From NCBI GenBank assembly GCA_030446805.1, contig JAUJMO010000003.1, positions 310,001-374,000 on the forward strand: a DNA stretch of 64,000 bases, read 5' to 3'. The translations under genes and the position numbers were made by a program. The first letter of the stretch is position 1. The number at the start of each line of letters is the position of its first letter. This DNA is from Caulobacteraceae bacterium (lineage in GTDB: Bacteria; Pseudomonadota; Alphaproteobacteria; Caulobacterales; Caulobacteraceae). Under the pieces are notes generated by a model. It was not told the origin of the DNA, did no database searches, and was given only the letters and a program-made list of their open reading frames with translations. Positions 1 to 64,000 of this stretch are shown one piece after another.

Positions 1-108
1 GTCACGTGGCGGCGTGGCGGGTGCGGGCTCGCCGACGGAGAGGTTCACGCCGGGATCGCCGTCGATGGGTGGGGTCGCGCGCCCGGATTCGTCATGATCG
101 TCGCTCAA
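1..108 (-). CDS. Partial small ORF divergent from phyR, probably the N-terminus of NepR
   Basis: The frame is open from a TTG at 108 (or GTG at 117) to the window edge, giving 36 residues rich in Asp, Pro and Gly (begins SDDHDESGRATPP), as expected of a disordered N-terminus. In Caulobacter and relatives phyR is divergent from nepR-ecfG, NepR being a small anti-sigma factor that PhyR sequesters, and NepR N-termini are variable and unstructured. The assignment rests on position and on the EcfG-type promoter facing this gene. The conserved NepR core lies outside the window, so the identity is unproven. Confidence 0.4.
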   Translation of the reverse strand, partial: MSDDHDESGRATPPIDGDPGVNLSVGEPAPATPPRD

Positions 109-154
109 AGGCCTCACCTGGGCTGGTGCAAATGTTACGAGCCCGACACGCATA

Positions 155-179
155 AACATCACAACTCGGGAACCGTTCC
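155..179 (-). promoter_or_regulatory. Overlapping divergent EcfG-type promoter
   Basis: On the minus strand GGAAC (179 to 175) is followed by 16 bp and TGTT (158 to 155). Its -35 overlaps the phyR -35, because 169-179 is an 11-bp palindrome with one central base. It would drive the truncated small gene at the window edge. The -10 differs from CGTT at its first base. Confidence 0.6.
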
Positions 180-193
180 CAGGATCGCACGTT
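169..193 (+). promoter_or_regulatory. EcfG (SigT)-type promoter for phyR
   Basis: GGAAC at 169-173, a 16-bp spacer and CGTT at 190-193 match the EcfG consensus GGAAC-N16/17-CGTT. The phyR start lies about 75 bp downstream. The phyR/nepR/ecfG loci of alphaproteobacteria are known to be autoregulated by EcfG. Confidence 0.8.
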
Positions 194-268
194 TTCTTTG
201 GGTCTGGACGCCCGGCGTCTCAGGCCGCATCGTCGTGTTCCAACAAGAAAAATATTCGGAGGGGGCCC

Positions 269-1066
269 TTGGGTCTGCTTGAACGATTGGCGCCGCACCT
301 CCCCTATGTGCGGCGCTACGCCCGGGCCTTGACCGGAGATCAATCCACCGGCGACCGCTATGTCCGCGTGGCCCTTGAAGCTTTGGCGGCCGGGGACCGG
401 GTTCTCGAGGCCCACCTCACGCCCCGCGTCGCCCTGTACCATGTGTTTCACACCATCTGGTGCTCCACCGGAGCTCAGTTGGAGAGCGGTCGCCAGGAGT
501 CGCTGGATGCGTCCGACGCCGGCGGGCGGCTGATGCGCATCGCGCCCCGTTCGCGCCAGGCGTTTCTGCTGACCGCGCTTGAAGGCTTCACCCCCAACGA
601 AGCCGCGCAGATATTGTCGGCCCGCATTGATGAGGTCGAGCAACTCATCGCCGAAGCCCAGGCCGAGATCGAGTCCGAACTGGCCACCGACGTCCTGATC
701 ATCGAGGACGAGCCGGTGATCGCCGCAGACATCGAGGCCCTGGTGCGCGAATTAGGTCATCGGGTGCTGGACATCGCGGCCACGCGCACCGAAGCGGCCG
801 AGGCCGTGGCGCGGCGCCAGCCGGGACTGGTCCTGGCCGACATCCAGCTCGCCGACGGATCCTCCGGGGTGGACGCCGTCAAGGACATCCTGGCCCAACT
901 GGACGTGCCCGTGATCTTCATCACCGCCTTCCCCGAGCGCCTGCTCACCGGCGAGCGGCCGGAGCCCACCTTTCTGATCACCAAGCCCTTCCAGCCGGAA
1001 ACGGTGAAGGCGGCCATCGGCCAGGCGCTGTTCTTCCATCCCGCCCGGAGCGCCAAGGCGGCCTGA
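269..1066 (+). CDS. phyR: PhyR, response regulator / anti-anti-sigma factor of the general stress response
   Basis: The protein has 265 residues. Residues 1-125 form an ECF-sigma-like domain (begins GLLERLAPHLPYVRRYARAL) and about 140-260 form a receiver domain with the acidic cluster EDE, phosphoacceptor D191 in LADIQL, and the switch lysine in TKPF. When phosphorylated, PhyR mimics the sigma factor, captures NepR and frees EcfG. The start is TTG at 269, supported by the purine-rich GGAGGGGG ribosome site at 258-265 and by the conserved N-terminus. An EcfG-type promoter lies upstream, so positive feedback is expected. Length and domain order are normal for the family. Confidence 0.96.
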   Translation: MGLLERLAPHLPYVRRYARALTGDQSTGDRYVRVALEALAAGDRVLEAHLTPRVALYHVFHTIWCSTGAQLESGRQESLDASDAGGRLMRIAPRSRQAFLLTALEGFTPNEAAQILSARIDEVEQLIAEAQAEIESELATDVLIIEDEPVIAADIEALVRELGHRVLDIAATRTEAAEAVARRQPGLVLADIQLADGSSGVDAVKDILAQLDVPVIFITAFPERLLTGERPEPTFLITKPFQPETVKAAIGQALFFHPARSAKAA

Positions 1067-1084
1067 CCCCCTGGCCGGCCCGTG

Positions 1085-1111
1085 CCCTCAGCCGCTTTCG
1101 GTGGCTGAGGG
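1085..1111. terminator. Hairpin between convergent genes, possible terminator without T-tract
   Basis: Nine-base arms CCCTCAGCC (1085-1093) and GGCTGAGGG (1103-1111) pair around a 9-nt loop between the end of phyR and the convergent small membrane protein gene. Neither side has a run of T, so termination activity is only inferred. Confidence 0.35.
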
Positions 1112-1121
1112 GCGGTCGGCC

Positions 1122-1367
1122 TCAGTCTCCCTTGGGGGGTTGGGGCGTTTCGTTGAACAGCTCCGCATCCCGCCGGTCACGGCCCGCGTCCACGTCCAGG
1201 CTTTCCTGCTTGTCCGGCCGCCAGAGCATTGCGCCCATGACAAAGATCACCGCCAGCGCGAGCGAGGCGATCAGAACCCAGAGCACGGGCTTGTCGCGGA
1301 AACCCGCGCGGGCGCGGGTTTCCGAAACGCGCGGTCCGGGCGGTTGATCGCTGGGAATGTTGCTCAT
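1122..1367 (-). CDS. Small single-pass membrane protein of unknown function
   Basis: The product has 81 residues: a Pro/Arg-rich N-terminus of about 27 residues, one hydrophobic segment at about 28-49 (starting VLWVLIASLALA), and a charged C-terminus ending PKGD. No known family was recognised. It converges on phyR and ends 56 bp from it. The ATG at 1367 is the only convincing start. The clear membrane segment supports a real gene, probably of inner-membrane location. Confidence 0.6.
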   Translation of the reverse strand: MSNIPSDQPPGPRVSETRARAGFRDKPVLWVLIASLALAVIFVMGAMLWRPDKQESLDVDAGRDRRDAELFNETPQPPKGD

Positions 1368-1478
1368 CGAAGGGTCCTGGCCTGATCTCGGGGAGCGGAA
1401 CGCCCGGCCGTCGCGCGCCGTTCCGCTTGCATCGGCCCGAGGCGTCCCGACATGACCGGCTCACTCAGGACGTCGCCC

Positions 1479-1829
1479 ATGTTCCGATCAGCCCTCCTCA
1501 TCCTCGCCCTGAGCTTGCCCACATCGGCGTTGGCGGCAGCGTTGGCGGCGCCGGCCCGTGCGCCTGCTTCCGGGCTCGCGCAAGGAGGAGCGCCCGGCAT
1601 CGGCGCTCCGGTGCGGGGCGCGAACGGCGAGGTGCTGGGCCGCATCGAATCGGTCACCCGCGACAGCACGGGCCGCCCCGTCCAGGTGGTGGTCCGGACG
1701 CGCGGACTCACCGGCGTGCGCGCCCAATCCCGCGCCGTGCCGATCGCCAGCCTGCGCCCCGATGGGTCCGGCTGGGTGCTTCCGCTTCGCAGGGCGGAAT
1801 TCAATCTGCTTCCCCAGGTTCGCCCCTGA
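1479..1829 (+). CDS. Secreted small protein with PRC-barrel-like domain
   Basis: The protein has 116 residues from the ATG at 1479, which begins a clean Sec signal peptide (MFRSALLILALSLPTSALA). An ATG nine codons upstream at 1452 would put a charged stretch before the signal and is less likely. The mature part contains GAPVRGANGEVLGRIESV followed by a strand pattern ending in a conserved-looking LLPQV, resembling the PRC-barrel fold of small periplasmic proteins. The role is unknown. The EcfG-type promoter just downstream belongs to the next RNA, not to this gene. Confidence 0.65.
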   Translation: MFRSALLILALSLPTSALAAALAAPARAPASGLAQGGAPGIGAPVRGANGEVLGRIESVTRDSTGRPVQVVVRTRGLTGVRAQSRAVPIASLRPDGSGWVLPLRRAEFNLLPQVRP

Positions 1830-1860
1830 GCCGCGCAGCCGATCTTTTTCGCCTCGGGGC

Positions 1861-1886
1861 GGAACCCCATCGCGGGAAGCGAGTTT
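1861..1886 (+). promoter_or_regulatory. EcfG-type promoter of the small RNA
   Basis: GGAAC at 1861-1865 is followed by 17 bp and GTTT at 1883-1886 (or 16 bp and AGTT at 1882-1885), close to GGAAC-N16/17-CGTT. A start near 1892 would place transcription exactly at the base of the outer stem of the predicted RNA. Confidence 0.65.
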
Positions 1887-1891
1887 TCACG

Positions 1892-2002
1892 ATGCGGAGG
1901 CGGTGACGCCCCCCCGACTAGGCCTGCTACGCAGGCCTGCCGCCTCCGCACCCTATTCTCGATGATGCGCTGCGGCGGGTCCCCGGACCCGCCGCTTTTT
2001 TT
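1892..2002 (+). ncRNA. Structured small RNA, candidate GsrN homologue of the general stress response
   Basis: This RNA of about 110 nt is predicted from structure. A perfect 11-bp outer stem (1893-1903 with 1940-1950) encloses an unpaired segment holding seven consecutive C (1909-1915) and an inner 7-bp hairpin (1921-1937, loop TAC). A linker follows, then a strong terminator. Caulobacter crescentus GsrN is a SigT-dependent RNA of this size whose exposed C-rich loop pairs with target mRNAs such as katG. The same combination here (EcfG-type promoter, C-rich loop, terminator) and the location under 1 kb from phyR support a homologue. Identity is inferred from architecture, not from alignment. 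Confidence 0.65.
1972..2002 (+). terminator. Rho-independent terminator of the small RNA
   Basis: Arms GCGGCGGGTCC (1972-1982) and GGACCCGCCGC (1985-1995) are perfectly complementary and are followed by seven T at 1996-2002. It ends the small RNA 49 bp before the kynA start codon. Confidence 0.9.
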
Positions 2003-2051
2003 ACAGCCGCGCCCGAGGTGACGCCGCCGCGGTGGACCGCTAGCCTCCAGC

Positions 2052-2843
2052 ATGGCCTCCGACTTGACCTACGCGGACTACCTCGCGCTCGACGAGGTCC
2101 TGGCCGCGCAACGCCCGCTCAGCACCCACCATGACGAGATGCTCTTCATCGTCATCCACCAGGCCAAGGAGCTCTGGCTCAAGGAGATGATCCACGAGGT
2201 GGCCTACGCCCAGGCGGAGGTCGCCGCGGGCCGCCTGCCGCCGGCGCAGAAGGCGCTGTCGCGCGTGTCGCGCATCCAGGCGGTGATGACCCACTCCTGG
2301 GAGGTGCTGGGCACGCTGACCCCCGCCGACTACCTCAGCTTCCGTGGCCTACTGGGGTCCAGCTCCGGCTTCCAGTCCGCCCAATTTCGCGAGCTGGAGT
2401 ATAGGCTGGGGCTCAAGGACCCGCACTTCCTTCGCTACCATCCGCCCGGCGGGGCGCCCCGCCGGGCGCTGGAGGCGGCGCTGGCGGCGCCTAGCCTTTA
2501 TGACGCCGCCCTGGCTCAGCTCGCCGCCCACGGGCTTGCGCTGCCCGACACGGTGCTGAACCGCGACTTCACCCAGCCCTACCAACCCTCCCAGGCGGTC
2601 GAGGAGGCCTGGCTGCAGGTCTATACGGACACGACCGGCCGTTGGGAGCTTTATGAACTCGCCGAGAAGCTCGTCGACTTGGACGACGCCCTGACCACCT
2701 GGCGAAACAAGCATGTGCTCACCGTCGAGCGCATCATCGGCCGTCGCCGCGGCACCGGCGGCACGGACGGGGTGGGCTACCTCCAGAGCACGCTCGCCCG
2801 CCGGTGCTTTCCCGAGCTCTGGTCGGTGCGGAGCCGCTTGTGA
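2052..2843 (+). CDS. kynA: Tryptophan 2,3-dioxygenase
   Basis: This heme enzyme opens the tryptophan indole ring to N-formylkynurenine, the first step of the kynurenine pathway. The 263 residues start at LTYADYLALDEVL and contain the signature STHHDEMLFIVIHQAKELW, the substrate loop GSSSGFQSAQFRELEYRLG, and near the C-terminus NKHVLTVERIIG, whose His is the expected heme ligand, then GTGGTDG and FPELWSVR. It lacks the longer N-terminal tail of some homologues. Its stop overlaps the next gene by 4 bp. Kynureninase lies 50 kb away at 53156-54388. Confidence 0.96.
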   Translation: MASDLTYADYLALDEVLAAQRPLSTHHDEMLFIVIHQAKELWLKEMIHEVAYAQAEVAAGRLPPAQKALSRVSRIQAVMTHSWEVLGTLTPADYLSFRGLLGSSSGFQSAQFRELEYRLGLKDPHFLRYHPPGGAPRRALEAALAAPSLYDAALAQLAAHGLALPDTVLNRDFTQPYQPSQAVEEAWLQVYTDTTGRWELYELAEKLVDLDDALTTWRNKHVLTVERIIGRRRGTGGTDGVGYLQSTLARRCFPELWSVRSRL

Positions 2844-4006
2844 CCGGCTGGAAACGCCTGTTCACCCGCGCGATCGGCGAGCACCCCGAGCGGCTGCATA
2901 TGGCCGCCCACAGCCACCATCCCTGGCCGGACGTGAGCCGCGACGCCCAGCTCGCCGCCTGGGATGACGCCGCCGCCCGGCTCGACGGCAAGTGGGACCG
3001 TGTCATGGGCGAGGCCTGGCCCCGCGCCCAGGCGGGCGTGGCGCGCGAGCTGAAGCTGCCGGACCCCTCCACCATCGTTTTCGCCGCCAACACCCACCAG
3101 CATCTGCTGTCGGTGGTCTCGGGCCTGGATCGACGCCCCGTGCGGGTCTTGTCCAGCGACGGCGAGTTCCACAGTTTCCGACGCCAGGCGGCTCGCTGGG
3201 CCGAAGCCGGCCGCATCGTCCTGGAAACCGTTCCCACCGAGCCTTGGGACAGCTTCCCTCAGCGATTCCGCGCCGCGGCCCAGCGGGGCGGTCACGACCT
3301 GATCTTCGTGAGCCAGGTCTTCTTCGGCGCCGGTCGCGTCTTCGACGAGGTCGGGGGCCTGGCCGACCTGGCCCGCCCCGAAGGCCCGTGGCTCGCCATC
3401 GACGGATACCACGGCTTCATGGCCCTCCCGACGGACCTGTCCGCCATCGCCGACCGGGCCTTCTACCTCGCGGGTGGGTATAAATACGCCATGGCGGGCG
3501 AGGGGGCCGCCTTCCTTCACGCCCCGCCCGGCTTCGGGCCGCGCCCGGAGGTCACCGGCTGGTACGCTGAGTTCGGCGAGCTGTCCGGCCCGCTCGGCGG
3601 GGTCCAGTACACGGCCGACGCCTTCCGCTTCATGGGCGCCACCTTCGACCCCAGCGGCCTGTACCGCCTGAACGCCGTTTTCGACCTGCTCCAGCGCGAA
3701 GGCTTGAGCACCGCCGCCGTCTCGGCCCAGGTGGACGGCCTGCAGGCGCGCCTGCTCCAGCACATCGCGACCGGGCGCGCGGGTCCCCTGCGTGAGGCCC
3801 AACTGCTGAACCCGCCCCGCCCCGACCGGCCCAATGCGCGCTTCCTCGCCCTGCGCCACCCGAAGGTGCCCGCATGGCAGGCCGCCTTGGCCGAGGCCGG
3901 GGTGATCACCGACGTCCGCGCGGACGTGCTGCGACTAGGCCTGGGACTGTATCACGACGCCGAAGACCTCGACCGCTTCGCCGCCGTCTGCTGTGACCGC
4001 CTGTGA
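2840..4006 (+). CDS. Class V aminotransferase-fold PLP enzyme, kynureninase-like
   Basis: This fold-type I PLP enzyme of 388 residues overlaps kynA by 4 bp (GTG at 2840 inside GTGA), so the two are translationally coupled. The PLP-lysine motif GGYKYAMAGEG resembles the GYKYINGGPG of kynureninase, and AIDGYHGF supplies the PLP aspartate region. The N-terminus carries AAHSHHPWPDVS. It differs clearly from the true kynureninase elsewhere in the window, so the substrate is not certain. Coupling to kynA argues for a kynurenine- or amino-acid-derived substrate. A GTG at 2804 in frame lies inside kynA and lacks support. Confidence 0.8.
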   Translation: MTGWKRLFTRAIGEHPERLHMAAHSHHPWPDVSRDAQLAAWDDAAARLDGKWDRVMGEAWPRAQAGVARELKLPDPSTIVFAANTHQHLLSVVSGLDRRPVRVLSSDGEFHSFRRQAARWAEAGRIVLETVPTEPWDSFPQRFRAAAQRGGHDLIFVSQVFFGAGRVFDEVGGLADLARPEGPWLAIDGYHGFMALPTDLSAIADRAFYLAGGYKYAMAGEGAAFLHAPPGFGPRPEVTGWYAEFGELSGPLGGVQYTADAFRFMGATFDPSGLYRLNAVFDLLQREGLSTAAVSAQVDGLQARLLQHIATGRAGPLREAQLLNPPRPDRPNARFLALRHPKVPAWQAALAEAGVITDVRADVLRLGLGLYHDAEDLDRFAAVCCDRL

Positions 4007-5109
4007 CGCTCCGATCCGCCTTTGAGGCCCGGCTCCGTGAAGGCGCGCTAAGACCCGACCCCGCCCAGGTCGCCGCCCTGGAGCGCCTGTCGCGGCTGGA
4101 GTCCGAGCTGGAGAGCCTGGGAGAGCCCTCCTTCCCCATTCCCTTCGTCAAGAAGCGGCCTCCGCCCCGCGGTGTCTATCTCTGGGGCCCGGTCGGCCGC
4201 GGAAAGTCCATGCTCATGGACCTCTTCTTCGAGGCCGCTCCCGTTTCCCTCAAGCTGCGCATTCACTTCCACGCCTTCATGGCCGAGGTGCACGGCCTGA
4301 TCGCCGCCTGGCGCGAGGGTGACAGTTGTCACCGGAAGGCCAGGTTCGGCAGGACCAAGGGCGACGACCCCATCGCCCCCACTGCGGAACTGATCGCCGG
4401 TCGCGCCAAGCTGCTCTGCTTCGACGAACTCCAGATCACGGACATCGCCGACGCCATGATCCTGGGCCGGCTGTTCGAGGCGTTGTGGGGGCGTGGCGTG
4501 GTCCTGGTCGCCACCTCGAACCGCCCGCCGGACGACCTCTACAAGGATGGGTTGAACCGCCAGCTGTTTCTGCCCTTCATCGAACAGATCAAGACCCACA
4601 CCGAAGTGGTCGCCGTGGCCGGCGAGCACGACTATCGGCTGGACCGCCTGCGGGCCGCCCGCACCTGGTTCAGCCCGGTGGACGGCGAGACGGGCGCCGC
4701 CTTCGACGCCCTGTGGCGGGACCAGACCGACGCGGCCCCCGAAGCCTGCACCGAGCTCACCGTCCTGGGCCGCGCCGTGCGCCTGCCCCGCACGGTCGGG
4801 CGCGCCGTCCGCGCCACCTTCGCCGAAGTCTGCGAGCAGCCCCTGGGCGCCCAGGACTACCTCGCCCTGGTTGGACGCTTCGACACCCTCTTTCTCGAGC
4901 GGGTCCCCGAACTCACCCCGGCCAAGCGCAATCAAGCCCGCCGCCTCAACACCCTGGTCGACGCCCTGTACGAGGCTCGCACCCGCCTGGTCGTCCTGGC
5001 CGCCGCCGAACCCGCCCGCCTCTATCCCGAGGGTGAAGGCGCCTTTGAGTTCGAGCGCACCGTCTCCCGCCTGGAGGAGATGCGTTCAGGGGCTTGGCTC
5101 GGGCGGTGA
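4003..5109 (+). CDS. zapE: Cell division protein ZapE (AFG1-like ATPase)
   Basis: The product has 368 residues. An AAA-type ATPase core shows Walker A GPVGRGKS at about residue 60, Walker B LLCFDELQITDIADA, and the sensor region VLVATSNRPPDDLYKDGLNR. ZapE/AFG1 proteins act at the membrane or divisome and destabilise FtsZ polymers in Escherichia coli. The GTG start at 4003 overlaps the previous stop by 4 bp, so it is coupled to the PLP enzyme, although the functions are unrelated. Length and motifs are those of the family. Confidence 0.94.
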   Translation: MTLRSAFEARLREGALRPDPAQVAALERLSRLESELESLGEPSFPIPFVKKRPPPRGVYLWGPVGRGKSMLMDLFFEAAPVSLKLRIHFHAFMAEVHGLIAAWREGDSCHRKARFGRTKGDDPIAPTAELIAGRAKLLCFDELQITDIADAMILGRLFEALWGRGVVLVATSNRPPDDLYKDGLNRQLFLPFIEQIKTHTEVVAVAGEHDYRLDRLRAARTWFSPVDGETGAAFDALWRDQTDAAPEACTELTVLGRAVRLPRTVGRAVRATFAEVCEQPLGAQDYLALVGRFDTLFLERVPELTPAKRNQARRLNTLVDALYEARTRLVVLAAAEPARLYPEGEGAFEFERTVSRLEEMRSGAWLGR

Positions 5110-5188
5110 GCCCCCGGCCGCGCCTTCATCGAAGCGTGGCGCCACCGATCCGGGCGGCCTGGCCGCCATCAGGGCCGCCAGCGTGGCT

Positions 5189-5554
5189 TCAAACGGAAGG
5201 CGCAATGGGCTCCAGCAGCTCCAGCGCCCGTTCGGGCGGGCGGGCCAGGACCGCGCCTCTGGGCGTGCGGACCAGGGGACGCTGCACGAGGGCGGGGTGC
5301 GCGACCATGGCGTCCAGGATCGAGTCCGGTTCAGCCTCAGGCTGGACACCCAGGGCGCGCGCTTCGCTCTCGCGCAAGGCTTGGCCCGGCGTCAGTCCCG
5401 CCTCGGCCAGCAAGGTCGCCAAGGCGTCCCGGGTCCAGCCGGCCTGGACGTACTCCACGACCTCCGGCTCGTAACCGGCCTCACGGATCAGCCCCAGGGT
5501 CCGGCGTGAGGTCCCGCATGCGGGATTGTGCCAAATGACAACCGGAAAGTTCAT
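5189..5554 (-). CDS. arsC: ArsC-family arsenate reductase, glutaredoxin-linked type
   Basis: The 121-residue protein begins NFPVVIWHNPACGTSRRTL. The CGTSR motif carries the expected catalytic Cys near residue 13, with conserved Arg residues and the PLVRTPRGAVLARP segment typical of ArsC. It would reduce arsenate to arsenite using glutathione and glutaredoxin. The start overlaps the end of the CitE-like gene by 4 bp (ATGA), making it the last gene of a minus-strand operon. No arsenite exporter or ArsR is adjacent, so it could also be one of the YffB/Spx-like members of this fold. Confidence 0.85.
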   Translation of the reverse strand: MNFPVVIWHNPACGTSRRTLGLIREAGYEPEVVEYVQAGWTRDALATLLAEAGLTPGQALRESEARALGVQPEAEPDSILDAMVAHPALVQRPLVRTPRGAVLARPPERALELLEPIAPSV

Positions 5555-6405
5555 GTTCCCATCTCCGCGTCGGCCGCCGCCACCAAGCGCTGCGCCTCAG
5601 CCAGATGCAGTCGCTCCACCATGCCGTTCGCGACCTTGAGCGCGCCCCGACCGGCGTTGGCCGGGTCTGCGAAGGCGCTCACCACCGCGTGCGCCCAGGC
5701 CAGTTCCGTGTCGGTCGGAGAAAAGGCGCGGTTCGCCGCTTCGATCTGGCGGGGATGGATCACCGTCTTGCCGTCGAAGCCCAGCTCGCGCCCTTGCCGG
5801 CATTCCGTTTCCAGCCCTGCGGCGTCCTCAAGGTCGTTGAACACCGCGTCCAAGGCCAGCAGCCCGTGCGCGCGAGCCGCCAACACCGTAGCCTGCAGAA
5901 CGCCGCTGAAGGCGGCGCGTCCCGGCGTCCACCGGGCGCGCAGCGCCTGCGCCAGGTCGTTCAGCCCCACCACCAGTCCCGCCAACCTAGCGCCCTGCGC
6001 GGCCGCCGCGATCTCGGGTAGGTTCAGCACGGCGCGCGGCGTTTCCACCATGGCCCACAGCTGGACGGCTTCGGGCGCGCCGCCGAGCGCCTCGTGGTAG
6101 GTGCGCAGCGCGGCCGGGTCGTCGACCTTGGGCGCCAGCACGGCGTGAGGTTTCGCCTCGACCGCGGCGGCCAGGTCCTCGCGGCCCCAGGGCGTATCGA
6201 TCCCGTTCACGCGCAGCACGGTCGCTCGCTCCCCGAAGCCCTCACCTAGGGCCGCCAGCGCCTGTTCGCGAGCGGCGGCCTTGGCCTCAGGCGCCACCGC
6301 ATCCTCCAGGTCCAGGATCACGGCGTCGCAGGGGAGCGCGCGCGCCTTGGCCAGCGCGCGGGTGTTCGAGGCCGGCAGGTAGAGCGCGCTACGGACGGGC
6401 CTCAT
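5551..6405 (-). CDS. HpcH/HpaI aldolase / CitE-family lyase
   Basis: The 284-residue TIM-barrel protein starts at the ATG at 6405 (MRPVRSALYLPASN). It shows the family hallmarks AVILDLEDAV (metal and phosphate region), VLRVNGIDTPWG, LAPKVDD, WAMVETPRAVLNL, and FDGKTVIHPRQIEAANRAF. CitE-like proteins cleave CoA thioesters such as citryl-, malyl- or citramalyl-CoA. No citrate lyase partners are nearby, so a stand-alone CoA-ester lyase is more likely than citrate lyase. The start overlaps the thpR stop by 4 bp. The long open frame upstream of 6405 is a shadow of neighbouring genes. Confidence 0.9.
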   Translation of the reverse strand: MRPVRSALYLPASNTRALAKARALPCDAVILDLEDAVAPEAKAAAREQALAALGEGFGERATVLRVNGIDTPWGREDLAAAVEAKPHAVLAPKVDDPAALRTYHEALGGAPEAVQLWAMVETPRAVLNLPEIAAAAQGARLAGLVVGLNDLAQALRARWTPGRAAFSGVLQATVLAARAHGLLALDAVFNDLEDAAGLETECRQGRELGFDGKTVIHPRQIEAANRAFSPTDTELAWAHAVVSAFADPANAGRGALKVANGMVERLHLAEAQRLVAAADAEMGT

Positions 6406-6929
6406 TGCAGCGGGTACTCGCGCTGCAGGTCGTAACGTGAGCCCTGCGGGTGGGGGGTGGACGACCAAAGGCCGAACCAGGTCACCCGGAAGGGCGGCGA
6501 TTGCAGCAGGTTGTTGTCCGCGACCCAACGGCCGACCTCGGCGGGACCGGTGCGTTTGACATAGGCGAGCGTCACGTGCGGCCTGTAGGGCCGCTTCTCC
6601 GGCTTGAGCCCCGCCCGGCGTGCGGCCGTCTCGCACTTGGCCGCGAGCGAACGCAGCGCGGGGTTGTCGGCCACTCCGGCCCAGACGGCGCGAGCGTCCC
6701 GCCGCTCGCCGAAGCTGCCGGCCCCCTCCAGCACCAGCTCCAAGGGTGGGGCCGTGATCTGCGACAGCTCTGCATCGAGGTCCGCGGCCGCGTGCTCCGG
6801 GATTTCGCCGACGAACCGCAGGGTGATGTGCAGCGCGTCCACGGGCCGCCAGCGCGCGCGCTCGATCCCCTGCTGTCGCCGGAACAGGTCCGCCCCGATC
6901 TCGGGCGGGATCTCCACGGCGGCGAACAA
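6402..6929 (-). CDS. thpR: RNA 2',3'-cyclic phosphodiesterase (2'-5' RNA ligase family)
   Basis: The 175-residue 2H phosphoesterase has both catalytic motifs, HITL (about residue 34) and HVTL (about residue 117). It opens or forms 2'-5' linkages and hydrolyses 2',3'-cyclic phosphate RNA ends. The given start is a TTG at 6929. Family members usually begin M-I-R-L-F, and here LFAAVE is preceded in frame by CTG ATC CGC, with GAGGAG five bases before that CTG (6936-6938). A CTG start at 6938 therefore fits better, adding three residues. It overlaps the CitE-like gene by 4 bp. Confidence 0.9.
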   Translation of the reverse strand: MFAAVEIPPEIGADLFRRQQGIERARWRPVDALHITLRFVGEIPEHAAADLDAELSQITAPPLELVLEGAGSFGERRDARAVWAGVADNPALRSLAAKCETAARRAGLKPEKRPYRPHVTLAYVKRTGPAEVGRWVADNNLLQSPPFRVTWFGLWSSTPHPQGSRYDLQREYPLQ

Positions 6930-6965
6930 GCGGATCAGAACGGCTCCTCAGAGGGCGAGGGCGCC

Positions 6966-7613
6966 CTAGAGGCGCTGCTGCGCTCTTAGCGCCTGGGCGA
7001 CCACGGGCGCCAGCCTTTGGGCGATGATGCGCACGCCGGCCGCATTGGGGTGCACCAGGTCCGGCTGGTTGTAGCGGCTGTCCAGAAGCACGCCGGCCAG
7101 CAGGGAAGGGTAGAGCGGAACGCCCTGCGCCTTGGCCACGCTCGGGAAAACGGCGTTGAACGATCGCGCATACGCGCCCAGCTCCGTCGGCGCCTGCAGC
7201 CCCGCCAGCACCACACGGACCCCGCGCGCCTTTAGTCGGCGCACGATCTGCTCCAGATTGGACCGCGTCTCGGCCGGGGGCAGGAAGCTTAGCAGGTCGT
7301 TGCCGCCCAGCGCCACGACACAGACATCGGTGTCCGAACGCACCTGCTCCACCCGGCGCAGTCCGCCCGCGGTGGTGGAGCCGCTCACGCCGGCGCCGCG
7401 CACGGCGGCGTTGATCCCCAGCCCCCTGAGCTCCCTCTGCAGCTGGACGGGCAGGGCCTCGGGGGCGGGCAGGCCGTAGCCCGCCGTGATGCTGTCGCCC
7501 AGCAGGGTCACCACGGGCGTACGGGGCGCGGCCTGGCTCTCGGCCGCGGACAAGGCCAGCGGCGCGGCCAGCATGGCGCCGAGCGCGCTGCGTCGGGTCG
7601 GTTGGTCGGTCAT
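6966..7613 (-). CDS. SGNH-type arylesterase / lysophospholipase (TesA-like), exported
   Basis: The protein has 215 residues from the ATG at 7613. The N-terminus TRRSALGAMLAAPLALSAA has a twin arginine before a hydrophobic stretch, so Tat or Sec export is likely. The SGNH blocks are all visible: GDSITAGYG (Ser), the Gly of GAGVSGSTT, GGNDLL (Asn) and DLVHPNAAG (Asp-His). The family hydrolyses thioesters, aryl esters or lysophospholipids in the periplasm. It is first of the minus-strand group with thpR, which starts about 30 bp after it. Earlier in-frame starts to 7748 would give a non-signal, Arg/Pro-rich extension. Confidence 0.9.
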   Translation of the reverse strand: MTDQPTRRSALGAMLAAPLALSAAESQAAPRTPVVTLLGDSITAGYGLPAPEALPVQLQRELRGLGINAAVRGAGVSGSTTAGGLRRVEQVRSDTDVCVVALGGNDLLSFLPPAETRSNLEQIVRRLKARGVRVVLAGLQAPTELGAYARSFNAVFPSVAKAQGVPLYPSLLAGVLLDSRYNQPDLVHPNAAGVRIIAQRLAPVVAQALRAQQRL

Positions 7614-7753
7614 CCCGACCCATCTAGGACGCCGATCCCGCTCTGCAATTCCGTCCTGGGCGAGAATGGGCGCGGCTTGCGGACGCGGCTTGGCCGCCCG
7701 ATATTGCACAACAAGCGCCCGATGGTCGGGCGCATTCACTGGAGCCACTCTTC

Positions 7754-8506
7754 ATGAGCGACTTCGACCGTACATACACCCGCACGGCCCCGGTCGGCCG
7801 CGCCGACATGGCCGTCGACGCCGGCCTGCGCAGCTTCATGCTGGGCGTGTACAACAAGATGGGCCTCGGTCTGGCCGTCTCGGGCGCGATCGCCTGGGCC
7901 TTCGGCAACGTGCCTGCTCTGCAGCAGCTGCTGTTCAGCGTTACGCCGGACGGGCGCCTCGCGGGCGTGACCCCGCTCTACTTCATCGTGGCCTTCGCCC
8001 CCCTGGTTCTCCTGTTGGGCTCGGGTTTCGTCATGAAGAACCCGACGGCGCGCGGCACGGGCATGCTGTACTGGGCCGTGGTGGCCCTGATCGGCGCCTC
8101 GCTGAGCTCCATCTTCCTGCGCTACACCGGCGGCTCGATCGCGCAGACCTTCTTCGTGACGGCGGCCTCCTTCGGCGCGCTGAGCCTGTTCGGCTACACC
8201 ACCAAGAAGGACCTGACCGGCTTCGGCTCCTTCCTGATCATGGGCCTGTTCGGCCTGATCATCGCCTCCGTGGTGAGCGTCTTCTTCCGCAGCCCCGCCC
8301 TGATCTTTGCGATCAACGCCCTGGGCGTGCTGATCTTCGCGGGCCTGACCGCCTACGACACCCAGCGGCTGAAGATGACCTACTACCAGCTGGGCGGCGA
8401 CCGGAACCTGCAGGGCGTGGCCACCAACTTCGGCGCGCTCAGCATGTATCTGAACTTCGTCAACCTGTTCCAATTCCTGCTGGCTTTCATGGGCAACCGC
8501 GAATAG
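7754..8506 (+). CDS. Bax inhibitor-1/YccA family membrane protein
   Basis: The 250-residue protein has seven predicted hydrophobic segments after a short polar N-terminus (MSDFDRTYTRTAPVGRADMAVDAGLR). The family motifs YNKMGLGLAVSG, the RYTGGS loop, FGYTTKKDL, ALGVLIFAGLTAYDTQ and a C-terminal run ending LYLNFVNLFQFLL are those of the YbhL/YccA (LFG/TMBIM) group. Bacterial members are inner-membrane proteins linked to calcium leak and to FtsH interaction. The gene is monocistronic, divergent from the SGNH gene, and followed by a strong terminator. Confidence 0.93.
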   Translation: MSDFDRTYTRTAPVGRADMAVDAGLRSFMLGVYNKMGLGLAVSGAIAWAFGNVPALQQLLFSVTPDGRLAGVTPLYFIVAFAPLVLLLGSGFVMKNPTARGTGMLYWAVVALIGASLSSIFLRYTGGSIAQTFFVTAASFGALSLFGYTTKKDLTGFGSFLIMGLFGLIIASVVSVFFRSPALIFAINALGVLIFAGLTAYDTQRLKMTYYQLGGDRNLQGVATNFGALSMYLNFVNLFQFLLAFMGNRE

Positions 8507-8534
8507 CCGCAGGACGGAACACCCGACGCTCTGA

Positions 8535-8564
8535 CGCCCCGGCGGACCCCGCCGGGGCGTTTTC
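8535..8564 (+). terminator. Rho-independent terminator after the Bax-inhibitor gene
   Basis: Ten-base arms CGCCCCGGCG (8535-8544) and CGCCGGGGCG (8550-8559) surround a 5-nt loop and are followed by TTTTCT. It lies against the end of the convergent DUF2794 gene. Confidence 0.88.
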
Positions 8565-8908
8565 TATTCCACCACCCGGAACTTGCGGCTTTCGAAGACC
8601 CGCAGGACCTGCTCCAGTTCATGGCCGCGCTTGAGCACCACCCCGCCCTGGCCGATCACCGCCCACTGCCCCTGTTTGCGCGCCAGCGCCGGCCGTTTCT
8701 CGATGCGATAGAGGGGCGCCTCCGCCGTACGGCGAAACACGGAGAAGCTGGCCGCCTCCCGTCCGGGATCCATGCCGTAGTCGCGCCATTCGCCGGCGGC
8801 CACCATCCGCCCGTAGATGCGCAGGATCAGGTCCAGCTCCCGCCGATCAAAGAAGATCTGGCGGACGGCGGGAGGTTGCAGGGGGACGATGACGGGATCG
8901 AAACTCAT
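8564..8908 (-). CDS. DUF2794 family protein
   Basis: The 114-residue cytoplasmic protein has the strongly conserved block FFDRRELDLILRIYGRMVA, then GEWRDYGMD and AEAPLYRIEKRPALARKQG, characteristic of the alphaproteobacteria-specific DUF2794 family. No function is established. The start at the ATG at 8908 gives a normal family length. It stands alone on the minus strand, its end touching the terminator of the preceding gene. Confidence 0.88.
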   Translation of the reverse strand: MSFDPVIVPLQPPAVRQIFFDRRELDLILRIYGRMVAAGEWRDYGMDPGREAASFSVFRRTAEAPLYRIEKRPALARKQGQWAVIGQGGVVLKRGHELEQVLRVFESRKFRVVE

Positions 8909-9175
8909 GGGCGCGCTCGGAAAGCCAGCGGCAAGAGGTAGGCGCCGCAGCCCTTACGTCCAGCCCTTCGCTTCAAGCGAGAAAACACGCGGTCGCCGCA
9001 ATTCGGTCGTGAGGCCGCCTTGCCCATCTCCGAAGGTCGTTGCGTCGATCGATCCGGCGCGGCGGGTCCGGACCCCAGCCCCCCAGCCCCCCCGGGCTCG
9101 CCACAGGCGCGGGATCGGTCGACAGTTTCCTCCGAGCGGCCCGCGCGGTTCACCCCTGCCGCGCGGGCTTTCCCG
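8909..9175. other. Intergenic stretch with no recognised feature
   Basis: These 267 bases lie between two minus-strand genes. Frames here are short and lack conserved motifs. The segment probably holds the promoter of the DUF2794 gene, but I could not identify -35/-10 elements with confidence. Confidence 0.4.
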
Positions 9176-9847
9176 TCAGTCGGTGACGGCCGCCAGGATC
9201 CGCCCGTCCGCCGCCTGCACCAGCACCGCCGAGCGGAGCCCGCCGCCATCGGAGCGGGGCAGAGGATAGCTGGCGGCCCGCCCGGTCCAGTCGCCCAAGC
9301 GAACCAACCGGCGCACCAGGTTGCGATGCGGCACGCGTCGTCCCTTGTTAGGCCCGCCCTTCACCGGCGCGTGAACGAGCCGTGGTTCATAGCGCACCAG
9401 CCACACCTCGGCCGGGGTGGGCGGCCCGGCTGAGACCTGCACGCGGCGGCGGGTTATCCGCGCTGTGGGGCGGGCGGGGGCGGCGGCTTGTTGCGTCCGG
9501 ATCAGCGCCGCCACGCGTCCCCGCTGCAGACCCGAAGCGTGCTCCGTCCCGGCGACCACCACCCAGGGTGTCTGGAGACCCCGCAGCCCCAACGCCCGCG
9601 TCCGCTCCTGTTGCCGCTGGCTGAATTCCGGGCGGGCGAAGGTGTCGGTCCAGCCAAGATAATCCCAATAATCCACGGGAAAGGTCAGCGGCAGCACGTC
9701 GGGCCGGGCCGCCAGGCCAGCCACCACCGCGTTCGCCTGCCGGCAGCTTTCGCAGGCCTGGCTCGTGTACAGCTCGACCACCACCGGCCCGCTCGCCAAG
9801 GCGGGCGTGGCCAACAGCAGGCTGATGATCAAGGACAGGACGCGCAC
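9176..9847 (-). CDS. DUF1223 family exported thioredoxin-like protein
   Basis: The 223-residue protein has a signal peptide (MRVLSLIISLLLATPALA) and then VVELYTSQACESCRQAN, a CxxC-type motif in thioredoxin-like context. PVDYWDYLGWTDTFARPEFSQRQ is diagnostic of DUF1223, and GLQTPWVVVAG follows. The family is common in alphaproteobacteria, periplasmic and without an established function; a thiol redox role is inferred. The gene follows acnA on the same strand, 87 bp downstream, with a hairpin in between. Confidence 0.88.
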   Translation of the reverse strand: MRVLSLIISLLLATPALASGPVVVELYTSQACESCRQANAVVAGLAARPDVLPLTFPVDYWDYLGWTDTFARPEFSQRQQERTRALGLRGLQTPWVVVAGTEHASGLQRGRVAALIRTQQAAAPARPTARITRRRVQVSAGPPTPAEVWLVRYEPRLVHAPVKGGPNKGRRVPHRNLVRRLVRLGDWTGRAASYPLPRSDGGGLRSAVLVQAADGRILAAVTD

Positions 9848-9903
9848 GCGAACGGCTTAACGCCGCAGAGGCGGCGCCGGTCTCACTTCGACGTGAGGGA
9901 CGA

Positions 9904-9931
9904 GATCCTCACCCGCCGCCGGGTGAGGATC
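9904..9931 (-). terminator. Hairpin after acnA, possible terminator
   Basis: Arms GATCCTCACCC (9904-9914) and GGGTGAGGATC (9921-9931) pair perfectly around GCCGCC directly after the acnA stop. No U-tract follows on the minus strand, so it may pause or protect the 3' end instead of terminating. Confidence 0.5.
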
Positions 9932-9934
9932 GTC

Positions 9935-12730
<2,796 letters not shown>

Positions 12731-12952
12731 GCGCCTTCTCCCCGGCCGCCCCCGCCTCCAATCGCGCTCGGCGCCCGGACTCACAGCGTCCGCACGCGCG
12801 CGTCGCGGACGCACGGCCGAGGGCGTCATAGCCGCAGGGATGGCGGACGTCCAACCGGCGCTTCTTCCTTCAGGCGCTTACCCCCATCGGGGCCCGCGGA
12901 AGCGCCGCCGGAGGAGCGCGGGGCCCCAGGTGAGCGCGCTCAGGCTGCGGGC
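12731..12952. promoter_or_regulatory. Divergent acnA/ccmA intergenic region
   Basis: These 222 bp separate acnA from ccmA and must contain both promoters. It is GC-rich without an obvious -35/-10 pair, operator palindrome or RNA structure that I could identify. Confidence 0.4.
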
Positions 12953-13624
12953 ATGATCACGGCCGTGTCCGCCGAGGCCCTGGCCCTGGACCGGGGCGGC
13001 CGCCGCCTGTTCGAGGACCTCTCGTTCCACCTCAGGCCCGGCGAAGCCATCGCCCTCACCGGCCCCAACGGCGCCGGCAAGACCAGCCTGCTGCGCGCCA
13101 TCGCCGGCTTGCTCCGCCCCGCCGCCGGCCAAATTCGGTTCGCCTCCGCCCAAGGGCCTATCGAGGCTGACGAGGCCCGCGCGTCCGCGCTCCACTGGCT
13201 GGGTTCCGCAGACGGCCTGAAAGGCTCGCGCACCGCCGCGGCCGAACTCCGCTTCTGGTCCGAGTGGACGGGAGAGTCCCCTGTCCGCCTCAGCGGGAGG
13301 GGCGGGCCCGAGCGTTCAGGGCCGGAGAGGGAGAGGACGACCCTCGACTCCGTACTCGACGCGCTTGGTCTTACCTCGCACGCCCACACCGAAGTCCGCC
13401 GCCTGTCCACCGGCCAGCGCCGCCGTCTCGCCTTGGCCCGCCTTCTCGCCAGCTTCCGCCCCCTGTGGCTGTTGGACGAACCCCTCGCCCCTCTGGACGC
13501 CCGGTGGCGCACCCGCGTGGGCGAGATGATGCACGCCCATCTGGACGAAGGCGGCCTGATCATCGCCGCCGTCCACGACACGCTCCCCATCGGGGCCCGC
13601 GAACTGCGTCTGGAGCCCGCGTGA
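12953..13624 (+). CDS. ccmA: Heme exporter ATP-binding protein CcmA
   Basis: The 223-residue ABC ATPase has Walker A TGPNGAGKTS, signature LSTGQRRRLALAR and Walker B LWLLDEPLAPLD, then HDTLPI as the switch histidine. With CcmB it forms the ABC unit of system I cytochrome c maturation and powers release of holo-CcmE from CcmC. An unusual Gly/Arg-rich insertion (SGRGGPERSGPERE) lies before the signature. The gene opens an operon ccmA-ccmB-ccmC-ccmD-ccmG, with ccmB overlapping by 4 bp. Confidence 0.94.
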   Translation: MITAVSAEALALDRGGRRLFEDLSFHLRPGEAIALTGPNGAGKTSLLRAIAGLLRPAAGQIRFASAQGPIEADEARASALHWLGSADGLKGSRTAAAELRFWSEWTGESPVRLSGRGGPERSGPERERTTLDSVLDALGLTSHAHTEVRRLSTGQRRRLALARLLASFRPLWLLDEPLAPLDARWRTRVGEMMHAHLDEGGLIIAAVHDTLPIGARELRLEPA

Positions 13625-14301
13625 GCGCGCGGCGCCCGACCCCGCTTCTCGCCCTGTTCCTCCGCGACATGCAGCTGGCCTGGGCCGGCGGCGGCGGCCC
13701 GCTGCTCGCCGGAGCCTTCTACCTAGGGGTGGCGGCCCTGGTCCCGTTGTCCGCCGGCGCCTCGCCTGAGCGCCTCGCCGCGGTTGCCCCCGGCTTGGCC
13801 TGGCTCGTCCTGGCCCTGGCTTCGCTCCTGTCCCTGGAGCGCTTGTTCGAGCCCGACTGGGAGGACGGCGCCTTGGATCTGCTTGCGCAAGGCCGCGCTC
13901 CGCTTGCGGCCGTTGCGGCCGTCAAAGCCGCCGCACACTGGTGCGCGACCGGCGCCCCGCTGGCCCTGCTCGCGCCCGCCGCCGCGGTCGCCCTGGGAGC
14001 CCCGGTCCGCATCGCCGGCCCCATGCTGGCGGCCGCCCTCCTGGGTGGTCTGGCCTTCGCTTACCTGGGCGCGATCGGCGCCGCGCTTTCCCTGGGCGCC
14101 CGACGGGGAGGCCTGCTCATTGCGGTGCTGGTTCTACCCCTGCTCGTCCCTCCGGTCATATTCGGCGCGGCGGCGGTGGAGGCGGCCGCCCACGGCGGCC
14201 CCTGGCTCCCCAGCCTGGCCCTGCTGGCGGCCTACGCCTTGCTGGCCGTCGCCGCAGCCCCGTTCGCAGCGGGCGCGGGACTCCGCAACGCGCTCGGCTG
14301 A
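13621..14301 (+). CDS. ccmB: Heme exporter membrane subunit CcmB
   Basis: The 226-residue protein with six hydrophobic segments begins at GTG 13621, overlapping the ccmA stop (GTGA). Family features are the N-terminal LLALFLRDMQLAWAGGGGPL, ERLFEPDWEDGALDLL, and the pattern LVLPLLVPPVIFGAAAVEAA. It is the permease partner of CcmA. In-frame codons upstream of 13621 lie inside ccmA and are not used. Confidence 0.93.
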   Translation: MSARRPTPLLALFLRDMQLAWAGGGGPLLAGAFYLGVAALVPLSAGASPERLAAVAPGLAWLVLALASLLSLERLFEPDWEDGALDLLAQGRAPLAAVAAVKAAAHWCATGAPLALLAPAAAVALGAPVRIAGPMLAAALLGGLAFAYLGAIGAALSLGARRGGLLIAVLVLPLLVPPVIFGAAAVEAAAHGGPWLPSLALLAAYALLAVAAAPFAAGAGLRNALG

Positions 14302-14415
14302 ACCCGTGCAGGTCCGAGCTCGGACGCGGCGGGCTGTGACCGCCTGGGCGCAGGCGCCGGAACCCTGGCCTGCGGCCGTCTTGCCGGGGCGGCGCGTCGT
14401 GCGTAACTGGCGCCC

Positions 14416-15159
14416 GTGCTGACCGGTCTCGCCAATCCCGCACGGTTCATGGCCGTCTCCCGTCCCCTCGTCCCCGTGCTGGCCGCGGCGGCCGTGCTGC
14501 TTCTGGCCGTCGGGACCTGGCTCTCCTTCACCGCGCCCCCCGACTACCAGCAGGGAAACAGCGTGCGCATGATGTTCGTGCATGTGCCGGCCGCCTACAT
14601 GGGCCTGTTCGCCTATGCCTGCATGGGGGGGGCCAGCTTCGCCGGCCTGGTCTGGCGCCATGCGCTGGCCGACGCCGCAGCCAAGGCCGCCGCCCCGCTG
14701 GGTGCCGGCTTCACCTTCCTGGCCCTGGTGACCGGATGCTTATGGGGCAAGCCCATGTGGGGAGCCTGGTGGGTGTGGGACGCCCGCCTCACCTCCGTTC
14801 TGGTGCTCTTCCTGCTCTATCTGGGCTATCTCGCCTTGCACGCCGCCGTGGAGGACGAAACCCGCGCCGCCCGCGCCTCCGCCGTTCTGGCGCTGGCCGG
14901 CCTGATCAATCTGCCGGTCGTGAAGTTCTCGGTCGACTGGTGGAACACCCTGCACCAGCCCGCCTCCCTGCTCCGCGCCGACGGGCCCTCCGTGGCGCCC
15001 CAGATCCTGACGCCCCTGCTGGTCATGAGCCTCGCCTACACCTGCCTGTTCGGCGCCCTGTGGCTGCTGCGCACCCGCGCGGAGGTCTGGCGCCGCCGGG
15101 CCCGGTCCGTCCGCCGCGCGCCGGCCATGCGCGCCACCCTGGCGCCTGAGGCCGCCTGA
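14416..15159 (+). CDS. ccmC: Heme transporter / holo-CcmE-forming protein CcmC
   Basis: The 247-residue, six-segment membrane protein has the tryptophan-rich heme motif WGAWWVWDARLTS and conserved histidines in MMFVHVPAAYMG and WWNTLHQPASLL. CcmC binds heme and attaches it to CcmE. The GTG start at 14416 follows 114 bp after ccmB. That gap contains no gene. The 3' end overlaps ccmD by one base (TGATG). ccmE, ccmF and ccmH are not in the window. Confidence 0.96.
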   Translation: MLTGLANPARFMAVSRPLVPVLAAAAVLLLAVGTWLSFTAPPDYQQGNSVRMMFVHVPAAYMGLFAYACMGGASFAGLVWRHALADAAAKAAAPLGAGFTFLALVTGCLWGKPMWGAWWVWDARLTSVLVLFLLYLGYLALHAAVEDETRAARASAVLALAGLINLPVVKFSVDWWNTLHQPASLLRADGPSVAPQILTPLLVMSLAYTCLFGALWLLRTRAEVWRRRARSVRRAPAMRATLAPEAA

Positions 15160-15299
15160 TGGGCGACTATACCGCCTTTGTCGCCGCGGCCTGGGGGGTC
15201 AGCGCGCTTGTCCTGACGGGGCTTGCCGCCGACACCCTGCTGCGCGCCCGGCGCTGGCGTCGGCGGGCCGAGCGCCGCGAGGCGGAGCCCGGAACATGA
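15159..15299 (+). CDS. ccmD: Heme exporter small subunit CcmD
   Basis: This tiny gene encodes 46 residues: a short polar start (MGDYTAFVAAAWGVSA), one membrane helix, and a basic Arg-rich cytoplasmic tail (RARRWRRRAERR), the standard CcmD layout. Its ATG overlaps the ccmC stop, and its TGA overlaps the ATG of ccmG by 4 bp. CcmD stabilises CcmC-CcmE and helps release holo-CcmE. Confidence 0.92.
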   Translation: MGDYTAFVAAAWGVSALVLTGLAADTLLRARRWRRRAERREAEPGT

Positions 15300-15829
15300 C
15301 CCGGGCCGTCAGCCGCCTCTGGACCCTGATTCCCCTGGCCGTCCTGGCGGCCCTGGTGGGGCTGTTCGCCATCTCTTCCCTGCGGCGTCAGCCCGACATC
15401 AGTCCCGACGCCCTGGTCGGCCGGCCTCTGCCGGGGATCACCCTCCCCACCTTGGTGGGCGGTGAAGCGGTTCCGCTCCGCTCCGCGGTGGAAGGTCCCA
15501 CCCTGGTGAACGTCTTCGCCTCCTGGTGCACGCCTTGCGAGGTGGAGCATCCCGAACTGGTCAAACTCAGCCAGTCGGGCGTGCGTGTGGTGGGGCTGGC
15601 CTACAAGGACGACCCCGCGAAGACCACGGCCTTTTTGAACCGCCTCAGCGACCCCTTCGCCACCGTCCTGGTGGACCGGGAGGGACGCGCCGGCATTGAG
15701 CTCGGCATCACCGGGGTTCCCGAAACCTATCTGGTCGATGGCGCCGGCGTGGTCCGCGCCAAGCACGCGGGCCCCCTCACCCCGGAGCACGCCGGAACCC
15801 TGTTGGCACAGGCCCGTTCTCTCCCTTAA
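15296..15829 (+). CDS. ccmG: Thiol:disulfide interchange protein CcmG/DsbE
   Basis: The 177-residue membrane-anchored thioredoxin-like protein has an N-terminal anchor (LWTLIPLAVLAALVGLFAI), then the active site FASWCTPCEVEHPEL and the cis-Pro region GITGVPETYLVDG. It reduces the CXXCH cysteines of apocytochrome c, or resolves CcmH, in the periplasm. It is the last gene of the ccmABCDG operon and overlaps ccmD by 4 bp. Confidence 0.95.
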   Translation: MTRAVSRLWTLIPLAVLAALVGLFAISSLRRQPDISPDALVGRPLPGITLPTLVGGEAVPLRSAVEGPTLVNVFASWCTPCEVEHPELVKLSQSGVRVVGLAYKDDPAKTTAFLNRLSDPFATVLVDREGRAGIELGITGVPETYLVDGAGVVRAKHAGPLTPEHAGTLLAQARSLP

Positions 15830-15865
15830 CCTTGCGTTGACAGACGCGCCGCCAGACTCGGGTCC

Positions 15866-16093
15866 TTGCTCCCCATTCGCACCACGCCCCAGCTGCCCGC
15901 CACCGCCCCGGCCCGTCCGGAAGCGCGCTCGGCCCAGCGCGCCTTTTTTCAGGCGGCGGTGGATCGAGCGGCGCCAAGCGCCTCGGCCGAGCCGGTCCGC
16001 TCCGTGGCCGCCGCCCAGCGGGTTCCACGCGACGGCGACCCCCGGCCGGAGCGCCTCCTGCGCCCCGGCTCCCTGCTGGACATCAAGGTCTGA
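15866..16093 (+). CDS. Small Pro/Ala/Arg-rich protein after the ccm operon
   Basis: The product has 75 residues from a TTG start at 15866, with a disordered Pro/Ala-rich N-terminus, the more regular RSAQRAFFQAAVDRAA, and a C-terminal motif LLRPGSLLDIKV. No family was recognised. Its position 36 bp after ccmG suggests cotranscription. The confident C-terminal end and amphipathic middle argue for a real gene, but the weak start leaves doubt. Confidence 0.5.
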   Translation: MLPIRTTPQLPATAPARPEARSAQRAFFQAAVDRAAPSASAEPVRSVAAAQRVPRDGDPRPERLLRPGSLLDIKV

Positions 16094-16095
16094 GC

Positions 16096-16435
16096 TCAGC
16101 GCGCGCCGGGATGATCGTTGGCGGCGCGCAGAGCGTCAGGCGCCTGTTCGGCGAACTGTCTCAGAGCGGGCGCTTGCTGCCCGGCCGGCCCACACACAAA
16201 GCAGCGCTGATCGCGTAGTTGCGCAAGACCCAGCAGGTTGCTCGCTTCCGCCAAGCCATGACGAAGGAGGAGGAGTGACAGTCCGCCGGACGATTTCGGT
16301 GGGCGACATCTTAGGCGGGGGCCGGCGCGCTGCGGGAGTGGTCGTTTAAGAGCCAGGAAAATTGACGGAACGAAACGCACCTGATCCAAGTCGGCTAGGC
16401 GTCCGCATCGCCGTCGGAAACGGGACGGCTTCTCC
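16096..16435. other. 340-bp stretch of uncertain content before rpiB
   Basis: There is no convincing gene here. On the minus strand a frame reads LRDQRCFVCGPAGQQ and continues to a stop at 16096, which may be the tail of a decayed gene. On the plus strand only short peptides are possible. GGAGGAGGAG at 16266-16275 looks like a ribosome site but leads to a peptide of about 24 codons. The break in synteny between ccmG and the MarR gene begins here. Confidence 0.3.
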
Positions 16436-16885
16436 ATGACAGCCGGCCACCGCATCGTTCTCTCCAGCGATCACGCCGCCATTCAGCTCCGACGGGCCAT
16501 TGCCGCCCATATCGCGGGGCATGGCTCGGTTGCGGTCGACATCGGACCCGCGACGCCGGAGAGCACACACTATCCTAAGCACGGCGAAGCGGCGGCGCGG
16601 CTGGTCGCCTCCGGCGATTGCCGGTTCGGGATCATTCTATGCGGCACCGGCCAGGGCATCATGATGTCGGCGAACAAGGTGAAGGGCATTCGTTGCGGCG
16701 TCTGCGCCGACACATTCTCGGCCCGCATGATCCGCCAGCACAACGATGCCAACATGCTGTCGATCGGCGCGCGCGTGGTGGGCGAAGGGCTGGCGCTCGA
16801 TATCGTGGATGCGTTCCTGACCACCCAGTTCGAGGGAGGCCGGCATGCGACGCGGGTGGACATGATCGAAGCGCTGGAGAGGTAG
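16436..16885 (+). CDS. rpiB: Ribose-5-phosphate isomerase B (RpiB/LacAB family)
   Basis: The 149-residue protein starts at the ATG at 16436. Family blocks are IVLSSDHAAIQLRRAI, the catalytic CGTGQGIMMSANKVKGIRCGV, MIRQHNDANMLSIGARVVGEG and FEGGRHATRVDMIE. It interconverts ribose 5-phosphate and ribulose 5-phosphate, or acts on related aldoses. Codon use (ATT, CGG, CAT and other less common choices) is a little less GC-biased than in neighbours, and no sugar-catabolic genes are nearby, so it may be a later insertion between ccm and yciB-ftsY. Confidence 0.9.
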   Translation: MTAGHRIVLSSDHAAIQLRRAIAAHIAGHGSVAVDIGPATPESTHYPKHGEAAARLVASGDCRFGIILCGTGQGIMMSANKVKGIRCGVCADTFSARMIRQHNDANMLSIGARVVGEGLALDIVDAFLTTQFEGGRHATRVDMIEALER

Positions 16886-16925
16886 CGTCGCCAGCCATCC
16901 TTCACGCCCTAAGCGTTCTCGGAGC

Positions 16926-17513
16926 CTAACGCTTCTTCTTCTTGGCCTTTTTTTCGGCCTTGCCGTCGGCTTTGGCCGACTTCCCCTTTTTCGCCGGCTT
17001 GCCCGGTGCAGCCGCAGCCTCCCCGTTCAGCCCGATCGGCTCGGGCAGATGCTCCGCGGCTGCCGACAGGGCCGACAGCACCGACAGGAACCGGCCCCGG
17101 TCCCGCTCCGGCAGCAGCGCCAGGATGCGGTCGTCGGCCTCGGCCACCTTGGGCGCGGCCTCGGCCAGGGCGGTCCGCCCCGCCTCCGTCAGCCGGACCG
17201 TGTTGGCCCGGGCGTCGGCGGCCGACCGTTCCCGGGCCAGCAGCCCCTTGACGATCATCCGCGCCACCAGTTCGGCCAAGGTCGAGCGGTCGATGCCCGT
17301 GGCCCGCACCAAGGCCGTTTGCGTCAGGCCCTCGTTCTCAGCCACCGCCGCCAGCACCGCGAACTGCCGTTGCGTCGGCGCCCCCGCTCCGGCGGAATCC
17401 ACGTAAATGTCCAGGGCGTGCTGCAGGGCTCGGTGCAGGAGGTGGCTGGGCGAGCGCGCCAGCTCCACAGCGGAAGCCTTCGCAGCCTCGCTTGCGACAT
17501 CAGCCTTGGCCAT
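16926..17513 (-). CDS. MarR-family transcriptional regulator with Lys-rich tail
   Basis: The 195-residue protein has a winged helix at about 45-130: TQRQFAVLAAVAENEGLTQ, RATGIDRSTLAELVARM, and the wing LLARERSAADARANTVRLTEAG. A strongly basic tail with repeated Lys runs (KKGKSAKADGKAEKKAKKKKR) follows and may add nonspecific DNA binding. Targets are unknown. It precedes no obvious efflux gene; yciB-ftsY lie upstream on the same strand, 81 bp away. Confidence 0.9.
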   Translation of the reverse strand: MAKADVASEAAKASAVELARSPSHLLHRALQHALDIYVDSAGAGAPTQRQFAVLAAVAENEGLTQTALVRATGIDRSTLAELVARMIVKGLLARERSAADARANTVRLTEAGRTALAEAAPKVAEADDRILALLPERDRGRFLSVLSALSAAAEHLPEPIGLNGEAAAAPGKPAKKGKSAKADGKAEKKAKKKKR

Positions 17514-17594
17514 ACCCGCCCTCCTCCGTGCGCGCTGAGCCTAACAGCCCCGGGCGTTGGATCGACGCCACACACTTCGCAGGCGAACGGGCCC

Positions 17595-18218
17595 TCATGC
17601 CGGAGGGCTGACGTCCGTCGCCGAGCCGGCTGCAGCCTCCATGGCCTTGGCGCCGCGCAGGATGAGCGGAAACTGGGTCGCCGAGAACGCCAGCGACAGC
17701 AGTTGCAGCCCCGGAAAGCGGAACAGGGCCCAGGTGTCGGTGCTCTGGGTGCGCCACACGGCCTCGTTCAGCACCGCCATCAGCAGGAAGAAAAAGCCGT
17801 ACCGGACGGACAGCGTGCGCCACAGCGGTTCCGGCAGCTGGATCACTTCGCCCAGCACCATCTTGAGCGGCAGCTTCCGCACGAGCCAGCCGCCCAGGAG
17901 GAAGCCCGCAAAGAACAGGTTCAGCACCGTGGGCTTGATCTTGACCCAGGTCTCGTCGTGCAGGATCAGGGTGAGCCCGCCGAAGATGATGGCCGCCACG
18001 CCGGCGATCAGCGGCATAGGGGCCACCCGCTTCTCCGCCACCAGACCGAGCAGGAGCGCCGCGGCGGACCCACCCACCAGCCACCAGGTGGCCGTGATCA
18101 CATGGGTGCCCTCTTCCGCCTCGGGAAACAGCTGCCGGCTGAGGAAGTAGCTGACCAGAAAGGCGGCGGGCGCGCCGAAGTCCACGCCCAGCCGGACCAG
18201 CGTTCCCTTTCTCTTCAT
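17595..18218 (-). CDS. yciB: Inner-membrane-spanning septation protein YciB/IspZ
   Basis: The 207-residue membrane protein has the family features LGVDFGAPAAFLVSY near the N-terminus, the central pattern HDETWVKIKPTVLNLFFAG, then LPEPLWRTLSVRYGFFFLLMAVLNEAVWR. YciB (also septation protein A) affects cell envelope and intracellular septation. Its ATG overlaps the ftsY stop by 4 bp, the ftsY-yciB order known in Caulobacter. The C-terminal tail is slightly extended. Confidence 0.94.
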   Translation of the reverse strand: MKRKGTLVRLGVDFGAPAAFLVSYFLSRQLFPEAEEGTHVITATWWLVGGSAAALLLGLVAEKRVAPMPLIAGVAAIIFGGLTLILHDETWVKIKPTVLNLFFAGFLLGGWLVRKLPLKMVLGEVIQLPEPLWRTLSVRYGFFFLLMAVLNEAVWRTQSTDTWALFRFPGLQLLSLAFSATQFPLILRGAKAMEAAAGSATDVSPPA

Positions 18219-19165
18219 GCGGCGGCGTCCAGGCCGACAAGGGTGCGGGCGAAGGCGGCGGCGTCGAAAGGCTGGAGGTCGTACACGCCCTCGCCCACCC
18301 CGATCAGCTTGATGGGCGCGTCCGAAGCGTTGGCCACCGGCACCAGCACTCCGCCGCGCGCGGTGCCGTCGAGCTTGGTCATGACGATGCCGGAGACGCC
18401 GGCCGTGCGGCCGAACACCTGCTCCTGCGCCAGGGCGTTGCGCCCCACCGTGGCGTCCAGCACGAGCAGGGTCTCATGCGGCGCGGTGGGATCCACCTTC
18501 TTGAGCACGCGAATCACCTTCAGCAGCTCGTCCATGAGCGCTTGTTTGTTCTGCAAGCGGCCGGCCGTGTCGATCAGGACCACGTCCGTGCCGTCCGCCT
18601 TGGCCCGGGTCACGGCGTCGAACACGAGACCCGCCGCGTCCGCCTGAGGTTTGCCCGACACGAAGTCCGCTTCGGCCCGCTCCGACCAGACCTTGAGCTG
18701 CTCCACCGCCGCCGCGCGGAAGGTGTCGCCGGCCACCACCATGACCTTGGCGCCGCGCGCGGTCAGGTCCGAGGCGATCTTGCCCAGGGTGGTGGTCTTG
18801 CCCGAGCCGTTCACGCCCACAAACAGCACCACATAGGGCGCGGGCCCTTCGAAGGGGTCGAACCGGCCCTGGTGGTTCTGCAGCTCGGCGCGCACCGCCT
18901 CGGCCAACGCCTTTTTGATCTCCTCCTCGCCGATCTGGCGGCCGAAGCGGCCCTGGCCAAAGGCGCTGACGATGCGCGCGGCCGCCGCAGGCCCCAGGTC
19001 CGCCTCGATCAGCATCTCCTCCAGTTCGTCCAGCGCGGCCTGGTCCAAAGGTCGCTTCACGAAAGCGCCCACGACCTGCTCGGACAACTGCCGCGACGAA
19101 CGCGACATGCCGTCGGCCAGCCGCTGCAGCCAGCCCGTCTTCTCCTGCCCGGCGAAGTCCGTCAT
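18215..19165 (-). CDS. ftsY: Signal recognition particle receptor FtsY
   Basis: The SRP GTPase has 316 residues. The N-terminal N-domain helices (RLADGMSRSSRQLSEQVVG) are followed by the G-domain with G1 VGVNGSGKTTT, DTFRAAAVEQL, DTAGRLQNK (G3), TKLDGTARGG (G4) and GVGEGVYDLQPFD near the end. There is no long acidic A-domain, as in other alphaproteobacteria. The start ATG at 19165 is preferred over upstream in-frame codons to 19198. It is coupled to yciB. In Caulobacter an mtaB-like gene lies between dapF and ftsY; here it is absent. Confidence 0.96.
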   Translation of the reverse strand: MTDFAGQEKTGWLQRLADGMSRSSRQLSEQVVGAFVKRPLDQAALDELEEMLIEADLGPAAAARIVSAFGQGRFGRQIGEEEIKKALAEAVRAELQNHQGRFDPFEGPAPYVVLFVGVNGSGKTTTLGKIASDLTARGAKVMVVAGDTFRAAAVEQLKVWSERAEADFVSGKPQADAAGLVFDAVTRAKADGTDVVLIDTAGRLQNKQALMDELLKVIRVLKKVDPTAPHETLLVLDATVGRNALAQEQVFGRTAGVSGIVMTKLDGTARGGVLVPVANASDAPIKLIGVGEGVYDLQPFDAAAFARTLVGLDAAA

Positions 19166-19217
19166 GGGCGCGACATAGCGGGGGCGGCCCGTTCCCACCA
19201 GCCCGGGACGGCGAGGA

Positions 19218-20045
19218 TCACGGCAGAGTCCCCGCGAACTCCAGCTCGACGGGGCCGGTCATGAGCACATGGCCGTCGCCTTGGCGCCACTCGATCTCCA
19301 ACGGCCCGCCCGACAGTTCGACGGTGACGGCCCGGTCCGTCAGACCACGGCGATGGGCGGCCACCACCGCAGCGCAGGCTCCGGTGCCGCAGGCGCGGGT
19401 CTCGCCCGCCCCTCGCTCCCACACGCGGAGCCGCAGCCGGTCGCGGGCGAGGACCTCCGCAAAGCCCACATTGACGCCTTCCGGGAAGAGCAGGTGGTGC
19501 TCCACCAAGGGGCCGACCTCCCGCACGGGCGCGGCGTCCACCGCCGCAACGAAAAAGACCACGTGCGGATTGCCCATGCTGACGCAGCCGGGCGTGTGCA
19601 GGACGGGGTTGTCGATCGGCCCGACCTGCAGCTCGATCCCCCGTGTGTCCATGGGCTCCGCGAGGGGGATGTCGCGCCAGTCCAGGCGAGGCTCGCCCAT
19701 GTCCACGGCCACCGCCTGCGAGCCCGCGCGGGCTGCGGACAGCGGGCCGCCGGGGGTGTCCAGGGTGACGGCGTCGCGCCCGGCGGCCTGCATCAGCAGC
19801 CAAGCCACGCATCGGGCCGCGTTGCCGCACTGCTCCACCTCGCCTCCGTCGGCGTTCCAGATGCGCATAAAAGCGTCGGCCCGGGGCGAGGGCTCGATGG
19901 CGATCATCTGGTCGAAGCCTACGCCGGACGCCCGGTCCGCCCACCGTCGGACCTGTTCGGGCGATGGGCGAAACGGAGTTTCGCCCGCTTGCACCACGGC
20001 GAAGTCGTTGCCGAGGCCGTTCATCTTGAGAAAAGGGCGGGACAC
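19218..20045 (-). CDS. dapF: Diaminopimelate epimerase
   Basis: The 275-residue enzyme converts LL- to meso-diaminopimelate for lysine and peptidoglycan synthesis. Both catalytic cysteines are visible, in EQCGNAARC and in TRACGTGACAAV. The N-terminal motif KMNGLGNDFAVVQ and the substrate loop MGNPHVVFFV are conserved. It ends about 50 bp before ftsY on the same strand. Confidence 0.96.
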   Translation of the reverse strand: MSRPFLKMNGLGNDFAVVQAGETPFRPSPEQVRRWADRASGVGFDQMIAIEPSPRADAFMRIWNADGGEVEQCGNAARCVAWLLMQAAGRDAVTLDTPGGPLSAARAGSQAVAVDMGEPRLDWRDIPLAEPMDTRGIELQVGPIDNPVLHTPGCVSMGNPHVVFFVAAVDAAPVREVGPLVEHHLLFPEGVNVGFAEVLARDRLRLRVWERGAGETRACGTGACAAVVAAHRRGLTDRAVTVELSGGPLEIEWRQGDGHVLMTGPVELEFAGTLP

Positions 20046-20144
20046 GCGCGGCCTATAACCGGGGCGCGCGCGCTTGGGGAGTGGAGTCCACGCTTGACGT
20101 CCTCGACAGCCGGAGCCGGACCGGCGCGGCGGATCGGTGCGCGA

Positions 20145-20681
20145 TCAGGTGATGCGAACGAACTCGCGGCAAGCGTAGGGGCCGCCGCGGGCCAGCGAGC
20201 CGCGGGGTTGGGTTACGCCGGTGGGCAGGAAGCCCGCCTTCTCCAAGACCCGAACCGAGGCGGGGTTGTCCGTGAAACAGCCGGCGACAACGCAGGGCTT
20301 CCGCCAGACCGTGCCGAACCAGTCCAAGGCCGCGGCGACCGCCTCGCTGGCGTAGCCGCGATTCCAGGAGGGGCGGCCCAGCCAATAACCGAGCTCGGGC
20401 GCAAACCCGTCGTCGCTGAAGAAGCCCAGGACGCCCAGGGGAGCGTCGGAGGCGTCGGCGATGACCCAGGTCGCCTCCTGGCCGGGGTCGGCCTGGCCTA
20501 CGCGCTCCAGAAAGGCTTCGGCGTCGGCCAGGGTGTAGGGATGGGGCATGCGCGTGGTCATGCGGGCGACGTCGAGATCGTCGGCCAGCCGGGTCAGCGG
20601 GACCGCGTCCCGTGCAGCCGGGGCGCGCAGAACCAAGCGCCGGGTGTGCAGGCGAGCGAGGGCGGCCATGAGGGCCGACAT
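20145..20681 (-). CDS. GNAT family N-acetyltransferase (RimJ-like)
   Basis: The protein has 178 residues from the ATG at 20681, with the RimJ/RimL pattern TRRLVLRAPAARD, GYWLGRPSWNRGYASEA (acetyl-CoA loop), and DNPASVRVLEKAGF. It may acetylate a protein N-terminus or a small amine; the substrate is unknown. It follows rpmA on the same strand, a neighbourhood common in alphaproteobacteria. An ATG four codons downstream at 20669, or upstream in-frame codons to 20741, are alternative starts. Confidence 0.88.
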   Translation of the reverse strand: MSALMAALARLHTRRLVLRAPAARDAVPLTRLADDLDVARMTTRMPHPYTLADAEAFLERVGQADPGQEATWVIADASDAPLGVLGFFSDDGFAPELGYWLGRPSWNRGYASEAVAAALDWFGTVWRKPCVVAGCFTDNPASVRVLEKAGFLPTGVTQPRGSLARGGPYACREFVRIT

Positions 20682-20809
20682 AGCACGGCCTGAGGGTTGC
20701 GCGGTGCGAAGGACCAGTCGGGCGGAAGAAGGGCGACGCACTCGCGCCCAGGGCCCCGATGACCCGACATCGGGCCGCCTGCCCTACTCGGCAGGTAGGC
20801 CGATCGAGC

Positions 20810-21088
20810 CTATTCCGCCGCTTCGGCCAAGGGGGCGGCCGGCACGATGGAGACGTAGGTGCGGGCGTCGCGCTTCTTGGTGAACTTCACGGCGCCTTCC
20901 GCCGTCGCGAACAGGGTGTGGTCGCGACCGAGGCCGACGTTCTCACCCGGATAGAATTTGGTCCCGCGCTGGCGGACCAGGATGTTGCCGGCCAGAACCT
21001 GTTCGCCGCCGTACTTCTTGACGCCGAGGCGCTTGGACTCGGAGTCGCGACCGTTGCGGGACGAGCCGCCGGATTTCTTATGGGCCAT
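20810..21088 (-). CDS. rpmA: 50S ribosomal protein L27
   Basis: The 92-residue protein has the standard L27 sequence: [19 protein letters not shown] at the N-terminus, then [21 protein letters not shown] and GRDHTLFA. The N-terminal tail reaches toward the peptidyl-transferase centre. It lies 11 bp downstream of rplU. Two small tandem hairpins (20763-20774 and 20778-20795) sit just after the stop. Confidence 0.98.
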
Positions 21089-21099
21089 TGGGGAGAACC

Positions 21100-21870
21100 T
21101 TAGGCTTGTTCGTCCGTGTCGGTCCCGGCTTGAGCGCCGGGGCCGGGGACGGGGGTTTCGATGGTTTGCGGGGCTTCGGGCGCAACCTCGCTGGTGGGCG
21201 GCTCGATCAAGGCGCCGTCCTGCGAAGCCGAGGCGTCGGCCTGATCGGAAGGTAGGGTCTCGGCCTTGGCCTTGCGAGGCGCGCGGGCCTTCTTGGCCGG
21301 GGCTTCGTTCCCTTCGCTCGCCGGCCCTGCGTGCTCGACCACGGCGACATGGTGGACGGGGGAGCGGGGGTCGGTGTCCGTGATGATCGCGGCGCTTTCC
21401 GCGTGAACGCCGTCGACCACGCCCTCGCTGAAGCCCTGCTCGCCAGACAAAGGAGCGGCAGGGGCCCCGGTCGTCGGGAGCGGGAGGCCCCGCGAACGGG
21501 CCAGGAACTCGGCGCGGGTGGTGAGGTCGACCTGGCCGTCCCAGTTCACGCTCTGGCCGGCGCCTTCCAGGCCGGTCACGCGCAGCACGGACTCGATCTG
21601 GCGATGGCCCTTGGTGCGACGGTAGCCCTGACGACGCTTCTTCTTGAAGACCTTGATCTTCTCACCCTTGCGGGTTTCAACCAGGATCGCGCGGACCAGG
21701 CCGCCGTCGATCAGGGGCGCGCCCACGGTGATTTGCTCGCCCTCGCCCAGCATCATCACTTGGTCGAAGCGGATCTCGTCGCCGGGGGCGCCGTCCAGCT
21801 TTTCGACGATCAGCATGTCGCCGGGGCTGACCCGGTACTGCTTGCCGCCGGTCTTAATCACCGCGAACAT
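21100..21870 (-). CDS. rplU: 50S ribosomal protein L21 with long C-terminal extension
   Basis: Residues 1-100 are a normal L21: [37 protein letters not shown] and the terminal region near LRVTGLEG. The total is 256 residues, whereas L21 is usually about 100-105. The extra part of about 150 residues is low-complexity, rich in Ala, Pro, Glu, Thr and Lys, with a basic island [12 protein letters not shown], and is probably disordered and surface-exposed. Some alphaproteobacterial L21 proteins are known to be extended. It is the first gene of rplU-rpmA. Confidence 0.96.
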
Positions 21871-22023
21871 TTGAGGAGCCTTGGAAGGGGTCGAACGGAA
21901 ATCGCCCGCGAGCCAGCCGCGATGGCGCTCGGGGGGCGGGAAGGGCGCGCTTCTACACGCGGGCGGGTCGGGAAGTCAACGCAAGGCGTAGGATCCGGGT
22001 GACCCCCATGCCGAGAGCCGGGG

Positions 22024-22749
22024 CTAGACCCCCGGCGGCTTTTGCCCCTTGCACGCCCGAATGGCGGACGGCTCCGTCGGGGCGGCGGGCGTTTCGAAGA
22101 TCGCCAGGTACCCCACTCCGCCCGTGAGCTGATGGCTGGAGATCTGGCGATAGCCGACCGCTTCGAGCTCGCAGCGGAGCAGGTCGCGCGGCGTGCCGTG
22201 CAGCCAGGTGGCGCGGTCGAGGTCCACCACGCCCACCCGGGCTCCCGGCTTCATGGAGCCCGCCAGTCGGTGCATGAAGGCGTAGGGCTGGGCGATCTCA
22301 TGGTACATGTGGATCAGGATGGCGGCGTCCAGCGACCGGGGCGGCAGGCGGGGATCGTCGGGTGCGCCGCGAAGCGTGGTGATGTTGTCCAGCTCCGCGC
22401 CTTCGAGGCGGCGCTCGAGGTCGGCCAGGTATTCGGGGGTGACGTCCTGGGCGTAGACTCGGCCGCGCGGGCCCACCACGGGGGACAGGCGCACCGTATG
22501 GTACCCGGTGCCCGCGCCGATGTCGGCCACCGCCATGCCGGGCGCTATGCCCATCAATCGGACCACCTGTTCGGACTCCCGCGCCTTGTCGCGATCGGCT
22601 TCGTTGAGCCAGACGGGACTCACGATCTCGGCCACGGGGCGGTCGGGGGCCGGAAAGGCGGAAGCGGTGGAGGGCGCCTGCTGGGCCACACCGGGAGAGC
22701 AGGCCGCCGCCAAAGCCGTCAGGAGCGCCGCCAGTATGCTCAGCCTCAT
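22024..22749 (-). CDS. Exported class I SAM-dependent methyltransferase
   Basis: The protein has 241 residues from the ATG at 22749. The N-terminus (MRLSILAALLTALAAAC) is a signal peptide with a lipobox-like cysteine. The mature part has VADIGAGTGYHTV (motif I), YAQDVTPEYL and LIHMYHEIAQPYAFM, typical of a family of exported methyltransferases in Caulobacterales and other Proteobacteria. Why a methyltransferase should leave the cytoplasm, where SAM is made, is unexplained. It is divergent from the metal operon. Confidence 0.85.
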   Translation of the reverse strand: MRLSILAALLTALAAACSPGVAQQAPSTASAFPAPDRPVAEIVSPVWLNEADRDKARESEQVVRLMGIAPGMAVADIGAGTGYHTVRLSPVVGPRGRVYAQDVTPEYLADLERRLEGAELDNITTLRGAPDDPRLPPRSLDAAILIHMYHEIAQPYAFMHRLAGSMKPGARVGVVDLDRATWLHGTPRDLLRCELEAVGYRQISSHQLTGGVGYLAIFETPAAPTEPSAIRACKGQKPPGV

Positions 22750-22806
22750 GCAGCGCCGTGTGGCCGGGGGTGGCCCGGGAGTCAATGCGGCCGAGGGCGC
22801 TCGCGT

Positions 22807-22826
22807 GTTACGGTGTAACGTGTTAC
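22807..22826. promoter_or_regulatory. Operator-like repeat before the metal operon
   Basis: GTTAC (22807-22811), GGT, GTAAC (22815-22819), GT, GTTAC (22822-22826): three alternating half-sites form two overlapping palindromes, ending 8 bp before the ATG at 22834. The position and symmetry suit a dimeric repressor. Zur or another metal sensor is the natural guess given the genes that follow, but I could not match a known consensus. Confidence 0.4.
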
Positions 22827-22833
22827 GGCCGCG

Positions 22834-23463
22834 ATGATGAACGACGCGGTGTTCTGGACGGTGGCGGCCGGGGGCGGCGCGGCGGCTTTGCTGCACGCGG
22901 CCCTGCCCACGCATTGGCTGCCGTTCGTGCTGGTCGGACGGGCGCAGGGCTGGAGCGGGCGCAAGACCCTGGCCGTGACGGCCCTGGCGGGCGGGGGACA
23001 CATCGTCACCACCGTGGCTCTGGCCGTGCTGCTCACCGGGGCGGGACTCGCCCTGGACGATCATTACGGGCCGGTGATGCGGCGGGCGGCGGGAGCGGTG
23101 CTGATCGGCTTGGGCCTGCTTTACCTCCTCCGCAGGCCGCCGGATGCGGCGGCGGCGGCCCGGCCCCGACCGCGGAACTCCGACCTGGCGGCGATCGGGG
23201 GGCTCGTCGGGCTGCTGGCCTTGTCGCCGGGCGAGACCTTCGGCTCCGTGCTGCTGGCCGGGCAGCGATGGGGCTGGACCGGGTTCGCAGTCTTGAGCGC
23301 GGTGCTGGCTTCGGCCACCTTGCTGGGCATGATGGTGTTCACGGGCGCGAGCTGGGCCGGCGCCGCCCGGCTGAAGCTGGAGCTGGCCGAGAGGCTGGAG
23401 CGCCGGGTGCTGGGCGGCGCCCTGTGCGGACTGGGCGTGCTGGTGCTGGCGGTGGGGCACTGA
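22834..23463 (+). CDS. Polytopic membrane protein, probable metal permease (NicO/RcnA-like)
   Basis: The 209-residue protein has about six hydrophobic segments. The N-terminal HAALPTHWLPFVLVGRAQGW and the GGGHIVTTVAL segment place His residues within membrane helices, as in nickel/cobalt exporters of the NicO/RcnA type. A second-half motif LLALSPGETFGSVLLAG is analogous to the repeated half of such carriers. The stop overlaps the CDF gene by one base, which supports a metal role. The exact family is uncertain. Confidence 0.65.
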   Translation: MMNDAVFWTVAAGGGAAALLHAALPTHWLPFVLVGRAQGWSGRKTLAVTALAGGGHIVTTVALAVLLTGAGLALDDHYGPVMRRAAGAVLIGLGLLYLLRRPPDAAAAARPRPRNSDLAAIGGLVGLLALSPGETFGSVLLAGQRWGWTGFAVLSAVLASATLLGMMVFTGASWAGAARLKLELAERLERRVLGGALCGLGVLVLAVGH

Positions 23464-24398
23464 TGGGGCATGCGCACGGGCATGGGCAGGGTTCCCCCCA
23501 CCACGGCCACGTCCACGCGCATGGGAGCCTGCATGCGCACCCCCAGGAGATCGACCGCCGCTACCTGATCGGCATCGTCCTGAACCTGGCCTTTGTGGGG
23601 CTGGAGTTCGGCGCGGGGCTGGCCGCGGACTCCACCGCCTTGCTCGCCGATGCGGGGCATAACCTGTCCGATGTGCTCGGGCTGGCGCTGGCGGGCGGAG
23701 CGGCCTGGCTGTCGGCGCGGGCGGCGGACGCGCGGCGGACCTATGGGTTCGGCAAGGCCACCATCCTGGCCGCCTTGGCCAATGCGGTTCTGCTGGTCAC
23801 GGCGTGCCTGCTGATCGGCTGGGAGGCGGTGCGCCGCTTCGGAACGCCGGAGCCGGTGGACTCGGGCTTGGTGATGGCGGTGGCGGCGGCCGGGATCGCC
23901 GTAAATCTGGGCACGGCCCTGCTTTTCCGGCGGGGGCGCGAGCACGACGTCAACCTGCGCGGCGCTTATCTGCACATGGCCGCCGATGCGGCGGTGTCCG
24001 GGGGCGTGGTGGTGGCCGGCGCGCTGATCTGGTGGACGGGCGCGAGCTGGATCGACCCGCTGACCAGCCTGGTGATCGTGGCCGCGATCCTGTGGGGGAC
24101 ATGGGGGCTGCTGCGCGAGTCTCTGGACCTGGCGCTGGACGCGGCGCCCGCGCGGCTGGACATGGGCGAGTTAGGCCGGTTCCTGGCGGGGCTTCCGGGC
24201 GTTACGGGACAGCACGACGTCCATGTGTGGAACCTGTCGGCCACGGAGACGGCGCTGACCGCCCATTTGGTTCGGGCCGAGCCGGGAGACCGCGCCTTTT
24301 TCGACCAGGCGACCAAGGGCCTGCACGACTGCTTCGGCATTGCCCACGCCACCCTGCAGGTCGAGACAGGGCCGGGCGAGGCCTGTCCGGACTGCTGA
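23463..24398 (+). CDS. Cation diffusion facilitator, zinc-type efflux transporter
   Basis: The protein has 311 residues from an ATG at 23463 that overlaps the previous stop (TGATG). The His-rich N-terminus alternates His with Gly/Ala. Helix II carries STALLADAGHNLSDVLGL and helix V HMAADAAVSGGVV, providing the HxxxD and DxxxD-type transport site, and the cytoplasmic domain (HDVHVWNLSATETALTAH) follows. It is most similar in layout to ZitB/DmeF-like zinc or cobalt exporters. It is the second gene of the metal operon, 19 bp before cobW. Confidence 0.92.
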   Translation: MGHAHGHGQGSPHHGHVHAHGSLHAHPQEIDRRYLIGIVLNLAFVGLEFGAGLAADSTALLADAGHNLSDVLGLALAGGAAWLSARAADARRTYGFGKATILAALANAVLLVTACLLIGWEAVRRFGTPEPVDSGLVMAVAAAGIAVNLGTALLFRRGREHDVNLRGAYLHMAADAAVSGGVVVAGALIWWTGASWIDPLTSLVIVAAILWGTWGLLRESLDLALDAAPARLDMGELGRFLAGLPGVTGQHDVHVWNLSATETALTAHLVRAEPGDRAFFDQATKGLHDCFGIAHATLQVETGPGEACPDC

Positions 24399-24417
24399 TC
24401 GGCCTTATCTAGGCTGC

Positions 24418-25470
24418 ATGAAAGACGCGATCTCCGAGCCCATCCCCGTCACCGTGCTGACCGGCTACCTCGGCGCGGGCAAGACCACCCTGCTGAACCG
24501 CATCCTCACGGAGGACCACGGCAAGCGGTACGCGGTGATCGTCAACGAGTTCGGCGAAATCGGCATCGACAACGACCTCGTGGTGGGCGCCGACGAGGAG
24601 GTGTTCGAGATGAACAACGGCTGCGTCTGCTGCACGGTGCGCGGCGACCTCATCCGGGTGGTCTCCGGATTGATGAAACGCAAAGGCCGGTTCGACGCCA
24701 TCGTGGTGGAGACCACGGGCCTGGCCGACCCGGGGCCGGTGGCGCAGACCTTCTTCGTCGACGACGACGTCAAGGCCAAGACGCGGCTGGACAGCGTGAC
24801 CACCGTGGTGGACGCGCGCCACGTGCTGGACCGGCTTGCGGACAGCCGCGAAGCCGTGGAGCAGATCGCCTTTGCCGACCAGATCGTGCTCAACAAGATC
24901 GACCTGGTCTCGCCGGAGGCGCTGGCGGGGGTTGAGGCGGCGCTCCGGCGGATCAATCCCCTGGCGCCCATTCATCCGGTGATGCGGTCCGAGGTGGCCC
25001 TCGACGCCATCCTGGACCGAGGTGGATTCGATCTGGACCGGATCAGCGAACTGGATCCGGAGTTCCTCAGCGCTTCGCCCCGGCCTGCCCACGGCGAGCC
25101 GGGCCACGTGCACGACGAGCATTGCGGGCAGGGCCATGCGCATGGGGACCATGCTCACGACCACGTGGCGGAGGCGGGGATCGCGGGCGTCTCGCTGTCG
25201 CTGGAACGGCCGGTGGACGGGACCAAGGTGACCGGGTGGCTGAACACCCTGCTGGCCGAGCGCGGGCCGGATATCCTCCGGGCCAAGGGGATCATCGAGG
25301 TGAAGGGCGAGGAGCGCCGGCTCGTGTTCCAGGCGGTGCACATGATCCTGGAAGGCGACCTGCAGCGGCCGTGGCGCCCGGACGAGCGGCGCTGGAGCCG
25401 GATGGTGTTCATCGGGCGGAATCTGGACGCGGCGGAGCTCCAGCGGGGGTTCGAGGCCTGCGCGGCGTAG
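24418..25470 (+). CDS. CobW/COG0523 family GTPase, metal chaperone
   Basis: The protein has 350 residues from the ATG at 24418. G1 is GYLGAGKTTLLNRIL, the metal-binding GCVCC motif lies in NNGCVCCTVRGDL, G3 is ETTGLADP and G4 is LNKIDLV. A His-rich loop (GHVHDEHCGQGHAHGDHAHD) separates the GTPase from the C-terminal CobW_C domain. COG0523 proteins insert zinc or cobalt into client enzymes and are often Zur-regulated. Its place after two exporter genes fits metal homeostasis. Confidence 0.92.
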   Translation: MKDAISEPIPVTVLTGYLGAGKTTLLNRILTEDHGKRYAVIVNEFGEIGIDNDLVVGADEEVFEMNNGCVCCTVRGDLIRVVSGLMKRKGRFDAIVVETTGLADPGPVAQTFFVDDDVKAKTRLDSVTTVVDARHVLDRLADSREAVEQIAFADQIVLNKIDLVSPEALAGVEAALRRINPLAPIHPVMRSEVALDAILDRGGFDLDRISELDPEFLSASPRPAHGEPGHVHDEHCGQGHAHGDHAHDHVAEAGIAGVSLSLERPVDGTKVTGWLNTLLAERGPDILRAKGIIEVKGEERRLVFQAVHMILEGDLQRPWRPDERRWSRMVFIGRNLDAAELQRGFEACAA

Positions 25471-25539
25471 GCGGCGCGGCTGTGCCGCCTCGCGAGTGCA
25501 GCTTGCGGGGGCAGGAATCCAACATTTGAGGAGACGGGC

Positions 25540-26220
25540 ATGGCGGACGGCAAGACGGCGTTGATCGTGGGGGCCTCGCGCGGGCTGGGGCTCGGGCTGG
25601 TGCGAGAACTCTCCGGGCGGGGCTGGGTTGTCACGGCCACGGTCCGGGATCCCTCGAGCGCGAAAGAGCTGACCGACCTGGGCGTCGGGGTGGAGCAGCT
25701 GGACGTGACGGACCTCCGCGCTGTCGAGGCCCTGAGCGCGCGGCTCGGGCGCGGCTCGCTCGACCTGCTGTTTCTGAACGCCGGCGTGTCCGGCCCGCGT
25801 GACCTGATGGCGGCCGAGCCGGAGGCGATCGCGGCGACCTTCATCACCAACGCGGCCGGACCTGCGCGCGCGGCCCATGCGCTGGCGGGCGCCGTGAAGC
25901 CGCGCACGGGCGTGGTGGCGTTCATGAGCTCGCTCATGGGCTCCATCGGCGACAACGGCAGCGGCGGGTCGGACACCTATCGCGCCAGCAAGGCGGCGAT
26001 GAACAGCTACGCCCGCAGCTTCCACCACCGCGCCGCGGAGGCGGAAGGGATCACCACCGTGTCGCTGCACCCGGGCTGGGTGAGGACCGACATGGGTGGA
26101 GAGCGCGCGCCGCTGGATGTGGACACCAGCGTGCGCGGGCTGGCCGAGGTATGCGAGGCCGCGAGCGCGCGGGGCGACCACCGGTTCATCCAATACGACG
26201 GCCGCGAGCTGCCTTGGTGA
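25540..26220 (+). CDS. Short-chain dehydrogenase/reductase
   Basis: The 226-residue classical SDR has the cofactor motif VGASRGLGLGL (TGxxxGxG type), NAGVSG (NAG), a catalytic serine in MSSLMG, and YRASKAAMN (YxxxK). The substrate is unknown. Its start is 69 bp after cobW, and its stop overlaps the WD40 gene by 3 bp, so SDR and WD40 genes are coupled. It resembles the CsgA/sniffer-like SDR group in its C-terminal LHPGWVRTDMGG. Confidence 0.9.
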   Translation: MADGKTALIVGASRGLGLGLVRELSGRGWVVTATVRDPSSAKELTDLGVGVEQLDVTDLRAVEALSARLGRGSLDLLFLNAGVSGPRDLMAAEPEAIAATFITNAAGPARAAHALAGAVKPRTGVVAFMSSLMGSIGDNGSGGSDTYRASKAAMNSYARSFHHRAAEAEGITTVSLHPGWVRTDMGGERAPLDVDTSVRGLAEVCEAASARGDHRFIQYDGRELPW

Positions 26221-27173
26221 GCTTCGAGGCCTATGTCACTGCGGCGCTGTTCGACCGGGCCGGGGCGGTCTGGGCCTTGGGCGACGGGACGGTCCGCTTC
26301 GAGGGCGGGGCCGGCGTTGAGGCGCACGACGGCGCGGTGCTTTGCGCGGCGCCGCACCCGAGCGGCGAGGGCCTGATCACGGGCGGGGACGACGGGCGGT
26401 TGGTGTGGTCCCGCGCGAGCGGCGCGGTCCAGTTGGCCGATGCGGGCGGGCGGTGGATCGATGCGGTGGCCAGCAGCGCGGCTTCCGGGCTGATCGCCTA
26501 TGCGGCGGGGCGGGAGGCGCGGGTGCTGGATGCGGCGGACCCCGGGGTTTCGCGCAGCTTCGGGCACCAGCGGACGGTCGCGGGGCTGGCGTTCGACGCC
26601 AAGGGTCGGCGGCTGGCCACGGCCACCTACGGCGGGGCGCGGCTGTGGTGGGCGCGCATCGCCGAGCAGAAGCCGGTGGAGCTGAAGTGGGCCGGCAGCC
26701 ACCTGGACTGCGCCTTTAGTCCGGACGGGCGGTTCCTGTTCAGCAGCATGGGCGAGAACGCGCTGCACGGCTGGCGTTTGAGCGACGGCAAGGACATGCG
26801 CATGGGCGGCTATCCGTCCAAGGTTCGCAGCCTGGCGTTCCCGGGCAAGGGGCAGTTGCTGGTGACTTCCGGGGCGCCCGGCGCGGTGGTCTGGCCCATC
26901 GCCGGACCGAACGGGCCCATGGGCAAGGAAGCCGCGGAGATCGGCTACACCGAGGGCCGTCTGGTGACGCGGGCGGCGGCGGCCGAGGGCTCGGGCGTGA
27001 TCGCCGCGGGGTGCGACGACGGGCGGGTGTGGACGGCGGATCTGGCCTCTCGCGGAGTGCGGCACTGGCGCGAGCCTTCGGGCTCCGTCGTGAGCGCCTT
27101 GGCGATCACCCGGGCGGGGCGCCTCGCCTGGGGCGACGAGGAGGGTGGGGTCGGGACGGCGGACTTCGCCTGA
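26217..27173 (+). CDS. WD40-repeat beta-propeller protein
   Basis: The protein has 318 residues from a GTG at 26217 that overlaps the SDR stop. Repeated blades are seen as GLITGGDDGRLVWSRASG, RTVAGLAFDAKGRRLATATYGGARLWWA, DCAFSPDGRFLFSSMGENALHGW and GVIAAGCDDGRVWTADL, giving about six or seven blades. There is no signal peptide, so it is cytoplasmic. Similar proteins sit as single genes in Caulobacterales; the function is unknown, probably a protein-interaction scaffold. Confidence 0.87.
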   Translation: MSFEAYVTAALFDRAGAVWALGDGTVRFEGGAGVEAHDGAVLCAAPHPSGEGLITGGDDGRLVWSRASGAVQLADAGGRWIDAVASSAASGLIAYAAGREARVLDAADPGVSRSFGHQRTVAGLAFDAKGRRLATATYGGARLWWARIAEQKPVELKWAGSHLDCAFSPDGRFLFSSMGENALHGWRLSDGKDMRMGGYPSKVRSLAFPGKGQLLVTSGAPGAVVWPIAGPNGPMGKEAAEIGYTEGRLVTRAAAAEGSGVIAAGCDDGRVWTADLASRGVRHWREPSGSVVSALAITRAGRLAWGDEEGGVGTADFA

Positions 27174-27223
27174 GCCGATCCTGCCGCAGGACCGCATCCG
27201 GACGGCGCTTCAGAATGGGCTGG

Positions 27224-27500
27224 CTAGGCCTTCGCGACCCCCAGGAACCTGTGCCGCTCGCTCGCCGGGACCACCGTGCAGTTCTGGCGACGCCCGAACC
27301 AGCGATAGCGTCGCCGAGCCACGAAGCTGTAGACGGCGTCCCGCAAGGGGCGGGGCGCGACCCGGAGCAAGGTCAGCCAGCGCCAGGGCGCGCGAAGTCG
27401 GGACAATACGGCCAATCCGGCCTCCGAGCGGGTCAGGCCCGGCCGCCGTCGATAACCAGAAAGGTCTCGTGGAGGTCCGCTTTCGGTCTCGAAGACGGTC
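27224..27500 (-). pseudogene. Decayed C-terminal half of a DUF393 (DCC) protein
   Basis: The frame ending at 27224 encodes LTRSEAGLAVLSRL, RVAPRPLRDAVYSFVARRRYRWFGRRQ and ERHRFLG, the usual C-terminus of DCC-family thiol-disulfide proteins. Just upstream, ETFLVIDGGRA, which should precede it, is in another frame: adding one base near 27435-27445 would join them. The N-terminal DCC half is missing. It lies immediately downstream of an intact DUF393 gene. Confidence 0.7.
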
Positions 27501-27552
27501 ACCGGCCCTTCGGCCAACGGCGGCGCCCGTCGAGGCCCGACCGGGGCGGGCG

Positions 27553-27924
27553 TCAAGCGCGGCTCCGAGCGCGGTCGTGGCGCCGAACCAGAGCTTGTAA
27601 GGACGGCCGAAGCCGGAGAAAGCGGACGTAGAGCCACTCAAGCGCGGCGAGCACGCGCCGGTTTCGGGCGGCCAAGCCGAACGGCCGCAGAACCGGGATG
27701 GCCCGCCACATCGCGGCGAACGCCGCCGCTCCCGACAGCAGGACTCCGTCCTCGCTGGCATGGAAACGGGCCAGGAGATCCGCGCGGTCCATCGGGCAGG
27801 ATCCCTCCCCCGTGGCTAGGTCGACGAAACGGATCGCGCGCCGTCGGTCCAGCCGCCGCATCAGCGCGATCTCCCGGCGACATAGCGGGCAGCCGCCGTC
27901 GAACCAGACCGTCAAGGCTGTCAT
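27553..27924 (-). CDS. DUF393 (DCC motif) thiol-disulfide oxidoreductase-like protein
   Basis: The 123-residue protein begins TALTVWFDGGCPLCRREI; CPLC is the defining DCC/CxxC motif, followed by RAIRFVDLAT and an aromatic C-terminal part (RNRRVLAALEWLYVRFL). Proteins of this group are assumed to act in thiol redox chemistry, without a proven substrate. The ATG at 27924 is well placed before the motif. A decayed second member lies directly downstream. Confidence 0.87.
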   Translation of the reverse strand: MTALTVWFDGGCPLCRREIALMRRLDRRRAIRFVDLATGEGSCPMDRADLLARFHASEDGVLLSGAAAFAAMWRAIPVLRPFGLAARNRRVLAALEWLYVRFLRLRPSLQALVRRHDRARSRA

Positions 27925-28098
27925 GAGCTCGTATATGGGACCGCGCGCGACCCAAGTCAGGCCGGGGAGCTTCCCAACAACGGGACGGTCACGTCGATGG
28001 CGACGAGCAGCTTCAGCCGCTATGACAAGGAACGTGGGTCTGCTCAGTGCTGCTGAAGCGAGTACGAAAGCGCAGCTGCACGCAGGACGGGGGTCGGT

Positions 28099-28764
28099 TT
28101 GCCGTTGAGGGAGGTCTGGGCGGCGGGGCTGGCGGCTGCGGTCCCCGCCCGTGCGCAGGCCCCTGCGCAGGATAGGGTCGCGGCCGCTCATGCCGAGCTC
28201 AAGCGGGACCGGAGCCTGCAGTTCGACTTCACCGCCGCACCGCCCGAGCGACCGCCGAGGCCGGGGCCGTCCTGGCTTGCCGCGCTGTTGGACGCGCTGG
28301 AGCCGCTGCTGCTGGTGGTGTTCTGGGGCGGGGTGGCGGTGATCGCCGCGCTGGCGATCTGGTTCCTCGTGCGCGAAGGCGAGCGCCGCTGGCGCGAGGG
28401 CCGCGTCCGAGGGCCGGGGGGGGCGGCGCTGGTGCTGCCGCCCAGCGAGGAGCGGGTCCGGGCGCTGCTGGCGGAGGCGGACCGGCTGGCGGCCCAGGGC
28501 CGCTACGCCGAGGCGGTGCATGTGCTGCTGTTCCGGGGCGTGGACGACATCCGCGACCAGCGGCCGGAGCTGTTCCGCCGGGCCCTGACCAGCCGGGAGA
28601 TCGCGGGGCTGTCGGCCCTGCCGCACCGGGTGCGGGCGCACTTCGGAGCCATCGCCGCGGTGGTGGAGCGGAGCTTCTTCGGCGGTCGTGCGGTGGACGC
28701 CGAAGCCTGGGCGCGGAGCCGTGCGGAGTACGAAGCCTTTGCGGCGCGCGAGAGCTGGGCGTGA
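28099..28764 (+). CDS. DUF4129-type membrane protein, first gene of the MoxR operon
   Basis: The protein has 221 residues from a TTG at 28099. A short signal-like segment ends near PARAQA. A membrane helix follows at about 75-95 (LLLVVFWGGVAVIAALAIWFLV), then a cytoplasmic helical domain with RYAEAVHVLLFRGVDDI and LTSREIAGLSALP, typical of the C-terminal DUF4129 domain. The function is unknown. Its stop overlaps the DUF4350 gene by 4 bp, opening a six-gene operon. Confidence 0.8.
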   Translation: MPLREVWAAGLAAAVPARAQAPAQDRVAAAHAELKRDRSLQFDFTAAPPERPPRPGPSWLAALLDALEPLLLVVFWGGVAVIAALAIWFLVREGERRWREGRVRGPGGAALVLPPSEERVRALLAEADRLAAQGRYAEAVHVLLFRGVDDIRDQRPELFRRALTSREIAGLSALPHRVRAHFGAIAAVVERSFFGGRAVDAEAWARSRAEYEAFAARESWA

Positions 28765-30027
28765 GCGCGGAGGCGGACAGCGGCGGGGGCGCGTTCTCGG
28801 CCAGGACGGTGGCCGTCGTGATCGCCGTGGGCCTGTTCGCCTTTGCGGCTTATTTCGTCTTGTCCGCCTTTGCGCCCGACCTGCGGCGGGGAAACAACGG
28901 CGGAGCGCACGCCCTGTCCAAGTCGGCGGTGGGTTACGCCGGGCTGATGCGCCTGCTGGAGGCTCGGGGCGACACGGCGGCCGTGGCTCGCAACCCGTCG
29001 GAAGGGGCAGGGGCGGCGCTGCTGGTCGCCACTCCGGGGCCTGTCCCGACGGGCAAGCTCCGGGACGCCTTGGACGACTATGTGAACCGGCATGAGGAGC
29101 CGATCCTGGTCGTGCTGCCGAAGTGGGAGACGGAGCCGCATCGGAACCGGCAGGGGTGGGTGAGCAAGGACGGGCTGATCAACCCGCAGGTGGCGGTGAG
29201 CCCCATGCTCATCTTCGACGACCTGAGCGTCGCAATGGTTCGGCGCGCGGGGCCGGCCGATGTGCGGCTGCAGGGTCGGGGAGGCTCGCAAGGCGCTGGA
29301 CGGATCGAGGCTTTTCAGGTTCTGCGCTTCACGCCTCCGCCTTCCGGCGGCCCTCCCGGTCAGGTGGACGCCGCGCCCTTGGTGGTTCCGGACCACGAGC
29401 CGGTGCTGACGGATGGGAACGGCGGGGTGGTCCTGGCCTATGTGCCCAGCCGCAAAACCTATGTGCTGTCCGATCCCGACCTGCTGAACACCCAGGGATT
29501 GGCGGAGCTGGCGACCGCGCGGACGGCGCTGGCCATCGTGGATCGTGCGCGAAGGGGCGAGGGGCCGATCATGTTCGACGTCAGCCTGCATGGCCTGGCC
29601 GGCGGCCGAAGCCTCTTGAAGCTGGCGTTCTCGCCGCCGTTCCTGGCGGCGACGCTGTGCGCGGCGGTGGCGGCGGGCTTGGCGGGGTGGCAGGCGGCGG
29701 TGCGGTTCGGGCCCCGCGCGCGGGCGCGTCGGTCGGTGGCGCTGGGGGCGCAGGCCTTGACGGACAATGCGGCCATGCTGATCCGACTGAGCGGGCGGGA
29801 GCACCGGATGGCCGATCGTTATGCGGAGCTGACCGAAACGGCGGTCGCGCGGGCGGTCGGAGCCCCGGCAGGCGCGCGGGGGGCGGGGTATCTGGACGGT
29901 CTGACGCGCAAGGCGCCGGGCCGGCCGGCCTGGTCGGCGCTGCGTTCGCAGGCTGGGGCGGTGCGCACCCGCGCGGCGCTGGTGGCGGCCGCGCGGCGAA
30001 TGCATGGTTGGAAGCGGGAGGTCGCGG

Positions 30028-30038
<11 letters not shown>
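28761..30038 (+). CDS. DUF4350 domain membrane protein
   Basis: The 425-residue protein has an N-terminal membrane helix ([21 protein letters not shown]), a periplasmic DUF4350 domain ([33 protein letters not shown]), a second helix near residue 300 ([19 protein letters not shown]), and a cytoplasmic tail. DUF4350 proteins regularly lie next to MoxR and DUF58 genes. The start overlaps the preceding stop (GTGA), and the end overlaps the MoxR start by 11 bp. Confidence 0.83.
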
Positions 30039-30999
<961 letters not shown>

Positions 31000-31017
31000 C
31001 ACCCGCTGTCCCGCTCT

Positions 31018-31035
31018 CCCCGGCGAAGGCCGGGG
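31018..31035. repeat. REP-like palindrome between moxR and the DUF58 gene
   Basis: CCCCGGC (31018-31024), GAAG, GCCGGGG (31029-31035), followed by CCCATGG. It has the shape of the short extragenic palindromes frequent in Caulobacterales and other alphaproteobacteria. It occupies the 112-bp gap within an otherwise overlapping operon. Confidence 0.5.
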
Positions 31036-31111
31036 CCCATGGCTGGCGGGCTGGAACTCCGGTCTCGCGAAAGCATGGCGGGTGGGACCGGGGTGTCGGA
31101 GGGTGGGGCCG

Positions 31112-32425
31112 GTGATCTACCCCACGGCCCGGGGTGTGGCGCTGGCGGCCACGGGCGTTCCGGTTTCTCTGGCCGTCGCCGCGGTGTCGCCGGAGCTGTG
31201 GTCGCTGGGGGCGGCCTGGACGGTCTTCGCCCTGGCCCTGGTCGGCGCGGACGCGGTGCTGGGCGCGGACCGGCGGGGAGTGGGGCTGAGCCTGCAGGCG
31301 CCCGCCTCGGCGGGGACGGGACGCCCTGAGACGGCGGTGGCGCAAGCGCGCTGGGCCAAGGGCCGCGGGCCCGCGCGGGTGGAGCTGGCGCTGGAGACCA
31401 ACGACCGCTTCCGGGCCAGCCTGGAGCCGGTCAGCGCGCCGGTCGCGGGCGGCGGGGCGGGAGCGAGCTTCGAGCTCTGGCCGGAGCGGCGCGGCGAAGG
31501 GCGGATCGAGCGGCTTTGGGCGCGCTGGCGCGGGCCGCTGGGCTTGGCCTGGAAGCAGCGAACGGAACGGCTGGACTATGTCACGCCCGTGACGCCGGAC
31601 CTGCAGGGCGTGCGGGAAGAGGCGCTGCGCTTGTTCGCCCGGGACGCCGTGCACGGGACGAAGGTGGAGCGCGAGCGGGGGGAGGGGACGGAGTTCGACA
31701 ACCTCGTCGAGTTCATGCCCGGCATGGACCGGCGTGCGGTGGATTGGAAGCGGTCGGCCTCCCACGGCAAGCTCCTGGCCAAGCAGTTCCGGACGGAGCG
31801 CAACCACCCGATCGTGCTGGCCCTGGACACCGGCCGGCTGATGAGCGCGCCCTTGGACGGTCTGCCGCGGATCGACCGCGCGCTGAACGCGGCACTGCTG
31901 CTGGCCTATGTGGGGCTCAAGCTGGGGGACCGGGTGGGCCTGTTCGCGTTCGACGCGCGGCCGCGGCTATCCACGGGCGTGGTCTCGGGACCCAACGCCT
32001 TCGCCCTGTTGCAACGGCGGGCGGCGGCCCTGGACTACTCGGGGGAGGAGGCCAACTTCACCCTGGCGCTGACCCAGCTGGGGGGCGAGCTCAACCGGCG
32101 GACGCTGGTGGTGGTCTTCACCGACTTCGCCGACACGGTTGGGGCCGAGCTGATGGTGGAGAACGTCGGGCGGCTGGCGCGCAAGCACCTGGTGCTGTTC
32201 GTGAGCCTGCGGGATGCGGAGCTGGAGCGCATCACGGACGCGGAGCCCCGGACGCCGGAGGACGTTTCGCGGGCCGTGGTGGCCGGGCGGCTGCTCCAGG
32301 AGCGCGCAACCGTGTTGGAGCGGCTGAAGCGGTTGGGCGTGCTGGTGGTCGACGCTCCTGTGGAGCGTCTGGGGCCGGCCCTGCTGAACGGCTACCTCGA
32401 GGTGCGCAGGAGGGAACTGCTGTGA
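31112..32425 (+). CDS. DUF58 domain protein, MoxR partner
   Basis: The protein has 437 residues from GTG 31112, with GGAGGG at 31098-31103 as ribosome site. Two N-terminal membrane helices are followed by the DUF58 block GTEFDNLVEFMPGMDRRAVDWKRS, with ALDTGRLMS and a VWA-like fold (TLVVVFTDFADTVGAEL). DUF58 proteins are the usual clients or partners of MoxR ATPases. The stop overlaps the SpoIIM-like gene by 4 bp. Confidence 0.9.
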   Translation: MIYPTARGVALAATGVPVSLAVAAVSPELWSLGAAWTVFALALVGADAVLGADRRGVGLSLQAPASAGTGRPETAVAQARWAKGRGPARVELALETNDRFRASLEPVSAPVAGGGAGASFELWPERRGEGRIERLWARWRGPLGLAWKQRTERLDYVTPVTPDLQGVREEALRLFARDAVHGTKVERERGEGTEFDNLVEFMPGMDRRAVDWKRSASHGKLLAKQFRTERNHPIVLALDTGRLMSAPLDGLPRIDRALNAALLLAYVGLKLGDRVGLFAFDARPRLSTGVVSGPNAFALLQRRAAALDYSGEEANFTLALTQLGGELNRRTLVVVFTDFADTVGAELMVENVGRLARKHLVLFVSLRDAELERITDAEPRTPEDVSRAVVAGRLLQERATVLERLKRLGVLVVDAPVERLGPALLNGYLEVRRRELL

Positions 32426-33420
32426 CGCTGGAGCTGCGCAGCACCCGCTTCCGCGCCGAACGGGAGGAGGCCTGGCTCAAGCTGGAGTGCCTGCTGGGCC
32501 GGGCGGAGCGTGGCGGGGCGCGCGAGCTGACGGACGACGAGCTGGTCTCAATCCCGGCGCTGTACCGCTCGGCCTTGTCGTCCTTGAACACCGCGCGGGC
32601 GATCTCCCTGGATCAGGCCCTGATCGACTATCTGGAGGCGCTTTGCGCCCGCGCCTATGTCTTCAACTACGGTGCGCGGGCCAGCCTGGGTGAGCGGATC
32701 GGCCGCTTCTTCGCTCACGACTGGCCGGCGGCGGTCCGGGCCTTGTGGCCGGAAACCCTGGTCGCCGCCCTGGCGATGCTGCTGGGCGCGGCCTTGAGCT
32801 ATTCCTTGGTCAGCGCCGATCCCGAGTGGTTCTATTCCGTCATCCCCGCCGAGATGGCGCAGGGCCGGACCCCCGCCGCCTCCACCGAGGAGCTGAGGGC
32901 GACGCTCTACGGCCAGGAGGACGAGGAAGGACGGACGGGGCTGGGCGTCTTTGCGGCCTTTCTCTTCACCCACAACGCCCAGATCGCCATCGGGGCGTTT
33001 GCGCTGGGGTTCGCCTTTGGAGCGCCCTCCGTCCTGCTCCTGGTGTTCAACGGGGCGGTGCTGGGCGCCTTTGTGCAGCTGTTCGTTTCGCGAGGGCTGG
33101 GCGGGGATGTCGGCGGTTGGCTGCTGATCCACGGCGTCACGGAACTGTGGGCGGTGACGCTGGCCGGCGCGGCGGGCATGAGCATCGGCCGCGCCCTGGC
33201 CTACCCCGGGCGGCGGACGCGGCTGGAGGCGGCGGCGGACGCCGGGCGGCGGGCCGGCGTGGCGATCGCGGGGGTGGTCGTGATGCTGGCCGTCGCGGGC
33301 CTGCTGGAAGGCGTGGGCCGCCAGGTCGTGACCAGCACCTCGCTCCGCTATGCGGTCGCGGCCGCCACGGCGGTGTTCTGGGGGGCCTACTTCTTCCGTC
33401 CGGGGCCGTCGCGTGGCTAG
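32422..33420 (+). CDS. SpoIIM-family (stage II sporulation M-like) membrane protein
   Basis: The protein has 332 residues from GTG 32422. A cytoplasmic N-terminal domain of about 100 residues is followed by at least five membrane helices with the family motif FLFTHNAQIAIGAFALGFAFG and VFNGAVLGAFVQLF, then LLIHGVTELWAVTLAGAAG. The family is COG1300, widespread in non-sporulating bacteria and often next to RDD and DUF58 genes; the function is unknown. Confidence 0.9.
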   Translation: MTLELRSTRFRAEREEAWLKLECLLGRAERGGARELTDDELVSIPALYRSALSSLNTARAISLDQALIDYLEALCARAYVFNYGARASLGERIGRFFAHDWPAAVRALWPETLVAALAMLLGAALSYSLVSADPEWFYSVIPAEMAQGRTPAASTEELRATLYGQEDEEGRTGLGVFAAFLFTHNAQIAIGAFALGFAFGAPSVLLLVFNGAVLGAFVQLFVSRGLGGDVGGWLLIHGVTELWAVTLAGAAGMSIGRALAYPGRRTRLEAAADAGRRAGVAIAGVVVMLAVAGLLEGVGRQVVTSTSLRYAVAAATAVFWGAYFFRPGPSRG

Positions 33421-34321
33421 GGCCGCCGCCGTGGCCGCGCCAGTCCCCAAGCGGGTGCGCACCCTGGTCACGCCGGAAGGCGTGCCGCTGCGGTGGGAGT
33501 TGGGCGAGGCGTCCGAACGGGCGGGCGCCTTCCTGATCGACGCCGCGATCATGCTGGCGATCTTGATGGCGCTGGTTCTGGTCCTGATCCGGCCGATCCT
33601 GCGCACCACCCTGGGCGCGGGAACCTCGGCCGACGAGGCGGGGCTCACCCTCTTCCTGCTGGCCGCCTTCGCCTTGCGCAACCTGTACTTCGCCGGCTGG
33701 GAGCTGACCCCGCGGGCGGCCACACCCGGCAAACGGGTCCTCGGTCTTCGGGTGGCGGCGCGCGACGGCGGCCGGCTCACGGCGGAAGCGGTGTTCGCCC
33801 GCAACGCCACGCGGGAGCTGGAGGTCTGGCTGCCGTTGAGCTTCCTGGGCGCTCAGGCCGAGGCGGTGGACACCTGGACCGCGCTGCTGGGGCTCACCTG
33901 GAGCGCGGTGTTCCTGCTGTTTCCCCTGTTCAACAAGGACCGGCTGCGCGCGGGGGACCTGATCGCCGGCACCTGGGTGGTCAAGGCGCCGCGGCGCCGG
34001 CTGCTGCCCGACCTAGCCGCCGAGCGCCCCCACAGCGCGCTCTTCGGGGGAACGACCCGGCCGCACTTCACTTTCACCCCCGACCAGGTGGACGCCTATG
34101 GGGTCAAGGAGCTGCACGTGCTGGAGGAGGTGCTGCGCACCCGGCACGCGCCGACCCTGACGGAGGTGGCCGCCCGCATCCGGACCAAGATCGGCTGGAC
34201 CGCGGGGGCGGGCGAACGCGACCGCGACTTTCTGGAAGCCTATTACGCCGCGCTCCGCCGCCGGCTGGAAGGCCAGCTCCTGTTCGGGCGCCGCCGGCGC
34301 GACAAGCACGATCGAGGCTGA
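33413..34321 (+). CDS. RDD family membrane protein
   Basis: The protein has 302 residues from a GTG at 33413, overlapping the previous stop by 8 bp. The RDD domain shows SERAGAFLIDAAIM, then ATPGKRVLGLRVAARDG, FARNATRELEVWLPL, and the closing KDRLRAGDLIAGTWVV. A cytoplasmic C-terminal domain of about 100 residues (VDAYGVKELHVLEEVL) follows, larger than in minimal RDD proteins. It is the last gene of the MoxR operon. Confidence 0.9.
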   Translation: MARAAAVAAPVPKRVRTLVTPEGVPLRWELGEASERAGAFLIDAAIMLAILMALVLVLIRPILRTTLGAGTSADEAGLTLFLLAAFALRNLYFAGWELTPRAATPGKRVLGLRVAARDGGRLTAEAVFARNATRELEVWLPLSFLGAQAEAVDTWTALLGLTWSAVFLLFPLFNKDRLRAGDLIAGTWVVKAPRRRLLPDLAAERPHSALFGGTTRPHFTFTPDQVDAYGVKELHVLEEVLRTRHAPTLTEVAARIRTKIGWTAGAGERDRDFLEAYYAALRRRLEGQLLFGRRRRDKHDRG

Positions 34322-34385
34322 AGCCGGAACTCAGCCGCCCGGTCGCCGTTCACGGAGCGGAGCAGTTTGGAGGTGGCCCGCGGGA

Positions 34386-35459
34386 ATGAAGCTGGTCGTC
34401 TTCGGTCTTACGGTCAGCTCGTCGTGGGGGAACGGCCACGCCACCTTGTGGCGGGGGCTGATCCGTGCGCTGGCCCGGCGCGGGCATCGGGTCGTCTTCT
34501 TCGAGCGCGACGTCTCCTACTATGCCCAGAATCGGGACCTGCGGGAGCTGCCCGGGGCGGAGCTGGTGCTCTACGCTGATTGGGACGCGGTCCGGAGCCG
34601 GGCGGCGCGCGAGGTGCGCGAGGCCGACGCGGCCGTGGTGACCTCCTATTGTCCGGACGCACGCGCGGCCGCGGCGCTGGTCCAGGGCGGGCGCGGCGCC
34701 TCGGTCTTCTACGATCTCGACACCCCCGTCACCCTGGCGCGGCTCGGCGAGGGCGTGCCCTATCTCCCGCTGGACGGGCTGGGCGGGTTCGACCTGGTTC
34801 TGAGCTACACAGGCGGGGCGGCGCTGGAGGCCTTGCGCGACGAGCTGGGCGCGCGGCGGACGGCGGCCTTGTACGGCCACGCCGATCCGGAGGTGCACCG
34901 GCCGGCCCCGGCCAGCGCCCCCCGGGCGGACCTGAGCTATATCGGCACCTATGCGCAGGATCGGCAAGCGGCGCTGGAGGCCTTGTTCATCACGCCCGCC
35001 CGCGAACGGCCGGACAAGAGGTTCGTGCTGGCGGGGGCGAGCTATCCGGCCGACTTCCCCTGGACGAACAACATCTGGTTCAAGCGGCACCTGCCGCCCG
35101 CGGAGCACCCCGCTTTCTTCGCCGCCTCGCGAATGACGCTGAACGTGACGCGGCGGGACATGGCGTTGATGGGCTGGGCCCCCTCGGGCCGATTGTTCGA
35201 GGCGGCGTCGTGCGGGACCGCCGTGTTGAGCGACGGCTGGGCCGGGCTGGACACCTTCTTCGAGCCCGGGCGGGAGATCCTGATCGCGGAGCGGACCGAG
35301 GACGCCCTGGCGGCGCTGGACCGTTCCGATGCGGAGCTGGCCCGCATCGGCGAGGCCGCGCGTGAGCGACTGCTGGCCGAGCACACCTCCGACCATCGCG
35401 CGGGGGAGCTGCTGGGGCTTTTGGAGCGCGCCAGGCGAACTGAAGCGGTTCCGGCGTGA
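34386..35459 (+). CDS. CgeB-like glycosyltransferase
   Basis: The 357-residue GT-B-type protein begins MKLVVFGLTVSSSWGNGHAT. The C-terminal half has DLSYIGTYAQDRQ, NVTRRDMALMGWAPSGRLFEAASCGT and the acceptor-side loop GLDTFFEPGREILIA, matching the CgeB/DUF3880 glycosyltransferase group. Donor and acceptor are unknown. Its stop overlaps the PIG-L gene by 4 bp, making it the first of four coupled genes. Confidence 0.85.
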   Translation: MKLVVFGLTVSSSWGNGHATLWRGLIRALARRGHRVVFFERDVSYYAQNRDLRELPGAELVLYADWDAVRSRAAREVREADAAVVTSYCPDARAAAALVQGGRGASVFYDLDTPVTLARLGEGVPYLPLDGLGGFDLVLSYTGGAALEALRDELGARRTAALYGHADPEVHRPAPASAPRADLSYIGTYAQDRQAALEALFITPARERPDKRFVLAGASYPADFPWTNNIWFKRHLPPAEHPAFFAASRMTLNVTRRDMALMGWAPSGRLFEAASCGTAVLSDGWAGLDTFFEPGREILIAERTEDALAALDRSDAELARIGEAARERLLAEHTSDHRAGELLGLLERARRTEAVPA

Positions 35460-36244
35460 CGCCGCTGGCGGCTGTGGCCGCGGTCGAGGCCGGCCGGCTG
35501 CCCGGGCGGACCGCCCTGGTGTTCGCGCACCCGGACGATGAAACGGCGGCGGTGGGCGGGATCATGGACCGCTTTGAGGCCTTGGACCTGACGGTGGTCA
35601 CGGACGGGGCGCCCTGCGACATGGGCGACGCGTTGCGGGGAGGTTTCGCGACCCGGGAGGCCTATGCGGAGGCCCGTGCGGCGGAGCTGGAGGCGGCTCT
35701 GGCGGCCCTGGGCGTGCAGCCGGACCGGCGGTCGCTGGAGCTGGTCGACCAGACGGCGGCGGAGCATCTGGCGGGGCTGACGCGCACGGCGGTGGAGATG
35801 CTGGAAGGGTGCGCTGTGGTGATCACCCATCCCTACGAGGGCGGGCATCCGGACCACGACGCCTGCGCCTTTGCGGTCCAGAACGCGTGCCGGTTGATGC
35901 AGCGAGCGCCCGTGCGGCTGGAGGCCCCCTTCTACCGTGGGCAGGGCGGGGAGCGGGTGGTGGGCGAGTTCCAGGCCCATCCGGCCTGTCCCGAGACGAC
36001 CTTCACGCTTTCGCCTGAACGGCTGGCCGCCAAGCGCGCGGCCTTGGCCGCCTATCGCACCCAGGCGGCGGTGCTGAGCTGGTTCGACCCGGCCGTGGAG
36101 CGGCTCCGGCCCGCGCCCGATTACGACTTCACCCGGCCCCCGGGCGAAACGGCCTTGTACGACGCCTGGGGCTGGGCGCTGACCAGCGCCGCGTGGCGCG
36201 GCAAGGCGGCAGCGGCCCTCGTCGAGCTTGGCTTGGCGGCCTAG
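35456..36244 (+). CDS. PIG-L family deacetylase
   Basis: The 262-residue protein carries the zinc motif FAHPDDETAAVGG (HPDDE), a second ligand region TDGAPCDMG, and ITHPYEGGHPDHDACAF, all PIG-L/MshB-like. Such enzymes remove acetyl groups from N-acetylglucosaminyl conjugates. It lies between two glycosyltransferases and upstream of an acetyltransferase, so the likely substrate is a glycoconjugate made by the same operon. There is no signal peptide; cytoplasmic. Confidence 0.9.
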   Translation: MTPLAAVAAVEAGRLPGRTALVFAHPDDETAAVGGIMDRFEALDLTVVTDGAPCDMGDALRGGFATREAYAEARAAELEAALAALGVQPDRRSLELVDQTAAEHLAGLTRTAVEMLEGCAVVITHPYEGGHPDHDACAFAVQNACRLMQRAPVRLEAPFYRGQGGERVVGEFQAHPACPETTFTLSPERLAAKRAALAAYRTQAAVLSWFDPAVERLRPAPDYDFTRPPGETALYDAWGWALTSAAWRGKAAAALVELGLAA

Positions 36245-36254
36245 AGGCCCTCCG

Positions 36255-37307
36255 GTGCGTCCGACCGTTCTCAGCGTGGCCTATCCGTTTGCGGCGGTGA
36301 CCGCCGATCCGGTGGGCGGAGCAGAGCAGGTGCTGGCCCATCTCGACCGCGCGCTGGTGAGGGCGGGCTGGCGCTCGGTCGTCATCGGGGTCGAGGGCTC
36401 CACGCCCGCGGGGGAACTCGTCGCCGTGCCCGCAGTCGCGGGAGAGATCGACGACGCGGCGCGGAGCCGGACGCACGCGGCGGTGCGGGCGGCGGTCTCG
36501 GCCGTGATGGCGCGCGAGTGGGTGGACCTGGTTCACCTGCACGGGATCGACTTCGACGCCTACCTGCCCCCGCCCGGCCCGCCGATGGTGGTGAGCCTGC
36601 ACCTGCCGATCAGCTGGTATGCGCCCGGCGTGCTCCACCCGCAGCGTCCGAACACCCACCTCTTGCCCGTTTCCCCGCACCAGGCGCGTACGGCGCCGGC
36701 GGAGCTGCAACTGCTGCCGCCGATCGCGCAGGGCGTGCCGCAGGACTATCCCCGGCTGACCCGTCGCGGCTACGCCCTGGCCATGGGGCGGCTGTGCCCC
36801 GAGAAGGGGTACCACCATGCGCTGGATGCGGCGGAGGCGGCCGACATGCCGCTGGTGATCGCGGGCGCGGTTTTCCCCTACCCCGCGCACCAAGCCTATG
36901 TGGAAACCGAAATCCGGCCGCGGTTGACGTCGCGGCGCCGCTGGATCGGGCCGGTCGGCGGCGCGCGAAAGCGGCGGCTGCTGGCCGGCGCGCGATGCGT
37001 GCTGATCCCCAGCACGGCGCCGGAGACCGCGTCCCTGATCGCACGGGAGGCCGCCGCGGCCGGGGCGCCGGCCATCGCCTTTCGCTCCGGCGCCCTGCCG
37101 GAGGCCGTCGAGCACGGCCGGACCGGCTTCATCGTCGATGACGCGGCGGGCATGGCGGAAGCGATGCGCCGGGTCGACGAGATCGACCCGGAGAACTGCC
37201 GCGCCGCCGCCCGCGAACGCTTCTCGCTCCAGCGGATGACGCAGCAGCACCTGGGGCTCTACGAGCAGCTCATCCGAGGCGTTGCGGCCCCCTCGGCCCA
37301 GGCGTGA
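36255..37307 (+). CDS. GT4-family glycosyltransferase
   Basis: The protein has 350 residues from GTG 36255. The N-terminus PTVLSVAYPFAAVTADPVGGAEQ has the GGAEQ motif of GT4 enzymes. VDLVHLHGIDFDAY, MGRLCPEKGYHHALDAAE and the C-terminal ETASLIAREAAAAGAP (E-x7-E) with FRSGALPEAVEHGRTGFIV complete the family pattern. Donor and acceptor sugars are unknown. It is third in the operon; its end overlaps the next gene by 4 bp. Confidence 0.9.
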   Translation: MRPTVLSVAYPFAAVTADPVGGAEQVLAHLDRALVRAGWRSVVIGVEGSTPAGELVAVPAVAGEIDDAARSRTHAAVRAAVSAVMAREWVDLVHLHGIDFDAYLPPPGPPMVVSLHLPISWYAPGVLHPQRPNTHLLPVSPHQARTAPAELQLLPPIAQGVPQDYPRLTRRGYALAMGRLCPEKGYHHALDAAEAADMPLVIAGAVFPYPAHQAYVETEIRPRLTSRRRWIGPVGGARKRRLLAGARCVLIPSTAPETASLIAREAAAAGAPAIAFRSGALPEAVEHGRTGFIVDDAAGMAEAMRRVDEIDPENCRAAARERFSLQRMTQQHLGLYEQLIRGVAAPSAQA

Positions 37308-38284
37308 GCCTCAGCATCGACACGGTCGCGGACCTGGCCGCGCTGGAAGCCCTGCGCGAGGACTGGGCGGCGCTTTGGGCCAAAGACGCGGTGGCCACGC
37401 CGTTCGGCCATCCGGCCTGGTTGCTGCCCTGGGCGCGGACCCATGCCCCGGACCGCACAGGGGCGGTGGCGCTGAGACGGGACGGGACGCTGATGGCGCT
37501 GGCGCCCGTGTTCACCTGGAACGGCGCGCTGCTGCTCGCGGGCACCGGACCCAGCGACTACGGCGAGGCCTTGTTCGCGCCGGAGGCGGCGCGTTGCGCC
37601 GACGTGCTGCTGGAAGCGCTGGCCGAGCACGCGGCCGCCTCCGGCTGCCGCCTCGATCTCCAGCAGCTCAGGCCGGAAAACCCGCTGGCGAGGGCTGCCC
37701 CGCCCGCGGGCTGGCGGGAGACGGCGGAGCCGGGGGAGGTCTGCCCCGTGGCGCCCGTGGTGGGTCCGGACGGGGTGGGCGCCATGCCGGGAAAGTGGCG
37801 GCGCAAGCTGGGTTACACGCGGCGCCGCGCGCTCGACGGGGGCGGCTGGACCAGCGAGCGGGCGCGGGCCGAGACGCTGGAAGAGATCGCCCGGGCCTTG
37901 CTGGACCTGCACGCCCAACGGTGGCGGCTGCGCGGCGAGGGCGGCGTGTTTGAGGACGACCTGCTGGTGCGGCTGGTGCGCGAGGCTCTGCCGGAGCTGG
38001 AGAGGGCGGGGCTGCTGCGGCTGCACGCCCTGCGCCACGCCGGGCGGATCGGGGCGGTGGTGCTGGCGCTGGAGGGCAAGGGCGCGCTGCACTTCTTCAT
38101 CAGCGGCTTCGACCCGGCGCTGACCGACCTCGGGCCCGGCACCCTGCTCCTGGGCGACATGGTGGGCGAGGCGGCCGCCGAGGGGCTGGGCGAACTGCGC
38201 TTCCTGCGCGGGCAGGAGCGGTACAAATACCACTGGGGGGCGGAGGACCGCCCCACGCTGCGCCGCGTCTTCGAGCGCGCCTAG
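37304..38284 (+). CDS. GNAT/FemAB-like acyltransferase (CelD/BcsL type)
   Basis: The 326-residue protein contains the tandem-GNAT pattern of CelD/BcsL proteins: an N-terminal TPFGHPAWLLPWARTHAP, the basic segment GKWRRKLGYTRRRAL, and a C-terminal acetyltransferase fold with LHALRHAGRIGAVVLALE, FISGFDPALTDLGPGTLLLGDM and LGELRFLRGQERYKYHWG. It probably acylates a free amine, plausibly one exposed by the PIG-L deacetylase two genes upstream. Its stop overlaps the convergent TPM gene by 4 bp. Confidence 0.88.
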   Translation: MSLSIDTVADLAALEALREDWAALWAKDAVATPFGHPAWLLPWARTHAPDRTGAVALRRDGTLMALAPVFTWNGALLLAGTGPSDYGEALFAPEAARCADVLLEALAEHAAASGCRLDLQQLRPENPLARAAPPAGWRETAEPGEVCPVAPVVGPDGVGAMPGKWRRKLGYTRRRALDGGGWTSERARAETLEEIARALLDLHAQRWRLRGEGGVFEDDLLVRLVREALPELERAGLLRLHALRHAGRIGAVVLALEGKGALHFFISGFDPALTDLGPGTLLLGDMVGEAAAEGLGELRFLRGQERYKYHWGAEDRPTLRRVFERA

Positions 38285-38940
38285 ATCAGCAGCACCGTGT
38301 CGGGAAGCTCGTTCGGGTTTTCAGCGCTGGGCGGAAAGTGCTGGGCCAGGACTTCGCCGCACAGGCGCACCGCTTCGATGAAGCCGCCCGCGGTGTCGCC
38401 CTGCTTCATGCGCGCGATCAGCGCCTCCAGAGCCTCGGCCCAGACCTCGGGCGAGACCCTGGCGTAGACGCCTTCATCGGCCACGATCTCGGCGTGGCGC
38501 TCGTCCGCCGAGGCCAGGATCAGCACGCCCGTCCGGGCGGTGGTGACGTGCAGGCCCTTGGCCAGGAACTGCTGCAAGGCGAGCTTGTGCACGCGGGCGC
38601 GCTTCAGCGGATGGGGAGCCAGCAGCATCCGAAGCGGGCGCCAGGCGGTCGCCCCCAGCGTGATCAGGAAAACGCCGGCCTGGAGCAGGGCGTAGGTGAA
38701 GACGGCCGCCTCCGGCCCGGGCGCGCGGACGCTCCAGCCCTGCGCCCAATGCCAGGGCTCCAGACCCGCCGCCACCATCGCCAGCGGGACGAGCAGGGAG
38801 GCGAAGCCGGCGTAGCCCAGCGGCGTCTCCGCATAGCTGGAGGACCGTTGCGCCAGGATGCAGAAGACCTCGCCGGAGGTGGCGCGTTCGGCCTGGGCGA
38901 TCGCCGCATTGATGCGGGCCTGTTCGTCTTCGTTCAACAT
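38281..38940 (-). CDS. TPM-domain membrane protein
   Basis: The protein has 219 residues from the ATG at 38940: TPM-type start (DEQARINAAIAQAERATSGEVFCIL), two membrane helices in the middle (PLAMVAAGL; TYALLQAGVFLITLGA), then a second half with VHKLALQQFLAKGLHVTTARTGVLILASADERHAEIVADEG. It is the short companion of the YgcG-like gene upstream, with which it overlaps by one base. It probably forms a membrane complex with it and LemA. Confidence 0.88.
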   Translation of the reverse strand: MLNEDEQARINAAIAQAERATSGEVFCILAQRSSSYAETPLGYAGFASLLVPLAMVAAGLEPWHWAQGWSVRAPGPEAAVFTYALLQAGVFLITLGATAWRPLRMLLAPHPLKRARVHKLALQQFLAKGLHVTTARTGVLILASADERHAEIVADEGVYARVSPEVWAEALEALIARMKQGDTAGGFIEAVRLCGEVLAQHFPPSAENPNELPDTVLLI

Positions 38941-39773
38941 CACCAACTCCCTGAGGCGCCGCCGCCCCCGAAAGAGCCCCCGCCGCCGCGGAACCCGCCG
39001 CCGCCGCCAAAACCGCCCCCGAAGCCGCCCCCGCCCCATCCGCCGCCCCGGCTGCGGCCGCCGGAGCTGAGCATGCTCCACAGCACCACCTGGGCCACGT
39101 CCCCCGCCACCCCGCCGCCGCGCCGTCGGCGGCGCCGCCGCCCGCGACCGCCGAAGACCGCGGAGAAGATGAGCCACAGGACCACCAGGGTGATGACTAG
39201 GCCGACGATGCCCCCGCCGTCTCCGCCCGAGGCCGCAGGGTTGGGACGGGCGTCCGCCGCCGCTATGCGGGCCTGCGCCTCCCCAGGCTCCAGGCCGATC
39301 TGGGTGATCAGCGCGTCCGTCCCCGCGATCACGCCGCCTTCCAGGTCGCCGGCCTTGAAGCGGGGAATGACCTGCTGGTCGAGCAGCCGGTTGGCGTAGG
39401 CGTCGGTCAGCACGGGCTCCAGCCCATAACCCACCTCCACCGCCACCTGCCGGTCGTTGGGCGCGACCAACAGGATCGCTCCATTGTTGCGGCCCTGCTG
39501 TCCGATCCCCCAGGCGCGGCCCAGCCGGTAGCCGTAGTCGCGGATCTCGTGATCCTGGAGCGAGCGCACCGTGGCCACCACCAACTGAGCGCCGTTCCGC
39601 GCTTCCAGCGCCGCCAACCTTTGGGTGAGCTGCGCTTCCGTCGCGGGCGACAGCACGCCCGCCTGGTCCACCACCCGCCCGGTCAGCGCGGGAAAGGTCT
39701 GGGCCAACGCCGGGACGGCCAGCAGCGCCGCCCAGACGAGCAGCGCCCTTGAGGCGTCGCGAGGGCTCCTCAT
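38940..39773 (-). CDS. YgcG-type TPM-domain protein with Gly-rich tail
   Basis: The 277-residue protein has a signal peptide (ending VPALAQ), a periplasmic TPM domain (VVDQAGVLSPATEAQLTQ, LGRAWGIGQQGRNNGAILL, VAVEVGYGLEPVLTDAYA), one membrane helix (IVGLVITLVVLWLIF), an Arg-rich stretch and a C-terminus of Gly/Phe/Trp repeats. It is the middle gene of lemA-TPM-TPM; the start overlaps the lemA stop by 4 bp. The family is associated with membrane quality or photosystem repair in plants; its bacterial role is not settled. Confidence 0.9.
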   Translation of the reverse strand: MRSPRDASRALLVWAALLAVPALAQTFPALTGRVVDQAGVLSPATEAQLTQRLAALEARNGAQLVVATVRSLQDHEIRDYGYRLGRAWGIGQQGRNNGAILLVAPNDRQVAVEVGYGLEPVLTDAYANRLLDQQVIPRFKAGDLEGGVIAGTDALITQIGLEPGEAQARIAAADARPNPAASGGDGGGIVGLVITLVVLWLIFSAVFGGRGRRRRRRRGGGVAGDVAQVVLWSMLSSGGRSRGGGWGGGGFGGGFGGGGGFRGGGGSFGGGGASGSW

Positions 39774-40417
39774 CGCGCCGGCGCGGCGCCCGTGCCTGTG
39801 ATGTTGTTGAACTCCACCTCCGGCGCGCGTTCGGCGCCCGCCTGGGCCTGGAAGCCCTCGCGGCGCTCCACCCCGCCATGCACGGTGCTGGCCCAGATCG
39901 AGCCCGGGAAGGTCCGCATCTCCGTGTTCAGCCGGCGAACCGCTTCGTTGTAGTCCCGGCGCTGGATGTTGATGCGGTTCTCGGTGCTCTCGATCTGCTG
40001 CTGCAGGTCTCGGAAATTCTGGTTGGTCTGCAGCTGCGGATAGTTCTCCGACACCACCAAGAGGCGCGACAGGGCGCCCGTGAGCTGGCGCTGCGCCGCG
40101 TCGAAGTTGGCCCGCGCCTGCGGGTCCGCCAGAACCTCCGGCGTGAGCTGGATCGAGGTCGCGCGCGAGCGGGCTTCGGTGACCTCGCGCAGGGTGGTGC
40201 GCTCGGAGACGGCCGCAGCCTCCACCGTCCGCACCAGATTTCCGATCAGGTCGGCGCGACGCTGGTAAGCGGCGTTGAGGTTGTTCAGCTCCGCTTCCGC
40301 CTGCTCGTCCAGCGTCGGGATGGTGTTGACCCCGCAGCCGGTCAGGGGGCCGGCCAGCATCGCGGCCAGCACAACGGCCACAGGCAAGCGGGCCACGCGC
40401 CGCAGAGCAGTGTTCAA
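39770..40417 (-). CDS. lemA: LemA family lipoprotein
   Basis: The 215-residue protein has a lipobox at LTGCG, then the long helical LemA core: AYQRRADLIGNLVRTVEAA, LSRLLVVSENYPQLQTNQNF and RDYNEAVRRLNTEMRTFPGSI. The lipid anchor places it in the membrane facing the periplasm. It is the first gene of the lemA-TPM-TPM operon, a very common arrangement. Confidence 0.94.
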   Translation of the reverse strand: MNTALRRVARLPVAVVLAAMLAGPLTGCGVNTIPTLDEQAEAELNNLNAAYQRRADLIGNLVRTVEAAAVSERTTLREVTEARSRATSIQLTPEVLADPQARANFDAAQRQLTGALSRLLVVSENYPQLQTNQNFRDLQQQIESTENRINIQRRDYNEAVRRLNTEMRTFPGSIWASTVHGGVERREGFQAQAGAERAPEVEFNNITGTGAAPAR

Positions 40418-40476
40418 GGCGTCCCTCCTTCGAACTCGGCCGTCATCTAATGCGGAACGGGCGAGCTTGGAACCGG

Positions 40477-40827
40477 TCAGTTCGGCAGGGGAACCGCGCC
40501 ACGGCTCTCGAACAGGGCGCCGCCCTCATCCATGCTCTGCAGCGAGATCGCCAGCTCGCGCCCGTCGGACAGGCGCAGCCGGGCCTCGGCGGTGCCCTCG
40601 TCGGAAGCGGGCGGCATGGCCCCGTCCACCGAGCCGCTGCCGCTGCGCCCCGCGCCGCCCTCGAAGACGTCGAGCTGATAGGCCACGGGCGCCTCGCCGG
40701 CGGTGGACAGGAGCAGACCCTGGCCGCGGAGCGAGCCCAGGAACTTCATGGCGGGCGCGCCCCGGCCGCGGCGCCCTCCGGTCTGGGCGGCCTTGGCGGG
40801 CGCGGGCAGGGTTGTGGTGTCGGGCAT
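40477..40827 (-). CDS. Small protein of unknown function
   Basis: The product has 116 residues from the ATG at 40827, which has GGAGG seven bases upstream; an ATG six codons earlier at 40845 is less well placed. The N-terminus is Ala/Gly/Arg-rich, and the rest has alternating hydrophobic strands (LDVFEGG, ARLRLSDGRELAISLQS) that suggest a small beta-rich domain. No family was recognised. It is a stand-alone gene, 60 bp upstream of lemA on the same strand. Confidence 0.6.
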   Translation of the reverse strand: MPDTTTLPAPAKAAQTGGRRGRGAPAMKFLGSLRGQGLLLSTAGEAPVAYQLDVFEGGAGRSGSGSVDGAMPPASDEGTAEARLRLSDGRELAISLQSMDEGGALFESRGAVPLPN

Positions 40828-40967
40828 GAGGTCCTCCTGCCTCACATATGGGGACGATCGGGCCGGCGTGACGCGCGCGCCGGCGAAGGTCGCGCCCGCG
40901 CTGGAACCCTGGAACCGGCCAAGCTTTTAGGACGGGGGACTGCTCTGCCTGCGGGCGGGAGGACATC

Positions 40968-41582
40968 ATGCATCATCGCCGATCGGCTCGAACGGCTACG
41001 GCCGCCCTGCTCCTGGCGGCTTCGACCTTGGCCGCCTGTCAGCAGACCGCGGCGGAACGGCCCGCGCTGGCAACCACCGCCAGGGCCAGCGCCAACGCGG
41101 ACGGCAAAGTCAAGGTCTCCAAGCCGGAGTGCGTCGATCCCGCGGTGGTGGAGGCGGCCCAGATGGCGCCTCCCAACGTGAAACAGGCGGTGGGCGGCGC
41201 GGTGGCGGCCACGGCGGGCCAGGCCGCGGGCGCGGCCGTCGCCGGACCCCTCGGCGCGGCCGTGGTGGGCGCCATGGCCGGCGTGCTCGGGCGCAAGGTG
41301 CTGGCCAAGCGGACGCCCCCGCCCTGTCCGCCCGCGGCCCAGCGCGCCCCGACCCAGGCCCTGGCCGACCCCGCCGCCGACGGTCTTGCACCCGGGGTCC
41401 AGCCCGCCGTCGAGGTTCAACCCGCCGCTGAACCGACTCCCGAAGCGACTGGGCAGCCGACCCCCGCGCCGGCGACCCCGGCTGAGTCTCAGCCTGCCCC
41501 GGCCGCGACCCCCGCCGCAGCGGCGAGCCCGGCGGCTGCGGCTCAGCCTACGCCGGCGACCCCGCCGGCTCCGGGCGCCTGA
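40968..41582 (+). CDS. Lipoprotein with glycine-zipper-like centre and Pro/Ala-rich tail
   Basis: The 204-residue protein has a basic N-terminus, hydrophobic segment and lipobox LAAC. A middle section GGAVAATAGQAAGAAVAGPLG with repeated small residues resembles a glycine zipper. The last 80 residues are almost only Pro, Ala, Thr and Gln and are probably disordered, spanning the periplasm or interacting with the wall. The function is unknown. Confidence 0.7.
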   Translation: MHHRRSARTATAALLLAASTLAACQQTAAERPALATTARASANADGKVKVSKPECVDPAVVEAAQMAPPNVKQAVGGAVAATAGQAAGAAVAGPLGAAVVGAMAGVLGRKVLAKRTPPPCPPAAQRAPTQALADPAADGLAPGVQPAVEVQPAAEPTPEATGQPTPAPATPAESQPAPAATPAAAASPAAAAQPTPATPPAPGA

Positions 41583-41644
41583 CCCGGGCCCGGAAGCGCT
41601 GAGCCCGTGCCGGGCCCGACCTCGTGTTGCGGCCACGGGGCTTG

Positions 41645-42295
41645 ATGCCGCCGTCGTCCGTCGTCTTCCCCTTGGTGATCGTCGCTGGCGGCGCGGGTCA
41701 GCATGCGGATGTGGTGCTCGAAGCCGCGCTTCTCTCGGGCGCACCGGTCGCGGGCGTGATGGACCTGACAGGCCGCGCGCGATCCTTCGGCGACGTCCCG
41801 ATGCTCGGCGGCGCGGATCGGCTCCGGGACGGGGCCTTCATCCGGGCGCACGCCCTTGTGCCCGCTGCGGGTGACCACGAGTTCAGACTTCAGGTCTTGG
41901 AGGCGGCGACCCGGGCCGGCGGCGTCCTCGGCAGGGTCGTTCATCCGGCCGCGATCATCTCTCCCAACGCGTCGATCGGCGCCGGCTCTGTGGTCCTGGC
42001 GGGCGCGATCGTGGCCACCCACGCCACGGTGGGCGAACTCTGCATCATCAACCACGCCGCGGGCGTGGACCACGACGCGATCCTGGGCCCGGGCGTCAAT
42101 CTGTGCCCCGGCGCTCGCCTAGCCGGCGCGGTTCAGTGCCGCGAGGCCGCCTTCATCGGCATGGGCGCGGTGGTGATCCAGGGCAGGGTGGTCGGGCGGC
42201 GCGCGGTCGTGGGGGCCGGGGCGGTGGTCATCACCGATGTTCCCGATGGAGCCACCGTGGTCGGCAATCCCGCTCGCCCCGTGGCGCGGCGCTGA
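41645..42295 (+). CDS. NeuD/PglD-like sugar O- or N-acyltransferase
   Basis: The protein has 216 residues from the ATG at 41645 (a TTG at 41624 is an alternative). A Rossmann-like N-terminal part (LVIVAGGAGQHADVVLEA) is followed by a left-handed beta-helix with hexapeptide repeats (SPNASIGAGSVVLAGAIVA, HATVGELCIINHAAGVDHD), the His-containing catalytic loop, and the final GDV-type ending VVGNPARPVARR. It would acetylate a nucleotide-activated amino sugar. No partner sugar-nucleotide genes are adjacent. Confidence 0.88.
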   Translation: MPPSSVVFPLVIVAGGAGQHADVVLEAALLSGAPVAGVMDLTGRARSFGDVPMLGGADRLRDGAFIRAHALVPAAGDHEFRLQVLEAATRAGGVLGRVVHPAAIISPNASIGAGSVVLAGAIVATHATVGELCIINHAAGVDHDAILGPGVNLCPGARLAGAVQCREAAFIGMGAVVIQGRVVGRRAVVGAGAVVITDVPDGATVVGNPARPVARR

Positions 42296-42316
42296 ATGTC
42301 CCAACCCATAACGGAG

Positions 42317-42347
42317 CGTCACCCTCGGACTTGTTCCGAGGGCCCAT
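42317..42347 (+). repeat. Left 31-bp inverted repeat with internal palindrome
   Basis: The repeat runs from CGTCACCC to GGGCCCAT. Inside, CCCTCGGA and TCCGAGGG pair around CTTGT, so each end would itself fold as a hairpin, like REP sequences. It starts 22 bp after the NeuD-like stop. Confidence 0.9.
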
Positions 42348-42366
42348 CCGTCCGCACCACGCTCGT

Positions 42367-42681
42367 CAGAGCTTGTGCTCGTGCAAGCGGACCAGCCCTG
42401 GATAAAGGTCCTCCCAGTGTGGGTTGGCCTCTTTGATGAGGTTGATCTTCCAGGCTCGGACATAGTGCTTTCGTCTTCTCCCGCTGGATCGCCTCGGTGA
42501 CGGACCCGAACAGCTGGAACCAGACCAGGCGCTTCAGGCCCCACCGGGTGGTGAAGCCCGGGATCAGCCCCTCACGATGCTCATGGATTCGGCGGATCAG
42601 GTTGCTTGTCACCCCGGCGTACAGCGTGCCGTACGGCTTGTTCGCTATCAGGTACGCGGCGATCAGATCCCGTCCCGACAT
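42367..42681 (-). pseudogene. Frameshifted GIY-YIG nuclease gene (YhbQ/UPF0213-like)
   Basis: From ATG 42681 the frame encodes AAYLIANKPYGTLYAGVTSNLIRR, the GIY-YIG core, then REGLIPGFTTRWGLKRLVWF and AIQREKTK. The rest of the family pattern (HYVRAWKINLIKEANPHWEDL, stop at 42367) is in the next frame. One extra A in the AAA at 42471-42473 (read on the minus strand) accounts for it; removing it restores about 104 residues. It may be a real mutation, programmed shifting or a sequencing error. Confidence 0.82.
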
Positions 42682-42701
42682 GCGGTCGAGCTTGCGGCGC
42701 C

Positions 42702-42732
42702 ATGGGCCCTCGGAACAAGTCCGAGGGTGACG
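42702..42732 (-). repeat. Right 31-bp inverted repeat
   Basis: This is the exact reverse complement of 42317-42347. It lies 21 bp upstream of the GIY-YIG start codon and 75 bp before the SRAP gene. Confidence 0.9.
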
Positions 42733-42806
42733 TTCTATCTGGGGGATGGGGGTTCAACACTGAACCGGCGCTAGTCTGCCCTTCGATCGAAGTGGAGCAG
42801 GGCGGG

Positions 42807-43421
42807 ATGTGCAATCGGTACGGCTATCTGCATCCCTGGCACGTGCTGGCCGAGGAGTTCAGCGAAACGCGCATTCCGATCCGCTGGCCGGAGCCCGCGG
42901 CCGCGCCCAACCTGCCGCCCTTGCCGGAGATCCGGCCCACCGATCCCGCGCCCCTGATACGCGCCCACCAAGGCGGGGCGCGGCTCGACATGGTGCGCTG
43001 GGGCTTCCCTCCAGCCCGGCCCAGGGCGGGACCGGTGATCAACTTCCGCTCGGAAGGGCGCCGCTTCACCAGCGGCCGTTGCCTGATCCCGGCTTCCTAC
43101 TTTTTCGAGTTCACCGGCGAGCGCTATCCCAAGACCAAATGGATGTTCCGCAAGGCGGACGAGCCCCTGTTCTGCATCGCCGGCCTGTGGCGCCCGAGTG
43201 CGGACGGCAGCCCCGACGGCGGCGCCTTCACCATGCTGACGGTGAACCCGGGCCCGGACGTGGCCCCCTACCACGACCGCCAGATCGCCGTCCTGAACCG
43301 TGCCGACTGGGCCGACTGGCTGGACCCTGCGGTTGAGGCGGGACCGCTGCTGCGGGCGCTGCCGGCGGGGACCCTCAGCGTAGAGCCTGTGGAAGGGGAG
43401 GGCGGAGCGAAACTGCCGTAG
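42807..43421 (+). CDS. SOS response-associated peptidase (SRAP/YedK/HMCES)
   Basis: The protein has 204 residues from ATG 42807; the second residue is the catalytic Cys (MCNRYGYLHP). Further family motifs are RWGFPPARPRAG, NFRSEGRRFTSGRCLIPASYFFEF and DVAPYHDRQIAVL. SRAP proteins bind abasic sites in single-stranded DNA and form a covalent thiazolidine crosslink through Cys2. An imperfect dyad GTTCA-N4-TGAAC lies at 42752-42765. The gene is just outside the right inverted repeat. Confidence 0.94.
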   Translation: MCNRYGYLHPWHVLAEEFSETRIPIRWPEPAAAPNLPPLPEIRPTDPAPLIRAHQGGARLDMVRWGFPPARPRAGPVINFRSEGRRFTSGRCLIPASYFFEFTGERYPKTKWMFRKADEPLFCIAGLWRPSADGSPDGGAFTMLTVNPGPDVAPYHDRQIAVLNRADWADWLDPAVEAGPLLRALPAGTLSVEPVEGEGGAKLP

Positions 43422-43461
43422 GCCGAAGAGTCCGGGCGCGTGCGGCGGCGTGTGGCCCCCG

Positions 43462-44163
43462 TCAGCAGGGCTGGCCCAAGTTGGGAAACCGTGCGGCGGT
43501 CTGGGCTAGGGTGAAATCCCAGCCGACCGCGCGCCGGCGCGCGTCAACCCCGGCCCGGTCCTCCATGGGGGAGAAATCGAACTTGCCCGCCTCGCAACCC
43601 AGCTGGCTGCCGTAGCGCTGCAGCCGCCCGTCGGCCAGCGCCGTTCGGTCATAGAGCAGGGCGTAGTTGTACCCGCTCACCTCTCCCTGCCGGGCCAGCG
43701 GCTCCATGCGGGCCAGCACCTGCTTCATCCAGGCCTGGTCGCCCGAATGCTGGACGATGAGAAAGGCGCCGTTGACCGTGGGCTCGCCGTCGCGGCTGCG
43801 CCGGAACCAGCCGTCGCGAGGTATGTGGCGCTTGAGCCAGGCCGTGTTGTCCGCATCGATGGGGGCGACCTCCCGCCACACGGGAACCCAGGCCAGCTTC
43901 CGCTGCTCGGGCGGCAGGGCCTGAACCGCGGCCATCTTGGCCCGCCCCGCCTGCTCCAGCTCGACACGGCGCGCCAGCTCGCCCGCGAACGACTCCGGGG
44001 GCCCAACCGCCGCGTGCCGCCGCCGCACCTCGGCCACCGCGCCCCGAACCCCGTCCACGGCGGCCTGCGCCGCGGGGCTGAGCGCCGGCGCGGCGGGCGC
44101 AGGGGCGGCGGGCGCGACTTGGACCGCCAGGGCGAGGGTGAGGGCGACCGCGACCATGCTCAT
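43462..44163 (-). CDS. Secreted DUF6624-like protein
   Basis: The 233-residue protein has a signal peptide (VAVALTLALAVQVAPAAPA). The mature part carries VDADNT-like VAPIDADNTAWLKRHIP, DGWFRRSRDGEPTVNGAFLIVQHS, YNYALLYDRTALADGRLQRYGSQ and a final EDRAGVDARRRAVGW, the pattern of the DUF6624 family. The function is unknown; periplasmic. It lies between convergent SRAP and the groEL end. Confidence 0.8.
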   Translation of the reverse strand: MSMVAVALTLALAVQVAPAAPAPAAPALSPAAQAAVDGVRGAVAEVRRRHAAVGPPESFAGELARRVELEQAGRAKMAAVQALPPEQRKLAWVPVWREVAPIDADNTAWLKRHIPRDGWFRRSRDGEPTVNGAFLIVQHSGDQAWMKQVLARMEPLARQGEVSGYNYALLYDRTALADGRLQRYGSQLGCEAGKFDFSPMEDRAGVDARRRAVGWDFTLAQTAARFPNLGQPC

Positions 44164-44210
44164 GCCGCCACTGAGCCGGACGGGCCGGAGCGCGTCAAGA
44201 CAAGCGCGAA

Positions 44211-44246
44211 GGGCGGGGTCTCAACCAAGGGCGGGGTCTCAACCAA
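44211..44246. repeat. Tandem duplication of an 18-bp unit
   Basis: GGGCGGGGTCTCAACCAA occurs twice without a gap (44211-44228 and 44229-44246), right against the groEL terminator. It is probably replication slippage. Confidence 0.85.
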
Positions 44247-44278
44247 GAAAGAGGCCCGGGAGTCTTCTCCCGGGCCTC
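44245..44278 (-). terminator. Rho-independent terminator of groESL
   Basis: On the minus strand the 12-base arms GAGGCCCGGGAG and CTCCCGGGCCTC pair around four bases and are followed by TTTCTT. It lies 28 bp after the groEL stop. Confidence 0.9.
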
Positions 44279-44306
44279 GTAGCTTACAGCGGTGTTGAGG
44301 TGGACC

Positions 44307-46049
<1,743 letters not shown>

Positions 46050-46074
46050 TCACCCGTCACGCGTCACCGCTCAC

Positions 46075-46389
46075 TCAGGCGGCTTTCTGCATCGACTGGC
46101 CGGAGCCGACGATGCCCAGGATGTCGCTTTCCTTCATGATGATCAGGTCTTCGCCTTCCAGGCGGACCTCGGTGCCCGACCACTTGCCGAACAGGATGCG
46201 ATCGCCGGGCTTCACTTCCAGCGCATTGACCTTGCCTTGGTCGTCACGCGCGCCGGGGCCCACGGCGACCACTTCGCCTTCCTGGGGCTTTTCCTTGGCG
46301 GTGTCGGGGATGATGATCCCGCCCTTGGTCTTGGATTCTTCTTCAACGCGCTTGATCAGCACGCGGTCGCCGAGAGGACGGAAGTTCAT
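46075..46389 (-). CDS. groES: 10 kDa co-chaperonin GroES
   Basis: The protein has 104 residues from ATG 46389: [21 protein letters not shown], the mobile loop [17 protein letters not shown], and [25 protein letters not shown] short C-terminal addition ([10 protein letters not shown]) goes beyond the usual end. It caps the GroEL ring. It is the first gene of the heat-shock operon, 51 bp downstream of a CIRCE element. Confidence 0.98.
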
Positions 46390-46439
46390 GCCGCTCTGTC
46401 TCCGTGATAAAGGGTGAAAGCCCAGGCGGGACCTGGCCG

Positions 46440-46466
46440 TTAGCAGCCGTGCCCCGTGAGTGCTAA
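46440..46466. promoter_or_regulatory. CIRCE element, HrcA operator of groESL
   Basis: TTAGCAGCC (46440-46448), 9 bp, GAGTGCTAA (46458-46466). The second arm is perfect and the first has two changes from TTAGCACTC. HrcA repression of groESL through CIRCE is known in Caulobacter. It lies 51 bp before groES. Confidence 0.88.
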
Positions 46467-46474
46467 TGGAGCGG

Positions 46475-46504
46475 GAATTAGGCGGAGCGCTGCGCCAAGT
46501 CAAG
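46475..46504 (-). promoter_or_regulatory. Possible heat-shock promoter of groESL
   Basis: On the minus strand CTTGACT (46504 to 46498) is followed by 15 bp and CCTAATTC (46482 to 46475). It is close to the sigma-32 -35 CTTGAAA but only a weak match to the -10 CCCCATNT. Its position just upstream of CIRCE is right. A sigma-70 reading is also possible. Confidence 0.4.
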
Positions 46505-46632
46505 GCTCCGCCGGCGTTCCGCGCTCGCCCGCGCCTCGACGGCCGGCCTCTGGACTCTCCCGTGCGGATGCCCTCAAACAGCCGCTTAGCGCGGCCATTG
46601 GTGGCGCATACCGGTCCGCCGTCCAGCTCCGA

Positions 46633-47454
46633 ATGCCCGCCCAGCCCGTTCTGCAGCTCAGCCATGTCGCCAAGACCTACGGCCGCCGGCGCGCGCTGGA
46701 CGGCGTCGCCTTGCGCGTGGAGCCCGGCGAGATGGTGGCCCTGATCGGGCCCTCGGGCTCGGGAAAGTCGACCCTGCTGCGTGCGGTGACGGGCCTGGTC
46801 TGCATCGATGGCGGCGACGGCCGGGTCGAGGCCTTCGGCGAGCCGGTGCAGGTCCAGGGGCGGCTCAGCCCCGGCGTGCGCGACGTGCGCGCCCGGGTCG
46901 GCTTCATCTTCCAGCAGTTCAACCTGGTTGGGCGCTTGAGCCTGTTCAGCAACGTCATGATCGGGGCCATGGGGCGGCTCGGCCCCTGGCGCGGCCTGCT
47001 CGGGCGATGGCCGGCCGCCGACAAGGGGCGGGCCATGGCGGCGCTGGAGCGGGTGGGCGTGGCGGAGCAGGCCGGCCAGCGCGCGGGCACCCTGTCGGGA
47101 GGGCAGCAGCAGCGCGGCGCCATCGCGCGGGCGCTGGTCCAGGGGGCGGAGCTGATCCTGGCGGACGAGCCGGTGGCTTCGCTCGACCCCGTGTCGGCGC
47201 GACGGGTGATGGAGCTGCTCAAAGGGCTTAACCGGGAGGGCATGACGGTGGTCGTGAGCCTGCACCAGGTGGACTATGCGCTCCGCTACTGTCCCCGGTT
47301 GGTGGCGCTCAAGGCGGGCAAGGTGGTCTATGACGGCCCCCGCGAAGCGCTGGATCGCGGGCTGCTGATCGACATCTACGGCCCGGAGATCGAGGACGTG
47401 TTCTGGGACGGGAGCGTCGCTCCCGATCCGCTCGGCAAGGAGCAGGCGGCATGA
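46633..47454 (+). CDS. phnC: Phosphonate ABC transporter ATP-binding protein PhnC
   Basis: The protein has 273 residues from ATG 46633. Walker A is [10 protein letters not shown]-loop [18 protein letters not shown], signature [15 protein letters not shown], Walker [14 protein letters not shown], and H-loop [10 protein letters not shown]. The NLVGRLS pattern is characteristic of PhnC. It overlaps phnD by 4 bp and is divergent from groES. The 243-bp upstream region contains the groESL control elements. Confidence 0.94.
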
Positions 47455-48542
47455 TCGCACGCGTTTGGCCGCTTGCTGCGGCCGCCGCCCTTCTGATGCT
47501 GGGCGGCTGCGACCGGGGCGGCGGCCCGGAGGACGCGGCCTCCACGGGCGGGGGCGGCCGACCCGCGGTGGTGCGCTTTTCCGTGCTGCCGACGGAGAAC
47601 TCCGCCAATCTGCGCGCGCTGTGGACGCCCTTCTTCGCCGACATGGAGCGGCTCACGGGCCTGCAGGTGGAGCCGGTGTACGCCTCCAACTACACGGCGC
47701 TGGTGACGGCCATGGCCGCCGACCAGATCGACGCGGGCTGGTTCTCCAATGCATCCGGGCTGGAGGCCGTGCGGCGGGGCGGGGGCGAGGTGTTCGCGCG
47801 TTCCTCGGACCCCTCGGGGGTGGACGGCTACCAGTCGGTTCTGATCGTCAACACCCGCAGCTCGCTCACGGTGGACGACGTGCTGCGCTGCGACCGCAGC
47901 CTGGACTTCGGCCTGGGCGACGCGCGCTCCACCTCCGGCACCCTGGCGCCCATGACCTATCTGTTCGCGCCGCGCCGCATCGCGCCCGAACGCTGTTTCG
48001 CGACCGTGCGCTCGGCCAACCATGAGGCCAATCTGCTGTCGGTGGCCAATGGCGTTCTGGATGTTGCGACCAACAACACCACCAACATGAAGCGCCTGGC
48101 GGCCGCCCGGCCGGAAACGGGGGCGCGGGTCAAGATCATCTGGACCTCGCCCACCATCCCGGAAGACCCCATCGTGCGGCGCCGCGACCTGGATCCGGCG
48201 GTCAAGGAGAAGCTGCGCCAGTTCTTCCTCACCTATGGCACGGGGACCGGTCCGGAACCCGAGCGCCAGCGGGAGGTGCTGCGTTCGCTGGACTTCGGGA
48301 CCTTCCGCCCCGCCGACGACACTCATCTGCTGCCCGTGCGCGAAATGGAGGCGACCGAGCGCCTGCTGGCGGCCCGCAACGCCCGCAACCGCGCGGCGGA
48401 GGAGGCGGCGCTCACGGAGTTGGAGCAAGTCCGCAGCCAGCGGATTGAGGCCGACGCGCGGGCGGGCGTCGTTCCGCCGGCGCCCTTGATCAACCCGCCC
48501 CCCGCCCCGCCGGGATCGGTTCCCGATCCGTCCACGCCATGA
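47451..48542 (+). CDS. phnD: Phosphonate-binding lipoprotein PhnD
   Basis: The 363-residue protein has lipobox LGGC near residue 20. The binding core shows [48 protein letters not shown] and [13 protein letters not shown] (S-T-S-G phosphonate loop), followed by a Glu/Arg-rich helix and a Pro-rich tail. The latter tail of about 60 residues is longer than usual. It is the substrate receptor for PhnCE; no C-P lyase genes are in the window. Confidence 0.93.
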
Positions 48543-49363
48543 GCTCCGAAGCCGCCGGGGAGGCCAGGCTTTCGCCGTCCGCCGTTCGCGCGCCCACCCT
48601 GTCGCTGCGCGACCGGTCCGTGAATTGGCTCCTGTGGGGGGGACTGGCGTTGTTGCTGGCGCTGAGCTTCGGCTCGGTGGAGATGAACAAGCTTCCCTTG
48701 CTGTTCTCCAACTCCGCCCGGTCGGCCGAGCTGCTGTCCGGCTTCACGCGCCCGAACTTCGCCGAATGGCGGCTGTATGTGGCCGAGACCTGGGAAACGG
48801 TGCAGATGGCGCTGTGGGGCACGGTGCTGGCCGTGCTGGCCGCCCTGCCGCTGAGCCTGCTGGCCTCGCGCAACCTGGCGCCCTGGTGGGTGGTGCGGCC
48901 CGTGCGCCTGCTGATGGACGTGCTGCGTTCGGTGAACGAGCTGGTGGTGGGCCTGCTGTTCGTCGCGGCGGTCGGATTGGGGCCGTTCGCCGGCGTGATG
49001 GCGCTCGCGCTGCACACCACGGGCGTGCTGGCCAAGCTCTTCTCCGAAGCGGTGGAGGCGGTGGACCCCGGCCCGCTGGAAGGCGTGCGCGCCACGGGCG
49101 CCTCGCGCGTCGAAGAGATCGTCTGGGGCGTGCTCCCCCAGGTGGCGCCTTTGTGGACGTCCTTCGCCCTGTATCGGTTCGAGGCCAATGCGCGCTCGGC
49201 CACGGTGCTGGGCTTGATCGGCGCCGGCGGGATCGGGGCCTTGCTGGTGGACACCATGAACGCCTTCGCCTTTGACCAGACCTCCGCCATCGTGCTGGTG
49301 ATCATTGCGGCGGTGAGCGCGATCGACTTCCTGTCCCAGCTGATCCGGCGGCGGCTGCTGTAG
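48539..49363 (+). CDS. phnE: Phosphonate ABC transporter permease PhnE
   Basis: The 274-residue permease has about six helices. The family region RSVNELVVGLLFVAAVGLGP and the EAA-like loop EAVEAVDPGPLEGVRATGASRVEEIVWGVLP (coupling with PhnC) are visible, followed by RSATVLGLIGAGGIG. It overlaps phnD by 4 bp. The stop codon lies one base before the first 7-bp repeat unit of the next element. Confidence 0.94.
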   Translation: MSSEAAGEARLSPSAVRAPTLSLRDRSVNWLLWGGLALLLALSFGSVEMNKLPLLFSNSARSAELLSGFTRPNFAEWRLYVAETWETVQMALWGTVLAVLAALPLSLLASRNLAPWWVVRPVRLLMDVLRSVNELVVGLLFVAAVGLGPFAGVMALALHTTGVLAKLFSEAVEAVDPGPLEGVRATGASRVEEIVWGVLPQVAPLWTSFALYRFEANARSATVLGLIGAGGIGALLVDTMNAFAFDQTSAIVLVIIAAVSAIDFLSQLIRRRLL

Positions 49364-49364
49364 A

Positions 49365-49392
49365 TTCTAGGTTCTAGGTTCTGGGTTCTCGG
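49365..49392 (+). repeat. Left heptamer array, four units
   Basis: The units are TTCTAGG, TTCTAGG, TTCTGGG and TTCTCGG in direct succession, ending one base before the ATG at 49393. No ribosome-binding site precedes that ATG. Confidence 0.92.
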
Positions 49393-49780
49393 ATGGACGT
49401 TCGATCGTACCGCGACCTGCGGGTCTGGCGTAAGGCGATGGCGCTAGCCGCGGACGTCTACCCTCTCACGTGCACCATGCCCAAGCATGAGGAGTATCGG
49501 CTGTCGGCTCAGCTCATCCGCGCGGCTGCTTCCGTCCCCCGCCAACTTGGCGGAAGGTCACGGACGGGGGACACGCAAGGACTACGCGCACTTCGTCAGC
49601 ATCGCCAAGGGTTCACTGGCCGAGGTGGAGACATTTCTGCTGCTCGTGTCTGAGCTCGGCTTGGCGCCACCCGAGCCATGCACCTCCGCCTTGGCCCAAG
49701 CCGAGGAAGTTGGGCGCATGCTGACCGCTCTCCATGGCCGTCTGTCCCCCAGACCCCAACCCCTAGAACCTAGAACCTAG
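49393..49780 (+). pseudogene. Frameshifted four-helix-bundle protein gene (23S rRNA intervening-sequence family)
   Basis: The first frame gives RDLRVWRKAMALAADVY and LSAQLIRAAASVP; the second continues NLAEGHGRGTRKDYAHF, IAKGSLAEVETFLLL and ends in the right repeat array. This is the S23/IVP four-helix-bundle pattern, broken by one extra C in the run at 49536-49540. Restored length is about 128 residues. It may be a pseudogene or a homopolymer sequencing error. Confidence 0.85.
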
Positions 49781-49789
49781 AGCCTAGAC
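49762..49789 (-). repeat. Right heptamer array, four units in inverse orientation
   Basis: The units are CCTAGAA, CCTAGAA, CCTAGAG and CCTAGAC. Two degenerate units (CCCAGAC and CCCAACC) may precede them at 49748-49761. They are the reverse complement of the left array. Confidence 0.92.
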
Positions 49790-49829
49790 ACTCGAACTTC
49801 TGTCACGATCCCGCGGCAAAAGCCCCCCG

Positions 49830-50861
49830 ATGCGGTTCCTCATACTCCTGCCCCTGTTGCTCGCCGCCTGCGGTCCCCGCGAAGTCCCGGAGCCGACCGT
49901 GTGGGCTGCGGGATCCTCCACCGTCTTTCCCTTCGCCAGTCGAGCGGCGGAGAACTTCGCGCGCAAGACCGGGCGTCCGGCCCCGCGGGTCGAAAGCCTG
50001 GGCACGGGCGGCGGGATCAAGGCCTTTTGCGACGGGGTGGGCGAGGGCACGCCGGACATCGCCCTGGCTTCCCGCCCGATGAAGCCCGGCGAGTGGGACG
50101 ACTGCCGCGAGGCGGGGGTGACCGTGGCCGAGGTCCGCATCGGCTCGGACGGGGTGGTGGTGGCCACCGACCGCCAGGGCGCCGACTACCGGCTCAGCCT
50201 GGAGCAGCTCTACCGCGCGTTGGCCGCGGAGACGCCGGGTCCGGACGGCCGCTTCATCCCCAACCCCAACGCGACCTGGCGCGAGGTGGACCCGGCGCTG
50301 CCGCCCGTGCGCATCCAGGTCTATGGCCCGCCGCCGACCTCGGGCACCCGCGACGCCTTTGTGGAGCTGGGCATGGAGGCGGGCGCGAAGAAAATCCCCG
50401 CCCTGGCCGCGCTCAAGGAGCAGGACGAGGACGCCTTCAAGGCCCGCGCCCACACCCTGCGTGAGGACGGCGGCTGGGTGGATGCGGGCGAGAACGACAA
50501 TGCGCTGCTGCAGACCCTGACCCGCACGCCCGGCTCCCTGGGCGTGTTCGGCTTCAGCTTCCTGGGCCAGAACCGCGACCGGGTGAAGGCGGCCACGGTG
50601 AACGGCGTGGCGCCTTCGACCGAGACCATCGCCGACGGCTCCTATCCGCTGGCGCGCACCTTGTATCTTTACGTGAAGAAGCAGCACCTCCAGCGAACGC
50701 CGGCGATCCGGGCCTATCTGGCCGAATTCCTGTCGGACGCCGCCTCCGGCAAGGGCGGCTATCTGGCCGACCAGGGCATGATCCCGCTGCCCGCCGATGA
50801 GTTGCTGGCCGCGCGCGGGGGGCTGGCGGACCTGCCGGACATGCCCCGGCCGGCGGAGTAG
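49830..50861 (+). CDS. pstS: Phosphate ABC transporter substrate-binding lipoprotein PstS
   Basis: The 343-residue protein has lipobox LAAC. The phosphate-binding residues are in AAGSSTVFPFA, SLGTGGGIKAFCDGVG, DIALASRPMKPGE and GPPPTSGTRDAF (T-S-G-T-R). It delivers phosphate to PstCAB, which is not in this window. The gene lies next to phnCDE but is separated from it by the heptamer-bounded unit. Confidence 0.94.
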   Translation: MRFLILLPLLLAACGPREVPEPTVWAAGSSTVFPFASRAAENFARKTGRPAPRVESLGTGGGIKAFCDGVGEGTPDIALASRPMKPGEWDDCREAGVTVAEVRIGSDGVVVATDRQGADYRLSLEQLYRALAAETPGPDGRFIPNPNATWREVDPALPPVRIQVYGPPPTSGTRDAFVELGMEAGAKKIPALAALKEQDEDAFKARAHTLREDGGWVDAGENDNALLQTLTRTPGSLGVFGFSFLGQNRDRVKAATVNGVAPSTETIADGSYPLARTLYLYVKKQHLQRTPAIRAYLAEFLSDAASGKGGYLADQGMIPLPADELLAARGGLADLPDMPRPAE

Positions 50862-51159
50862 CTTCCGCGATCGCTGGTGGACGGGGCGGCTGCGAACGGT
50901 TCGCTCCACAAGGCCCGGAGGGGGGGGCCGCGTCTGGGCCGCCCCTCCCCGCGGAGCCTGTCCCGGGCAGGCCTACGCCGGTCCCCGTGCCCCCCGCTCC
51001 GGGAGTGGGTTTACAGGTCTGAGTTCTTGGCCATCTGGGCGTCCGGGCAGGTCCCTGACCAAAGATCCTCTCTCCCGACCAATCAGATTTTCTCCCGCCC
51101 TGGTGCGATGCGAAGACCCAGCGCCCGCGCGAGGTTCGCTTCGCGCGGATTGTGTTGAG
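50862..51159. other. Intergenic stretch, probably debris of a lost gene
   Basis: There is no gene or regulatory structure I can support in these 298 bp. It is followed by the C-terminal remnant of a CorC-like protein, so it may hold the decayed 5' half, but I could not recognise DUF21 or first-CBS sequence in any frame. Confidence 0.35.
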
Positions 51160-51612
51160 AAACTTGGCCGCCGGCGCTTTCGGCCCCCGGTCCACATGGC
51201 CTTCGTGATCAACGAGTACGGAGCGTTGGAAGGCGTGCTCACGCCGACGGACATTCTCGAGATGATCGCGGGCGACTTCAAGGAGACGCATGACGGGAGC
51301 TCGGCCGCCATTGTTCGTCGCGAGGATGGCTCCATCCTGGTTGACGGACGAACGGACCTGCTCGAACTCGCGCAGGTGCTGGGCGAGGACTTCACCGAGT
51401 CCGGTGGCTCCTACCACACCGTCGCCGGCCTGCTCCTGCACACGCTCTCGCGCCTGCCCGCCGAAGGGGAGACCGTCAGGCTGGGTCGTTACGAGGTGGA
51501 GGTGATCGACATGGACGATCGCCGGATCGACAAGCTGCTCTTCAGGTTGGCCCGAGCGGCCGGACGGCGCCCGAAGGTCTCTCAATGTCAGCCAGAGCAG
51601 ATTCAGTCATGA
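51160..51612 (+). pseudogene. C-terminal remnant of a CorC/HlyC (CBS domain) transporter
   Basis: About 140 residues are recognisable: RPPVHMAFVINEYGALEG, VLTPTDILEMIAGDF, and the CorC_HlyC domain SGGSYHTVAGLLLH, LPAEGETVRLGRYEVEVIDMD. The membrane DUF21 domain and first CBS motif are missing, and the frame upstream is not CorC-like. The ATG at 51196 could start a 138-residue protein. Its stop overlaps the next gene by 4 bp. Confidence 0.8.
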
Positions 51613-52664
51613 AGATCGTCCGCGGCGTCCTCCTCGTCGTGCTCGGCCTCTTGCTTGCGGCGACCCTGGTTGCGGCGATCCCCAGCAATTCCCGGTGGGT
51701 CCGCATCTTCGACTTTCCTCGCGTGCAGACGGCCGTCCTTCTGGTTCTGGTGTTCGCGGGGTGGGCGGTGGCGGCGCGGCCCAGGCCGGGTGCGCTGGCG
51801 GCGATGGGGTCGGCGGTTCTCGTCGCGCTCCTGCTTCAAGCTTCAAAAGTGTGGCCTTACACCCGCCTCCACGCGGTCGAAGCGCCTACCGCGGCCGCCT
51901 GCGCGCCCAGTGACCGCTTCTCCGTGCTGGTCGCCAACGTCCTTTACACCAACCGCAACGCCGCCGCTCTGCTTCAACTCGTGCGCAGCGCCGATCCCGA
52001 TCTCGTGCTTCTGCTGGAGACCAACGCCTTCTGGAATCGCGAGCTCGATGATCTCGACTCCGCCTACCCCCACCGGGTGGAGCATCCCCGGCCCGACGGG
52101 CACGGCATCCATCTGTTGTCGCGGAACCGGCTTGTCTCCCCTCGGGTCCGCTATCTTTTCGGGGATTACCGTCCCTCCATCTGGAGCGGCGTCCGGTTGC
52201 CGTCGGGCGAGACCGTCGGTTTCTACGGGCTTCATCCGGCGCCTCCGCCCTTGAAGGACACCGCACGGCGCGATGCGGAGATTCTGATTGTTGCTCAGGC
52301 CGTTCGAGCGGAGGGCAGGCCGGCCTTGGTGGCGGGGGACTTCAACGACGTGCCGTGGTCGCGCACGACCCGGCTCTTCGCGGAGGTGGGCGGCCTCTCG
52401 GACCCGCGGATTGGGCGGGGGCTGTTCACGACCTTCAGTGCGAACTGGCCATTGTTTCGCTGGCCATTGGATCACGTGTTCCACACGCGCGGCTTCACCC
52501 CGCTGGAGATCGAGGTGGGACCGGATATCGGGTCCGACCACCTGCCGTACATGGCTGTCCTATGCCGCGACGGGGCGGCCGCTCCGCCGAGCACCACCTT
52601 CTCTCCAAAAACCGCGGCGGCGGCAGCACGCATCATCGCTGCAGGACGTGAGGTCGCTAGGTGA
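51609..52664 (+). CDS. Membrane-anchored endonuclease/exonuclease/phosphatase family protein
   Basis: The protein has 351 residues from ATG 51609 (overlap ATGA with the CorC remnant). Three N-terminal helices (VLLVVLGLLLAATLVAAI; VLLVLVFAGWAVAA; third near LVALLLQ) are followed by an EEP domain: VANVLYTNRNAA, LLLETNAFW, GDFNDVPWSRT and GSDHLPYMAVL (catalytic Asp-His). The active site would face the periplasm. Substrates may be phosphodiesters or lipids; not determined. Confidence 0.9.
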   Translation: MKIVRGVLLVVLGLLLAATLVAAIPSNSRWVRIFDFPRVQTAVLLVLVFAGWAVAARPRPGALAAMGSAVLVALLLQASKVWPYTRLHAVEAPTAAACAPSDRFSVLVANVLYTNRNAAALLQLVRSADPDLVLLLETNAFWNRELDDLDSAYPHRVEHPRPDGHGIHLLSRNRLVSPRVRYLFGDYRPSIWSGVRLPSGETVGFYGLHPAPPPLKDTARRDAEILIVAQAVRAEGRPALVAGDFNDVPWSRTTRLFAEVGGLSDPRIGRGLFTTFSANWPLFRWPLDHVFHTRGFTPLEIEVGPDIGSDHLPYMAVLCRDGAAAPPSTTFSPKTAAAAARIIAAGREVAR

Positions 52665-53155
52665 CCACGAGGATCGTGTTCGGATCGATGCTGGTCCGGC
52701 GACTCCACGGTTCGCACGAGCAGGGCGTTCAAGCTTCAGGTTCGCTTCTCGGCCGGGACGGCGACTCGCCTACACTGAAGCTTTCGGGTCGATGTGGAGA
52801 AAACGGACGCCTGGCATGGGTCAGATCACAGCCTTATCGGCGCCTCTGTTGTCCAGAGCTTCGTAAAAGTCTGTAAGCCTCCTGGCCGACCTCTTCGCAA
52901 CCCGGCCCCGTTCGCGGTTCAAGCCCCAGCAGAGGTCCGAAGGTCCGCTAAGAGGTCAGGAACGGTCAGTCGCGCTCAAGAGAGGGATGAGAGCGGGCGT
53001 AAATGCACGAGCGGTTCGCACTCGGCTTCACCGGTCGCCAAGCCGGCAGGACGGGACGCTTCAGCTGCGTCCAGGACCAACCGGAGCATCCCACCCGCGG
53101 GCGCCCCCTAGCTTCGCCGGCCTCCCAGACCATGGAGCATTCGGCGATCGGTGCT
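52665..53155. other. 491-bp intergenic region, nothing recognised
   Basis: The stretch lies between two convergent genes. Several short frames exist on both strands but without conserved motifs, ribosome sites or signal peptides. No hairpin with a T-tract was found. Base composition is less GC-rich than the coding neighbours. Confidence 0.4.
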
Positions 53156-54388
53156 TCAGGTCACCAGCGCCGGTATATGGAAGCGGGGTTCACGCCAGCC
53201 TTCGTCCCGCAGAATGGCCGCGAGCCGGGCGACCGCGTCCCAGACGTCGACGTAGCGCACATAGAGGGGGCTGAATCCGAAGCGCAGGGTGTCGGGCGCA
53301 CGAAAGTCGCCGATCACCCCCGCGGCGATCAGGGCCTGCATCACGGGATAGCCCTCGGGATAGGCGAGACTGACGTGCCCGCCGCGTGCGTCAGCCTGCC
53401 TGGGGCTGGCCAGGGTCATGTCGGGGCAGCATTGCTCAACCAGCGCGATGAACAGATCACCAAGTGCATGCGCTTTGCGCTCCAGGTCGCTCATCGAGAG
53501 CCCCTCGAAGACGCCCAGCGCCTCATCCAGAGCGGCCAGGCTGAGCACCGGGGGGGTTCCGCATAGGCCGCGCAGCACGCCTGGCGCAGGCTGGTAATCG
53601 CCCTCGAACCCGAAGGGCCGCGCATGTCCCATCCAGCCGGAGAGGGGCGAGCGGAAGACCTCCTGCAGCCGGGGCGCGACATAGAGGAAGGCCGGCGCAC
53701 CCGGCCCGCCGTTGATGTATTTGTAGCCGCAACCGACGGCGAAATCGGCCCCATCACGCTCGAGCTGCACATCAAGCACGCCCGCGCTGTGACTAAGGTC
53801 CCAAAGCGTCAGCGCCCCGACCGAGCGCGCGCGCGCGCAGAGCAACGCCATCGGGTGTGCGGCAGCCGTTTTGTAGTGCACCTGGCTCAGCAAAAGCAGG
53901 GCGACATCATCGTCCAGAGCCTCAGCGAGCCGATCGCGTTCGACGACCCGGAGCTCCACCGCTCCGCCCATGAACTCGGTCAAGCCCTGCAGGATGTAGA
54001 CGTCCGTGGGAAAGTCCCCCTGCTCTGTCAGGACCACCCGCCGGGGGGCTTGCAGACGAAGCGCGGCCGCGGCGAGTTTGAACAGGTTCACGGAGGTGGA
54101 GTCGGCCGCCACCACCGCACCAGGCTCCGCGCCCACGATGCCCGCGATCCGAGCTCCCACGCGCTCGGGCAGGCTGATCCAGCCGTGTGCGTTCCAGCTG
54201 CGGATGAGGTCCCGACCCCACTGCTCCCGCACCACGGCGGCGACGCGCCGGCTCACCGCATTAGGCAAGGCGCCGAGCGAGTTGCCGTCAAGGTAGATCA
54301 GGCCTTCCGGCAGATCGAACAGCGCACGCGCGGGCGCCAAGGCGTCCTGGCTGTCCAGATCAGCGCAGGTTTGGCGGGTGATCGGCAT
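53156..54388 (-). CDS. kynU: Kynureninase
   Basis: This 410-residue PLP enzyme cleaves kynurenine to anthranilate and alanine. LDGNSLGALPNAVSRRV at the N-terminus, LWDLSHSAGVLDVQLERDGADFAVG, PLP-lysine GCGYKYINGGPGAPAF and GWMGHARPFGFEGDY are family hallmarks. It starts at ATG 54388, divergent from an alpha/beta hydrolase that may be the formamidase of the same pathway. The dioxygenase kynA is 50 kb away. Confidence 0.96.
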   Translation of the reverse strand: MPITRQTCADLDSQDALAPARALFDLPEGLIYLDGNSLGALPNAVSRRVAAVVREQWGRDLIRSWNAHGWISLPERVGARIAGIVGAEPGAVVAADSTSVNLFKLAAAALRLQAPRRVVLTEQGDFPTDVYILQGLTEFMGGAVELRVVERDRLAEALDDDVALLLLSQVHYKTAAAHPMALLCARARSVGALTLWDLSHSAGVLDVQLERDGADFAVGCGYKYINGGPGAPAFLYVAPRLQEVFRSPLSGWMGHARPFGFEGDYQPAPGVLRGLCGTPPVLSLAALDEALGVFEGLSMSDLERKAHALGDLFIALVEQCCPDMTLASPRQADARGGHVSLAYPEGYPVMQALIAAGVIGDFRAPDTLRFGFSPLYVRYVDVWDAVARLAAILRDEGWREPRFHIPALVT

Positions 54389-54457
54389 ATTACCTCGGCG
54401 GCTTGGTCTGGGGCTCAGCGCCGCCCTAGATGGGTCAGCGAAGCTGGAGGGCGAATA

Positions 54458-55426
54458 GTGTTGAAGGTGCAGCTCGCCAAGGGCGCGGTGTCGGCGGCCC
54501 TCCTAGCTGCCCAGCCCGGATGTTCGGTCCCGCCCTCCGCGCCGGCGTCCACCCCTGCTCCTCGGGCGGAGGCGGCTCCTGCGCGCGCGCCGATCACCTT
54601 CCGGCAGCTGCTGGAGCGTCCCCGCGTTCCGGCGACCGCGCGAATCGCCTATGGGCCCGACCCGCTGCAGTTCGGGGAACTCTGGACGCCGCAAGGGCAG
54701 GGCCCGCATCCCGTGGTCGTGCTCATCCACGGCGGATGCTGGCGCGCCGACCTGCCTGGTCTGGAGCTCATGGACTACATGGCCGAAGACCTGCGCCGGA
54801 GCGGCGTGGCGATCTGGAACTTGGAATACCGGCGGCTCGGCCCCGCAGGGAGCGGCTACCCGCACGCCTTCCAGGACGTTGCGCGCGGCGTTGACCATCT
54901 ACGGACCTTGGCCGGCCCCCATCGGCTGGACCTCCGCCGGCTCGTGTTCGCCGGCCATTCGGCGGGCGGCCATCTCGCCTTGTGGGCCGCCAGCCGGCCC
55001 AAGCTGCCGCGCACCAGTCCCCTGTTCACCCCCCAGCCGCTGACGCCGCGGAAGGTCGTCACCCTGGCGGGCATTAACGACCTGGAGGCCTATCGCGCCG
55101 ACGGCCCGGAGGCTTGCGGCGGGCCGGAATTGATCGACCGGCTCGTCGGCTCCCCGCGGCCCGCACCGTTCGCCGACACCTCGCCAGCCGCGCTGCTGCC
55201 GATCGGAACGCCCTTGACGGTGATTTCGGGCGCGCTGGACCGCATCGTCCCAAGCCGCTTCGGCCGTGAGTATGCGGCGGCGGCGGTGCGCGCCGGCGAC
55301 CCTGCCTGCGTGCTCGACCTGCCTGGCGCGGGCCACTTCGAACTGATCGACCCCGCCGCCGCTGCCTGGCCGCAGGTCAAGGCCGAGATCACCTCGGTGC
55401 TCCGGGCGGGGTGCATAGGCCGCTAA
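54458..55426 (+). CDS. Alpha/beta hydrolase, candidate kynurenine formamidase
   Basis: The protein has 322 residues from GTG 54458 with GGAGG upstream. The oxyanion motif HGGCW and nucleophile elbow FAGHSAGGHLALWAASR match the AFMID/esterase group, with Asp in GALDRIVP and His in GAGHFEL. The N-terminus is hydrophobic (AVSAALLAAQPGC), so it might be exported. The location divergent from kynU suggests N-formylkynurenine hydrolysis, but a periplasmic esterase is equally possible. Confidence 0.8.
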   Translation: MLKVQLAKGAVSAALLAAQPGCSVPPSAPASTPAPRAEAAPARAPITFRQLLERPRVPATARIAYGPDPLQFGELWTPQGQGPHPVVVLIHGGCWRADLPGLELMDYMAEDLRRSGVAIWNLEYRRLGPAGSGYPHAFQDVARGVDHLRTLAGPHRLDLRRLVFAGHSAGGHLALWAASRPKLPRTSPLFTPQPLTPRKVVTLAGINDLEAYRADGPEACGGPELIDRLVGSPRPAPFADTSPAALLPIGTPLTVISGALDRIVPSRFGREYAAAAVRAGDPACVLDLPGAGHFELIDPAAAAWPQVKAEITSVLRAGCIGR

Positions 55427-55587
55427 CGCGTCCCCAGCCAAGCTCACGCTCACGATTGATCCTCGGCGGGTCCCGGTACGGGGGCGCGCCGACCTGTGGT
55501 GAGAAAAGCACGCGAGAGGCGTTGGCGTCGCAGTTCTCAGGATGACCAGAGGTTGCTAGATTTCACGCCGGTGCAGGTGAGGTCGCA

Positions 55588-57102
55588 GTGAAAGCAAGGT
55601 TCAAGGCCATGGTCGCCGCGGGAGCGCTCGTGGCTGTTCCAGCAGGGGAGGCCCAAGCGGCGTGGCGACGTGCGGAGTCGGCGCACTTCGTCGTCTACAG
55701 TGAAGGCGGCGAGGGCGCCCTACGCGCTTACGTCGACGAGCTGGAGGTTTTCGACGGCCTGCTGAGACGCGAGTTCGGCGTGAGGTCCGACGAGGCCGGC
55801 TCCGGTAAGCTGACCATCTATTTGGTCGACAGCTTGGGCGATCTTCGGCGCGTCTGGCCGAATGTGGCACGAAGCGTGACGGGCTTCTACTCGGCCGGAA
55901 CCGACGACATCTACGCCATGGCGTCCACCGGGCGAGAGGCGGTTCATACGATCCAGCACGAATACATGCACCACTTCATGCTCCAGCACCGGCCGTACCC
56001 TTATCCGGCCTGGCTGGTGGAGGGGGTCGCCGAGTATTGGGCCACCACGGAAATCGCGAGGGACGCGGTGACGGTGGGCAAGTTCGAACGCAATCGCGCG
56101 CTGGGGCTGGCCAATCTTCCCTGGTTGCCGTTGGATGTTGTGCTGGGCCGCCGACCGGAGGAGCTGCGGGATACTCAAGCGCAGGGGATGTACTACGCCC
56201 AGGCTTGGCTCCTGACTCACTATCTCGCGCGGGATCCGAAACGGCGGCCGCAGCTCCTGGCCTATATGACGGCCGTGGGGGAGAAAGGGGCCGATCCGGT
56301 CAAGGCCATGGAGGCCGCGACGGGCATGTCGGTGCGGGCGCTGGAGGATCAGCTCCGGCGGTACTTCACCGGGCGGATCGTCAGCGAGCGCTATGCGGTG
56401 ACGGGGCAGCGCAAGACGGCGTCCATGACGGTGAGCGTCATGCCGCCTTCGGCCGATGAGCTGCTGCTGGAAAGCCAGGCGCTTAAGGGCACCTTGAGCG
56501 CAGCGGAGGGCGCCGCCATGCTGGCCAAGGTGCGGGCGGCGGCGGCACGCCATGGGGCGGACCGGCTGGCGCGGCTCGCGCTGGCCCGGGCCGAGCTGGC
56601 CTACGGCGACCGGGCTGCGGGGGACGCTGCGCTGGAAGCTTATTTGAAGACCAACCTCGACGATGCCGAGGCCTTGACGGTGCTGGCCGAAAGCAAGCTG
56701 GACGCGGCGGAGAAGGACGGCGCGCGGCGCAACGCCCTGCACAACGAGGCGCGCAGGCTGCTGAACCGGGCCTACAAGTCCGAGCCCCGGCGGTACCAGA
56801 CCATCTACGCGCTCGCGCGAGCCCGGTCGAACGCGCCGGACTATCCTACGGACGCCGACCTTGAGACGCTGGCGGTGGCGCATGAACTGGCGCCGCAGGT
56901 GGCCGCCATCCGTTTGCAGACAGCCCAGGTCGCCCTCCGCCGCAACGATCGGGCGCTGGCGGTACGCCTGCTCACGCCCTTGGTGAACGGCCCACACGGC
57001 GGGGCGGAGGTGGAGCGGGCGCGGGCTCTGCTCGCCCAAGCCAGGGCGCAGGCCTCCGCTATGACTTCCCCAGGAAGGTCAGTCGCGCCGCGGCGGCCCT
57101 AG
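55588..57102 (+). CDS. Exported HExxH metalloprotease-like protein with TPR-like repeats
   Basis: The protein has 504 residues. A signal peptide is followed by SAHFVVYSEGGEGALRAYVDELE, characteristic of DUF1570/peptidase MA-like proteins. HEYMHH at 124-129 provides the zinc motif, with WLVEGVAEYWA downstream (third ligand Glu). The C-terminal half (about 280-490) is helical with TPR-like repeats. No substrate is known. It is probably periplasmic. Confidence 0.85.
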   Translation: MKARFKAMVAAGALVAVPAGEAQAAWRRAESAHFVVYSEGGEGALRAYVDELEVFDGLLRREFGVRSDEAGSGKLTIYLVDSLGDLRRVWPNVARSVTGFYSAGTDDIYAMASTGREAVHTIQHEYMHHFMLQHRPYPYPAWLVEGVAEYWATTEIARDAVTVGKFERNRALGLANLPWLPLDVVLGRRPEELRDTQAQGMYYAQAWLLTHYLARDPKRRPQLLAYMTAVGEKGADPVKAMEAATGMSVRALEDQLRRYFTGRIVSERYAVTGQRKTASMTVSVMPPSADELLLESQALKGTLSAAEGAAMLAKVRAAAARHGADRLARLALARAELAYGDRAAGDAALEAYLKTNLDDAEALTVLAESKLDAAEKDGARRNALHNEARRLLNRAYKSEPRRYQTIYALARARSNAPDYPTDADLETLAVAHELAPQVAAIRLQTAQVALRRNDRALAVRLLTPLVNGPHGGAEVERARALLAQARAQASAMTSPGRSVAPRRP

Positions 57103-57129
57103 TCGGTTGACAGGCGGAGAAGACGTTCA

Positions 57130-57291
57130 TCATCAAACCCCTAGTCGGGCGCCGTCGTCGCGGCCCTGTTGCTGGGCGGCTGCGCTGCGGGTCCGGAGAC
57201 GATGACGACCACGAGGGCTGGAGTGAGCGGTGACGGGAGAAGGGTCGAGTCCCTGTGGGCCGATGTCCCGAACGCGTCAGAGGGCGTCTAA
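57130..57291 (+). pseudogene. Remnant of a small lipoprotein gene
   Basis: The frame VVAALLLGGCAAGPETMTTT (stop at 57291) has a perfect lipobox LGGC but no start codon: a TAG lies four codons upstream. TFIIKPLV just before it is in another frame, so one shift plus loss of the ATG would explain it. The rest of the 234-bp gap shows nothing else. Confidence 0.45.
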
Positions 57292-57336
57292 CCCGCCCCG
57301 CCCCGCCCGTGCGCAGGCCGGCCGCTCCACAGGCCC

Positions 57337-58446
57337 CTACCCCCGCACCCGTGAGGGCGACAAGGGCCCGCCCCGGCGGCGCAAGCGTGTGACCCGTCGC
57401 AGCCTTCGCCAGAAGCGGCTTTTCTGCGGCTCGGGATAGGGCTGGAGGTTGCGCACGAACTCCTCCGCCGAGGCGCGCCAGCTATAGCGCTCGGCGTAGC
57501 CGCGGACGTGGGCGCGGTCGAGCGGGAGGCAGTCCAGGCACGCCTGCCGCAGGTCGTCGAACACTGCGCCCGCGCCTGACCCCGGGATGATGTCGATCGG
57601 CCCGGGCGCCGGAAAGGCCGCCACGGGCGTACCGCAGGCCATGGCCTCCAGGATCACCAGGCCGAAGGTGTCGGTCAGCGAGGGGAAGACGAAGACGTCG
57701 GCGTCGGCGAAGGCCGCCGTCAGCTCGGCGCCGAATTTGGCGCCGGTGAACACCGCCTCCGGGTGCTTGCTTTCCAGCTCCTTGCGCTGGGGACCGTCGC
57801 CCACCACCACCTTGGTCCCGGGCAGGTCGAGCGCCAGGAAGGCTTCGATGTTCTTCTCCACCGCCACCCGGCCCACATTCAGGAACACCGGGCGCTTCAG
57901 CTCGGCGAACGGGCCGGGCGGGTCTGCGGGACCGCGGGGGTGGAACAGCTCGGTGTCCACCCCGCGCGCCCAGGGGGACAGGTTGCGGAAGCCGCGCCGC
58001 TCCAGCTCGGCCCGCATGGTGGGGGTCGCCACCATGACCCGCCCGGATGGGCCGTGGAACCAGCGCATGTAGCTGTATCCCGTGCTCACCGGCAGCACGG
58101 GCACGCGCGCCGACACGTACTCGGGAAAGCGCGTGTGGTAGCTGGTGGTGAAGGGCAGCCCCCATTCCATGCAGATGCGCCGCGCCGCCAGCCCCAGCGG
58201 CCCCTCGGTGGAGATGTGGATGGCTTCCGGCTCGAAGGCCTTGAACAGTTCCTGGGTGGGCCCGTAGGCGCCGATGGCCAGCTTGATCTCCGGATAGGTC
58301 GGGAGCGGGGCGGTCTTGAACAGGCCTGGGTGGACCACCTCGACCTCGTGGCCCATGGCCCGGCACTCGGCCACGGTGCGGGACAGGGTCCGCACGACCC
58401 CGTTGACCTGCGGCTCCCAGGCGTCCGTCGCAAGCAGGATGCGCAT
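57337..58446 (-). CDS. GT4 glycosyltransferase, mannosyl/glucosyl-lipid type
   Basis: The protein has 369 residues from ATG 58446: MRILLATDAWEPQVNGVVRTL, TEGPLGLAARRICMEWGLPFTTSYHTRFPEY, NVGRVAVEKNIEAFLAL, VVVGDGPQRKELE and DTFGLVILEAMACGTPVAAF (E-x7-E type). This is the pattern of alpha-glycosyltransferases acting on diacylglycerol or phosphatidylinositol-like acceptors. It is divergent from the HAD gene. The C-terminus is basic (RRLRRVTRLRRRGG), suiting membrane association. Confidence 0.9.
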   Translation of the reverse strand: MRILLATDAWEPQVNGVVRTLSRTVAECRAMGHEVEVVHPGLFKTAPLPTYPEIKLAIGAYGPTQELFKAFEPEAIHISTEGPLGLAARRICMEWGLPFTTSYHTRFPEYVSARVPVLPVSTGYSYMRWFHGPSGRVMVATPTMRAELERRGFRNLSPWARGVDTELFHPRGPADPPGPFAELKRPVFLNVGRVAVEKNIEAFLALDLPGTKVVVGDGPQRKELESKHPEAVFTGAKFGAELTAAFADADVFVFPSLTDTFGLVILEAMACGTPVAAFPAPGPIDIIPGSGAGAVFDDLRQACLDCLPLDRAHVRGYAERYSWRASAEEFVRNLQPYPEPQKSRFWRRLRRVTRLRRRGGPLSPSRVRG

Positions 58447-58528
58447 GGAACGGCTATAGGGCCCGCCGAGGGGAGGTGGAACCCCGCCCGGCGGCGGGGG
58501 TTCGGACCCGAACAACAAGGAGGGCCGC

Positions 58529-59224
58529 GTGCTCGGTCTAGGAAAGCCGCCCCGACCTCGCGTCGTGGCTTTTGACGTCATCGGCACCCTGTTTCCGATC
58601 GCTCCCCTGCAGCCGGCCGTGGAAAGGCTCGGCCTGCCCGCCGCTGCGGTGCGGGGCTGGTTCGCCGCCGGTCTGCGGGACAGCTTCGCCCTGGCGGCCA
58701 CCGGCGGGTTCAAACCCCTGGTGGCCGTGCTGCAGCAGGCGCTGGAGGCCGTGCTGGCCGAACACGGGGTGGAGGACGCCTCGGCCCAGGACAAAGCGGC
58801 CCTGCTGAAGGGGCTGGAGCACCTGCCGCCGCGCCCGGACACCGCCGCGGCCTTCGGCGCCCTGGCCGGCGCCGGCATCGGCGTGATGGCCCTGACCAAC
58901 GGATCGGACCCGTCCACCCGCAAGCTGCTGGGCGGAGCCGGGTTGGAAGGCTTGGTGGACCATGTGGTGTCGGTGGAGGCGGTGGAGCTGTCCAAACCCC
59001 GGCGGGAAGCCTACGCCCACGCCGCCCAGGTTGCGGGCGTCGGGCTGGACGCCATGGCCCTGGTCGCGGCCCACAGCTGGGACATCCAGGGCGCAAACGC
59101 CGCCGGCATGACCACGGCCTATCTCAACGTCGAGCGGCCCTTCTCGAAGGTGATGCGCAAGCCCGACCTGGAGGGTGGCAGCCTGAGCGAGTTGGCGGAG
59201 GCCTTGGCGGCGCTCAAGACCTGA
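58529..59224 (+). CDS. HAD-superfamily hydrolase, haloacid dehalogenase type II-like
   Basis: The 231-residue protein has FDVIGTLFPIAPL as motif I (D-x-x-G-T; the usual Tyr is replaced by Ile), VMALTNGSDPSTRKLL (motif II), KPRREAYAHAA (motif III Lys) and VAAHSWDIQGANAAGM (motif IV). The Trp and Asn pattern resembles 2-haloacid dehalogenases, but a phosphatase role cannot be excluded. The GTG start at 58529 has AGGAGGG upstream. Confidence 0.88.
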   Translation: MLGLGKPPRPRVVAFDVIGTLFPIAPLQPAVERLGLPAAAVRGWFAAGLRDSFALAATGGFKPLVAVLQQALEAVLAEHGVEDASAQDKAALLKGLEHLPPRPDTAAAFGALAGAGIGVMALTNGSDPSTRKLLGGAGLEGLVDHVVSVEAVELSKPRREAYAHAAQVAGVGLDAMALVAAHSWDIQGANAAGMTTAYLNVERPFSKVMRKPDLEGGSLSELAEALAALKT

Positions 59225-59437
59225 TCTCCAGCGTCTGGACACGGAAGCTGTCGCGGCCCTGCCCGCCCGGGAGCCGCCCGGCGGGATCGGGCTGCGCCCA
59301 AGGTTCGCGCCGCCGGGACGGCGAGGTCCAGGAGGCTTGCGCCGCGTCGGAGGCGCTGCACGGCACGAGCCTACGGCTTGCGGAAAGCGGGGCGACTGAG
59401 GCGTCACCCCGTGGCGCTTTGGAGGCTCCCTTTCCGC

Positions 59438-59460
59438 GGAGGGAAGAGCTACATCTTCCC
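59438..59460 (+). promoter_or_regulatory. Inverted repeat covering the putA ribosome site
   Basis: GGGAAG (59441-59446) and CTTCCC (59455-59460) can pair across the eight bases just before ATG 59463, sequestering GGAGGG. It may modulate translation; the effect is inferred only. The rest of 59225-59437 shows nothing. Confidence 0.3.
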
Positions 59461-59462
59461 GC

Positions 59463-62400
59463 ATGCACGCGCTTTCCACTCGGGCCCAACCGACCTTCAC
59501 CCAGGACTGGGACGCGCTCGACCGCTTCAAGCACCAGGACGAGACGGAAGCGGTGGCGGCCTTGCTGCAACGTGCGCCGTTGGACGCGGCGGGGCGGGCG
59601 GCCGTGCTGGCGCGGGCCGAAGCGCTGGTGGTCGAAGCGCGGCGCTCGGCCAAGCGGTCGGGGGTGGTGGAGAGCTTCCTTCAGCAGTTCTCCCTGTCCA
59701 CCAAAGAGGGGCTGGTCCTCATGGGGCTGGCGGAGGCGCTGCTGCGCACGCCGGACGAGGACACCAAGGACGCGCTGATCGCCGAGAAGATCAGTTCGGC
59801 CGACTGGGCCAGCCATGTGGGCAAGAGCGAGAACGTGCTGGTCAACGCCTCGGCCTGGGGCTTGATGCTGACAGGCAAGATCGTGGAGCCGGACGAGCAG
59901 GCCAAGCGCGACCTGGGCGGGTTCCTCCGGCGCATGGCCGGGCGCATGGGCGAGCCGGTCATTCGCCAGGCGGTGGCGCAGGCCATCCGCATCATGGGCG
60001 AGCAGTTCGTGCTGGGGCGCAACATAGAGGCCGCGCTGAAGCGCGCCCGCCGCGACGGCTGGATGTGTTCGTTCGACATGCTGGGCGAAGGCGCGCGCAC
60101 GCCGGCGGACGCCGCGCGCTACGAGCAGGCCTATGCGGACGCGATCGAGGCGGTGGGACGCGCGCGGGAGAACCAGAACGTGGGGCCCGAGCAGGGGCAC
60201 GGGGTCTCGGTCAAGCTTTCCGCGCTGTCGCCCCGCTACGAGGCCCTGCAGGAGGCGCGGGTCTGGGAGGAGCTGTATCCGCGGCTGAAGCGGCTGGCCC
60301 TGATCGCCGCGCGCCACGATCTGAACTTCTGCATCGACGCGGAGGAGGCGGACCGGCTGGTCCTCTCGCTCAAGCTGCTCGATCGGCTGGCGCGCGAGCC
60401 GGAACTGGGCGCCTGGACGGGGCTGGGTCTGGCGATCCAGGCCTATCAGAAGCGCGGGCCCCATGTGGTCGAAGCGGTTGCCAGGCTGGCCCGCGAGACC
60501 GGGCGACGCCTGATGGTGCGCTTGGTCAAGGGGGCCTATTGGGACGGCGAGATCAAGCGGGGGCAGGTGAACGGCCGCCCGGACTACCCGGTCTATACGA
60601 CCAAGGCGGCGACCGACCTGAGCTATCTGGTCTGCGCCCAGGCCATCATCGACGCCGCACCGCACCTCTACGGCCAGTTCGCAACCCACAACGCCCACAC
60701 CTTGGCGGCGGTGAACGCCATGGCCGAGGCCCCCGGCGTGCCCATCGAATTCCAGCGCCTGCACGGCATGGGCGAGGCGCTCTACGAGGCCGCCATGCGC
60801 AGCTCCAACAGCGTGGTGCTTCGGGCCTATGCGCCCGTGGGCGGGCACGAGGACCTGCTGCCCTACCTCGTCCGGCGGCTGCTGGAGAACGGGGCCAACA
60901 CCAGCTTCGTCCATGCCCTGCTGGACGAGAACGTGCCGGCGAGCGAGGTGGTCTCCGATCCGATCCGTCGCGTGGAGGCCCGTCCCGGCCCGCACCCGCG
61001 GATTCCCACGCCGCGCAACGTCTATGGCGACCGCCCGAACAGCCTGGGCGTGGACCTGTCCTCCACGCCGGAGCGCCAACGCCTGGTGGCCGCCGTCCGC
61101 AAGCTCGACGGGGAGCGGCTGGGTGCGGCGCCGATCGTGGCCGGCAAGCCCGGCTCCGCCGGCCCCGTCCTGCCGGTGGTCAGCCCCGCCGACCACGGAC
61201 GCCTGCTGGGCGAGGCGCGCGAAGCCACGCCCGAAGACATCGACGCGGCCTTCCGCTCCGCCCAGTCGGTTCAGCGCGAATGGGACGAAGCGGGGGGGCG
61301 GGCCCGTGCGGGCATTCTCCGCGCCATGGGTGACGCGCTCGAGCGCAACATGGACCGGCTGGTCGCCATCTGTGTTCGCGAGGCGGGCAAGACCCTGGTC
61401 GACGGCGTGGCCGAGGTGCGCGAGGCGGTCGATTTCTGCCGTTACTACGCCCTACTGGCGGAGCAGCAGTTCGGCGAACCGGAGCTGTTGAACGGCCCCG
61501 TGGGCGAGACCAACCACCTGAGCCTGCACGGCCGCGGCGTGTTCGTCTGCATCAGCCCGTGGAACTTCCCGCTGGCCATCTTCACCGGCCAGATCGCCGC
61601 GGCGCTGGCCGCCGGCAACGCCGTCCTGGCCAAGCCCGCCGAGCAGACCCCTCTGATCGCGGCGGAGGCCGTGCGTCTGTTCCACGCCGCGGGGCTGGAC
61701 CCGCGCCTGCTGCATCTGCTGCCCGGACGGGGCGAAACGGTCGGGGCGGCGCTGACCGCCCACCCCGACATTGCGGGGGTGGCCTTCACCGGGGGGACCG
61801 ATACGGCGCGGCTGATCAACCGGACCCTGGCCGGGAAGGACGGCCCCATCGTTCCCCTGATCGCCGAGACGGGCGGGCTGAACGGCATGTTCGTCGACAC
61901 CACCGCGCTTCGTGAGCAGGTGATCGATGACGTGATCCTGTCGGCCTTCGGCTCCGCCGGCCAGCGTTGCTCGGCGCTGCGGCTGCTCTTCCTGCCGGAG
62001 CCCAGCGCGGATCTGGTCATCGAAGGGCTGTCCGGCGCCATGGACGCGCTCAACATGGGGGACCCTGCGGACCCTGCCACCGACATCGGCCCGGTCATCG
62101 ACGCGGACAGCAAAGCCATTCTCGACCGCCACACCGAGCGGGTGAAGCAGGAGGCCAACGTGCTCAAACAGCTCACGCCCGGGCCAGAGCTGGCGCGCGG
62201 CACCTATTTCACCCCGCTCATGGTCGAGATCCCGGTGGCCGACTTCCTGGAGCGCGAGGTGTTCGGGCCGGTCCTTCACATCGTGCGCTATGACCCCGAC
62301 AAGCTGGAGGAGGTGGCGGGCAAGCTCGCCGCCCGGGGCTTCGGCCTCACCCTGGGCGTCCACAGCCGGATCGAGAGCTTCGCGCGCCGCGTGCAGGCCC

Positions 62401-62606
62401 TGGTTCCGGCCGGCAACGTCTACGTCAACCGCTCCATCATCGGGGCGGTGGTGGGCGTGCAGCCCTTCGGCGGGGAAGGCCTCAGCGGCACCGGCCCCAA
62501 GGCGGGCGGGCCGCATGCGCTGTCCCGTTATGCGGTGGAACGCGCGGTCAGCGTCAACATCACCGCCCAGGGCGGCGACCCCGCACTGCTGAACCTGGGG
62601 CTCTGA
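59463..62606 (+). CDS. putA: Bifunctional proline dehydrogenase / glutamate-semialdehyde dehydrogenase PutA
   Basis: The protein has 1047 residues. The N-terminal part lacks a ribbon-helix-helix DNA-binding domain, so this is a non-regulatory PutA. The proline dehydrogenase barrel contains LMVRLVKGAYWDGEI, FATHNAHTLAAV and EFQRLHGMGEALYE. The aldehyde dehydrogenase part contains ISPWNFPLAIFTGQIA, FTGGTDTARLINRTL, ETGGLNGMFVD (Glu) and GSAGQRCSALRLLFL (catalytic Cys). It oxidises proline to glutamate, at the membrane through FAD and ubiquinone. Confidence 0.97.
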   Translation: MHALSTRAQPTFTQDWDALDRFKHQDETEAVAALLQRAPLDAAGRAAVLARAEALVVEARRSAKRSGVVESFLQQFSLSTKEGLVLMGLAEALLRTPDEDTKDALIAEKISSADWASHVGKSENVLVNASAWGLMLTGKIVEPDEQAKRDLGGFLRRMAGRMGEPVIRQAVAQAIRIMGEQFVLGRNIEAALKRARRDGWMCSFDMLGEGARTPADAARYEQAYADAIEAVGRARENQNVGPEQGHGVSVKLSALSPRYEALQEARVWEELYPRLKRLALIAARHDLNFCIDAEEADRLVLSLKLLDRLAREPELGAWTGLGLAIQAYQKRGPHVVEAVARLARETGRRLMVRLVKGAYWDGEIKRGQVNGRPDYPVYTTKAATDLSYLVCAQAIIDAAPHLYGQFATHNAHTLAAVNAMAEAPGVPIEFQRLHGMGEALYEAAMRSSNSVVLRAYAPVGGHEDLLPYLVRRLLENGANTSFVHALLDENVPASEVVSDPIRRVEARPGPHPRIPTPRNVYGDRPNSLGVDLSSTPERQRLVAAVRKLDGERLGAAPIVAGKPGSAGPVLPVVSPADHGRLLGEAREATPEDIDAAFRSAQSVQREWDEAGGRARAGILRAMGDALERNMDRLVAICVREAGKTLVDGVAEVREAVDFCRYYALLAEQQFGEPELLNGPVGETNHLSLHGRGVFVCISPWNFPLAIFTGQIAAALAAGNAVLAKPAEQTPLIAAEAVRLFHAAGLDPRLLHLLPGRGETVGAALTAHPDIAGVAFTGGTDTARLINRTLAGKDGPIVPLIAETGGLNGMFVDTTALREQVIDDVILSAFGSAGQRCSALRLLFLPEPSADLVIEGLSGAMDALNMGDPADPATDIGPVIDADSKAILDRHTERVKQEANVLKQLTPGPELARGTYFTPLMVEIPVADFLEREVFGPVLHIVRYDPDKLEEVAGKLAARGFGLTLGVHSRIESFARRVQALVPAGNVYVNRSIIGAVVGVQPFGGEGLSGTGPKAGGPHALSRYAVERAVSVNITAQGGDPALLNLGL

Positions 62607-62609
62607 GCC

Positions 62610-64000
62610 TTGGGGCTCGTGCTGGAGCCGCCGGCGTCCGCGGGGCACGGCTTCAAGGTCGAGATCGAAGGTGCGGATCCGCACGCGGCTTCCCGGACCC
62701 TGCGCGTCACCGGGCCCGGCCGGGACGGCGTCGACCGGACGCTCGAGCACCATCTGCCCGACACGGGCCAGAACGCCTGGCTGGACCTGTTCCAGGCCTT
62801 GTCGGGGGCATTCGGCACGCGGCCGCCCCTCAGCCGCGCGGCGGTGGAGCTTCCCAGGGGCGCTTCGCCGCTCCAGCCGCTCCTGACCGAGCCGATCTCG
62901 CCGGACATTCTCTACGGTTACGGCGACCCCAGCGTCGTGCGGGTGGACCGCGCGGGGGAGCCGCCTGCCTGGTACCTGCTGGTCACCTCCAACGACGCCC
63001 CGAACGTCTTTCCCATCCTGCGTTCCGATACCCTCCGCGACTGGCGCCTGGCCGGCTTCGTCTTTCCTCAAGGGCACACGCCCGAGTGGACGCTCACCGG
63101 CGAGAACGCGGCCGATTTCTGGGCGCCGGAGATGCATCGGGTCGGCGCCGAATACTGGGTCTGTTTCGCCGCTCGCGAGCACGACCGAACCCTGGCCATC
63201 GGTCTGGCCCGGTCGTCCAGCCCCGAGGGGCCCTTCGAGGCGGGCCCGGCGCCTCTGGTGGGCGGCGGCGTGATTGATCCGCACATCCGCCTGGATCGCG
63301 ACGGCGCGCCCTGGCTGCTGTGGAAGGACGACGACAACGGCCCCTGGCCCCCGCTCCTGGCCGACTTCCTGCGCGAGCTTGGCCGCATCGACCGCCTGTT
63401 CCCCGAAGAGGTGGATCGGCGCACGGCCGCCTTGCTGCAGACCCTGGATCCCTGGACCCAAACCCTGGAGCCGATGGAGCGCTTCTGCGTGGAGCAGCCG
63501 ATGATCGAAGCCGTCACCGCGGACTTCTCCGGCTTTCGCGAGCGTCTGGAAGCGATGGGGGACGCGCCGGGCGCCCCGGCCATCCTGCACGCGCTCAAGA
63601 CCCGCGTCTGGGCTCAGCGGCTTGCGCCCGACGGGGGCGGCCTAGTGGGCGGACGCCAGCTCGTGCTGGTGAACGACCAGCCCTGGGAGGCCCATCTGAT
63701 CGAGGGCGTCTGGGCGACCGAGCACGACGGGCGCTGGTACATCTTCTACGCGGGAAACGACTTCTCCACACCGCACTATGGGATAGGCGTGGCCGTGGCC
63801 GACCACCCGCTCGGGATCTATGTGAAACAGCCCGACCCCTTGCTGGGCTCCACCGCCGAGTGGGTCGGCCCGGGCCATCCGTCCGTGGCGCCCGGAGCTG
63901 ACGGGCGGCCGCGCCTGTTCCTGCACGCCTATCCGCCCGGGCAGGTGGGCTACAAGGCTTTCCGAGCGCTCCTGACCACCGAGATTCGCTTCGAAGGGGA
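62610..64000 (+). CDS. Partial five-bladed beta-propeller glycosidase, GH43-like
   Basis: The frame is open from TTG 62610 (or GTG 62619) to the window end, at least 460 residues. Propeller blades show YGYGDPSVVRVDRAG, WYLLVTSNDAPNVFPILRS, NAADFWAPEMHRVGAEYWV, DPHIRLDRDGAPWLLWKDDDN and WYIFYAGNDFSTPHYGIGV. This is the GH43/GH32-type fold, with acidic residues where catalytic ones are expected. There is no signal peptide, so a cytoplasmic enzyme. It begins 3 bp after putA. Substrate and C-terminus are unknown. Confidence 0.8.
   Translation, partial: MGLVLEPPASAGHGFKVEIEGADPHAASRTLRVTGPGRDGVDRTLEHHLPDTGQNAWLDLFQALSGAFGTRPPLSRAAVELPRGASPLQPLLTEPISPDILYGYGDPSVVRVDRAGEPPAWYLLVTSNDAPNVFPILRSDTLRDWRLAGFVFPQGHTPEWTLTGENAADFWAPEMHRVGAEYWVCFAAREHDRTLAIGLARSSSPEGPFEAGPAPLVGGGVIDPHIRLDRDGAPWLLWKDDDNGPWPPLLADFLRELGRIDRLFPEEVDRRTAALLQTLDPWTQTLEPMERFCVEQPMIEAVTADFSGFRERLEAMGDAPGAPAILHALKTRVWAQRLAPDGGGLVGGRQLVLVNDQPWEAHLIEGVWATEHDGRWYIFYAGNDFSTPHYGIGVAVADHPLGIYVKQPDPLLGSTAEWVGPGHPSVAPGADGRPRLFLHAYPPGQVGYKAFRALLTTEIRFEG

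What the first reader, a model, noticed from the sequence alone, without database searches (positions are those of the whole stretch)
49365..49789. Minimal unit: four-helix-bundle gene enclosed by inverted arrays of a 7-bp repeat
Four TTCTAGG-type units on the left face four CCTAGAA-type units on the right, and the gene between them fills the whole space: its start codon follows the last left unit directly, and its stop codon lies inside the right array. S23/IVP-type four-helix-bundle proteins are known inside 23S rRNA intervening sequences and as accessory proteins of diversity-generating retroelements; their many solitary genes have no known function. Symmetrical heptamer arrays tied to the ORF ends suggest a transmissible or structured RNA/DNA unit. 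Movement is inference.
Basis: partly seen in the sequence, partly recalled or inferred. Interest (0 to 1): 0.8.

Follow-up and report, generated by a model that had tools for sequence, protein, structure and literature searches.

The report
Mobile repeat-bounded four-helix-bundle element, decayed
A small broken gene between two mirror-image sets of 7-letter repeats is a worn-out copy of a tiny mobile element found in many bacteria and at least one archaeon; its gene family has had no known function, so this offers a first testable one.

Summary
The architecture is general: of 187 distinct S23/IVP (PF05635) loci from 87 genomes, 161 have matching inverted arrays on both sides, against 16 of 247 other ORFs. 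The usual period is 7. The unit differs from copy to copy, follows the protein rather than the genome, and changes in step on the two sides. Array-gene-array is a mobile unit: on closely similar cyanobacterial plasmids the ~0.42-kb block is present or absent, with a 5-bp target duplication at two of seven sites examined, and related copies sit at unrelated sites. Most elements lie in operons, in the direction of transcription, with the left array at the upstream gene's stop codon. Gene-less arrays are concentrated in genomes that carry the gene and often share the resident element's heptamer; 22 of 30 Xanthomonas copies read have the published GGGAATC repeat in the left arm. The window holds a single broken copy between phnE and a pstS-like gene; the sister species keeps the arms with most of the gene deleted. 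Not shown: how it moves or what the protein does. I infer that the protein acts on its own heptamer duplex.

The parts
49365..49392 (+). left arm: four tandem heptamers TTCTAGG, TTCTAGG, TTCTGGG, TTCTCGG
   Evidence: sequence; inverted repeat with right arm; pairing in fold
49393..49780 (+). S23/IVP four-helix-bundle gene, frameshifted: frames 49393-49653 and 49487-49780
   Evidence: PF05635 48.6 and 59.8 bits against cut-off 33.8 for the two halves; ORFs
49762..49789 (+). right arm: four inverted heptamers CCTAGAA, CCTAGAA, CCTAGAG, CCTAGAC; contains the stop codon of the second frame
   Evidence: sequence; inverted repeats I1-I3
49361..49363 (+). stop codon of the upstream phnE-like gene, one base before the left arm: the inferred target
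   Evidence: ORF 48539-49363; same junction type in relatives
48539..49363 (+). host gene upstream: transporter permease (phnE-like)
   Evidence: PF00528 64.3 bits
49830..50861 (+). host gene downstream: pstS-like substrate-binding protein
   Evidence: PF12849 137.5 bits

Best explanation
It is a decayed copy of a mobile element of about 0.4 kb: tandem-heptamer arm, S23/IVP four-helix-bundle gene, inverted heptamer arm. SHOWN in relatives: gene and both arms are inherited as one unit; the unit is present or absent as a discrete block, at two sites with a 5-bp target duplication that overlaps the upstream stop codon; it mostly lies in operons in the direction of transcription; the arms stay complementary while their sequence diverges; the protein is under purifying selection; gene-less and truncated forms occur at the same sites. 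INFERRED: the element is read from the host operon. The arms fold the transcript into a long hairpin enclosing the IVP coding region, a substrate for RNase III as in the 23S rRNA intervening sequence of Coxiella. The IVP protein binds its own heptamer duplex and promotes copying of the element, and perhaps of gene-less array pairs with the same heptamer, using host enzymes for cutting and joining. The window copy between phnE and a pstS-like gene is a fossil: frameshifted here, internally deleted in the sister species.
For: 161 of 187 loci with complementary arms above the 95% control level against 16 of 247 other ORFs. Array sequence tracks protein identity (within-genome shuffles: r 0.215 against 0.056 +/- 0.024, maximum 0.129 of 1000). 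Own left-right pairing beats swapped pairing in 91 of 101 close pairs. Empty and occupied plasmid sites with 5-bp duplications GTAAT and TTCTA. Related elements arm to arm at unrelated sites. Both neighbours parallel in 60, both antiparallel in 6, of 88. Left arm within 15 nt of an upstream stop codon in 78 of 104 measurable. dN/dS 0.05-0.14 in nine pairs. Sister species has the same site with the gene mostly deleted. No sigma-70-like promoter found at 49300-49850.
Against: 26 of 187 loci do not reach the arm threshold. Only two of seven plasmid sites gave a clean 5-bp duplication, and at one of them a second occupied copy (L333) matches only 4 of 5 bases. Gene-less arrays outnumber gene copies in some genomes, e.g. 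G104. No catalytic domain and no source of transposase or reverse transcriptase was identified; none was searched for. At the gene-less yaiI site own partner is best in only 2 of 9. Arms contain stop codons, which inflates the stop-codon count. Linked inheritance alone could explain array-protein tracking; binding is untested. The consensus promoter scan covers only sigma-70 types.
Confidence: 0.66

Rival explanations
1. MITE-like passenger: the arms are terminal inverted repeats moved by ordinary host transposases, and the IVP gene is cargo with another role, for example tuning translation or stability of the operon message.
For: Inverted ends plus a 5-bp duplication are usual for DNA transposons; no recombinase lies in the element; gene-less pairs exist.
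Against: Arm sequences differ widely between copies and track the IVP protein, whereas a shared transposase would need shared ends; the IVP gene is the common part across phyla.
Confidence: 0.17
2. Domesticated regulatory RNA: arms and IVP form a post-transcriptional switch or processing site that hosts keep in operons; mobility is rare and incidental.
For: Purifying selection, operon setting and direction, concerted arm change, the same nuoC-nuoD position in several genera.
Against: Presence and absence on closely similar plasmids, many copies per genome at unrelated genes (1-19 per genome in 46 genomes), decay to remnants.
Confidence: 0.12
3. Independent repeats: heptamer arrays arise by replication slippage and palindrome correction, and IVP genes merely tend to lie beside them.
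For: Gene-less array pairs exist with units that differ between species at one site; slippage and palindrome correction are known processes (recalled).
Against: 161 of 187 against 16 of 247; arrays concentrate in IVP-bearing genomes; unit tracks protein; whole-unit presence and absence.
Confidence: 0.03
4. DGR-type accessory: the protein serves a reverse transcriptase in trans, as Avd does, and the arms are its RNA handle.
For: 7 of 11 relatives match the Avd model NF033474, best E 2.6e-7.
Against: All 11 match TIGR02436 far better (best 8.5e-39); no template/variable repeats or reverse transcriptase were seen, but they were not searched for.
Confidence: 0.02

Closest known systems
S23p-encoding intervening sequence (IVS) of 23S rRNA, as in Coxiella burnetii (Warrier et al. 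2016, PMC4990558; passages seen)
   Same: About 0.43 kb, S23/IVP ORF, complementary ends (28-bp stem there), tandem heptamers (GACAGAT) just upstream of the start codon; called a selfish element.
   Different: There inside 23S rRNA and excised by RNase III; here in mRNA operons, with arrays at both ends, and with insertion shown in relatives. None of 187 loci gave a match to four 23S motifs.
GGGAATC heptamer repeats of Xanthomonas and GGGGA(C/T)T of Nostoc (Rehm et al. 2015, PMC4692102; passages seen)
   Same: Same repeat: GGGAATC lies in the left arm of 22 of 30 Xanthomonas IVP copies read; 70 of the published cases in X. campestris are convergent pairs.
   Different: The paper text has no occurrence of 'helix bundle' or 'S23'; it treats the repeats as G-quadruplex formers.
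TAACTGA heptamer repeats of Beggiatoaceae and cyanobacteria (PMC4679880; passages seen)
   Same: Intergenic tandem heptamers with suggested horizontal spread and no known mechanism.
   Different: Described as direct repeats, with one indirect set; no occurrence of 'S23' or 'helix bundle' in the text. Whether they belong here was not tested.
REPIN/RAYT system (PMC3116915; search listing only; details recalled)
   Same: One protein gene bounded by inverted repeats, with gene-less palindromes of the same family dispersed in the genome.
   Different: RAYT is a tyrosine transposase; IVP is a four-helix bundle with no catalytic domain detected. Repeats here are tandem heptamers that vary by copy.
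Avd accessory protein of diversity-generating retroelements
   Same: Homologous: 7 of 11 relatives' proteins match the Avd model, best E 2.6e-7.
   Different: TIGR02436 fits all 11 far better; no retroelement parts were looked for.

Membership tests
S23/IVP protein family (PF05635, TIGR02436) | profile match above the curated cut-off | tested here: met
   two halves at 48.6 and 59.8 bits against 33.8
S23/IVP protein family (PF05635, TIGR02436) | one intact open frame | tested here: not met
   two frames, frameshift near 49540; intact homologues exist
23S rRNA intervening sequence | located inside a 23S rRNA gene | tested here: not met
23S rRNA intervening sequence | complementary ends that close a hairpin around the ORF | tested here: met
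   fold (z -4.7)
23S rRNA intervening sequence | excision by RNase III | not testable with these tools
   needs RNA mapping
MITE or insertion sequence | terminal inverted repeats | tested here: met
MITE or insertion sequence | target-site duplication of fixed size | tested here: inconclusive
   5 bp at 2 of 7 plasmid sites, imperfect at a third; not testable for the window copy, for which no near-identical empty site was found
MITE or insertion sequence | encodes or is moved by a known transposase | not tested
   none encoded inside the element (Pfam); transposases elsewhere in the genomes were not searched
REPIN/RAYT | RAYT tyrosine transposase gene | tested here: not met
   only PF05635 detected
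Diversity-generating retroelement | reverse transcriptase with template and variable repeats | not tested
   no search made

The most novel reading that the evidence does not exclude
A separate class of mobile element, spread over many bacterial phyla and at least one archaeon, that moves with no recombinase of its own. A non-catalytic pentameric protein recognises its own tandem-heptamer duplex, as RNA or DNA, and directs insertion at stop codons of genes transcribed in operons. It maintains a genome-wide family of gene-less array pairs of the same heptamer, which would account for long-unexplained heptamer repeats of Xanthomonas, Nostoc and Fibrobacter. The 23S rRNA intervening sequences would be the copies that landed in rRNA operons.
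Probability: 0.33. Interest if true: 0.95.

Novelty: new variant of a known kind. Interest (0 to 1): 0.84.

Why it matters
Solitary S23/IVP genes are common and have no assigned role, and intergenic heptamer repeats have been described separately in several groups. The data here join the two: gene and repeats are one inherited, mobile unit whose repeat sequence follows the protein. That gives direct tests of binding and of movement, places the 23S rRNA intervening sequence as a probable special case, and predicts which heptamer a genome should hold.

Tried and rejected
Chance or low-complexity origin of the arrays: rejected by shuffles, offset windows and ORF-bounded controls. A fixed TTCTAGG-specific element: rejected, units differ by copy. 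Known RNA family: no Rfam match up to E = 1 in 49200-50000. Phage cargo: no tblastn match at E 1e-5 in 50,697 phage records with one query. Defence system: one of 11 proteins matched PADLOC at E 0.0064 to Cas11e, taken as chance. Covariation at the gene-less yaiI site as proof of pairing: weak, own partner best in 2 of 9. Plasmid sites B, D, F and G gave no clean junction. The reversed-pattern control of the TAGG search is not independent: it also hits G036 23 times, because such arrays can match both patterns, and 23 other genomes 1-3 times. The reversed control of the AGTGGTT search hits six genomes, most in G114 (22); that of the AGGGAAT search hits none. MAFFT alignment of the window with L026 misplaced the right end and was replaced by two BLAST pieces. 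Prior work linking IVP genes with heptamer arrays was sought; the one link seen is the Coxiella IVS paper. These searches cover open-licence PMC, with no preprint server held and most subscription journals missing. Structure prediction was not run; Pfam and NCBIfam matches and solved relatives were judged enough.

Full report
WHAT IS THERE. Between a phnE-like gene (48539-49363) and a pstS-like gene (49830-50861) lie four TTCTAGG-type heptamers (49365-49392), a S23/IVP (PF05635) gene, and four inverted units (49762-49789). Exact TTCTAGG occurs 4 times in the window, all here (0 of 100 shuffles reach 4), and the two-unit 14-mer occurs in the 3.04-Mb assembly only here. The gene is broken: its halves are in different frames (49393-49653 and 49487-49780). 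It is the only PF05635 locus found in the genome. The predicted RNA fold pairs the arms over 24 consecutive pairs (z -4.7). No sigma-70-like promoter or terminator was found at 49300-49850.

RELATIVES. In 100 related genomes, 9 including the window's own carry PF05635. By eye, all 12 matched places outside the own genome (L011-L022) have matching inverted short tandem arrays, with a different unit at nearly every copy, and an 8-bp unit in part of L017; 11 of 11 later scored pass the threshold (L022 is truncated and was not scored). They come from Proteobacteria, Planctomycetes, Bacteroidetes, Cyanobacteria, Clostridia, Chloroflexi, Fibrobacteres, Acidobacteria, candidate phyla and one Methanophagales archaeon. 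Left-right complementarity exceeded the 95% level of 2898 offset windows from the same loci in 69 of 80 and the 99% level in 60 of 80.

I pooled 221 fetched loci and dropped 34 (33 duplicates, 1 at a contig edge; L071, flagged as short, was kept). That left 187 distinct loci in 87 genomes, not an unbiased sample: they are best-scoring hits. Of these 161 pass the 95% level and 143 the 99% level, against 16 and 6 of 247 other ORFs in the same loci. In the 161, the best period of the left arm is 7 in 131, 8 in 18, 9 in 6 and other in 6. Left arms are rich in G and poor in C on the coding strand: skew is positive in 139 of 161, mean +0.50, against +0.10 in the flank. The 116 clear heptamers share a loose consensus A-G-(G/T)-(G/T)-(A/G)-T-T (2.94 bits; position-shuffled units mean 2.29, maximum 2.37). 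The IVP stop codon lies in or within 15 nt of the right arm in 95 of 156 measurable.

THE REPEAT FOLLOWS THE PROTEIN. In two multi-copy genomes (G134, G126) copies with similar proteins share a unit across genomes while copies within one genome differ. Over 161 elements, mean array similarity between genomes rises from 0.05 at 30-40% protein identity to 0.30 at 60-70% (85 pairs), 0.52 at 70-80% (14) and 0.81 above 80% (2). Same-genome pairs below 50% identity stay at 0.05-0.08. In the 115 elements of 34 multi-element genomes, shuffling arrays within each genome drops r from 0.215 to 0.056 +/- 0.024 (maximum 0.129 of 1000). For 101 cross-genome pairs with at least 60% protein identity, own left-right pairing (mean 39.2) beats swapped pairing (26.7) in 91, loses in 9, ties in 1. 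So gene and both arms are inherited together and the arms change together. Linked inheritance explains this without binding; binding is inferred.

MOBILITY. tblastn with one IVP query found 20 plasmid records, mostly cyanobacterial. Seven sites were compared with similar plasmids. Site A (between a 1152-bp CDS and a second CDS that precedes a VirB10-like gene): L306 and L313 are occupied. Six records of the same backbone at about 97% identity lack the element (some may be one strain under several names); three were read at the junction (L309-L311). The empty sequence has one GTAAT; the occupied has GTAAT on both sides of 423 bp (L306) or 409 bp (L313). At the same site Nostoc C052 has a truncated copy (L312) and Brasilonema a gene-less array pair (L314). 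Site C: L323 and L333 occupied; L322, L329 and L330 empty. TTCTA flanks 413 bp in L323; the right copy in L333 reads TTCTG. In both sites the duplication overlaps the upstream stop codon. Site E shows TAATG/TTATG, imperfect. Sites B, D, F and G are not clean. Elements at A, C and D are 78-82% identical over 416-419 bp, arm to arm, but lie at unrelated sites.

On chromosomes, in one genus (28 genomes, 24 loci) the nuoC-nuoD junction is empty in 5, holds an IVP element in 5, other genes in 10, another gene plus a gene-less pair in 1, and is unreadable in 3. At the window site the sister species keeps both arms and the first part of the gene. Of 28 phnE loci of the family outside the genus, 7 have phnE followed by a pstS-like gene with no such arrays between.

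SETTING. By a longest-ORF estimate, of 88 elements with near neighbours 60 have both neighbours parallel to IVP, 6 both antiparallel, 22 mixed; 6 more were left out as far. One element per genome: 51, 5 and 19. An inverted element would present the same hairpin, so the bias suggests the gene is read with the operon. In the 104 of 161 elements with a measurable upstream ORF, the left arm starts within 15 nt of its stop codon in 78 (median 4 nt; co-directional gaps elsewhere median 62 nt, n 146). Arms contain stop codons, so part of this is built in; the plasmid junctions are the independent evidence. dN/dS is 0.05-0.14 in nine pairs with dS of at least 0.6, several saturated; three closer pairs are uninformative, one of them 0.86 at dS 0.012.

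GENE-LESS ARRAYS. TAGG-type triple heptamers number two or more in 6 of 9 IVP-bearing relatives and 5 of 91 others (Fisher p 2.8e-5). AGTGGTT doubled: predicted from known arms in 3 of 46 genomes, found in all 3 (84, 12 and 5 hits; the 5 lie at the IVP locus), but also 9 in G133 and single hits in 2. AGGGAAT doubled: predicted in 3, found in all 3 (474, 27 and 1), but also 68 in G118 and 1-3 in 5 others. Arms were known for only part of the copies in those genomes. In the genus Xanthomonas 32 of 35 genomes carry IVP. All 30 loci read pass the 95% level and 28 the 99% level; GGGAATC is in the left arm of 22, and four have a GGGACC type. GGGAATC is the heptamer reported in 186 arrays in X. campestris with no mention of this gene (PMC4692102, passages). 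At the yaiI site of another genus, 9 of 30 loci read have gene-less pairs with varied units.

HOW IT MAY WORK. Shown: mobile unit, arms that follow the protein, operon setting, purifying selection. Inferred: the operon message folds into an arm-closed hairpin; RNase III cuts it, as shown for the Coxiella 23S IVS, whose cut site lies at the first of its GACAGAT heptamers (PMC4990558, passages); IVP, a pentamer in its solved relative (stated in that paper; 2GSC matches at 3.4e-37) and a relative of Avd, binds the heptamer duplex and promotes copying through host enzymes. The copy in the window is probably dead.

Noticed in passing
L183, L184, L186, L188, L192, L194, L197, L199, L200, L202, L204 (nuoC-nuoD junction): A different small gene (looks like a GFA-type zinc enzyme; name recalled, not searched) occupies the same junction in 11 of 24 loci of the genus, sometimes doubled: the site is a recurrent landing place.
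   Followed up: no
L325 1100-1480 (Anabaena sp. 90 plasmid pANA02): An IVP element with a very long left array (over 250 bp of AGGTGAC/AGGGAAC units) sits between cas6 and cas4 of a type I-D CRISPR operon; a close relative (L331) lacks it.
   Followed up: partly
L046, L047, L193, L195 right junctions: After the right arm at nuoC-nuoD there is a short GCGGAGCG stretch just before the nuoD start, possibly a ribosome-binding site that comes with the element where the empty site has overlapping genes.
   Followed up: no
L045 left and right flanks: In Chloroploca each side of the IVP gene carries its own array hairpin rather than one arm.
   Followed up: no
L279 (Nostoc mirabile, G118): A chromosomal relative of the plasmid GGAGTCA elements, with the same arm unit and the same protein start as L306.
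   Followed up: no
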